Shown: positions 1 to 35,296 of the stretch, in pieces
Layout: each line of letters begins with the position of its first letter
How positions within the stretch are numbered: the stretch's first letter is position 1
Source: Bacteroidota bacterium
Lineage (GTDB): Bacteria; Bacteroidota; Bacteroidia; Bacteroidales; UBA7960
DNA length: 35,296 bases
NCBI GenBank assembly: GCA_007693555.1
Contig: REDJ01000138.1
Span: 1 to 35,296, forward strand
Reading direction: 5' to 3'
Notes under the pieces: generated by a model
Database searches by the model: none
What the model was told of the DNA's origin: nothing
What the model saw: the letters and a program-made list of their open reading frames with translations, nothing else
Program-made: the position numbers and the translations under genes

Positions 1-2
1 TC

Positions 3-920
3 ATTGCACTTGCACAAGACTTAGAAGAACGTTTTGATAATAAACAACTTAAAGACCTTGAAGGATTAGGTGATTATAATTTAGGTAAATCTAAGGGCGA
101 ACAGAGATATCGCAAGTGGTGTTTAAATAATAAACTCTTTTTGAATCCAATAAACGATATTTCAATCGAATCAATAGCCGCAAATGACTGTATTTTATTG
201 CCAGCTATGACATTAGAATATGACCAAACTCCGGTTTATCAAACAATTTTTAATCAGATAAAACAGGAATTTGTTACTGGTAGATTTTTATTATATGATG
301 TCATAACACAATTACGGAGACATTATTCAGATAATGGAAACCTACAAATGGATACTCTTGATTATGCAACATATTCATTCAGCATTGAAAAAGTCAAAAT
401 TGCGTTTAGAATGTGTTACTCAATTCTTGACAAAATTGGTTATTTGCTCAATGATTACTTAGATTTAGGATATAAACCTGACCAAGTTTCTTTCAGAAAA
501 ATTTGGTATATCTACAAAAAGAATAAACCTGTTGGATTAAATACTAAAGTATCAAACACTAAAAATTGGGCTTTTAGAGGGCTTTTTTGGTTAAGTAAGG
601 ATTTATATGAAAAACATGATTTAGAATTTGTCTCTTCAATAGAACCTGACGCAAAAGATCTAGCCTTGATGAGAAATTTTATTGAGCATAAATCATTTAA
701 AACAGTTGAATTTGGAGAGCTGAGTTTTGTGGATAATGGATTAACCTTTTTGATTTCAAGAGCAGAGTTTGAATTGCGAACGATTAAATTGTTCAGACTT
801 GTAAGAGCCGCTATGATTTATTTGTCACTTGGTATAAATCAAGAGGAAAGCAAAAAAGCAAATGATAGACCTACAATGCCAGTTTATTTTATAGATTTAA
901 AAGATAACTCTAAATACTAA
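3..920 (+). CDS. LA2681-like HEPN domain protein, 5' end outside window (partial)
   Basis: The reading frame is open from the first complete codon (base 3) to the TAA at 918-920, so the gene begins before the window; the TTG at 141 is an internal codon, not a start. The visible part is about 305 residues. The segment KWCLNNKLFLNPINDI (about residues 37-52 of the visible part) followed by a helical, Arg/Tyr-rich domain resembles the LA2681-type HEPN family, whose members usually carry N-terminal TPR-like helices. HEPN domains are commonly RNases or RNA-binding modules in defence and stress systems, but no clear R-x4-6-H catalytic motif was confirmed here, so activity is not claimed. By eye the coding sequence is more AT-rich than era or tex, which suggests horizontal acquisition. 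It is followed by non-coding DNA and the tRNA array, with no operon partner visible. The family call is from memory of the motif. Confidence 0.6.
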   Translation: MALAQDLEERFDNKQLKDLEGLGDYNLGKSKGEQRYRKWCLNNKLFLNPINDISIESIAANDCILLPAMTLEYDQTPVYQTIFNQIKQEFVTGRFLLYDVITQLRRHYSDNGNLQMDTLDYATYSFSIEKVKIAFRMCYSILDKIGYLLNDYLDLGYKPDQVSFRKIWYIYKKNKPVGLNTKVSNTKNWAFRGLFWLSKDLYEKHDLEFVSSIEPDAKDLALMRNFIEHKSFKTVEFGELSFVDNGLTFLISRAEFELRTIKLFRLVRAAMIYLSLGINQEESKKANDRPTMPVYFIDLKDNSKY

Positions 921-1278
921 CAATAGAATAACTCAATGCAAACAGCACCTGATCATATACACGGAAAGTTAGATTTAATAATAATGTTGTAAGCTTCCCC
1001 TTTTTGGTACACTAAAAAAGTAGATTTTTTCATTTAGTTTGATAGTATTATTTAAAGGTTTTTCTGGTTTTGCAAGACTTTCTTTTCTGCAAGCCATTTC
1101 CCGGCAGCTTTCGCTAAAGTATTTCTGTACGAGACGCTTTTTTTGGAAAAAAAGTTACTTGCCTTAAAAGCAACCACTGCATAAGCTACTTTAAAGAATT
1201 GATATCCTGAAAGAAATTTCAACGGAACAATACGACCTCCGAAAACCGTCCCCCATACGTCCCCCAAAAAAGACAAAA
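921..1278. other. Intergenic stretch without a convincing gene
   Basis: AT-rich sequence between the HEPN gene and the tRNA-derived array. The only open frame is an 81-codon minus-strand frame (1052-1297) whose first codons lie inside the terminator hairpin at 1279-1305. Its hydrophobic/basic translation (for example FKVAYAVVAFKASNFF) matches no family I recognise. It may be a decayed gene end or chance. No promoter-like match was identified. Confidence 0.4.
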
Positions 1279-1312
1279 CCCCTGAAATATTTGCCATTTC
1301 AGGGGTTTTTTT
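1279..1312. terminator. Intrinsic terminator closing the tRNA-derived array
   Basis: Stem CCCCTGAAAT (1279-1288) pairs perfectly with ATTTCAGGGG (1296-1305) around a 7-nt loop, with a T7 run on the plus side and a TTTTG tract on the minus side. It lies just beyond module 1, in the same relation to it as the other terminators have to their modules when read on the minus strand. Confidence 0.75.
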
Positions 1313-1400
1313 AGTAGCGGGGACAGGATTATTCGAGCTATCGCTCTCATGAACTCGTCGCCAAATTGGCTCCTCGGTTCGAACCTGCGAACTTCTTAGA
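1313..1400 (-). repeat. tRNA-fMet 3'-end module 1 (type A cassette)
   Basis: Read on the minus strand, the module carries the T-stem halves GCAGGTTCGAA and AATCCTGTCCCCGC of the initiator tRNA at 1868-1939, but about 49 bp are inserted in the T-loop. The insert has the framework CGAACCGAG - hairpin - CGAGTTCATGAG - hairpin - CGAATAATCC. In type A the hairpins are GCCA/TGGC and GAGC/GCTC. The terminator at 1279-1312 follows it. Confidence 0.8.
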
Positions 1401-1416
1401 AGTCATAAAAAAACAA

Positions 1417-1445
1417 AACCCTTCAGCAAAAAATGCTGAAGGGTT
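1417..1445 (-). terminator. Intrinsic terminator of tRNA-derived module 2
   Basis: Perfect 11-bp stem AACCCTTCAGC / GCTGAAGGGTT with a 7-nt A-rich loop. On the minus strand it is followed by TTTTGTTTTTTT, so it should stop transcription leaving module 2. The same terminator occurs at 1692-1720. Confidence 0.75.
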
Positions 1446-1449
1446 TCTT

Positions 1450-1531
1450 AGTAGAGGGGACAGGATTATTCGGCCTCACGGCCTCATGAACTCGGCACTA
1501 TCGTGCCTCGGTTCGAACCTGCGACCTTCGG
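1450..1531 (-). repeat. tRNA-fMet 3'-end module 2 (type B cassette)
   Basis: Same framework as module 1, with different hairpins: GGCAC/GTGCC with loop GATA, and GGCC/GGCC with loop GTGA. The flanking tRNA similarity reaches into the variable loop (CCGAAGGTCGCAGG on the minus strand), which is further than in type A. The acceptor side reads CCCCTC instead of CCCCGC, so it could not form the normal acceptor stem. Confidence 0.8.
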
Positions 1532-1547
1532 TGGGGGCAAAAAAATA

Positions 1548-1578
1548 AAGCCCGTCAACCTTTCAGGCTGACGGGCTT
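1548..1578 (-). terminator. Intrinsic terminator of tRNA-derived module 3
   Basis: AAGCCCGTCA (1548-1557) pairs with TGACGGGCTT (1569-1578). On the minus strand the stem is followed by TATTTTTTT. It is homologous to the terminator of the intact tRNA gene (1823-1851) but has a different loop. Confidence 0.75.
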
Positions 1579-1587
1579 ATGTTACCT

Positions 1588-1675
1588 AGTAGCGGGGACA
1601 GGATTATTCGAGCTATCGCTCTCATGAACTCGTCGCCAAATTGGCTCCTCGGTTCGAACCTGCGAACTTCTTAGA
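1588..1675 (-). repeat. tRNA-fMet 3'-end module 3 (type A cassette)
   Basis: Second copy of the type A module, 275 bp from module 1 and seemingly identical to it over the whole cassette. Modules 1-2 (1313-1587) and 3-4 (1588-1862) form a tandem duplication. Confidence 0.8.
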
Positions 1676-1691
1676 AGTCATAAAAAAACAA

Positions 1692-1720
1692 AACCCTTCA
1701 GCAAAAAATGCTGAAGGGTT
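1692..1720 (-). terminator. Intrinsic terminator of tRNA-derived module 4
   Basis: Same 11-bp stem as at 1417-1445 with an A-rich 7-nt loop; the minus-strand downstream side is TTTTGTTTTTTT. Confidence 0.75.
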
Positions 1721-1724
1721 TCTT

Positions 1725-1806
1725 AGTAGAGGGGACAGGATTATTCGGCCTCACGGCCTCATGAACTCGGCACTATCGTGCCTCGGTTCGAACCTGCAAC
1801 CTTCGC
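1725..1806 (-). repeat. tRNA-fMet 3'-end module 4 (type B cassette)
   Basis: Second copy of the type B module, nearest to the intact tRNA gene. It differs from module 2 only near its outer end (GCAACC for GCGACC in the T-stem region, and GCTGGGGTC for GGTGGGGGC beyond). The hairpin cassette itself is unchanged. Confidence 0.8.
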
Positions 1807-1822
1807 TGGGGTCAAAAAAATA

Positions 1823-1851
1823 AAGCCCGTCAACAGATAGTTGACAGGCTT
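1823..1851 (-). terminator. Terminator of the initiator tRNA gene
   Basis: On the minus strand AAGCCTGTCAA pairs with TTGACGGGCTT, followed by TATTTTTTT, starting about 17 nt past the tRNA 3' end. One pair is a G.U wobble in minus-strand RNA but a C/A mismatch on the plus strand, which indicates that it works on the minus-strand transcript. Confidence 0.75.
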
Positions 1852-1867
1852 ACCTTATTAACCTTAG

Positions 1868-1939
<72 letters not shown>

Positions 1940-2013
1940 ATATATTTTTAAAAGCTGTTTGCTTTGTTTTCCTAAGAACGATGCAAAACCGGTTTTTCCC
2001 TTTTTTGCAGGTG

Positions 2014-2044
2014 CAAAGATACAACATTTTTTGTCACTGACAAA
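2014..2044 (-). promoter_or_regulatory. Promoter of the initiator tRNA gene
   Basis: On the minus strand TTTG (2041-2044) is followed after 19 nt by TATCTTTG (2014-2021). Both elements and the spacing fit the Bacteroidota TTTG/TAnnTTTG consensus. Transcription would begin near 2007, about 68 nt before the mature tRNA 5' end. Confidence 0.75.
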
Positions 2045-2212
2045 CTATATTCTGGTGAAGTGAATTAAAATCGTAATTTTGTAATTCTTTGCAAAATTGT
2101 CTGGTTTAATTATAATTGGCATTACAATTCAGCCAGATTGGCTTTGCCGAGCTTACGGTTCCTCACTACGTTCGGAATGACAGTTAACTATAAAGATAAG
2201 GATAGGGCTGGT

Positions 2213-2235
2213 GGGGGGGGGGGGGGCCCCCCCCC
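2213..2235. repeat. Homopolymer tract G14C9
   Basis: Fourteen G followed directly by nine C, about 50 nt upstream of the era start codon. It is self-complementary and stands in an otherwise AT-rich intergenic region. It could be a slippage-prone tract or a sequencing/assembly artefact. Confidence 0.9.
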
Positions 2236-2285
2236 GAAGATAAAATGAATTCTCAGGTATTGTCTACTTTTCAATCAATAATCAT

Positions 2286-3158
2286 ATGCATAAATCCGGC
2301 TTTGTAAATATTCTTGGCAAACCCAATGTGGGCAAATCTACTTTAATGAATGCCCTGCTGGGCGAAAAGCTTTCCATCATAACTCCCAAAGCCCAGACCA
2401 CCCGCCACCGCATACTGGGGATTGCCAATGATGATGACTACCAGATAGTATTTTCCGATACCCCGGGCATCATCAAGCCGGGTTACAAGCTGCAGGAACA
2501 TATGATGAGTTTTGTGTACAGTGCCCTGGAAGATGCCGACCTGTTTATCCTGATGACTGAGCCTGACAATGACTTTACCGATGAGAAAACGCTGACAAAA
2601 CTCAAAAACACGAGCATACCGGTCATGCTGCTCATAAACAAGATCGACCTGACCACAATGGAAAAAGTAATTGCCAAAAGCGAACAGTGGAAACGTGATT
2701 TCCCTTCATTTATGGTACTACCCGTTTCGGCCCTCAACAATTTCAACCTGGATAAGGTGATGGACAAAATACTGGAGGTAATCCCTGAAAATCCTCCCTA
2801 CTTCCCCAAGGATGAACTGACCGACCGCCCCCTGCGCTTTTTTGTGGCGGAAATTGTAAGGGAAAAAATCCTGCTCAATTACCAGAAAGAGATCCCCTAC
2901 TCAGTAGAAGTATCAGTTGAGGAATACCGGGAAGAGGAAAAGCTGGTTCGCATCAGGTGTGTCATATATGTGGCCCGCAATTCACAGAAGGGCATCCTGA
3001 TAGGCCACAAAGGAAGCGCCCTGAAAAAAATCGGCACCCAGGCCCGAAAGGATATTGAAGAGTTCATCGGTAAGCAGGTTTTTATAGAACTCCACGTGAA
3101 GGTAAGCAAAAACTGGCGGGATGATGAAATGCAACTGGGGCGGTTTGGATATAGGTAG
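2286..3158 (+). CDS. era: GTPase Era
   Basis: Era is a GTPase that binds 16S rRNA near its 3' end and assists maturation of the 30S ribosomal subunit. The 290 residues match the usual Era length. G1 is GKPNVGKST (11-19), G3 is DTPG (58-61), G4 is NKID (118-121), and SA in VLPVSAL serves as G5. The C-terminal third is a KH-type RNA-binding domain with GHKGSALKKIG (roughly 237-247). The ATG at 2286 gives the short N-terminus typical of the family. The gene stands alone, converges on tex, and ends before a strong terminator at 3295-3333. The G14C9 tract lies between it and any upstream promoter; TACTTTTC at 2265-2272 is a one-mismatch -7 candidate only. Confidence 0.97.
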   Translation: MHKSGFVNILGKPNVGKSTLMNALLGEKLSIITPKAQTTRHRILGIANDDDYQIVFSDTPGIIKPGYKLQEHMMSFVYSALEDADLFILMTEPDNDFTDEKTLTKLKNTSIPVMLLINKIDLTTMEKVIAKSEQWKRDFPSFMVLPVSALNNFNLDKVMDKILEVIPENPPYFPKDELTDRPLRFFVAEIVREKILLNYQKEIPYSVEVSVEEYREEEKLVRIRCVIYVARNSQKGILIGHKGSALKKIGTQARKDIEEFIGKQVFIELHVKVSKNWRDDEMQLGRFGYR

Positions 3159-3294
3159 TTTTTTCACCGGGGAGACGCAAAGGCGCGGAGTTCGCAGAGA
3201 ATTTATTTTTGATTTAGCTTTGCTGAGCTCGGCTGCGGCTGGATTCAGATTTTTGATTTATGAAAGCCGGGGATGCATATAGGCGTATATTTTC

Positions 3295-3333
3295 CTCCGG
3301 GTACGACTCCAGTTCGTGCCCGGAGTTTTTTTT
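3295..3333 (+). terminator. Intrinsic terminator of era
   Basis: CTCCGGGTACGA (3295-3306) pairs with TCGTGCCCGGAG (3314-3325), with one G.U wobble, around a 7-nt loop and followed by T8. The T-run is on the plus-strand side, as expected for era. Confidence 0.85.
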
Positions 3334-3334
3334 A

Positions 3335-3394
3335 AATCCCCCTGGCCCCCTTTAAAAAAGGGGGAATCCCCCTGGCCCCCTTTAAAAAAGGGGG
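3335..3394. repeat. Two tandem 30-bp palindromic units
   Basis: Two perfect copies of a 30-bp unit made of AATCCCCCTGG followed by CCCCCTTTAAAAAAGGGGG. The second part is a near-perfect inverted repeat (CCCCCTTT / AAAGGGGG). Confidence 0.9.
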
Positions 3395-3420
3395 AATAGG
3401 CCGGTATTTACTTCGGGCTT

Positions 3421-3484
3421 CAACTTTTCAACTTTTCAACTCTTCAACTCTTCAACCCATCAACCCATCAACCCATCAACCAAT
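3421..3484. repeat. 8-bp-period tandem repeat
   Basis: Eight consecutive octamers: CAACTTTT twice, CAACTCTT twice, CAACCCAT three times, then CAACCAAT. A ninth degenerate unit (AAACTCAT) runs into the tex stop codon at 3492-3494. The stepwise change between neighbours suggests growth by slippage plus point mutation. Confidence 0.9.
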
Positions 3485-3491
3485 AAACTCA

Positions 3492-5621
3492 TCAACCTTC
3501 CTTCATACTCATCTGTATCCGCTTCCTCGCCACATCCACGTCCAGTATGGTTACCATCACTTTCTGGTTGAGACTTACCACTTCAGAGGGGTTGCTGATA
3601 TATCGGTCGGCCATCTGGCTGATGTGTACCAGTCCATCCTGGTGGGCGCCCACATCTACGAATGCGCCAAAGGCAGTGATATTGGTTACGATACCGGGCA
3701 GTTTCATCCCAGAGCGCAGGTCTTGAATACTTTTTACCGACGGGTCAAACTCAAATACTTCGATTTCCTTGCGCGGATCGCGTCCTGGCTTGGCTAGTTC
3801 GGCCATGATGTCTTTCAGTGTGGGCAGTCCGGCCCTATCGGTTTTGTATTTTTCCAGTACGATCTGTTTGCGGAGGTCTTCCTTTTTCATAAGGTCATCC
3901 ACTGCCACCCCCAGGTCTTTGGCCATGGCTTTCACAATATGATAACTTTCAGGGTGCACAGCGCTTCTATCGAGGGGGTTTTTACTCTGGCTGACCCTGA
4001 GGAAGCCTGCTGCCTGCTCAAAGGCTTTTTCACCAAAGCGCGGAACTTTCTTTAACGCCTCGCGCGATTCGAAGGGTCCGTTTTCATTGCGGTATTCCAC
4101 AACATTTTTTGCAAGCACGGGGCCCAGCCCTGACACATAGGTAAGCAACTCCTTGCTTGAGGTATTTACTTCCACCCCCACGGCATTCACTGAGCTGATA
4201 ACCACATCGTCCAGGCTGTTTTTCAGTAGTTTCTGATCCACATCGTGCTGGTACTGCCCCACCCCGATGGATTTGGGATCGATCTTTACCAGTTCGGCCA
4301 GCGGGTCGGCCAGGCGGCGGCCAATACTCACGGCGCCACGCACTGTAACATCATAATCGGGGAACTCTTCCCGGGCAACAGCTGATGCCGAATACACCGA
4401 TGCACCACTCTCATTGACCATTACAGCCATGATATCTTTGGGAAAACGAATGCTGCGAACCAGCGATTCGGTTTCACGCCCGCCTGTGCCGTTGCCGATG
4501 GCAATGGCTTCAATATTATAGGCATTTACCAGGCTTTGTATCTTGGCAGCCGCCTCCCTGCGTTTGTTGTGGGGCGGGTGGGGATAAATATTTTCGTTGT
4601 GAAGCAGTTTTCCCTGCTTATCCAGGCATACAACCTTGCAACCGGTGCGCAATCCCGGATCGATGGCCAGGATATTTTTCTGCCCCAGCGGTGGTGCAAG
4701 CAGCAACTGACGGAGATTTTGAGCAAACACCCTGATGGCTTCCTCATCGGCTTTTATTTTGAAAAGCTGTCGCATTTCCGTTTCCATGGAAGGTGCCATC
4801 AATCTTTTATATGCATCCTTAACCGCCATTTCCACCTGCTGTGATGCCTCATTGCGGCCTTTTACAAACATGGGTTCCAGGATTTCCAGTGCGTCAACCT
4901 CTTCAGGTTGGATTGCCACCTTAAGGAAGCCCTCATTCTCTCCCCTGAACATGGCAAGAATGCGATGCGAAGGGGCTTTGGCTGCCGGCTCCGACCAGTC
5001 GAACCAGCTTTCATATTTTTGTCCTTCCTCCTCCTTTCCTTTTGCCACTTTGCAGATGATCATGCTTTTTCGTTCATTGAGCCTGCGGATTTTCTGTCGT
5101 GCCGTTGCATTTTCATTGACCCATTCGGCAATGATATCCCTTGCCCCTGCCAGGGCCGACTCCACATCGGGCACATCCTTTTCATCACTTACAAAGGCAA
5201 GGGCTTTTTCTTCAATGTCCACATTGTTTTGAGCAAATAAGATATGGGCCAGGGGCTCCAGCCCCTTTGCCATGGCCATTGTGGCACGGGTTTTCCGTTT
5301 GGGCCGGTAAGGCAGATACAGGTCTTCGAGAACTGCCATGGTAGCGGCGTTTCGTATTTCTTTCTCCAACTCAGGTGTGAGCTTTTCCTGTTCGCGTATG
5401 CTGTTCAGAATGGTTTCACGGCGCTTATCCAGTTCCTCAAGTTGATGAAAGCGATCGCGGATAAGGGTGATCTGCGTTTCGTCAAGCGAGCCGGTCATCT
5501 CTTTGCGGTAGCGTGAAATAAAAGGGATGGTAGCTCCCTGTTGAAGAAGCGCAATAGTTTTTTGCACCTGCCAGGATTTCAGGCCGGTTTCTGATGACAA
5601 TATTTCAATGTAATTTTCCAT
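3492..5621 (-). CDS. tex: Tex family S1 RNA-binding transcription accessory protein
   Basis: Tex is a conserved cytoplasmic nucleic-acid-binding protein implicated in transcription and tolerance of toxin expression. The 709 residues show the full family layout: N-terminal Tex helices (PFISRYRKEMTG near 36-47), a YqgF/RNase H-like domain (ILAIDPGLRTGCKV near 325-338), helix-hairpin-helix motifs (LLTYVSGLGPVLAKNVVEYR, then FESREALKKVPRFG), and a C-terminal S1 domain (GIVTNITAFGAFVDVGAHQDGLVHISQ split across roughly 643-670). The ATG at 5621 is chosen over the in-frame TTG at 5645 because a -7 match at 5650-5657 puts transcription start near 5644, so the TTG would be at or before the mRNA start. 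The gene appears monocistronic. Confidence 0.96.
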   Translation of the reverse strand: MENYIEILSSETGLKSWQVQKTIALLQQGATIPFISRYRKEMTGSLDETQITLIRDRFHQLEELDKRRETILNSIREQEKLTPELEKEIRNAATMAVLEDLYLPYRPKRKTRATMAMAKGLEPLAHILFAQNNVDIEEKALAFVSDEKDVPDVESALAGARDIIAEWVNENATARQKIRRLNERKSMIICKVAKGKEEEGQKYESWFDWSEPAAKAPSHRILAMFRGENEGFLKVAIQPEEVDALEILEPMFVKGRNEASQQVEMAVKDAYKRLMAPSMETEMRQLFKIKADEEAIRVFAQNLRQLLLAPPLGQKNILAIDPGLRTGCKVVCLDKQGKLLHNENIYPHPPHNKRREAAAKIQSLVNAYNIEAIAIGNGTGGRETESLVRSIRFPKDIMAVMVNESGASVYSASAVAREEFPDYDVTVRGAVSIGRRLADPLAELVKIDPKSIGVGQYQHDVDQKLLKNSLDDVVISSVNAVGVEVNTSSKELLTYVSGLGPVLAKNVVEYRNENGPFESREALKKVPRFGEKAFEQAAGFLRVSQSKNPLDRSAVHPESYHIVKAMAKDLGVAVDDLMKKEDLRKQIVLEKYKTDRAGLPTLKDIMAELAKPGRDPRKEIEVFEFDPSVKSIQDLRSGMKLPGIVTNITAFGAFVDVGAHQDGLVHISQMADRYISNPSEVVSLNQKVMVTILDVDVARKRIQMSMKEG

Positions 5622-5649
5622 AGAAAAAGAAAAGTTGTAAATCAAGGGG

Positions 5650-5657
5650 CAAACCTA
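5650..5657 (-). promoter_or_regulatory. Putative -7 element for tex
   Basis: TAGGTTTG on the minus strand fits TAnnTTTG. No convincing -33 element is seen. The predicted leader is about 23 nt to the ATG at 5621. Confidence 0.5.
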
Positions 5658-5742
5658 CATAATTTTTTATTATTGTCAGATTGAAAAAAAGGGATACTTT
5701 GCCACTACCAATCCTTCTTAAACACTGATCTCAATAAAAGCT

Positions 5743-5770
5743 TGTCATGCTGAGCAAAGCGAAGCATCTG
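5743..5770. repeat. Dispersed-type intergenic repeat fragment
   Basis: TGTCATGCTGAGCAAAGCG followed by AAGCATCTG between the divergent tex and crtI. From memory, close variants recur between genes in many Bacteroidota genomes. Related but degenerate sequence occurs at 2159-2182 and 24818-24864. Confidence 0.5.
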
Positions 5771-5821
5771 GTTATTTTTACCGGACACTATGATATTTTT
5801 TCCAATTACATACAACTTTCT

Positions 5822-5829
5822 TATATTTG
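5822..5829 (+). promoter_or_regulatory. -7 element of the crtI-crtB-crtD operon
   Basis: TATATTTG matches TAnnTTTG exactly. The T-rich stretch about 20 nt upstream is at best a degenerate -33 element. The predicted start near 5835 gives a 25-nt leader to the GTG at 5860 and excludes the TTG at 5827, which lies inside the element. Confidence 0.6.
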
Positions 5830-5859
5830 ACTTGTTTACAATTGATAAAAGCACAAGAG

Positions 5860-7347
5860 GTGAATAAAAAAGTACTCATCACAGGCAGCGGGCTGGGAGG
5901 GCTTACAACAGCGCTGAGGCTCGCAAACAGGGGCTACCAGGTAGAGATAGTAGAGAAATTTTCAACGCCCGGGGGCAGGCTGAATCAGATCAAAAAGGAT
6001 GGTTTTACCTTTGACATGGGGCCTACCTTTTTCAGCATGACTTATGAGTTTGATGAATTTGCCACAGACGCAGGCATTGAGATCCCCTTTACATTCAGAG
6101 AGCTGGACACGCTTTATGCGGTAAATTTCAGAGGTTCTGAAAAACGTTATTTTATTCATAAAGATTTGGATAAGCTGGCCGAAGAGTTTAAGGATGTGGA
6201 GCCGGATTTTAAAAATAAAATGGAGAAATTTCTCAAAAGGGGCGGCGATTTTTTCCATGCAGTGGAATATAAAATCCTGAAGCGCAACTACAATAACATC
6301 TGGGATTATCTGCTTGCCATGAGCAAAGTAAACCCGAAGTACCTGCCAAAGCTATGGAGAACAGTGTGGGATGAACTTGACCGGCACTTTGAGTCGCGCG
6401 AAGTAAAGGAGATATTTTCGCTGGTGGCATTTTTCCTGGGGGCCACACCCTTTGATACACCTGCCATTTACACTCTGCTTTCTTACACTGAACTGGTTCA
6501 CGACGGTTATCACAATGTAGAAGGCGGGATGTATAAAATTGTGGAAGGTCTTACCGGCGAGGCCAAAAAGAAAAACATCACCATACACTACAACACAGAA
6601 ATTGTGGATTACCGTGATGAAAACGGGGCACTGAAATCTTTGGTTGATCAGAACGGTAAAAAATGGGAGGCTGATATTTTTGTGGTAAACAGTGATGCGG
6701 CTTATTTCAGGGGAAAGGTATTCAAAAGACCGGAGTTCTCAGAAGAAAAGCTTGACAAAATGCGCTGGACGCTTGCCCCCTTTACGTTGTACCTGGGTAT
6801 AGACAAAAAACTGGATGAAGTCCCTTTGCACAATTATTTCCTTGGAGATAATTTTGAAGAGTATTCAAAAAAAGTCTTTAAAAATACCATTACATTTGAA
6901 AAGCCTTACTATTACGTGAATGTAGTGTCGCGGAGCGACCCGGGGAGTGCTCCTGCAGGCAAGGATGCCTTGTTTGTATTGTGTCCGGTACCTGATTTAC
7001 GTTTTAAGAAAGACTGGTCGGATAAGGAAATCATTACCCGTAATATCATCAGTGACCTTTCAGAACGAATGCACATAGACCTGGATAAACATATTATTTC
7101 GCAAACGGTTATGACTCCTGAGGATTGGGGAAATGCTTTCAATCTTTACAAAGGCAGCGGACTGGGATTGGGTCATGATTTGAGACAGATAGGAAGTTTC
7201 AGACCGAAAAATTTTGATGAAAAATATGCCAATGTTTTTTATGTGGGAGCAACCACGCTTCCCGGAACGGGTTTACCCATGGCGGTTATCAGCTCAAAAC
7301 TTGTTACAGAACGCATAATCAAAAAATATGGACTTTTACACACGTAA
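5860..7347 (+). CDS. crtI: Phytoene desaturase (CrtI type)
   Basis: This is an FAD-dependent desaturase expected to convert 15-cis-phytoene to lycopene at the membrane. Of 495 residues, the N-terminus holds the dinucleotide fold GSGLGG (9-14), then VEKFSTPGGRLNQI and FDMGPTFFSM, typical of CrtI. The C-terminal FAD-binding signature reads YVGATTLPGTGLPMAV (near 461-476). GTG at 5860 is chosen because the frame then starts directly with the Rossmann strand and because the -7 box overlaps the only other candidate start (TTG 5827). It overlaps crtB by 20 nt, so the two are translationally linked, and crtD follows. The neighbouring crtD is a distinct paralogue; which of the two makes lycopene is inferred from relative similarity and gene order. 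Confidence 0.88.
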   Translation: MNKKVLITGSGLGGLTTALRLANRGYQVEIVEKFSTPGGRLNQIKKDGFTFDMGPTFFSMTYEFDEFATDAGIEIPFTFRELDTLYAVNFRGSEKRYFIHKDLDKLAEEFKDVEPDFKNKMEKFLKRGGDFFHAVEYKILKRNYNNIWDYLLAMSKVNPKYLPKLWRTVWDELDRHFESREVKEIFSLVAFFLGATPFDTPAIYTLLSYTELVHDGYHNVEGGMYKIVEGLTGEAKKKNITIHYNTEIVDYRDENGALKSLVDQNGKKWEADIFVVNSDAAYFRGKVFKRPEFSEEKLDKMRWTLAPFTLYLGIDKKLDEVPLHNYFLGDNFEEYSKKVFKNTITFEKPYYYVNVVSRSDPGSAPAGKDALFVLCPVPDLRFKKDWSDKEIITRNIISDLSERMHIDLDKHIISQTVMTPEDWGNAFNLYKGSGLGLGHDLRQIGSFRPKNFDEKYANVFYVGATTLPGTGLPMAVISSKLVTERIIKKYGLLHT

Positions 7348-8161
7348 TGCACTTCAGATCAGCAAAACAACTACGCTGAACTATTCCACTTCATTCTCAA
7401 TGGGTGTGTGGATGTTAAGGAAGCAATACCGCCCGGCTATTTATGCTGTATATGGATTTGTGCGGTTTGCCGACGAAATCGTAGACACCTTTCATGATCA
7501 GGACAAAGAAAGCCTGTTAAAGCAGTTTACCAAAGACACCTACGATGCCATTGAAAGGAAGTTTAGCACCAACCCAATCCTGCACAGTTTTCAATGGGCT
7601 GTAAATGAGTACAAAATTGAGCGTGAGCATATTGAAGCATTCCTTTACAGCATGGAGCTTGACCTGTATAAGGACCGTTACAACCGCGAGGAATATCATC
7701 GGTATATTTATGGTTCTGCCGAAGTTATCGGGCTAATGTGCCTCAGGGTATTTTATCATGGGGATGATGAGAGCTATCAGAAACTTATTCATCCGGCGCG
7801 CAAGCTGGGAGAGGCTTTTCAGAAGGTCAACTTTTTGCGTGATATGTTATCAGATTACCATGAGCGGGGCCGGGTTTATTTTCCCGAGGTTGACTTTGAA
7901 AACTTTGATATCAGCATGAAAAAAGATATTGAAGATGAAATAGATATGGACTTTCAGGAAGCCTATGCAGGCATCAGACTTTTAAGAAAAGATGTGCGGC
8001 TGGGGGTTTTGCTGGCCTACAACTATTACCAGAAGTTGCTGGAAAAAATCCGGCGGGCCGAGCCCGATGCTTTGCTCGAAAAGCGTTTCCGAATCCCCAA
8101 TACGCGGAAGTTTATGCTCTTAATAAGATGCAACCTGCAAAATGCATTCAACATCCTTTAA
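7328..8161 (+). CDS. crtB: Phytoene synthase (squalene/phytoene synthase family)
   Basis: CrtB condenses two geranylgeranyl diphosphates head-to-head to 15-cis-phytoene, the first committed carotenoid step. The 277 residues are close to the family's usual length. The two Mg-diphosphate-binding acidic motifs are present: DEIVD (49-53) and DMLSD (172-176), the latter within NFLRDMLSDYHERGRVYFP, which also carries the conserved Arg and Tyr/Phe-Pro residues. The ATG at 7328 lies inside the end of crtI (20-nt overlap) and crtD begins 27 nt after the stop, so all three should be on one transcript. No geranylgeranyl diphosphate synthase gene is nearby; it must be encoded elsewhere. Confidence 0.94.
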   Translation: MDFYTRNALQISKTTTLNYSTSFSMGVWMLRKQYRPAIYAVYGFVRFADEIVDTFHDQDKESLLKQFTKDTYDAIERKFSTNPILHSFQWAVNEYKIEREHIEAFLYSMELDLYKDRYNREEYHRYIYGSAEVIGLMCLRVFYHGDDESYQKLIHPARKLGEAFQKVNFLRDMLSDYHERGRVYFPEVDFENFDISMKKDIEDEIDMDFQEAYAGIRLLRKDVRLGVLLAYNYYQKLLEKIRRAEPDALLEKRFRIPNTRKFMLLIRCNLQNAFNIL

Positions 8162-8188
8162 AAAATTCAAACAATAGAGATTCAGAAA

Positions 8189-9655
8189 GTGAAAACTGCA
8201 GCGGTAATAGGATCGGGAATTGGAGGTATTGGCAGTGCCCTGCGACTGGCGGCCAAAGGATATGATGTTACGGTATTTGAACAGGCACCCATACCGGGTG
8301 GAAAAATTTCGCAGATCCGTGAAAAAGATTTTCGTTTTGATACGGGCCCTTCACTGTTTACATTACCCAACCAGGTGGATGAACTTTTTGAGCTGTTTAG
8401 AGAAAATCCTTCAGATCATTTCAGATACCGCAAACTTGATACTTCATGCAAATATTTCTGGGATGACGGCACCATAATCAATGCATGGCAGGATACTGCA
8501 AGGTTTGCAAAGGAGGTGGAAGAAACCACAGGTGTGCACCAGGAAAAGATTTATGGCTTTCTGAGCAAAAGCCGGAAACTTTACGATATTACACGCGAAA
8601 TTTTCGTTTTCAATTCATTGCATAAGATCAAAAATTACCTTACACCCGGCTTCAGAAAGTCACTGATGCACGTGCACGAGATAAATGCTTTTACATCCAT
8701 GCACAATAAAAACCTGCGCTGGTTTAAACACCCCAAACTTGTACAGCTTTTTGACCGCTATGCCACCTATAACGGCTCCGACCCCTGGCAGGCTCCTGCT
8801 ACCCTCAATATCATTGCACACCTCGAACATAACATAGGAGCTTTCTTTCCCGAAAAGGGCATGTACAGCATTGTGGAGTCACTGGTGAAATTTGCCCTTG
8901 ATAAAGGTGTGAAATTCCGGTTCAATGCCCGTGTTCAGGAAATCATAAAAAAGGGCAAATACATTCATGCCCTGAAAGTAAATGATGAAGTTATTCGCTT
9001 CGATCTGGTTGTGAGCAATGTGGATGTGGATAATCTTTACCGCAATCTGTTGCCCGGTGAAAAAATACCGGCAACCCGCATGAAAAACAAAAGGTCAACC
9101 TCAGCACTTATTTTTTACTGGGGTGTTAACAAAACCTTTCCGGAGCTGGATGTGCATAATATTTTATTTTCTAATGATTACCGGCAGGAATTCGCGCATC
9201 TGTTTCATACAAAAACCATAAGCAATGATCTTACCGTTTACATTTTTATAAGCTCTAAGGCAGTAAAAGGCGATGCGCCCGAAGGGATGGAAAACTGGTA
9301 TGTGATGATAAATGCTCCTGAAAATGTTGGCCAGGACTGGGATAAAATGATTTCTGAGGCCCGTGAAAATATCATACAAAGAATCAATCATGTGCTGAAA
9401 ACCGACATTGAGAAACATATTCTTTTTGAAAGGACCGCCGACCCCAGAAGCATTGAAACCCAAACAGGGTCTTATCATGGTTCGCTTTACGGGCCCAGTT
9501 CAAACAGCCCTTTTTCAGCCTTTTTAAGACATCCCAACTTCAGCAGAAAATACAAAAATCTTTTTTTTACCGGTGGCAGTGTCCATCCCGGCGGAGGGAT
9601 CCCTTTGTGCCTGGCATCGGCAAAAATTGTCAGTGGTGAAATACCTGATGCCTGA
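8189..9655 (+). CDS. crtD: Carotenoid desaturase, CrtD-like (hydroxycarotenoid 3,4-desaturase)
   Basis: Second CrtI-family FAD enzyme of the operon, 488 residues. GSGIGG (8-13), FEQAPIPGGKISQI and FDTGPSLFTLPNQVDELF are typical of the CrtD branch; the C-terminal signature is FFTGGSVHPGGGIPLCLASAK. CrtD introduces a 3,4 double bond next to a 1-hydroxy group made by a CrtC/CruF hydratase, and a CruF-type gene is in fact present at 21557-22282. The start is a GTG at 8189 placing the Rossmann strand at the N-terminus. The stop at 9655 is about 107 nt from the convergent kinase gene, with no clear terminator. A CrtN- or CrtI-like role on another substrate cannot be excluded. Confidence 0.78.
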   Translation: MKTAAVIGSGIGGIGSALRLAAKGYDVTVFEQAPIPGGKISQIREKDFRFDTGPSLFTLPNQVDELFELFRENPSDHFRYRKLDTSCKYFWDDGTIINAWQDTARFAKEVEETTGVHQEKIYGFLSKSRKLYDITREIFVFNSLHKIKNYLTPGFRKSLMHVHEINAFTSMHNKNLRWFKHPKLVQLFDRYATYNGSDPWQAPATLNIIAHLEHNIGAFFPEKGMYSIVESLVKFALDKGVKFRFNARVQEIIKKGKYIHALKVNDEVIRFDLVVSNVDVDNLYRNLLPGEKIPATRMKNKRSTSALIFYWGVNKTFPELDVHNILFSNDYRQEFAHLFHTKTISNDLTVYIFISSKAVKGDAPEGMENWYVMINAPENVGQDWDKMISEARENIIQRINHVLKTDIEKHILFERTADPRSIETQTGSYHGSLYGPSSNSPFSAFLRHPNFSRKYKNLFFTGGSVHPGGGIPLCLASAKIVSGEIPDA

Positions 9656-9762
9656 TTAAAAAAGATATTCTTCTTTTTGCCAGCCAGGAAGTTCAATTTT
9701 GCAATGAATTGATATGTATTTTTATTGCGTTGGCTTTAGTAATGTCTCAAAATATGCTGAAT

Positions 9763-12606
9763 TCAGGCTTGTGTGTTTAAAGTAAAACAGAAAACGGAGC
9801 CTTTGTTGTGTCCCTGAGATTCGACCCATACCTTGCCATTGTGGTTTTCCACAATGTTCTTAACGAGTGATAGGCCAACGCCAGTACCGAGGCTGTTGTT
9901 ATCAAGCTTGTTGAACAGGCCAAAAATTTTATCATGGTAGGCTTCTGGTATGCCGATCCCATTATCTTCAACGCAGAAAACAGCTTTGTCATCTTCGTTT
10001 CGGTGATAGATCTTTATCACCGGTTTTTGTTCGTTCACTGAAAATTTTATGGCATTTTCGATGAGGTTCTGATATAATTCACGAGTACGCGATTTATCTG
10101 CATAAACCTCAGGCATTTCTTCATCAATAATAATTTCGCAACCTTTTTCGCGGATAACACCAAAAAGAAGTTCTTTAACTTCATATGCCACGGTTGTCAT
10201 AGAAAACTCCTCATAGGGATTAACAATGCGCCCCACCCTGGAAAGATGCAGCAAATCTTCAAGCAGGTCTTGCATTTTATCGGTGGCATTTTCAATGCGC
10301 ATAATATTTTCATCAACATCCTGTTGATTACCTTCTTTAAGGTCTTCCTTCAATAGCCCCAGGAACCCTTTAATTGTAACCAGGGGACTGCGAAGGTCAT
10401 GAGAAACGCTGTATGAGAAACGCTCCAGTTCTGAATTGATTCGCTCAAGCTCATCCATCTGTTGCCTGATAACCTTTTCAGCCTCCACCCGCTTTGTAAT
10501 GTCAAAGTATAATCCAATTATCCCCAGGGTTTTGCCATTATGATCATGAAAAACAATTTTATGAAAAACTGCATCCATCAATCTGCCATCAGGAAAGCGA
10601 ACATTTGTCTGATAGCTCTGGCTTGAACCTAATTCATATAACTCCTGATCTTTTTCATGAAATACGTCAGCCTGGCTTTTCTCAAAGATATCATAAACTG
10701 TTTTCCCTATAATTTCTTCCCTGGGCATTCCAAGATATTCGCAAAAAGAGTTATTACACCCGGTATAAACACCTTTCACATCTTTATAAAACAATGGAAA
10801 AGGAATGTTATCCACAATCAATCGTAAGAAATACGACTGAAATTCCGCCTCCTGCATTGCATCAATTTCCTTGGTTATATCAAGAATAAAACCTTCAATG
10901 TATTTGAGCTCGTTTTTTTCATTAAACACGCCATGCGATTGTTCCCATACCCATATGAGCTTACCCTCTTTTGATTTGATACGATACCTTACCTGGTACT
11001 TTTGATTCTTGCTTAATCCTTTTTCCACTTCATCCCTCACATGCCGGCGATCTTCATCATAAATAATTTCTTCGTATGCAATTCTGTTGTTATTGAGAAC
11101 CTCATAGGGTCTGTAGCCCGTTAATTTTTCCACTCCCGAGCTTATGAAAAGCATAGTCCATTTTTTATCGGTAAGACACCGGAAGGCCATGCCGGGTAAA
11201 TTGCTTACCAGGGTAGCATTAATGCTTTCAGATTCCCTGAGTGCCTGTTGGGTTTTAAATTTCTGGTCAATATCATTAAACGAAAAATAATAATTCAGTT
11301 TACCACTCTCCTGAAAACTCACAGCATGATATTCAACATGAAACTGCTCACCACTCTGACGCACAAAATCAGCTTCTCCCAGAATGTGATTCTGTTGGGT
11401 AAGCTTTTCCATTTCTGCAAGCATAGTCTCCTTTGAAGAATCAGCAACTATATCAGGGAAACCGCCCATATTTAAACTTGCAGGTAAAGACCCCAGAATC
11501 CTGCTTGCAGATGCATTGGCTTGCTTAATCATAAGATTATCATCCAGAATTAGTATGGCATAAGGAGAGTAATCAAAAATTTTGGCGAACCTCCGTTGTC
11601 CTTCTTTTGCGGTTTTAAATGTTTCAACCTGCTCTGTAATATCCATAACAAGAACAAGCCTGGTTTTTCGGTTACCTGCTTCAGGGAGGCTATGGGCAAT
11701 GATCTCCGCATTGAACACACTACCATCTTTTCTTTTATGCAACCACCCACTACTCCGCTGATAATCAGGCATACTGTCTGCCATTTGGCTGAGAAATGCC
11801 GGAATCTCCGAAGCAGGTCGAAGATCCAATAAAGTGAGATTGAGCATTTCTTCCTCAGAATATCCGTATTGATATTGCGCCGCCTTGTTTACTTCCAATA
11901 TCCTCAAATCCTGAAGATCATAAACCATCATGGAATGTGGATTATTATCAAATAAATAACCATATCTTCTGGAGCTGTTTTTATACTTCTCGGTCAGTTG
12001 TTTTTTTTCGTCAATATCAAAAAGAAAGCCTATTATCCCCTGAAACTTTTTATCATTCCCAAAACGAGGGATACACGAATTGAATACCCAGCGATAATTG
12101 CCATCTTTATCCAGGATCCTGTATTCAAGTGAGAATGTATCCTTGTTAATTAAACCTTGTGAAAACTTATCAATATACAGGGGTTTGTCATCCGTATGAA
12201 TAATTTCTATCCATGAAAGAGGTTTGTCTTTGGGAATAGGATATCCCGTAAATTCAATCCACTTATCATTATAAAAAATACAGTGACCATAAATGTCTGT
12301 CTGCCAGATAGGTTGGTAATGCCGGTTGAGAAAATCGTGTTGCAAAGATTCATTTTCCAGGATGTTAAGTTTTGCCTGCCTTAAATCATGCAGAATCCAT
12401 GACATGATAAAATAAATCAAAGCCCCGCTTCCCATAACGAACCCCCAGCCCTTATAGGTTTGAACCCTTGTTAATAGCATGGGATCCTCAACGAGCATGG
12501 CAACCAGGGTATCAGAAAATAATATCCAAAGCACTCCAAAAATTACATATGACACTGCCACCCAAAGGGCAGGTTTTTTTTTCTGTAATATCTGCTTTTT
12601 CCACAT
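9763..12606 (-). CDS. Membrane-bound sensor histidine kinase with five PAS domains
   Basis: A 947-residue sensor kinase. Two N-terminal membrane helices (near 14-36 and 52-68) are separated by a short external segment. About five PAS/PAC modules follow (roughly 90-205, 215-330, 345-450, 460-580 and 585-710), several showing the PAC signature (YRILDKDGNYRWV; YRIKSKEGKLIWVWEQ). HisKA contains the phospho-accepting His in SYSVSHDLRSPL. HATPase_c has the N box NLIENAIKFS, the G1 box EDNGIGIP and the G2 box GTGVGLSLVKNI. There is no receiver domain and no response regulator next to it, so it is an orphan. The lack of a large extracellular domain suggests the PAS modules sense intracellular or membrane-linked signals. 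Convergence with crtD does not by itself imply a role in pigment control. Confidence 0.92.
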   Translation of the reverse strand: MWKKQILQKKKPALWVAVSYVIFGVLWILFSDTLVAMLVEDPMLLTRVQTYKGWGFVMGSGALIYFIMSWILHDLRQAKLNILENESLQHDFLNRHYQPIWQTDIYGHCIFYNDKWIEFTGYPIPKDKPLSWIEIIHTDDKPLYIDKFSQGLINKDTFSLEYRILDKDGNYRWVFNSCIPRFGNDKKFQGIIGFLFDIDEKKQLTEKYKNSSRRYGYLFDNNPHSMMVYDLQDLRILEVNKAAQYQYGYSEEEMLNLTLLDLRPASEIPAFLSQMADSMPDYQRSSGWLHKRKDGSVFNAEIIAHSLPEAGNRKTRLVLVMDITEQVETFKTAKEGQRRFAKIFDYSPYAILILDDNLMIKQANASASRILGSLPASLNMGGFPDIVADSSKETMLAEMEKLTQQNHILGEADFVRQSGEQFHVEYHAVSFQESGKLNYYFSFNDIDQKFKTQQALRESESINATLVSNLPGMAFRCLTDKKWTMLFISSGVEKLTGYRPYEVLNNNRIAYEEIIYDEDRRHVRDEVEKGLSKNQKYQVRYRIKSKEGKLIWVWEQSHGVFNEKNELKYIEGFILDITKEIDAMQEAEFQSYFLRLIVDNIPFPLFYKDVKGVYTGCNNSFCEYLGMPREEIIGKTVYDIFEKSQADVFHEKDQELYELGSSQSYQTNVRFPDGRLMDAVFHKIVFHDHNGKTLGIIGLYFDITKRVEAEKVIRQQMDELERINSELERFSYSVSHDLRSPLVTIKGFLGLLKEDLKEGNQQDVDENIMRIENATDKMQDLLEDLLHLSRVGRIVNPYEEFSMTTVAYEVKELLFGVIREKGCEIIIDEEMPEVYADKSRTRELYQNLIENAIKFSVNEQKPVIKIYHRNEDDKAVFCVEDNGIGIPEAYHDKIFGLFNKLDNNSLGTGVGLSLVKNIVENHNGKVWVESQGHNKGSVFCFTLNTQA

Positions 12607-12804
12607 AGGCTAGTGCTTTGGTTTATTAAAACAGAAAAATCTTTAACCTAATGCAGTGCTATTTCTGAAAATTTATGTAGGTTTGCTGCTTTGGTTATGT
12701 AAACATAATATTTTTTTTACACAAATACGTATCCGGAAATGAATAATTGAATTCTGTTTAAACATAAAATAATAACCCAATATTTTTAAAACAACACAAC
12801 TATT

Positions 12805-14181
12805 ATGGATGATATTAAAAGCTACATTGAAAAACACAAAGACCGTTTTTTGGAAGAACTTTTTGAATTGATCAGGATACCCTCGGTAAGTTCCAAGGAG
12901 TCGCACAAAGAAGATATGTATAAAGCTGCCGGCTGGGTGAAAGATAAGTTACTGGCAGATGGTGCAGATCATGCTGAGGTGATTGAAACGGAGGGACATC
13001 CGGTAGTTTACGGAGAAAAAACCATAGATCCTTCTTTACCCACTGTATTGGTATATGGGCACTATGATGTGCAACCTGCAGAACCTTTTGATTTGTGGAA
13101 AAGCCCGCCATTTGAACCCGAAATCCGTGACGGAAAGATTTATGCCAGGGGTGCCAATGATGACAAAGGGCAGATGTTTATGCACTTCAAAGCGTTTGAA
13201 TACCTGCTGCAAACAAATCAACTTGCGTGTAATGTTAAATTCATGATCGAAGGTGAAGAAGAAATTGGTTCACCCAGCCTGGGAAAATTTTGTGAACAGA
13301 ACAAGGAAAAACTCAAGTCAGATGTAATTCTGGTATCAGATACTTCGATGCTTGGCCCGGATATTCCTTCCATAACCACAGGCTTAAGAGGATTAGCCTA
13401 TATGGAAGTTGAAGTTACAGGCCCCAGTCACGACCTGCATTCAGGCCTTTATGGCGGAGCAGTTGATAATCCGGTGAATGTGCTTTGTGATATGATCTCT
13501 TCGCTTCGCGATGATAAAAACCGTATAAACATACCTGGCTTCTATGATGATGTGGAAGAACTAAGCAAGGAAGAACGCGCTGAAATGGCAAGAGCTCCAT
13601 TTGACCTTGAGGAGTTTAAAAAACATATTGACATTGCACAGGAAAACGGAGAAGAGGGTTACTCAACCATGGAACGCACGGGCATCCGACCCAGCCTTGA
13701 CGTTAACGGGATATGGGGAGGATATACTGAAAAAGGTGCCAAAACCGTTTTGCCTTCCAAAGCTTATGCAAAAATAAGTATGAGACTTGTGCCCCACCAG
13801 CAATCCAAAAAAATTGAGCAGCTTTTCAAAAAGCATTTTGAAGCCATCGCTCCGAAAACCGTGAAGGTAAAAGTTGAATTTCTGCACGGAGGTGAAGGAT
13901 ATGTATCGCCAACCGACACGTTAGCATATCAGGCTGCAAGTAAGGCTTATGAGAAAACCTATGGTATCAAACCCATACCGGTAAGAAGCGGAGGAAGTAT
14001 TCCTATTATTTCTCTTTTTGAAAACATACTGGGTACCAAATCCATACTGATGGGATTTGGGCTGGATTCGGATGCCATTCATTCACCCAATGAAAAATAT
14101 GATCTTAAACAGTTCTACAAAGGAATTGAAACCATACCATGGTTTTATAAATATTTTACAGAAATGGCCCGCAACAAATAA
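12805..14181 (+). CDS. M20 family metallodipeptidase
   Basis: A zinc dipeptidase of the M20 family, carnosinase/CNDP-like branch, 458 residues. Metal and catalytic motifs are in the expected order: GHYDVQP (about 86-92), ARGANDDKGQ with the bridging Asp (about 115-124), MIEGEEEIGSP with the catalytic Glu pair (about 148-158), a dimerisation domain beginning around HDLHSGLYGG (about 210-219), and the C-terminal metal His in DAIHSPNEKY (about 430). The ATG at 12805 follows an AT-rich leader; TAGGTTTG at 12678-12685 is a possible but distant -7 element. No signal peptide is seen, so it is probably cytoplasmic. It stands alone and is followed by a terminator (14204-14240). The true substrate cannot be told. 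Confidence 0.9.
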   Translation: MDDIKSYIEKHKDRFLEELFELIRIPSVSSKESHKEDMYKAAGWVKDKLLADGADHAEVIETEGHPVVYGEKTIDPSLPTVLVYGHYDVQPAEPFDLWKSPPFEPEIRDGKIYARGANDDKGQMFMHFKAFEYLLQTNQLACNVKFMIEGEEEIGSPSLGKFCEQNKEKLKSDVILVSDTSMLGPDIPSITTGLRGLAYMEVEVTGPSHDLHSGLYGGAVDNPVNVLCDMISSLRDDKNRINIPGFYDDVEELSKEERAEMARAPFDLEEFKKHIDIAQENGEEGYSTMERTGIRPSLDVNGIWGGYTEKGAKTVLPSKAYAKISMRLVPHQQSKKIEQLFKKHFEAIAPKTVKVKVEFLHGGEGYVSPTDTLAYQAASKAYEKTYGIKPIPVRSGGSIPIISLFENILGTKSILMGFGLDSDAIHSPNEKYDLKQFYKGIETIPWFYKYFTEMARNK

Positions 14182-14203
14182 GTTTGAAACAAGAAAACCA
14201 AAG

Positions 14204-14240
14204 GAGGTTGTCTGGTAATTTTTTTGCAGGCAACCTCTTT
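14204..14240 (+). terminator. Intrinsic terminator of the M20 dipeptidase gene
   Basis: GAGGTTGTCTG (14204-14214) pairs with CAGGCAACCTC (14227-14237), followed by TTTATT. Its GAGGTTGTCT arm is shared with the structure after the phosphofructokinase gene (18977-19054). Confidence 0.75.
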
Positions 14241-14416
14241 ATTCTTTTCATTCAGCTGCTGCAAAATAAAAATATGCTTTGAGTTGCCATTGCCGGGATA
14301 ATCAATTTGAATTTAATGTTGATATCTTGATTTGATAAAAAAATTTGACTGTTAATGAATTAAATACGAGAGAACTGATTTTGTTATATGGAATAAAATC
14401 TCAATGCAACCATTTA

Positions 14417-14451
14417 TTTGTAACATTCTGTCGAAAAAAAGCATAAATTTG
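14417..14451 (+). promoter_or_regulatory. Promoter of ugd
   Basis: TTTG (14417-14420) and TAAATTTG (14444-14451) match the -33 and -7 consensus, with 23 nt between them, slightly long. Expected start is near 14457, about 42 nt before the ATG at 14499. Confidence 0.6.
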
Positions 14452-14498
14452 CAGCGTTTCATTAAAAACTGATTTTTTAAAAACAGAAATCCAATATT

Positions 14499-15893
14499 AT
14501 GACCAAAATAAACACCATCTGCTGCATTGGAGCAGGATATGTCGGGGGTCCCACCATGGCAGTTATTGCCCAGAAGTGCCCTGAAATCAAAGTTGTTGTT
14601 GTTGATATCAACGCTGAGCGAATTGCAGCGTGGCAAACAGATGATTTGCCTATATATGAGCCCGGTTTGCTTGAAGTAGTGAAGGAGGCCCGTGGTCGTA
14701 ACTTATTTTTTTCTACAGATATTGATGCTGCAATAGAGGAGGCTCAAATGATTTTTATGAGCGTGAATACTCCCACAAAAACTTATGGTTTAGGCAAAGG
14801 ACGTGCTGCCGATTTAAAGTTTGTGGAGCTCAGCGCCAGAAGGATTGCTGAAGTAAGCAAAACAGACAAAATTGTTGTGGAAAAATCAACCTTGCCTGTA
14901 AGAACAGCCGAATCAATTAAAACCATTTTAAGCGAATATAAAAACGGAGTAAAATTCCAGGTTTTATCAAATCCCGAATTCCTTGCAGAGGGCACAGCCG
15001 TCAATGACCTGCACTACCCTGACAGGGTGCTTATTGGGGGGGATCAAACACCGGGTGGACTGGAGGCCATTGAAGCACTTACCGATATCTATGCACACTG
15101 GGTGCCCCGCGAAAAAATAATTCAGACACGTTTGTGGTCTTCTGAGCTGAGCAAACTCACTGCAAATGCTTTTCTGGCGCAAAGAATATCATCTATAAAC
15201 AGCATTTCTGCATTGTGTGAAGTAACAGGTGCCGATGTGGATGAGGTGGCATACGCCATTGGCACTGACTCACGCATTGGGCCCAAATTCCTTAAGGCCT
15301 CAGTGGGGTTTGGAGGGTCATGTTTCCAGAAGGATATACTGAATCTTGTGTACCTGAGCGAATACTTCGGACTGCCCGAAGTAGCTGCATACTGGGACCA
15401 GGTGATTATCATGAACGATTACCAGAAAAAACGTTTTGCCAGAAATATCATTCATAGCTTATTTAATACAGTTTCCGGTAAAAAGATCGCCTTGCTTGGT
15501 TGGGCATTTAAAAAGGACACAAACGACACCCGCGAATCTGCAGCAATTTATGTTGCCGATGACCTTTTGAGCGATCTGGCTGAAGTAAGCGTTTATGACC
15601 CGCAGGTGCCTGCTTCAGCAATGTATGCTGATCTGAATTATCTGCAAACCCGGCCCGCAGCTGAAAATAAGGAAATGCTTAAAGTACATTCTGATGCCTA
15701 TGAAGCCTGCAAGGATGCCCATGCCATTGCCATTATTACAGAATGGGATGAGTTTAAAACACTGGACTGGCAGAAGATTTTTGACAATATGAAAAAGCCG
15801 GCTTTCTTATTTGATGGGCGAAACATACTGGATCACAAACAATTGAAAAATATGGGCTTTAAGATAAAAGCCATAGGGAAAGGAGAAGACTGA
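14499..15893 (+). CDS. ugd: UDP-glucose 6-dehydrogenase
   Basis: Oxidises UDP-glucose to UDP-glucuronate with two NAD+, supplying precursors for capsule and other glycans. The 464 residues resemble the longer, animal-type UGDH. The NAD-binding motif GAGYVGG is at 11-17; [12 protein letters not shown]-like text appears as [23 protein letters not shown] and [10 protein letters not shown] mark the substrate pocket; the catalytic cysteine is in FGGSCFQKD (about 268-276); the C-terminal domain has [14 protein letters not shown]. It has its own promoter and ends 3 nt from the convergent hslR stop, with no terminator between. It could also supply UDP-sugar for glycosylation, but no link to the carotenoid glycosyltransferase is shown. 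Confidence 0.95.
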
Positions 15894-15896
15894 TAT

Positions 15897-16268
15897 TCAA
15901 TCATCCCAGCCAAACCATTCATCCATATCCCGGCGTTCTTTTTTGGTTGGGCGGCCCTTTCGTTTTGCAAATGGATTTTGCTTAATCAGTTCAAGTTTTT
16001 GGTATTCTTCCGCAGGGGTAAGGTCTTCCATGTAGTTTGCTACAAGCTTTGCTCCTACGCGCTTCTGGAGCAATTCAATCACTTTTACAGTTTTGGTCAA
16101 AGGCCCGAAATGAAGACTTATTATCTGCCCGATTCGCACCTCTCTTGATGGCTTAACCTGCTCATCTTCTATTTTAACCTTACCTGTGCGACAGGCATCT
16201 GTTGCCTGGCTCCTGGTTTTAAAAAGCCTTACAGACCAAAGCCATTTATCTATTCGTACACTTTCCAA
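15897..16268 (-). CDS. hslR: Hsp15-like S4 domain RNA-binding protein
   Basis: Hsp15 (HslR) binds stalled 50S subunits that still carry nascent-chain tRNA and helps recycle them. The 123 residues contain an N-terminal S4 RNA-binding domain (RIDKWLWSVRLFKTRSQA, near 5-22, then GKVKIEDEQVKPSREV) and a basic C-terminal tail (KRKGRPTKKERR) followed by an acidic end, as in the family. The start is the TTG at 16268, which is the only reasonable one: the frame is closed by a stop a few codons upstream and the S4 domain begins at once. It follows der after only 6 nt and is surely cotranscribed with it, joining two ribosome-related functions. Confidence 0.88.
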   Translation of the reverse strand: MESVRIDKWLWSVRLFKTRSQATDACRTGKVKIEDEQVKPSREVRIGQIISLHFGPLTKTVKVIELLQKRVGAKLVANYMEDLTPAEEYQKLELIKQNPFAKRKGRPTKKERRDMDEWFGWDD

Positions 16269-16274
16269 TTTCCA

Positions 16275-17579
16275 CTATTTTTTCCTGAAAAATATTCTGA
16301 TCGGTACACCCGTGAAGTCCCAGTTTTTCCGTATCTGGTTCTCAAGAAAACGCATGTAGGGTTCTCTTACATACTGAGGAAGGTTGCAGAAAAAGGCAAA
16401 AGAAGGTGAATGCGTGGGCAACTGGGTTACATATTTAATCCTGATATACTTATCCTTCACAGCAGGTGGAGGATTATTTTCAATTACCGGCAACAAGACC
16501 TCGTTAAGCTTGCTGGTGGGGATTTTTTTGGTGCGGTTGTTATAAACCTCGAGGGCGGTTTCCAGTGCCTTAATTATCCTCTGTTTCTTCAGTACTGATG
16601 TAAAAATGATTGGTACATCAGTAAAAGGAGCAATTTTGTTTTTTATTTTTTCTTCAAATTCCAGTGTGGTTTTGTTACCCTTTTCAATTAAATCCCATTT
16701 ATTTATAAGTATCACTACTCCCTTGTTATTTCTTGTTGCCAGGCTGATAATATTCACGTCCTGCCCTTCCAGGCCTTCATGGGCATCAATCAAAACCAGG
16801 CAAACATCAGAGTTTTCAATGGCCCTGATTGAACGCATCACCGAATAGAACTCAATATTTTCGTGCACTTTGCCTTTTTTTCTCAATCCTGCCGTATCAA
16901 CCAGAAAGAAATCAAATCCAAAACTTTTGTAGCGGGTATAAATACTGTCGCGTGTAGTTCCCGGTACCGGAGTAACAATGTTTCTTTCCTGACCGGTAAG
17001 CGCATTGATAAGAGAAGATTTACCTACATTGGGCCGACCTATTACAGCAAATTTTGGAATATCTTCCACATCTTCAAGGGGGATTTTTTCCAGCGCATCC
17101 ACCAGATCATCCAGCAGTTCTCCGGTGCCAGTTCCATTGATGGACGAAACCCCGTAAATCTCTCCCAAACCAAATCTGTAAAACTCATTAATACCCGCCA
17201 GCCTTGCATGATTATCCGTTTTATTGGCAACCACCATAACTTTTTTCCCGGAGCGTCGAAGCAAATCCGCAACATCTTCATCCATTGGAGTTACCCCCTC
17301 AACAACATCCACCAGGAATAGAATTACAGAAGCCTCTTCAATTGCAATTTCAACCTGTTTGCGGATTTCTTCTTCAAATGAATCTTCAGAACCCAATATA
17401 TAACCTCCTGTATCAATAACCGAAAACTCAAGCCCATTCCAGTCGCTTTTACCATAGTGCCTGTCACGTGTTACACCGGAGGTGGAATCAACGATTGCCA
17501 TACGTGTTTGGGTAAGGCGGTTAAAAAGTGTGGATTTGCCCACATTGGGTCGTCCTACTAATGCAACAATATTTGCCAT
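16275..17579 (-). CDS. der: GTPase Der (EngA), two GTPase domains
   Basis: Der is an essential GTPase needed for maturation of the 50S ribosomal subunit. The 434 residues contain two consecutive GTPase domains, the family's defining trait. The first has GRPNVGKST (8-16), DTGG and NKTD; the second has GRPNVGKSS (about 181-189), [11 protein letters not shown] and NKWD. A C-terminal KH-like domain ends in RIFFRKK. The ATG at 17579 has a -7 match 34 nt upstream. It is the first gene of the der-hslR operon. Confidence 0.97.
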
Positions 17580-17612
17580 AATTCTGCTGTAAATCAGTTA
17601 TTGAAAGGGGTG

Positions 17613-17620
17613 CAAAGTTA
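17613..17620 (-). promoter_or_regulatory. Putative -7 element for der-hslR
   Basis: TAACTTTG on the minus strand fits TAnnTTTG. No -33 element is apparent. The predicted leader is roughly 28 nt. Confidence 0.5.
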
Positions 17621-17778
17621 CAAAAATTTAATGGTTCATAACTCTGGCTATGTCAGACGGGCAGGGAAAATTTTTTTTTGTAATTTTACCGCCGCATGAC
17701 AGGAAAACAAACGGGATATTCCCGGTTTTTAAACCATAAAATCAGAATCAAATAATAATTTTTAAAGTTTGGAAAAAA

Positions 17779-18969
17779 ATGAACACAAAGAAAATTAAAG
17801 GCACCATTGGAATACTAACCGGAGGAGGAGACGTACCCGGGCTAAACCCAGCCATAAGAGCTGTAACCATCAGGGCTTTGAGAGAAGGTTACAGAGTAAT
17901 TGGAATCCGGAGGGGATGGGCAGGTATGATTGACATCATTCGTGATAAAAAAGCGGACAACAGTGCCAACTTTTTTGAATTGAGCGAGGATATAGTGAAC
18001 CGTGCAGGTAGAACAGGGGGAACTTTTCTGCATACCAGCCGCACCAGACCCAGTCATGTGCCTAAGAAATTTGTTCCTGATCATCATAAGGAAAAATACA
18101 ACCAGGAAATGAACGACCTCACTCCTGAGGTTCTTAAAAACCTTGATTTCATGGATATGGATTTTCTTATACCCATAGGAGGTGACGATACTCTTAGCTA
18201 TTCAGTTCGTTTATACCAGGAAGGGGTAAAAGTTGTAGCTATTCCCAAAACCATGGACAATGATGTTCCGGGAACGGATTACTGCATCGGCTTCAGCACC
18301 TGTGTTACACGCACCATTCATATGACAAACCTTCTGCGTACTTCAGCAGGTTCTCATGAAAGAATTCTGGTGATGGAAGTTTTTGGCCGTTATGCAGGTT
18401 TTACTGCCATGCTGCCCACAATGGCAGGAGCGGCCAATCGGTGTGTAATTCCTGAATTTAAATTCAATATTGAGCATCTTACCGAGTTGCTTGTGGAAGA
18501 TCGCAGAAAAAATCCCAGTAATTATTCCGTGGTGCTCGTTTCAGAAGGTGCGGCATTTGAAGGTGTGGATATGATGTTTGCCAACCAGGAAAAGGATATG
18601 TTTGGCCATGCCAAACTTGGGGGTATAGGAGATGCCGTATCTGCAAAAATCAAAGAAGTTTCTCCCAAATTTCATAAAGGACAAAGGGTAGAAACCATTA
18701 ACCAGCACCTGGGATACCTGGTTCGCTCAGGTGACCCCGACGCCATTGATTCAATCGCACCTATGGCCTACGGAAACCTGGCACTGGACCTTATTTTAAA
18801 GGGGATACATGGAAGACTTGTGATACTGAAAAACGGGCGTTATGACAATATTCCTGTGGATATCGTTACCAGTACCAAAAAGTTTGTGGATATTGAAAAA
18901 CATTACAATACAAAACGACTCCGCCCCGTATACGAGAGCTTTATTGATAAGCCTTTATTCCTTATATAA
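17779..18969 (+). CDS. pfp: 6-phosphofructokinase, likely pyrophosphate-dependent
   Basis: Phosphofructokinase family, 396 residues, phosphorylating fructose 6-phosphate in glycolysis. Nucleotide/diphosphate loop GILTGGGDVPGLNP is at 11-24. The phosphoryl-donor motif is GGDDT (134-138), where ATP enzymes have GGDGS, and the catalytic loop is PKTMDND (156-162), where ATP enzymes have PGTIDND. Asp and Lys at these two positions are the recognised signature of pyrophosphate use. MEVFGRYAGFTA supplies the sugar-phosphate-binding part. Length is above the 320 of E. coli PfkA and fits the longer PPi-type bacterial group. The ATG at 17779 starts a lysine-rich N-terminus just before the first beta strand. 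The gene is transcribed divergently from der and ends at a terminator-like hairpin. Confidence 0.88.
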   Translation: MNTKKIKGTIGILTGGGDVPGLNPAIRAVTIRALREGYRVIGIRRGWAGMIDIIRDKKADNSANFFELSEDIVNRAGRTGGTFLHTSRTRPSHVPKKFVPDHHKEKYNQEMNDLTPEVLKNLDFMDMDFLIPIGGDDTLSYSVRLYQEGVKVVAIPKTMDNDVPGTDYCIGFSTCVTRTIHMTNLLRTSAGSHERILVMEVFGRYAGFTAMLPTMAGAANRCVIPEFKFNIEHLTELLVEDRRKNPSNYSVVLVSEGAAFEGVDMMFANQEKDMFGHAKLGGIGDAVSAKIKEVSPKFHKGQRVETINQHLGYLVRSGDPDAIDSIAPMAYGNLALDLILKGIHGRLVILKNGRYDNIPVDIVTSTKKFVDIEKHYNTKRLRPVYESFIDKPLFLI

Positions 18970-18976
18970 AAATTCT

Positions 18977-19054
18977 GAGGTTGTCTCATAAGTCTGAATT
19001 AGAGTGATTATTTTGAAAATCAAATAAACGGACTTCTGAGACAGCCTCTTTTTA
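18977..19054. terminator. Long inverted repeat, probable terminator between pfp and the TPR gene
   Basis: The left arm begins GAGGTTGTCTCATAAGTC and the right arm ends GACTTCTGAGACAGCCTC (about 19031-19048), 16 of 18 positions complementary, with a loop near 36 nt and TTTTT after it. It may serve the convergent genes on both sides. It shares its arm with 14204-14240. Confidence 0.65.
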
Positions 19055-19816
19055 CCTCCTGCTTCTTGCCTCGGGCAAAAGTTCATCACGAACCCATGTC
19101 AGGCCGGGTTCAAATCTTAAAGCTTTTTCAAAAGTTGCTATTGCCAGTGCATTTTGATCGGTATACTGGTAGCTTTTTGCCAGTCCTATAAGGCTGTTCA
19201 GGTATAACCAACGCTGGTTATTCTGCAGGTTTTTCTCGAAAAGTTCTACTGCCTTTTTGTAAGCATCTCGTGCCTCTTCTTTGCTGCCACCAAAGGTTGA
19301 AGGGGTGTAAAACCTGGTATTTCCTTTTTCCATCCATGCAGCAGGATTGTTTTCATCAGCTTCAAGTGCATTGTCTATTGCCCTGTAACTTCGCGGTCCA
19401 AGTCTGATGGCACTCAATGGTCTCAGGGAAATCCTGAAACCCAGAAAAGCTCCCTGCAGTGCATATGCGTTAGATTTATGGATTGTATAAACAAACAATC
19501 GCTCCAATTCTTCTTCTGCCTTATCAAGGTGAGCCCTTGCTTTGCTCTTTTCACCCTCACCCAGGTTCGCTGCAATAAATCCATAACGGGCCAATAATAA
19601 ATCATACAGAAAATCCGGTCTGGGATTTGTCCTGTACAAATTTTCCATTTCTGTAATGGTCAATTCCCACGAATTCAAATTTCCCTCTACAAAGGAATTA
19701 TAGATGCGATCCTGAAGTTCCTTTTGTTTATCCTGAACTGCAGCATGAGCATTATGAAAATAAAAAACAAGGAAAATAAAAAGAATAGTCCGTGTATGCT
19801 TTAGAGGGGTTGTCAT
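19052..19816 (-). CDS. Exported tetratricopeptide repeat protein
   Basis: Last gene of the carotenoid-modification operon. From the ATG at 19816 the 254 residues begin with a signal peptide (MTTPLKHTR, hydrophobic ILFIFLVFYF, then HNAHA as likely cleavage site), so it should be periplasmic or surface-associated. The body is helical with TPR-like units, clearest in the second half: NPAAWMEKGNTRFYTP, DAYKKAVELFEKN, and LAIATFEKALRFEPG near the C-terminus. An upstream ATG at 19897 is rejected because it lies inside the glycosyltransferase gene and would bury the signal peptide. It begins 8 nt after the glycosyltransferase stop. No catalytic motif is visible; the operon context suggests a helper for pigment placement or assembly, which is inference. 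Confidence 0.75.
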   Translation of the reverse strand: MTTPLKHTRTILFIFLVFYFHNAHAAVQDKQKELQDRIYNSFVEGNLNSWELTITEMENLYRTNPRPDFLYDLLLARYGFIAANLGEGEKSKARAHLDKAEEELERLFVYTIHKSNAYALQGAFLGFRISLRPLSAIRLGPRSYRAIDNALEADENNPAAWMEKGNTRFYTPSTFGGSKEEARDAYKKAVELFEKNLQNNQRWLYLNSLIGLAKSYQYTDQNALAIATFEKALRFEPGLTWVRDELLPEARSRR

Positions 19817-19823
19817 ATAAAAA

Positions 19824-20930
19824 TTATTTATCAGTTTCCACATCAATATTCCGGCCTTTCCATGTAGTTGCCTTCTTATTTTGAAGAACCAGTGCAATTA
19901 CCATAACGATCAGAAAATTAATTTGTTGCAGAGGTGCAAACAACAGATTGTAAAAAACATTTTGCCTGCTGGCCAAAGAAATGGTAATTCGCAACAACAT
20001 GACCATTAAGAAATACATCAAGGTGAATACCAAAGGCAATGCCAGCAAAATAACTACAAAACCAAAAGTAGTGAGCAATCCGAACAAAAGGGCCAAAACC
20101 CTGCTTCCACCAAAAAACTCAAATACATTTTTTGAAAAACCCTTCACAGCTTCATCCCATGAATGATACATTCTGCAACTTATGGACTTATTGCCAAGCA
20201 GAGTTTCAACTTTGTATCCCTTTTTTTTCATAAGACGGAATATGGCAATATCTTCAACCTTATGTGATTTCAATATTTTGTGAAAGGTCTCTTTGTGGTA
20301 AACCTCTGCCTCAAACAACATAAACTGCCCGTTTGCCGCTGCCAAAGAGGGTCTTGAAGATATCCGCGTGGAAATAAGCGGCAGCAAGCTTACCAGTATC
20401 CAGTTCATGAGAGGTACAGTTAACCTTTCAGAAAAACTTTTCATGATTTGCACCGGAAAGATTGAAAGAAGTGATAATTGATATTTACGAAGATGAGCCA
20501 ATGCATTTTTCACCAACCCCTTTTTTATGATTACATCTGCATCCAGAAAAAGCAGGTAATCCCCCTGAGCCTGCAAAGACATCCGATGGCATGCATGATT
20601 TTTTCCCAGCCAGCCCTCAGGCAAGTATTCACCATTTAATACCTTTACGTTGCCATGTTTTGCTGCAATCTCCTGCACAACCTGATAAGTCTTATCCTCT
20701 GAAAGGTCATCATAAACAATTATTTCCAGATTTTTATAATCATGTTTTACCAGGTCATTTACTATACGACCTATATTTTTTTCTTCATTTCGGGCAGGAA
20801 TTAAAACGGAAACCAATGGTTCTTCTGATAAATCCCTTTCCTTAAGCCACCTCTTTAAAATAAAATTGGATAATGCTACCAAAAGCCTTAGGGTAGTAAA
20901 AAAAACTATGAAATAAGCCAGCCAGGTCAT
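19824..20930 (-). CDS. Family 2 glycosyltransferase, probable carotenoid glycosyltransferase (CruC-like)
   Basis: The 368-residue membrane protein has one N-terminal helix (LAYFIVFFTTLRLLVAL), a GT2 domain (VSVLIPARNEEKNIGRI, VYDDLSEDKT, and the metal-binding DAD in LLFLDADVII), and hydrophobic helices at the C-terminus (near 265-310 and 320-345). This resembles CruC/CrtQ-like enzymes that glycosylate carotenoid hydroxyls at the membrane. Placement between an acyltransferase and downstream of a CruF-type hydratase supports a carotenoid acceptor, as in the Chlorobi CruC/CruD pair. The start is the ATG at 20930, which overlaps the acyltransferase stop as ATGA, a translational coupling arrangement; the longer start at 20960 is less likely. 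The sugar donor cannot be told. A polar-lipid glycosyltransferase is the main alternative. Confidence 0.78.
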   Translation of the reverse strand: MTWLAYFIVFFTTLRLLVALSNFILKRWLKERDLSEEPLVSVLIPARNEEKNIGRIVNDLVKHDYKNLEIIVYDDLSEDKTYQVVQEIAAKHGNVKVLNGEYLPEGWLGKNHACHRMSLQAQGDYLLFLDADVIIKKGLVKNALAHLRKYQLSLLSIFPVQIMKSFSERLTVPLMNWILVSLLPLISTRISSRPSLAAANGQFMLFEAEVYHKETFHKILKSHKVEDIAIFRLMKKKGYKVETLLGNKSISCRMYHSWDEAVKGFSKNVFEFFGGSRVLALLFGLLTTFGFVVILLALPLVFTLMYFLMVMLLRITISLASRQNVFYNLLFAPLQQINFLIVMVIALVLQNKKATTWKGRNIDVETDK

Positions 20931-21550
20931 CGGGAGTTTTGCATTTGATGTTGCATACAATCCTTATAAAATGCATTGTATTGATCCTGTAATTCATCAC
21001 AGTTAAATCCATTGGTTTTGCCGGGGCTAAAGATATACTGCCTGAGAACAGGTTTTTTGTGAGAAAAATAATCCAGTATATTGGCAACCATAACTACTTG
21101 CACGGGATTTTCATTTTGATGCAGAACTCGCCCCCATCCTTTTTCAAAAACAAACGGGTAATTATGTTGTGATTGGATTTTTCCCTGTGGGAAAATCAGA
21201 AAGAGATTGGATTTATCCTTTAACAGGTTGGCAGCATAATTTAAGCTTTCTCTTGCGCTTTTGCTGCGTTTTTTTATGGAAAAAGCCCCCAGTTTTGACA
21301 GAAACCGCTTTCTCCTAAGTTGCTCTTCCAACATCATAACAAAAAATTTCCTCTTAAAGAGTTTCTTGTTCAGATGCAGCATCCAGAAACCATCCCACCA
21401 ACTCATATGATTTGCAATTGCCAGCACAGGAAGTCCTTTATCCTCAACATTTCCATGAATTTCCATGCTGTGGAAATTTCTTCGGAAAGCCCAGGATAAA
21501 TATATCCCGAAAACGGATTGAAACCACGCTGTATGTCTGGGTTTTATCAT
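20927..21550 (-). CDS. Lysophospholipid-type acyltransferase (PlsC family), probable carotenoid-glycoside acyltransferase (CruD-like)
   Basis: A 207-residue PlsC-family acyltransferase. The catalytic HX4D motif is NHMSWWD (about 47-53), preceded by the conserved strand PVLAIA. The glycerophosphate-binding block reads LIFPQGKIQSQ in place of the usual FPEGTRS, a change also compatible with a non-glycerophosphate acceptor. The protein is short and has only a weak hydrophobic N-terminal segment. It begins 7 nt after cruF ends and its stop overlaps the next gene's start (ATGA). Position next to the glycosyltransferase suggests esterification of the carotenoid sugar with a fatty acid. A role in phospholipid synthesis remains possible. 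Confidence 0.72.
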   Translation of the reverse strand: MIKPRHTAWFQSVFGIYLSWAFRRNFHSMEIHGNVEDKGLPVLAIANHMSWWDGFWMLHLNKKLFKRKFFVMMLEEQLRRKRFLSKLGAFSIKKRSKSARESLNYAANLLKDKSNLFLIFPQGKIQSQHNYPFVFEKGWGRVLHQNENPVQVVMVANILDYFSHKKPVLRQYIFSPGKTNGFNCDELQDQYNAFYKDCMQHQMQNSR

Positions 21551-21556
21551 ATATTA

Positions 21557-22282
21557 TTAACCTAACAAAAAATTCAAAATCAGAAAAAATCCCATCTGCA
21601 CAAAAAATAGTGTCGAGGCCACTTTGTTACGGTAGTCTAATTTCGTTATATAAAAAACTGAAAGCATAACAAGTGAAATTACAAACCATGCCACATAGTT
21701 TTGCAAGGGTATATCTCCTCCACCCCAGCTCCACATATCCAGTTGTATAGCAACAGGCTCCATGATTATGTCATATATTACCATGAGGGTTGCACCTGCA
21801 AAAATTTTTAAAACAGCAGGTATTTTCAAATGATTTACAATGCGATAAACGGCATAAATCAACATCAACCAATTCAAACCAATCATGGGTGGGGTGCCCC
21901 AGATTTTAAAACCCAATGCCCTTCCGTAGGAATATTCCCCAAAAACAAGTCCGGTAAGAACCCCGGCAACCTCCACAAAAAATCCCATCAATACAATGAG
22001 CCCAAATACCAGCACATGCTTTAACTGCCATTTTTCATGCATCCAAAACATAAGCCCCATGCCAAGTAACAGAGAAAAAGGGGTCAATGTAATAAATAAG
22101 TCGCGGGTTTCCTGATAGTACAGACCCAAAACTCCAACGCTAAAAAAAATAATAAATATTATTTTGATGAGACTTGCTTTTTCTATCCCTCTCAACCAAT
22201 TTCTGTTTTTTTCCATCGTTTTACCTGTTTTCTCTTTAAATGGATAAGTTCCTGAATTATTTTCTTTCGTTTTGCCAAGCAT
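21557..22282 (-). CDS. cruF: CruF-type carotenoid 1',2'-hydratase (DUF422 family)
   Basis: A 241-residue polytopic membrane protein with about seven hydrophobic segments. The family features are visible: FVEVAGVLTGLVFGEYSYGR, then GTPPMIGLNWLMLIY, then YDIIMEPVAIQLDMWSW and LQNYVAWFVISL, i.e. the conserved glycine-tyrosine, proline-leucine-tryptophan, D...EPVA and W-W blocks of the CruF/carotenoid biosynthesis protein family. CruF adds water to the psi end of lycopene-type or gamma-carotene-type carotenoids to give a 1'-hydroxyl, the substrate needed by CrtD and for glycosylation. ATG at 22282 is reported; ATG at 22216 (removing 22 polar residues) is equally plausible. It is the first gene of the operon. 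Confidence 0.82.
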   Translation of the reverse strand: MLGKTKENNSGTYPFKEKTGKTMEKNRNWLRGIEKASLIKIIFIIFFSVGVLGLYYQETRDLFITLTPFSLLLGMGLMFWMHEKWQLKHVLVFGLIVLMGFFVEVAGVLTGLVFGEYSYGRALGFKIWGTPPMIGLNWLMLIYAVYRIVNHLKIPAVLKIFAGATLMVIYDIIMEPVAIQLDMWSWGGGDIPLQNYVAWFVISLVMLSVFYITKLDYRNKVASTLFFVQMGFFLILNFLLG

Positions 22283-22552
22283 ATTTTTATAGAACGCTGA
22301 TAACGCAGATGTAAGGCATCGCTGATTTTTTATGATTTAAGGGTATACATCCGTTTTTCCAGGTTACTGCTATAGTGCTTCTACTTCATAAATACACTAG
22401 ATTGAATAATAAATGATACAACTATAAATAACAGCTAAATTAAAAAATGGTTTTCAAATAAATCGGAAATAATTTACATATGTTAAATCAGGGAGATTGA
22501 GTTACTTCCTGTCACTCGAAAAGCCCATATTAAAAAATTCAAAAAAAGCCTC
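22283..22552. other. AT-rich divergent intergenic region
   Basis: Lies between the divergent cruF and the ABC permease gene. It holds a -7 box at its right end but no obvious -33 element, and no gene. AACGCTGATAACGCAGATG near 22294-22312 looks like a degenerate copy of a dispersed intergenic repeat. Confidence 0.5.
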
Positions 22553-22560
22553 TAAATTTG
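22553..22560 (+). promoter_or_regulatory. -7 element for the ABC permease/ATPase pair
   Basis: TAAATTTG matches TAnnTTTG. Transcription would start near 22567, so the in-frame TTG at 22558, which lies within the box, is excluded and the ATG at 22585 is favoured. Confidence 0.55.
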
Positions 22561-22584
22561 CAGCTTTACAAAATCATATATTCT

Positions 22585-24066
22585 ATGTTCGGAAAACTCA
22601 TATCCCATTCCTGGCAAATGATGCGCCGTTCTGCATTTTTTGAGAAAAGCATGTTTGCAAAAGGATTTATTGCATTTATGGTGTTTTTCGCAGTCATGCA
22701 ATTATTTGGATTGGGAAGAGTTTTACCTGTCATACTCAATGAAAACTTCCCTGACAGGGCTCCCGCAGAATGGGTTTATGGTGTTTTGCCCCTAATCCTG
22801 ATTGCAGACATAACCTTACGTTTTTTTATTCAAAAATTTCCTGCACGCCATGTAAAGCCTTATTTGCATATGCCGGTTCAGAGGGGTCAGCTTACCATTT
22901 ACTGGATGACACGTTCATGGCTGCATCCCATGAATATCTATCTGTTGTTTTTCTTTTACCCTTTTATTCAAATGACCATCAATCCTGCCACCAGTAGTCA
23001 GGAAGCGGGCCTTTTGGGCATTTTTTTACTAACAGGCGTAAATCATTCATTACTTATGCTTATCTGGTCACCGGGCAAATCGGGCAAATGGCTTGGGATG
23101 TTTTTACTGTTTGTTTTACTATTAACGGGTCTTTCCTACCTTTGGATACCCGACCAAATGATGAAGTATTCACTTGATTTTTTTCTTGCCTTTGTTTATT
23201 TGAAACCTTTTGCATTTCTGCTTCCCATATTACTAATTACGATTTTACATCTGGTCATCTATAAGCAAATTGGAAAAAACTATTATGAGGTTTATGAAGC
23301 TGAAGAAAAAACGGAAAAAGCGGCAGAGGAAAGTTTCATTGAAAGAATAATTTCGAATGTGCCTGAATACGGACCTTACTGGCTGCTGGAATGGCGATTA
23401 CTTACCCGTAACCGGCGCACCAGGACAAGTTTTTACAGTTACATTCCAATGGCCATGGTTTATGTAATTTTTGCCGCTCTCTGGATTGATGAACCTGCAA
23501 AAACCAGCCTGGCAATTGTTTATCTGATTATGGCGAGTGGAATGGGAGGATTACACTTGCAACATGTCTATTCATGGGAAAGTCATTTTTTTGATTTTTT
23601 GGCCAGCCGCGATTTTTCATTCGAAACTTTCATCAGGGCAAAATATTATTTCTACCTTTTGCTTTCGGGAATTCAATTATTATTGGTTATTATTATACTC
23701 ATTTTCTTAAACCCTCAACTTTTGATTTTAATGACTGCCTTAACGGTTTATGCCGCAGGATTGGGTTTCTATATATATTTCAGGGCAGGTATCCGTCATT
23801 CATCACGAATGGATTTGCAAGCAAAAGCATCATTCAATATGGAAGGAGTAAGCGGGATGAAACTCCTGATTGGCATACTTCAGTTTTTCATTTTATTGCC
23901 ATTGTTTATTGTTGGGTTCATTATTCCTGTTCCTTTTGGAGAATCCATTCTGATTGCCGTAGTTGGATTGAGCTTTATCATCAACCATCGCTCGTGGATA
24001 AAAAAACTCGGGCATCGGCTGGAAGCCCGAAAACACATCAATCTTTCATTATACCGGGAAAAATAA
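22585..24066 (+). CDS. ABC exporter permease, DUF5687 family
   Basis: A 493-residue membrane protein with about ten to twelve hydrophobic segments, arranged in two halves around a charged loop (roughly 235-265, rich in Glu/Lys). The segments HMPVQRGQLTIYW, LLEWRLLTRNRRTR and SWESHFFDFLASRD are, from memory, typical of the DUF5687 permeases found in Bacteroidota, which pair with an adjacent ATPase. The ATPase gene follows after 7 nt, supporting an exporter-type ABC system of the ABC-2 kind. The substrate is unknown. It is divergent from the carotenoid-modification operon, but nothing links the two functionally. Confidence 0.8.
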   Translation: MFGKLISHSWQMMRRSAFFEKSMFAKGFIAFMVFFAVMQLFGLGRVLPVILNENFPDRAPAEWVYGVLPLILIADITLRFFIQKFPARHVKPYLHMPVQRGQLTIYWMTRSWLHPMNIYLLFFFYPFIQMTINPATSSQEAGLLGIFLLTGVNHSLLMLIWSPGKSGKWLGMFLLFVLLLTGLSYLWIPDQMMKYSLDFFLAFVYLKPFAFLLPILLITILHLVIYKQIGKNYYEVYEAEEKTEKAAEESFIERIISNVPEYGPYWLLEWRLLTRNRRTRTSFYSYIPMAMVYVIFAALWIDEPAKTSLAIVYLIMASGMGGLHLQHVYSWESHFFDFLASRDFSFETFIRAKYYFYLLLSGIQLLLVIIILIFLNPQLLILMTALTVYAAGLGFYIYFRAGIRHSSRMDLQAKASFNMEGVSGMKLLIGILQFFILLPLFIVGFIIPVPFGESILIAVVGLSFIINHRSWIKKLGHRLEARKHINLSLYREK

Positions 24067-24073
24067 AATTGAC

Positions 24074-24784
24074 ATGAATATACATATTCGCCAACTTAAA
24101 AAACAATACAGCGGGCACACAGTGCTTGACATTCCTGAGCTGGATATTGCCAGTGGCGAGTTGCTGGGAATTGTTGGCAACAATGGCGCAGGTAAAACAA
24201 CCATGCTTCGCCTTGGTCTTGACCTTATTGAAGCCAATGAAGGCCATATAAGTATTGGTGACGAAAAGGTTAACGAAGGTACCCACTGGAAAAGACATAC
24301 CGGGAGCTTTCTTGATGAAGGTTTTCTCATTGGATTTCTCACCCCTGAGGAATATTTTTATTTCAATGGTGAAGTTTATGGTTTGTCAAATGCCCAGGTT
24401 GATGAAGGCCTGGGGATTTACAAAAAATTTCTTAGTGAAGATATTCTCGGTACTGATAAATATATCAGGCAGCTTTCAACGGGCAACAAGCAAAAAGTGG
24501 GAATCGTTGCTGCAATGGTTGTAAATCCTTCTGTTTTGATGCTGGATGAGCCTTTTAATTTCCTCGATCCCAGCTCACAAATCATTATCAGGAATATGAT
24601 TAGGAATATGAATAAAAACAGGGGTACAACAATGTTAATCTCCAGCCATAATATAAACCATCTGGCTGATATTTGCTCAAGGGTGATTTTACTTGAAAAA
24701 GGATTGATAATAAAGGATATCCGTCCTGATGATACTGTTCGCCTTGAAGAGGTGGAGGCTTATTTTGCTTCGCAGGCAGGGTAG
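24074..24784 (+). CDS. ABC transporter ATP-binding protein
   Basis: A 236-residue cytoplasmic ATPase subunit that should energise the DUF5687 permease encoded just upstream. Walker A is GNNGAGKTT (35-43); the Q-loop region is unusual, reading SFLDEGFLIGFLT; the signature motif is LSTGNKQK in place of LSGGQ; Walker B plus the catalytic Glu is VLMLDEP; the D-loop is FNFLDP and the H-loop is ISSHN. The Q-loop glutamine is not evident. The variant signature is common in ABC-2 type exporters. The gene begins 7 nt after the permease stop and has no terminator of its own before the repeat region. Confidence 0.93.
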   Translation: MNIHIRQLKKQYSGHTVLDIPELDIASGELLGIVGNNGAGKTTMLRLGLDLIEANEGHISIGDEKVNEGTHWKRHTGSFLDEGFLIGFLTPEEYFYFNGEVYGLSNAQVDEGLGIYKKFLSEDILGTDKYIRQLSTGNKQKVGIVAAMVVNPSVLMLDEPFNFLDPSSQIIIRNMIRNMNKNRGTTMLISSHNINHLADICSRVILLEKGLIIKDIRPDDTVRLEEVEAYFASQAG

Positions 24785-24885
24785 AGAAGTTTGAGGTTAA
24801 GATTAAGGTTAAGATTGAGAGGCTGAGCGACAGCGAAGTCCCGAGAGCCGAAGGCGATTCGGGATTGAGGTTAAGATCATTCAGA
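24785..24885. repeat. Intergenic repeat and hairpin between the ABC ATPase and the U32 gene
   Basis: GAGGTTAAGATTAAGGTTAA is a short imperfect direct repeat (about 24793-24812), resumed near 24865-24877. Between them a hairpin TCCCGA-GA-GCC-GAA-GGC-GAT-TCGGGA (24839-24864) is flanked by GGCTGAGCGACAGCGAAG, which resembles the dispersed repeat at 5743-5770. It may act as a weak terminator for the convergent genes, though no T-run follows. Confidence 0.55.
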
Positions 24886-26142
24886 TTAAAACTCTTCTTT
24901 CAGTTCAATTACTTTGTAAACCTTGTCGCCACGTCTTACCAGTTCAGGGGTTTTGATGGAACACATTTCGCCTTTTTGGGTGGATTGCACCGGTTTCAGG
25001 TCCACACGAATTTCGCCGGTTGTCATTTCAAGCACTCCGGTTGTGGGTCCGGTTATGTATATGTCATCGTCAATTGAAAGTTCTCCGGTTTCCATTTTTA
25101 TTTCCGCAACACCCAGTTTTGTAAAGTAGTTGGTTACTTTGCCCACATACACCTTTTTGTGGGTTGCCTGAGAGCCGTACCTTTCGGTCCATTCACCCAT
25201 TTTACGTCCCAGGTAATATCCATCCCAGAATCCCCGGTTATAGACCTTTTTCAGTTGCAACATCCATTCTTCAACTTTTTCCGGAGTAAATGTACCATCC
25301 AGGCAGGCATCAGCCGCTTCACGGTATACCCTTGTTACCGTTTTTACATATTCGGGCCCTCTGCCCCGCCCTTCAATTTTAAAAACTTTTACACCCGCTT
25401 TTACAATTTTATCCAGAAAGCCGAGAGTGCATAAATCCTTGGGTGACATGATATATTGATTCTCCACTTCAAGTTCAAACTCTCCTTCTTTGTCATGTAC
25501 CGTATAACCTCTCCTGCATAATTGAAGGCAGGCGCCCCTGTTGGCGGAATAATTCATATTGTCAAGGCTCAGATAACACTTTCCGCTCACAGCCATACAC
25601 AATGCTCCGTGTACAAATATTTCAATTTGTACAAGATTCCCCGAAGGTCCCTTAATTTGCTCTTTTTCAATACCTCTTACGATATCAGCAACCTGCTTTA
25701 AACTCAATTCACGGGCAGTAACCATGACATCGGCATATCGGCTGAAAAATTTTACTGCCTGCAGATTTGTAATATTTGTTTGCGTCGACATATGCACCTC
25801 CACTCCCCTGCTTCTTGCATATTCTATTACACTCAAATCAGAAGCGATGATGGCTGTAACTCCTGCTTCCTGCGCATGATTCACAACCTTCTGCATCTCG
25901 TCTATCTCTTCATCATAAATAATTGTATTTAGGGTAAGATATGTCTTGATCTTGTTCTTACCGGCAATTTCAACAATTTCTTTCAGATCATCCAGGCTGA
26001 AGTTTTGAGAGGACCTCGAACGCATATTCAATTTACCTGCTCCAAAATATACGGAATCCGCACCCGCTTGTATGGCAGCCATAAGTGATTCATAGGAACC
26101 CACAGGTGACATTATTTCAATATTGTTTGGTTTGTTTTCCAT
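24886..26142 (-). CDS. Peptidase U32 family protein, TrhP-like tRNA hydroxylation protein
   Basis: U32 family, 418 residues, nearly the length of the E. coli TrhP (YegQ) and RlhA families. The family signature is EIFVHGALCMAVSGKC followed by YLS, and four conserved cysteines are seen (GALC, GKC and the pair in GACLQLC), compatible with an iron-sulfur cluster. EIMSPVGSYESLMAAIQAGADSVYFG at the N-terminus is typical (residues 9-34, shown only as the key start and end MSPVGS and VYFG). In E. coli the group supports prephenate-dependent 5-hydroxyuridine formation at tRNA wobble U34; direct peptidase activity is doubtful. ATG at 26142 has a -7 match upstream. It is divergent from lipB. Confidence 0.88.
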   Translation of the reverse strand: MENKPNNIEIMSPVGSYESLMAAIQAGADSVYFGAGKLNMRSRSSQNFSLDDLKEIVEIAGKNKIKTYLTLNTIIYDEEIDEMQKVVNHAQEAGVTAIIASDLSVIEYARSRGVEVHMSTQTNITNLQAVKFFSRYADVMVTARELSLKQVADIVRGIEKEQIKGPSGNLVQIEIFVHGALCMAVSGKCYLSLDNMNYSANRGACLQLCRRGYTVHDKEGEFELEVENQYIMSPKDLCTLGFLDKIVKAGVKVFKIEGRGRGPEYVKTVTRVYREAADACLDGTFTPEKVEEWMLQLKKVYNRGFWDGYYLGRKMGEWTERYGSQATHKKVYVGKVTNYFTKLGVAEIKMETGELSIDDDIYITGPTTGVLEMTTGEIRVDLKPVQSTQKGEMCSIKTPELVRRGDKVYKVIELKEEF

Positions 26143-26198
26143 AATTTTGTAAAGGAAAAATATTCTAAACCCATTTTGAGTTTATAAAAATACTGCAG

Positions 26199-26206
26199 CA
26201 AAGGTA
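26199..26206 (-). promoter_or_regulatory. Putative -7 element for the U32 gene
   Basis: TACCTTTG on the minus strand fits TAnnTTTG; no -33 element at the right distance. The leader would be about 50 nt. Confidence 0.5.
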
Positions 26207-26266
26207 CAAGCTTTCCGGCAGTTTTCGCTTGCTGCAAAACTTACTTTAAAACACCTGTTATAAAAG

Positions 26267-26974
26267 ATGAATAAAACCACATATTTCCGGGACCTTGGCA
26301 AGATGGATTACAAAGAAGCATGGGATTTCCAGGAAAAACTCTTCAGGGAAATTATTGACCTTAAACTTGCCAACAGAGCAGTTGAGAAAGAGGTAAATCC
26401 AACACCTAACTATCTCCTTTTTGTTGAACATCCCCATGTATATACATTGGGTAAAAATGGTTCGGAAAACAATCTCCTGATCAATCATTTGCAGCTCCAG
26501 AATCATGAAGCAACCTTTCATAAAACCGACCGGGGTGGCGATATTACTTACCATGGCCCGGGTCAGATTGTTGGATACCCCATTCTCGATCTTGATAATT
26601 TTTTTCCCGATATACATAAATATGTAGCTTACCTTGAAGAAGCTGTTATACAAACCATTGCTGAGTTTGGGTTGAAAGGAGAAAGGCTGAAAGGTGCAAG
26701 CGGGGTATGGCTGGATGCCGACATTCCTGGTAAAGCACGCAAAATATGTGCAATAGGCATAAGAACCAGCAGATGGGTGACAATGCACGGCTTTGCATTC
26801 AATGTAAATACCGACCTCAAATACTTTGAATTTATCAATCCTTGTGGGTTCAATGATAAAAAAGCTACCTCCATGCAAAAAGAACTGAACCGGCAAATGG
26901 ATATGCAAGAAATCAAAAGCATGCTTAAAACCAAACTCGGGAATCTATTTGAAATGAAGTTCATTGCCGGATAG
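26267..26974 (+). CDS. lipB: Octanoyltransferase LipB
   Basis: Transfers octanoyl from acyl carrier protein to the lipoyl domains of 2-oxoacid dehydrogenases and the glycine cleavage H protein, the first step of endogenous lipoate synthesis. The 235 residues match the family. The fold's signature RGGDITYHGPGQIVGYPILDL (about 88-108) is present as RGGDITYHGPGQ plus YPILDL; the catalytic lysine is in KICAIGI and the catalytic cysteine in INPCGF (about 193), with the conserved GVW and MHGFAFNV segments. The ATG at 26267 is preceded by an AT-rich leader with no clear promoter. lipA is not in the window. Confidence 0.95.
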   Translation: MNKTTYFRDLGKMDYKEAWDFQEKLFREIIDLKLANRAVEKEVNPTPNYLLFVEHPHVYTLGKNGSENNLLINHLQLQNHEATFHKTDRGGDITYHGPGQIVGYPILDLDNFFPDIHKYVAYLEEAVIQTIAEFGLKGERLKGASGVWLDADIPGKARKICAIGIRTSRWVTMHGFAFNVNTDLKYFEFINPCGFNDKKATSMQKELNRQMDMQEIKSMLKTKLGNLFEMKFIAG

Positions 26975-27115
26975 TTTAGATTGAAAAAAGGCATCTCTTT
27001 CATATTCGGATGCAATAAAACAATGAACCGGCCTTTTCAATGAAAAAGAAACAATTGGTTTACCAGGGCTGTAATTACAGCTCTTTTTTTTCGTCAAATA
27101 TTTGCATGAAGTTAA

Positions 27116-27610
27116 TTGCGGGATAAGTTGGAAAAAGATTTCATCGATACCATAGAAACCCATAGAGGCATAATTTACAAAGTGTGCAAGATGTATTGTC
27201 CGCTGGATGAGGATTGCGATGACCTTTACCAGGACATAGTTGCTCAACTCTGGAGAGCCTGGGGAGGATTCAGAGGAGAAGCCAAAATTTCCACCTGGAT
27301 TTACCGTGTTGCTTTAAATACAGCTATTTCGGGTTTCAGAAAACAAAAGAGGAATCCATTGAATCAATCAGTATCAACTGATGACCTGAGTTTATCTCAC
27401 ATCGATAACAGAGCGCAAAAAGAAGATATTGAATTATTGCACATGGCCATTGGCAGGCTTACAGAAGTGGAAAAAGCTATGGTCATGCTTTATCTTGATG
27501 AAGTATCTTACGAGGAAATCGCAGCAATCATGGGTATAACACAAAACAATGTTCGGGTTAAAATGCTGCGGATCAGAGAAAAACTGAAAAAAATTATGGA
27601 ATTATACTAA
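27116..27610 (+). CDS. ECF-type RNA polymerase sigma factor
   Basis: A small sigma-70 family factor of about 164 residues. Region 2 includes DLYQDIVAQLWRAWGGFRGE and the -10 recognition stretch STWIYRVALNTAIS; region 4 ends in EEIAAIMGITQNNVRVKMLR, a helix-turn-helix that should read the -35 element. The start is uncertain: TTG at 27116 or TTG at 27128, as no ATG exists in frame at the N-terminus. A near -7 match (AATATTTG, 27097-27104) favours a very short leader. A membrane protein gene follows after 7 nt, the position where anti-sigma factors usually lie, but that protein shows no known anti-sigma motif. Confidence 0.9.
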   Translation: MRDKLEKDFIDTIETHRGIIYKVCKMYCPLDEDCDDLYQDIVAQLWRAWGGFRGEAKISTWIYRVALNTAISGFRKQKRNPLNQSVSTDDLSLSHIDNRAQKEDIELLHMAIGRLTEVEKAMVMLYLDEVSYEEIAAIMGITQNNVRVKMLRIREKLKKIMELY

Positions 27611-27617
27611 CACTGAT

Positions 27618-28262
27618 ATGGACGAATTAAATGAATTAAAAAAAATATGGAACAGGTCATTTGAAAAAGAACCTGAAGCTGCTGACAGGAAAAGGCTTTT
27701 GGAAATCATCAGCCGGAAATCATCAGGCCCGATCGGAAAATTAAAAAAGAGCATACGAATTGAGATCGGCGCCTTGATTATAACCATCCCGTTACTTATA
27801 GCTATCCTGTTTGAGCTACCCGAGCCTTATTTTATTTTCAATACAAGTATGCTTATACTGGCCTTTAGCGGTTCTTTGATTTACTATTTCAAAAGCCTCA
27901 GAAAACTGGAAAAAACCTGGAAAGAAAGCCAGCAAAACCTAAGACAAGCATTGGAAAGCACAATCATGCTGACAAAATTTTTCCGGAAAAGCTATTTCTG
28001 GTTGAATGTAATTTTATTTCCCTTCGGAATATACTTTGGCTATATTGTAGGTTTCGGATTGGGATCAGGAGGGAAAAGAGTTACTTCCTTACCTGTATTT
28101 GAACATATGCCCCTTTTTATAGCCATCCTGGTAATCCTGGTTTTTGTAATGGTTTTATTTGGATTATTCTGGTTGTTTTTGAAGTATTATGTGAGAAAGC
28201 TTTACGATGTGCACATTGAAAAACTGGAGGAAATATATAAAGAGCTAATGGAATATGAATAA
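27618..28262 (+). CDS. Membrane protein of unknown function, possible anti-sigma partner
   Basis: A 214-residue protein with a charged cytoplasmic-looking N-terminus of about 50 residues and four hydrophobic helices (near 51-70, 73-93, 124-147 and 168-195), then a charged C-terminal tail (DVHIEKLEEIYKELME). It is cotranscribed with the ECF sigma gene (7-nt gap). Location and topology suggest a membrane anti-sigma-like regulator, but no zinc-binding HxxxCxxC motif is seen, so this is inference only. I recognise no family. Confidence 0.7.
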   Translation: MDELNELKKIWNRSFEKEPEAADRKRLLEIISRKSSGPIGKLKKSIRIEIGALIITIPLLIAILFELPEPYFIFNTSMLILAFSGSLIYYFKSLRKLEKTWKESQQNLRQALESTIMLTKFFRKSYFWLNVILFPFGIYFGYIVGFGLGSGGKRVTSLPVFEHMPLFIAILVILVFVMVLFGLFWLFLKYYVRKLYDVHIEKLEEIYKELMEYE

Positions 28263-28370
28263 TCTGAGAGATTGGATTTGATTTTTTTCAAATGCTATTG
28301 TTTTAATCTTTTAACCTTATGCATTTTTGTTGGAACAGATTATGAAAAAATTAATTTAAAATTCTTAAAA

Positions 28371-29231
28371 ATGAGACGATTCATTACAATTTCAGTTTTG
28401 CTTTTTCTGGCCACACAACTTACAGGCCAGAATTTTGAAAAAGGTTTGCTTTGGAAAGTAAGTGGGAAAAACCTTCAACAGTCATCTTTTGTATTTGGTA
28501 CTCTGCATGTGATATGTCCGGATGAGTTTGTGATATTTCCCGGAACAGAAAAATCTCTTGATGCAAGTGAGCGCATTGTGCTTGAGCTTGATATCAGCAA
28601 TCCTGAAGTACTTATGGGAATGCAGATGGGAATGATCATGAGAGATGAAAAAAAACTTACCGGTCTCTTAAGCGAAGAAGATTTTGCTAAAGTCAGTAAT
28701 TTTTTCAAAGATAGCCTGGGTATGAATATCAGTATGGTGGAAAGGGTTCAGCCATTTTTCCTTGTCAGCATTATTATGCCCCATATGATTGAATGTCTTC
28801 CCCAGAGCTATGAAGAGTTTTTTGTGCAGCAGGCCCGCCAACGCGAGCTGGAACTTGCAGGACTGGAAACGCTGCAGGAGCAATTGGATGTTTTTGATGC
28901 ACTTTCCTATGAGCAGCAAGCGGAGATGCTTCTGGAAGTCCTTCGTGACTATGAGGTAAAAAGAGAAGAATTCCGGCATATGCTTGACACTTATCTTTCG
29001 CAAGATATTAAGGCTCTTGAAAAATTATTTAAAGAACTGGAAACAGAATTTGATGAGTTTAACCGTCGTTTGATTGAAGAACGCAATCATCGATGGATTG
29101 AAAGGATGGAAAACCTGATGCAGGAAAAATCAACATTTTTTGCAGTAGGCGCAGGACATCTGCCGGGTGAGCATGGAGTTTTAAAGCTGCTTGTCGACAG
29201 AGGTTATACAATTGATAGGATTGTGGAATAG
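28371..29231 (+). CDS. Exported TraB/GumN family protein
   Basis: A 286-residue TraB/GumN-family protein with an N-terminal signal peptide (MRRFITISVLLFLATQLTGQ) chosen as start; a longer frame from a TTG at 28272 is rejected because it would bury that signal peptide. Family motifs are GLLWKVSG, SSFVFGTLHV near the N-terminus, a conserved Glu/Asp segment IVLELDISNP, and the C-terminal FFAVGAGHLPGEHGVLKLL. TraB-like proteins are proposed metalloproteases or related hydrolases. It follows the sigma/membrane pair by about 108 nt and may or may not share their transcript. The terminator at 29255-29282 follows. Confidence 0.85.
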   Translation: MRRFITISVLLFLATQLTGQNFEKGLLWKVSGKNLQQSSFVFGTLHVICPDEFVIFPGTEKSLDASERIVLELDISNPEVLMGMQMGMIMRDEKKLTGLLSEEDFAKVSNFFKDSLGMNISMVERVQPFFLVSIIMPHMIECLPQSYEEFFVQQARQRELELAGLETLQEQLDVFDALSYEQQAEMLLEVLRDYEVKREEFRHMLDTYLSQDIKALEKLFKELETEFDEFNRRLIEERNHRWIERMENLMQEKSTFFAVGAGHLPGEHGVLKLLVDRGYTIDRIVE

Positions 29232-29250
29232 TCCATACCAAAGCAACAAA

Positions 29251-29282
29251 AAAACCCGCATCATTGAAATGCGGGTTTTTTT
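29251..29282. terminator. Bidirectional intrinsic terminator between the TraB-like and Oar-like genes
   Basis: CCCGCAT (29255-29261) pairs with ATGCGGG (29269-29275) around CATTGAA, flanked by A-run and T-run on the two sides, so it can stop the convergent transcripts of both genes. Confidence 0.85.
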
Positions 29283-29298
29283 CAAAAAGCATTAAATA

Positions 29299-32200
29299 TT
29301 AGAGCAGATAGCGCACACCCACCTGTAATCTCCAGGTTTGGTTTATATTAACCAATCTTCTGTAAGAACTTTCTCTGAAAGCCTGATCCAGTTCTGGACC
29401 GGTTCCCGGGAGTGAGTTCAAACCACTAGGTACGTTGATACTATAAGTTGGTTCGTTTGTATCAGCATTTCTTCCCCTATAGGTAAGAGGAGTAGATTGC
29501 CAAACAGTATTACCAACACCCCACTCGCTGTTAAGTAGGTTACCCACATTAAGAATATCAAAAGTGATTTGCAGTCTGTGCCTGTCAGGTAAGTTTGTCA
29601 GGCTGATATCCTGTGCAAAGCGGAAATCAAAGCGATGTACCCAGGGTAACAATGCGCCATTGCGCTCGGCAATACTGCCACGGTTAGCACTCAGGTAATC
29701 ATCCTGCTCAATAAAACGGTTAAGGATATTCCATTGTGCAGCGGCATCCAGTTCCTCTCCTGCAACAGTAACGGGAATCAGGTTGATTTCGCCGGCATTA
29801 CTTGGAATATACATCAAACGTCCGGCTCTGTCACCAAAGTTACCTGCGTACACATAGCTGAATCGTCCGCCTTCGCCTCCTGTGTAGTACAATGAGAAAG
29901 AAGAAGTATTTCTCGGACTCAATGCACGGGTGTCAAAAGTAAGGAAGCTAACAATACGGTTGGGCTGATCAAATCGGCTATAGCCCATTTCAGGATTGTT
30001 GCGGTCTTCTTTTACAACATTTGGCCACAGCGATGCTGCCTGTGAACCACCTATCAGACCATAATCGCGGCTAACACCACGGGTGTAAGCGACACTTGCA
30101 AATATTCCGTTCATGAAATCTTTCTGGAATTGTGCAGTTATTGACCAGTAATATCCCTGGTTGGTATTGGTAAGCATCATTACCTCATTGAAACGTGGGT
30201 TCTCAGTGTAGTCTGTAAAGTATGGCCTTTGGTCAACACCTGAAAAATTACCTGCAGGTTCAGCAAGGTTGATGTTTTGTGCCAGAGGGCTATTGAAATC
30301 GCTTGAATAAATACCTTCCAATGTTGCTATAATATCAAAAGGCATTCTATAATCAACAGCTATATTTGTCCGCCATACCTGAGGGAAACGGAAATCGGGA
30401 TCAGTAATATTTATATCTCTTGAAACCTGTGCTTCCAGTTGATCTCCTTGTGGTTTGTATGTACTGGGGTCATCAGAAAATCCTTGCCATTCCGGTCTGC
30501 CACCTGTACCCCATTCATTTTCCTGCCAGAAAGTGTCAATGATATTGCCATCCTCATCTTCAACCTCTATCAAGCGATATTTGTCCCAGCCGATGAAACC
30601 GCGGGTAACACCATTGGCAGAAACCTGGTTGGAAATCCACACAAAAGGAATACGACCTGAGAAGAAACCGGTACCACCACGCAGGCGCAATGAATTGTCG
30701 CCAAACACATCATAGTTAAATGACAAACGAGGAGAAATCAACGGTTTTATACCCGGTAAAGTACTTACATCAGGAATAATTCTATTATTGGGATCACTGG
30801 GATCAATAAAGGCTTCTGAAGGGTCCTGAAAGATCTCATCCAAACGTGGGTTGTTGGGCAAATCAATTGGGAAGAAGGGGAAATCGAAACGTATTCCTGC
30901 TGTTACTACAAGGTCTGGATTCACTTCAAACCTATCCTGGAAGTAAATCCCGAACTGACCGAATGCAGTTTGATCCAATGGAAGATCATCCGGCCCTTCA
31001 TATGAGAAACTTGTTGCAAAACCATCAGGTGTAGCGCCAGGCACACGGTTAATTACTACATCCAGGAAGTTCTGATAAGAGTTAAACCTGTAAAAAGTAT
31101 GTGCATTGGGGTTAAATGCATTGTTAAAAGTCATGTACTCCAGGTTCAGACCTGCAGTGAAAGTGTGTCTTCCCATAAAGTAAGAAAAGTTATTGGTAAT
31201 GTTAAGGATATCGTTTTGGAGCAGGTTACCCACTGTAAACAATTCATTACCCAAAGCAAAGAAATATTGTGGTGTTCCCACTGGCAGGGGATCTCCATTT
31301 TCATCTACATCTCCGGGTTTGGGTCCGTCCCATTCAAGAACTTCAACAAACGGGAAAGTCTGCCCATTGGGCACACTACGTTTGGGGTCTTCAACAAAGG
31401 TGAAGCCAACGTTGAGGTTATTGGCAAAACGGGTTCCAAACACAGAGTTTAATTCAGCTACGAACGAATTCACGTTATTGTCAACAGAATAGTTTGCGTT
31501 TCTGAAAGTAAGCGCTTCCATTCCAAAGCGGCTGGTACCAAAATGTCTGGTTACGTTCCTTACACTGTTTCCATTGATGGTAACATCGCGGAATGCCTGA
31601 TATCTGTTGTAACGCAAAGAAGCACGGTGATTGGGGTTGATATTGAAATCAAGCCTGAAGTTAAGCCTGAGAGCTTCATTGGCAAAAGGATAGTTTTCAA
31701 AGGCACCGGTTTCATAACCGTAAACCCTCATCATTTCCTGTCTTACAAATTCCATTGTTTCAGCAGGTACTCTGGTAACGTTAGGACCTGACAAACCCGG
31801 ACGTGCTGCAAGGCGGCTGTCACCGGGAACAGAAGATTCCTCCTGTTCAACACTGGCAAAGAAGAACAGGCGGTCTCTGATAATAGGGCCACCCACACTT
31901 ACACCGTTAATGCGTGTTAGTGCTTCATCCACGTTAAAACTATCATCACCAATTTTACGTCCAATCATATATTCATTACGGAAGTAAGAATAGATTGAAC
32001 CGCGATATTCATTTGTACCACTGCGGGTAATAGCATTAACATTGGCACCGGTAAAACCACCCTGGCGAACATCGAAAGGAGCGATGTTGATTTGAATCTC
32101 CTCAATGGCTTCCATACTGATGGGGTTGGTGGCAGCAAACTGCCCCGAGCCAAGTCCGAAGTTATTGTTATAAATGTTTCCGTCAACAGTGTAGTTGTTA

Positions 32201-32742
32201 AACCGGTTGTCACGACCTGCAAAACTTGACCCGTTGCTCAGCGGACTTAATCTTGTAAAATCCTCAATCGTACGTGAGATGGTAGGCATCTGACGAATGT
32301 TTTCAGAGCTAATATTGGTGGCAGCACCTGTACGGTCGGCATTCATCACAGGATCCATGACCCCTCTTACAATTACCTCTTCAAGTACACGGCCCTCTTC
32401 AACCATAATGAAAAGAAGACTTCTGGTTTCTCCCAGGGTAAGCCTTAAATCGGTAATCTCATCTGCCTGGAAGCCCACATAAGTTACCCTTACGGTGTAA
32501 GGGCCCCCGGTGCGCAAGTTGGGCAGGTTAAAACGACCGTCGGCACGGGATGTTGTTCCATAGCGTGTTCCCGATGGAACATGAACTGCAACAACATTGG
32601 CGTCTGACAATGGCTCATTGCCTACAGTCATTACCATACCTTCAATAGCAGAAGTGGTCACACCCTGCGACCACGCATTTTGCTGAATACCAAGGAAAAC
32701 AAACATTCCCAGGATTAGCATTAAGAAATTTCTGTGTTTCAT
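29299..32742 (-). CDS. Oar-like TonB-dependent outer-membrane receptor
   Basis: An 1147-residue outer-membrane protein. It has a signal peptide (MKHRNFLMLILGMFVFLGIQQNAWS, cleavage before Q; only key parts given: MLILGMFVFLGI then NAWS), a carboxypeptidase-regulatory-like domain (about 30-115, ending TYVGFQADEI and the beta-strand LEEVIVRG), a plug domain with TISRTIEDFTRLSPLS, NNYTVDGN and AIEEIQINIAPFDVRQGGF, and a long barrel ending in the aromatic-rich LQVGVRYLL. These are the features of Oar-type receptors, which import or export large substrates in Bacteroidota. No SusD partner gene is adjacent, so it is not a polysaccharide-utilisation locus. A -7 match at 32844-32851 leaves a leader of about 100 nt. 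Confidence 0.93.
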   Translation of the reverse strand: MKHRNFLMLILGMFVFLGIQQNAWSQGVTTSAIEGMVMTVGNEPLSDANVVAVHVPSGTRYGTTSRADGRFNLPNLRTGGPYTVRVTYVGFQADEITDLRLTLGETRSLLFIMVEEGRVLEEVIVRGVMDPVMNADRTGAATNISSENIRQMPTISRTIEDFTRLSPLSNGSSFAGRDNRFNNYTVDGNIYNNNFGLGSGQFAATNPISMEAIEEIQINIAPFDVRQGGFTGANVNAITRSGTNEYRGSIYSYFRNEYMIGRKIGDDSFNVDEALTRINGVSVGGPIIRDRLFFFASVEQEESSVPGDSRLAARPGLSGPNVTRVPAETMEFVRQEMMRVYGYETGAFENYPFANEALRLNFRLDFNINPNHRASLRYNRYQAFRDVTINGNSVRNVTRHFGTSRFGMEALTFRNANYSVDNNVNSFVAELNSVFGTRFANNLNVGFTFVEDPKRSVPNGQTFPFVEVLEWDGPKPGDVDENGDPLPVGTPQYFFALGNELFTVGNLLQNDILNITNNFSYFMGRHTFTAGLNLEYMTFNNAFNPNAHTFYRFNSYQNFLDVVINRVPGATPDGFATSFSYEGPDDLPLDQTAFGQFGIYFQDRFEVNPDLVVTAGIRFDFPFFPIDLPNNPRLDEIFQDPSEAFIDPSDPNNRIIPDVSTLPGIKPLISPRLSFNYDVFGDNSLRLRGGTGFFSGRIPFVWISNQVSANGVTRGFIGWDKYRLIEVEDEDGNIIDTFWQENEWGTGGRPEWQGFSDDPSTYKPQGDQLEAQVSRDINITDPDFRFPQVWRTNIAVDYRMPFDIIATLEGIYSSDFNSPLAQNINLAEPAGNFSGVDQRPYFTDYTENPRFNEVMMLTNTNQGYYWSITAQFQKDFMNGIFASVAYTRGVSRDYGLIGGSQAASLWPNVVKEDRNNPEMGYSRFDQPNRIVSFLTFDTRALSPRNTSSFSLYYTGGEGGRFSYVYAGNFGDRAGRLMYIPSNAGEINLIPVTVAGEELDAAAQWNILNRFIEQDDYLSANRGSIAERNGALLPWVHRFDFRFAQDISLTNLPDRHRLQITFDILNVGNLLNSEWGVGNTVWQSTPLTYRGRNADTNEPTYSINVPSGLNSLPGTGPELDQAFRESSYRRLVNINQTWRLQVGVRYLL

Positions 32743-33125
32743 TTTTGTTTGATTTTGTTAATTGAATTGTTTTTGTTTAAAAAGCGAATAAATAAATAAT
32801 CAAATTAAATATATATATGAATTTAAGTTGGTTTTTCAAAGAGCAAATTTAATCATCTCATGCCAAAAAAAATTCTGTTCTTTTTTATGTTTATATTACC
32901 GAAATATTAAGAAATCGTTAAGTTAAATATTGGTTTTAAAAATATAATTTTTGACCCAAAAATTAAGCCTTAAAAATAACAGCATTTTCCAATTTCTTTG
33001 AAAAATATTATCAATTCTTATTCACAATTTTCAAAAATTTATTAAGAAAATAAGCATTGTTTTACAATAAAAACTGAAAAACAAATGATTACAATTGAGA
33101 ATAAACCTTTTTATTTTTAAATACA
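32743..33125. other. Very AT-rich intergenic region upstream of the Oar-like gene
   Basis: No gene is seen. It contains the -7 element at 32844-32851 (TAAATTTG on the minus strand), a dinucleotide run (ATATATATATG near 32810-32820) and long A/T tracts. The rest lacks recognisable structure. Confidence 0.6.
32844..32851 (-). promoter_or_regulatory. Putative -7 element for the Oar-like receptor gene
   Basis: TAAATTTG on the minus strand fits TAnnTTTG. No TTTG at the expected -33 position. The leader to the ATG at 32742 would be about 95 nt. Confidence 0.5.
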
Positions 33126-34223
33126 TCACCACATAAAAATGGATGAAGAGCGCTTAAATAATGATGACGCTTTCCCTTTTTTCAGGGTAAAAGCAAAAGT
33201 GGAGCCCACACCCAATGTGCTCCTAACATTTATGGTTTGATTATGGGCTTCAATAATATGCTTCACAATTGCAAGCCCCAGACCTGAACCGCCTTCTCCT
33301 GTTTTACGTGTGCGGCTTCTGTCGCCTCTGTAAAAACGTTCAAATATTCTTGGCAACTCTTCACGTGGTATACCCATTCCGCTGTCTGTTACTTCCACAA
33401 GAATATTTTCATCCATATCGAAGAAACTGATTTTGGTACGACCGTTTTCAGAACCATATTTTATTGAATTCACAATCAAATTGGTTAATACCTGCTGAAT
33501 CCGCTGCCGGTCGGCATACACAACCACAGGGGAATCGTAGTTTTCAGCAAAAAATAATCTGATGTTTTTTTTGGAAGCTTTGATATCCATTAAATCCGTA
33601 ACTTCTTTTGCTAACTCTACAATATCAAAATATTCGTATTTCAATGTGAATTCACCGGCTTCAAATTTTGAAATTACCTCCAGATCCTGAATTATGGAAA
33701 TCATACGATCAATACTTTTCTCGGTCCGTTCAAGATATTTGCGATTGATCTGTGGGTCATCCATTCCTCCGTCAAGGAGAGTCAGTATATATCCCTGTAT
33801 GTTAAAAATGGGTGTTTTTAATTCATGTGAAACATTTCCAAGGAATTCCCTTCGGTAGGCCTCCAGCTTTTTTAAATCATCAATCTCCCGTGTTTTGGTT
33901 TGGGCCCATTCAAGCACCTCGAGATTTGCCTGTTCAATGATATCTTTTTGTTTTAATATTGCCGACCTGGGCTGTTTTTGAGAAACTTTTAGCTCATGTA
34001 TTGTTTTGTAAATCAGACGAATCTTCTCATAAATAAATTTGTCAAGAATATATTTGTATGTATAATATGAAATGGGAAACAAAACTACATTGGTAAGGAT
34101 AAACACAAACAAATTCCACCTTGCTTCAGCAAATAAAACTGCCAGGATATATACAGTTGTAAATACAGCTACAACAATTAATGATGCCAACAGAGAAAGT
34201 CTTTGTGAAGTTGAGAAGTGCAT
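33126..34223 (-). CDS. PhoR-like sensor histidine kinase
   Basis: A 365-residue sensor kinase, second gene of a two-component pair. Two adjacent membrane helices (near 10-30 and 36-57) with almost no external loop are followed by a helical linker (roughly 60-120). HisKA has the phospho-accepting His in NVSHELKTP; HATPase_c has the N box NLIVNSIKYGS, the G1 box DSGMGIP, the F box RIFERFYRGD and the G2 box GSGLGLAIVKHI. The pattern is that of PhoR/WalK-type kinases without PAS or HAMP domains. It follows its response regulator after 94 nt with no terminator, so both are probably on one transcript. Confidence 0.92.
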   Translation of the reverse strand: MHFSTSQRLSLLASLIVVAVFTTVYILAVLFAEARWNLFVFILTNVVLFPISYYTYKYILDKFIYEKIRLIYKTIHELKVSQKQPRSAILKQKDIIEQANLEVLEWAQTKTREIDDLKKLEAYRREFLGNVSHELKTPIFNIQGYILTLLDGGMDDPQINRKYLERTEKSIDRMISIIQDLEVISKFEAGEFTLKYEYFDIVELAKEVTDLMDIKASKKNIRLFFAENYDSPVVVYADRQRIQQVLTNLIVNSIKYGSENGRTKISFFDMDENILVEVTDSGMGIPREELPRIFERFYRGDRSRTRKTGEGGSGLGLAIVKHIIEAHNQTINVRSTLGVGSTFAFTLKKGKASSLFKRSSSIFMW

Positions 34224-34317
34224 GTATCAGTAGTCCAATTGGCTAAATCGCAATGATTAAATATATGAATAAATCCAATTCTTTTTTTTAAAGTTACATC
34301 ATTTTTTCATGTAGTAT

Positions 34318-35010
34318 CTATTGAGCTTCAAACTTATAGCCAACACCTTTAACAGTTTTGATGTACTCCATCCCTATCTTTTCTCTCAATTTCCTGACAT
34401 GCACATCTATTGTGCGATCACCAACAACAACATTGTTCCCCCATACTTTTGAAAAAATTTCTTCCCTTGAAAAAACCTTATTGGGCTTTTTGGCCAATAA
34501 GGTCAGCAATTCAAATTCTTTTTTGGGCAAAACCACTTCATGCCCTTCTTTGATAACAAGGTATCTTTCTTTATCAATAGTAATATTGCCTGCTTTGATC
34601 ATCTCTTCAGATTCATAAGATTCAACACCTGAATACCTTCTCAGCAAAGCTTTTACCCTGCTTATCAAAAGGCCAGGTTTTATGGGCTTGCTAATATAAT
34701 CATCAGCACCGGCTTCAAATCCTGCAATTTGAGAATAATCCTCGCTGCGTGCTGTTAAGAAAACAATAATGCTTCCAGAAAGTGAAGGTATTTTTTTCAT
34801 CTCAATGCAAGTTTCAATACCATCCATTTCGGGCATCATCACGTCCAGAATTATCAAATGCGGATTTAACCCCTTAGCCATATCAATAGCTTCACGACCA
34901 TTACCGGCAGTATACACCTGGTAATTTTCCTTTTTTAAATTATAACTGATAAACTCAAGAATATCCGGTTCATCATCAACAAGAAGTATCTTGTATTCGC
35001 TGTTGTTCAT
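34318..35010 (-). CDS. OmpR/PhoB-family response regulator
   Basis: A 230-residue transcription regulator. The receiver domain has the acidic pair DDEPD (about 12-16), the phospho-accepting Asp in LIILDVMMPEMDG (about 56), Thr in FLTARS and Lys in DYISKPIKP. The C-terminal winged helix domain shows FELLTLLAKKPNKVFSREEI and DRTIDVHVRKLREKIG followed by TVKGVGYKFE, typical of PhoB. It is the first gene of the pair with the kinase at 33126-34223. The ATG at 35010 has a -7 match about 80 nt upstream. Confidence 0.95.
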   Translation of the reverse strand: MNNSEYKILLVDDEPDILEFISYNLKKENYQVYTAGNGREAIDMAKGLNPHLIILDVMMPEMDGIETCIEMKKIPSLSGSIIVFLTARSEDYSQIAGFEAGADDYISKPIKPGLLISRVKALLRRYSGVESYESEEMIKAGNITIDKERYLVIKEGHEVVLPKKEFELLTLLAKKPNKVFSREEIFSKVWGNNVVVGDRTIDVHVRKLREKIGMEYIKTVKGVGYKFEAQ

Positions 35011-35096
35011 GGTATCTTATTAATGGATAATTAAAACTCAGACATAAAAACACCTTAAATTACTGTATATTAATAAACTAAATTAATTTCCTAAGG

Positions 35097-35104
35097 CAAA
35101 TTTA
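35097..35104 (-). promoter_or_regulatory. Putative -7 element for the two-component operon
   Basis: TAAATTTG on the minus strand fits TAnnTTTG; no -33 element at the expected distance. The remaining sequence to the window end (35105-35296) is AT-rich and shows no gene. Confidence 0.45.
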
Positions 35105-35296
35105 AGTAATATTTTCAGGCGTATCATTAGCATTGTGGTTATATTTTTCAGTATATCAAATATTTAAATTATGCTTAACATTATTTTAATATTAACTTAA
35201 CATCGAAAAAAGTAAAGAACAGGTTTTTTTAACCAATCAGTTTTCTATATTTTTTATATCAAACCGGTCGTTTTTTTTTTTTATTTTTTGGGATTT

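Follow-up and report, generated by a model that had tools for sequence, protein, structure and literature searches.

The ends of IS200/IS605 elements, and PATEs, consist of two hairpins on one strand and have no terminal inverted repeats, while Rickettsia palindromic elements (RPE) are small palindromes that settle where the host tolerates them. Tandem repeats with copies of a tRNA 3' end are found in the RtT RNA behind tyrT of E. coli, in which, to our knowledge, no T-loop module is present. A further group of repeats is represented by the GTAG- and CGTC-tagged REP repeats, whose CGTC class is described, in the part of the source that was available, as occurring in Bacteroidetes without a dedicated transposase (PMC3733652); the RPE are also named there.

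The locus presented here lies in a window of 35,296 nt, the whole stretch of DNA that was analyzed, from a Bacteroidota bacterium. It carries a module of two hairpins which, with a probability that we put at roughly 0.65, is a REP-like miniature, non-autonomous mobile element that folds as single-stranded DNA and is moved in trans by a putative enzyme.

The tRNA-Met array of the window

An intact tRNA-Met gene was identified whose T-loop, TTCGAATCC, corresponds to the unoccupied insertion site. On the same (minus) strand, 3' of this gene, the tRNA 3' end recurs four times, every copy bearing a module of 46-49 nt in its T-loop (TTCG^AATCC). Each unit runs from the tRNA variable loop and T-stem through the module and the tRNA 3' end to a terminator-like hairpin, and the module types follow the order B, A, B, A outward from the tRNA-Met gene. 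The features, all on the minus strand, are:

1867-1939, minus: intact tRNA-Met (CAT), detected by ARAGORN and by Rfam (RF00005, 66.2 bits)
1823-1851, minus: terminator-like hairpin between tRNA-Met and unit 1
1789-1803, minus: 5' half of the host site of unit 1, i.e., variable loop and T-stem AAGGTTGCAGGTTCG; equivalents lie upstream of every module
1743-1788, minus: module type B, unit 1 (AACCGA...GAAT, then AA at 1741-1742)
1769-1782, minus: hairpin 1, type B, unit 1, GGCAC(GATA)GTGCC, between CGA and GAG; supported by covariation
1747-1758, minus: hairpin 2, type B, unit 1, GGCC(GTGA)GGCC, between ATGA and GAAT; supported by covariation
1722-1742, minus: 3' half of the host site of unit 1, AATCCTGTCCCCTCTACTAAG, the tRNA 3' end; equivalents lie downstream of every module
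1690-1722, minus: terminator-like hairpin 3' of unit 1
1606-1654 (1604-1654 with AA), minus: module type A, unit 2
1632-1648, minus: hairpin 1, type A, unit 2, G-GA-GCCA(ATT)TGGC-GA-C, with an internal GA/GA step
1610-1621, minus: hairpin 2, type A, unit 2, GAGC(GATA)GCTC
1548-1578, minus: terminator-like hairpin 3' of unit 2
1468-1513 (1466-1513 with AA), minus: module type B, unit 3, duplicate of 1743-1788
1415-1447, minus: terminator-like hairpin 3' of unit 3
1331-1379 (1329-1379 with AA), minus: module type A, unit 4, duplicate of 1606-1654
1275-1309, minus: terminator-like hairpin 3' of unit 4; two direct repeats come next, at 1246-1265

An earlier reading of this DNA, made from the sequence only, had described two cassette types with common words and different stems; indeed, CGAACCGAG, CGAGTTCATGAG and CGAATAATCC are present in all four units on the minus strand, and the A and B stems are exactly as that reading gave them. 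The A-B pair constitutes a 275-bp tandem duplication (99% identical over 248 nt), and the window by itself therefore offers just two independent module types. Occupied sites read CAGGTTCG[module]AATCCTG, versus CAGGTTCG joined directly to AATCCTG in the intact tRNA-Met. ViennaRNA folds both types as two hairpins, with RNA and DNA parameters alike, and returns a multibranch form under both parameter sets when the T-stem is included; a GAAC/GTTC pairing is also possible in the window, though it hinges on the TTC linker that here replaces the usual CTC. The multi-branched, tRNA-like fold closed by the T-stem that had been proposed is not a property of the family: the module is an insert in many contexts, including non-tRNA ones, and the T-stem thus belongs to the host sequence and not to the structure.

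The direct repeats 3' of the last unit, CCGTCCCCC and ACGTCCCCC, also occur near tRNA-Met in L011 (G007) and L017 (G008), and adjoin an integrase N-terminus in L024 (G009); they are perhaps integrase arm sites. At the far end of the tRNA array is a gene for an LA2681-like HEPN protein (141-917, plus strand; PF18733, 6.4e-69), HEPN proteins often being RNases or toxins. A run of 14 G followed by 9 C at 2213-2235 is perhaps an assembly fault. A resemblance to the hammerhead core sequence CUGAUGAG...CGAAA was also considered; the corresponding stretch here is CTCATGAG...CGAA, in which the first G is a C, and the candidate was rejected, with no Rfam ribozyme in the window.

Architecture and distribution of the module

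The module follows the scheme AAC-CGA[hairpin 1]GAG-CTC-NNGA[hairpin 2]GANN, then AA, and spans about 34-67 nt in intact copies (median 50 nt); the minimal form comprises 36 letters including AA, with two GCGAAGC hairpins (L199, L220). Since the first set of copies was picked by exact pattern, the invariance of AACCGAG, GYTCATGAG and CGAATAA within it is built in, while stems and loops were free to vary. Model searches over loci gave 127 and 30 matches, 145 of them unique, of which 139 begin with AACC, 113 end in AATAA and 19 in AGTAA.

A DNA search of 98 related genomes, including that of the window (G000), returned matches in 16, many of them just the tRNA end or terminators, and a fuzzy pattern located the module in nine of these 16 (G000, G002-G007, G009 and G016); the T-loop copies concerned adjoin, or derive from, tRNA-Met, Pro(TGG) and Pro(CGG). 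A pattern free of tRNA sequence, scanned across 84,980 genomes (one per species), returned 47 stretches, 44 of which are Bacteroidota by record title. The other three (Rhizobacter, a spirochaete and a Porticoccaceae MAG) are probably chance matches, and two of the 44, L082 and L090, may be so too; these five, together with eight repeats of loci already included, are the 13 stretches omitted from the model search over loci. A T-loop-like site was found by a fixed rule in 16 of the 47 stretches (L069 and L076 with degenerate T-stems), and tRNA-Leu D-loop sites were seen by eye in two, L047 and L055.

Among genomes chosen as carriers or their relatives, a second pattern matched 21 of 27, with no match for its reversed control, and a covariance model (R1) matched 38 of 44 chosen genomes. 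A phylum-wide survey matched three of 395 genomes, one being the window's own and the other two scoring 42.6 and 18.3 bits against the model; the element is therefore patchy, and one of these two matches may be due to chance. Exact-pattern scans of viral contigs gave no match. Carriage by phages was rejected as a candidate: a looser viral scan yielded three stretches that appear chance-like, two being identical and none having AACCGA shortly upstream.

Several related forms were observed. A shorter sister form, AACCGA[hairpin 1]GAGCTC with a short GNA hairpin and AA, is represented by L264-L283 in G098, G105 and G106, and G107 has forms related to it; in a wider set, found with a search pattern of high background, hairpin 1 is likewise kept and a short GNA hairpin comes next, e.g., GAGCTCAGCGAAGCTAA. 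Eight copies of a CACC subfamily (L247-L254, G011), in which a long AT-rich loop takes the place of hairpin 2, lie inside a larger repeat of ~110 bp, ACTTGCATGAGC...CATGCAAGTTC. In L028 (97-165, plus strand) a second palindrome, CCTGACTGCCGTCAGGCAGG, separates the module's GAG from its CTC, as though nested, and a similar palindrome is present in the tRNA-Leu T-loop of L055. In G112 (L083, L091) the module is part of a repeat that recurs at intervals of 720-1736 bp with small ORFs in between, much as in an integron cassette array; these ORFs are toxin- and lipoprotein-like by eye, and some start within the module (MFVAHELG...). A small ORF or peptide encoded by the module itself (ATGAGCACC...GAATAA) was dropped, the frame being open, as judged by eye, in only part of the copies.

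Covariation of the stems and the probable folding strand

Both hairpins and the foot pair covary. In an anchored test, the arms were set by the flanking words alone in 53 distinct sequences, chance matches included. None of 2000 shuffles reached the observed Watson-Crick pairing at hairpin-1 positions 2, 4 and 5 or at hairpin-2 positions 2-4; four did so at each of hairpin-1 position 3 and hairpin-2 position 5, and 24 (hairpin 1) and 167 (hairpin 2) at the sixth positions. The signal at hairpin-1 position 2 stems partly from two subtypes, one with GA and the other with Watson-Crick pairs. A MAFFT alignment of 39 sequences, picked from 55 distinct matches with the CACC subfamily, near-duplicates and likely chance matches omitted, was paired in 84.2% of cells, versus 65.9% when shuffled and 19-40% with the partners slid by 1-3 columns; its covariation score was 0.324 versus 0.076 (0/500 shuffles), and 77 cells had changed on both sides, versus 28.7 when shuffled.

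Furthermore, a tree-based null was applied in an R-scape-style test of our own (G statistic after average product correction; null of 60 alignments simulated along a FastTree tree) to 94 distinct rows of the 145 matches, the remainder being unparsed or identical. The rows of this test derive from a structure-aware search and lean to pairing, a bias from which the anchored test is free. The top eight of 276 column pairs were all predicted stem pairs, none of which was reached by the null, while the best unpredicted pair had an E of 0.067 and no unpredicted pair was significant; four of the 12 predicted pairs were not significant in this test (E 0.3 to 1.3). The outer foot pair was ATGA..GAAT in 88 of 109 parsed copies, ACGA..GAGT in 17, ATGA..GAGT in two, and TTGA..GAAA and GCGA..GAGC in one each.

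The sequence-only reading had held that sequence shifts while pairing persists, and had called for an alignment with a covariation test; significant covarying pairs were found in both stems, with eight of the 12 predicted pairs significant in the tree-based test, and its suggestion of selection on structure, in RNA or in single-stranded DNA, is supported. The framework that it regarded as fixed also includes tandem GA/GA feet, and an outer pair of the feet itself covaries.

Covariation by itself cannot separate RNA from single-stranded DNA. The loops and mismatches were compared with a background of hairpins of at least 6 bp from the same loci. Modules were folded inward from the foot with Watson-Crick pairs, any 2x2 mismatch step being allowed. 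Cores closed fully in 58 of 83 distinct hairpins 1 and 41 of 91 hairpins 2, and this partial folding counts against the reading as a single-stranded-DNA element. Every one of the 42 internal 2x2 mismatches in the modules is GA/GA, versus 2 of 178 in a background drawn under a stricter stem rule than that for the modules. GNA accounts for 36 of 52 triloops (background 48/655, or 7.3%) and GNNA for 11 of 35 tetraloops (background 39/630). A GNRA-type tetraloop had been singled out previously, but GNRA makes up just 3 of the 35 tetraloops versus 19 of 630 in the background, an excess that is not significant (p = 0.10); the signature is GNA/GNNA, and the GATA and GTGA loops of the window are GNNA.

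Mini-hairpins of DNA, as characterized in the part of the source that was available, combine GNA or GNNA loops with at least two G-C pairs, GCGAAGC having a Tm of 78 C (PMC4686876). The GNA loops and GA/GA mismatches of the module fit compact single-stranded-DNA hairpins. The complementary strand would carry TNC loops and TC/TC mismatches, so the structure belongs to the AACCGA strand. Few natural elements known to us show selection on the shape of single-stranded DNA so openly, through stem covariation, mismatches that are exclusively GA/GA, and GNA loops.

The same data bear on a neutral explanation, according to which the complementarity of a quasi-palindrome's arms is maintained by template-switch correction in replication, a process that can yield paired changes without selection. 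The stems do vary even though copies per genome are few, as this would have it, yet correction should erase mismatches, whereas GA/GA steps are uniformly retained, most triloops are GNA, and feet and linker are fixed; we regard this origin as very unlikely.

Nearest to the earlier reading is the view that the array behind tRNA-Met is transcribed, each unit being a small hairpin RNA selected as RNA, which the covariation alone fits as well as it fits single-stranded DNA. Five terminator-like sites were found in 1200-2000, versus 1.5 expected, and all five are on the minus strand, one per unit and one after the tRNA. In addition, the T-loop insertions (27 matches in 20 loci, not all independent) are all in the tRNA sense, with none antisense, though this bias could stem from the target word, TTCG^AAT versus TTCG^AAC. 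The loops, however, are GNA and show no significant excess of GNRA, and the module is also found in tandem repeats, loops of palindromic repeats and other non-tRNA sites. Moreover, a scan restricted to sigma-70-like promoters found none in 1200-2000, and Rfam placed tRNA alone above its gathering score in the window, with no family for the modules, no match to RtT and, as the next-best match over 1270-1960, McaS at 25.9 bits against a gathering score of 42. Selection as RNA is accordingly held to be unlikely.

Insertion sites, proposed mobility and relation to known systems

In several genomes the module occupies the loop of an unrelated palindrome, the repeat CTTGAT...ATCAAG, with an exact frame in six of the 145 unique matches. 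Empty copies of this repeat were sought in eight genomes, in three of which the control was non-zero, so that some empty-repeat matches are due to chance. Removal of the module with one AA kept reproduces an empty repeat of the same genome exactly in three of the six (L224, L225 and L227, the frames of L224 and L227 being identical), and to within an edit distance of 1 in L063 and L078 and of 3 in L059; five further loci that were tried have a similar but inexact CTTGAT-like frame. Because emptied sites match empty repeats, the unit is AACC...GAAT, placed 5' of AA. It is a discrete unit, and occupied and empty sites differ by this unit alone.

T-loop targets comprise copies beside tRNA-Met, Pro(TGG), Pro(CGG) and Arg genes (Arg by eye) as well as an interrupted tRNA-Cys, and tandem head-to-tail units with common ends, ...CGAAT/AACCGAG..., occur in L073 and L076. 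The base 5' of the insert varies among the 145 matches (G in 98, A in 19, C in 17 and T in 11), and there is therefore no fixed target tetranucleotide. Outside T-loops, a preference for loops is weak: a stem of at least 5 bp surrounds the insertion in 26 of 99 contexts, versus 15.6 expected and a maximum, also 26, among 300 shuffles, while the mean stem score of 2.25 exceeds that of all 300 (maximum 2.21).

In G009, the sole tRNA-Pro(CGG) found is complete but for the module that interrupts its T-loop, as would be expected of an intron removed from the tRNA precursor. This genome is, however, a 90% complete draft with a Pro(TGG) tRNA that could read CCG, and elsewhere an intact gene accompanies the interrupted copy, as for tRNA-Met in the window and tRNA-Cys in G118. 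In the latter, the interrupted copy at one contig end and the intact copy near the end of another have a common joining sequence and are thus probably neighbours. With non-tRNA sites that need no splicing, an intron is scarcely credible.

No transposase attached to the module was found. PF01797 gave 31 matches in 12 of 16 genomes, 30 of which were taken as Y1-transposase loci; the whole module and the right-end pattern were each absent from all 30, and a RAYT/Y1 transposase was rejected as the mobilizer. Isolated fuzzy matches to the left end or the linker were present at 11 of these loci, and 13 of the 30 Y1 ORFs were parsed, several of which adjoin other hairpin repeats by eye. Likewise, no full-length parent was found among the transposases searched, and inspection by eye of the ORFs around 14 copies, two of them with under 350 nt, revealed no recurrent neighbour gene save in L048 and L067, which are one locus in two related genomes.

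Pieces of integrases lie near tRNA 3'-end copies in L024 (Arm-DNA-bind_5, 2.5e-06; no module) and L025 (Phage_int_SAM_5, 5.9e-14; module present). The module could accordingly be part of the attachment site of a tyrosine integrase, as a recombination site or accessory arm at a T-loop crossover; the direct repeats beside the last unit of the window and the L028 unit, which breaks off exactly after TTCG, point the same way. Against this, no neighbour gene recurs apart from the L048/L067 locus, and the same module is found in CTTGAT repeats and minisatellite-like DNA, making such a role quite unlikely. The tRNA 3'-end array itself may be the work of integrases, with the module as an addition.

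The reading of the module as a mobile element folding as single-stranded DNA draws its support for mobility from the comparison of occupied and empty sites. The AACCGA... strand would be exposed as single-stranded DNA, e.g., when on the lagging strand or when extruded as a cruciform, and its two compact hairpins with sheared G-A feet would be recognized by a trans-acting enzyme, most likely one of the nicking and rejoining (HUH) enzymes by which REP and IS200/IS605 ends are moved. After excision, the unit would join at AA, often within a hairpin loop. In the window, two insertions into displaced tRNA-Met 3'-end copies, presumably harmless there, would have been multiplied by tandem duplication. 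That A and B hairpins differ within one genome would be unusual if they were recent copies of a single master element and speaks against this reading, as do the negative enzyme search at the Y1 loci and the weak loop preference outside T-loops. More tentatively, the module may represent a so far undescribed class of structure-read single-stranded-DNA elements, in which the putative enzyme reads two DNA hairpins by their sheared G-A feet and GNA loops, not by sequence, and inserts them into other hairpin loops, above all those of tRNA T-arms; if so, stems could diverge freely with mobility kept.

Among those open-access papers listed as containing 11- and 12-letter core words of the module, none was, by title or start of the abstract, on a bacterial repeat like it, and a term search of the open-access literature returned no description of such an element. 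The word GAGCGAAGCGA occurs in open-access papers, one of them on repeat-based PCR in Mycobacterium intracellulare.

The module resembles the GTAG/CGTC REP repeats, as far as these are described in the available part of PMC3733652, in being a short palindromic hairpin repeat, scattered or clustered, with no dedicated transposase, as in the CGTC class. By the same partial account it differs from them in that its 145 unique matches are without GTAG or CGTC end tags, in having two hairpins in fixed order (median 50 nt) where a REP has one, a palindrome of 20-40 bp, and in its tandem GA/GA feet, its GNA loops and its target, the 5' side of an AA within a T-loop or another hairpin loop. Unlike RAYT-mobilized REPs (REPtrons), it is absent beside Y1 HUH transposase genes (0/30 loci).

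With IS200/IS605 ends and PATEs it shares two hairpins on one strand, the lack of terminal inverted repeats and the lack of a target duplication beyond the ambiguous AA, but it has no conserved left-flank tetranucleotide and is not at the 30 Y1 loci. It is also unlike a MITE of a DDE transposon, since its ends, AACCGAG and CGAATAA, are not inverted repeats and emptied sites need one AA. It can be likened, by description and not by sequence, to Rickettsia palindromic elements as a small palindrome at tolerated sites, and to RtT RNA in its tandem repeats 3' of a tRNA gene that carry tRNA 3'-end copies. The module accounts for tRNA-like arrays in Bacteroidota that ARAGORN leaves uncalled, and its defined ends, empty sites and strand make the question of what moves transposase-less REP-like repeats testable. 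Having two hairpins, loop targets and no REP tag, it is placed with the REP and miniature-element kind but is not assigned to any named family.
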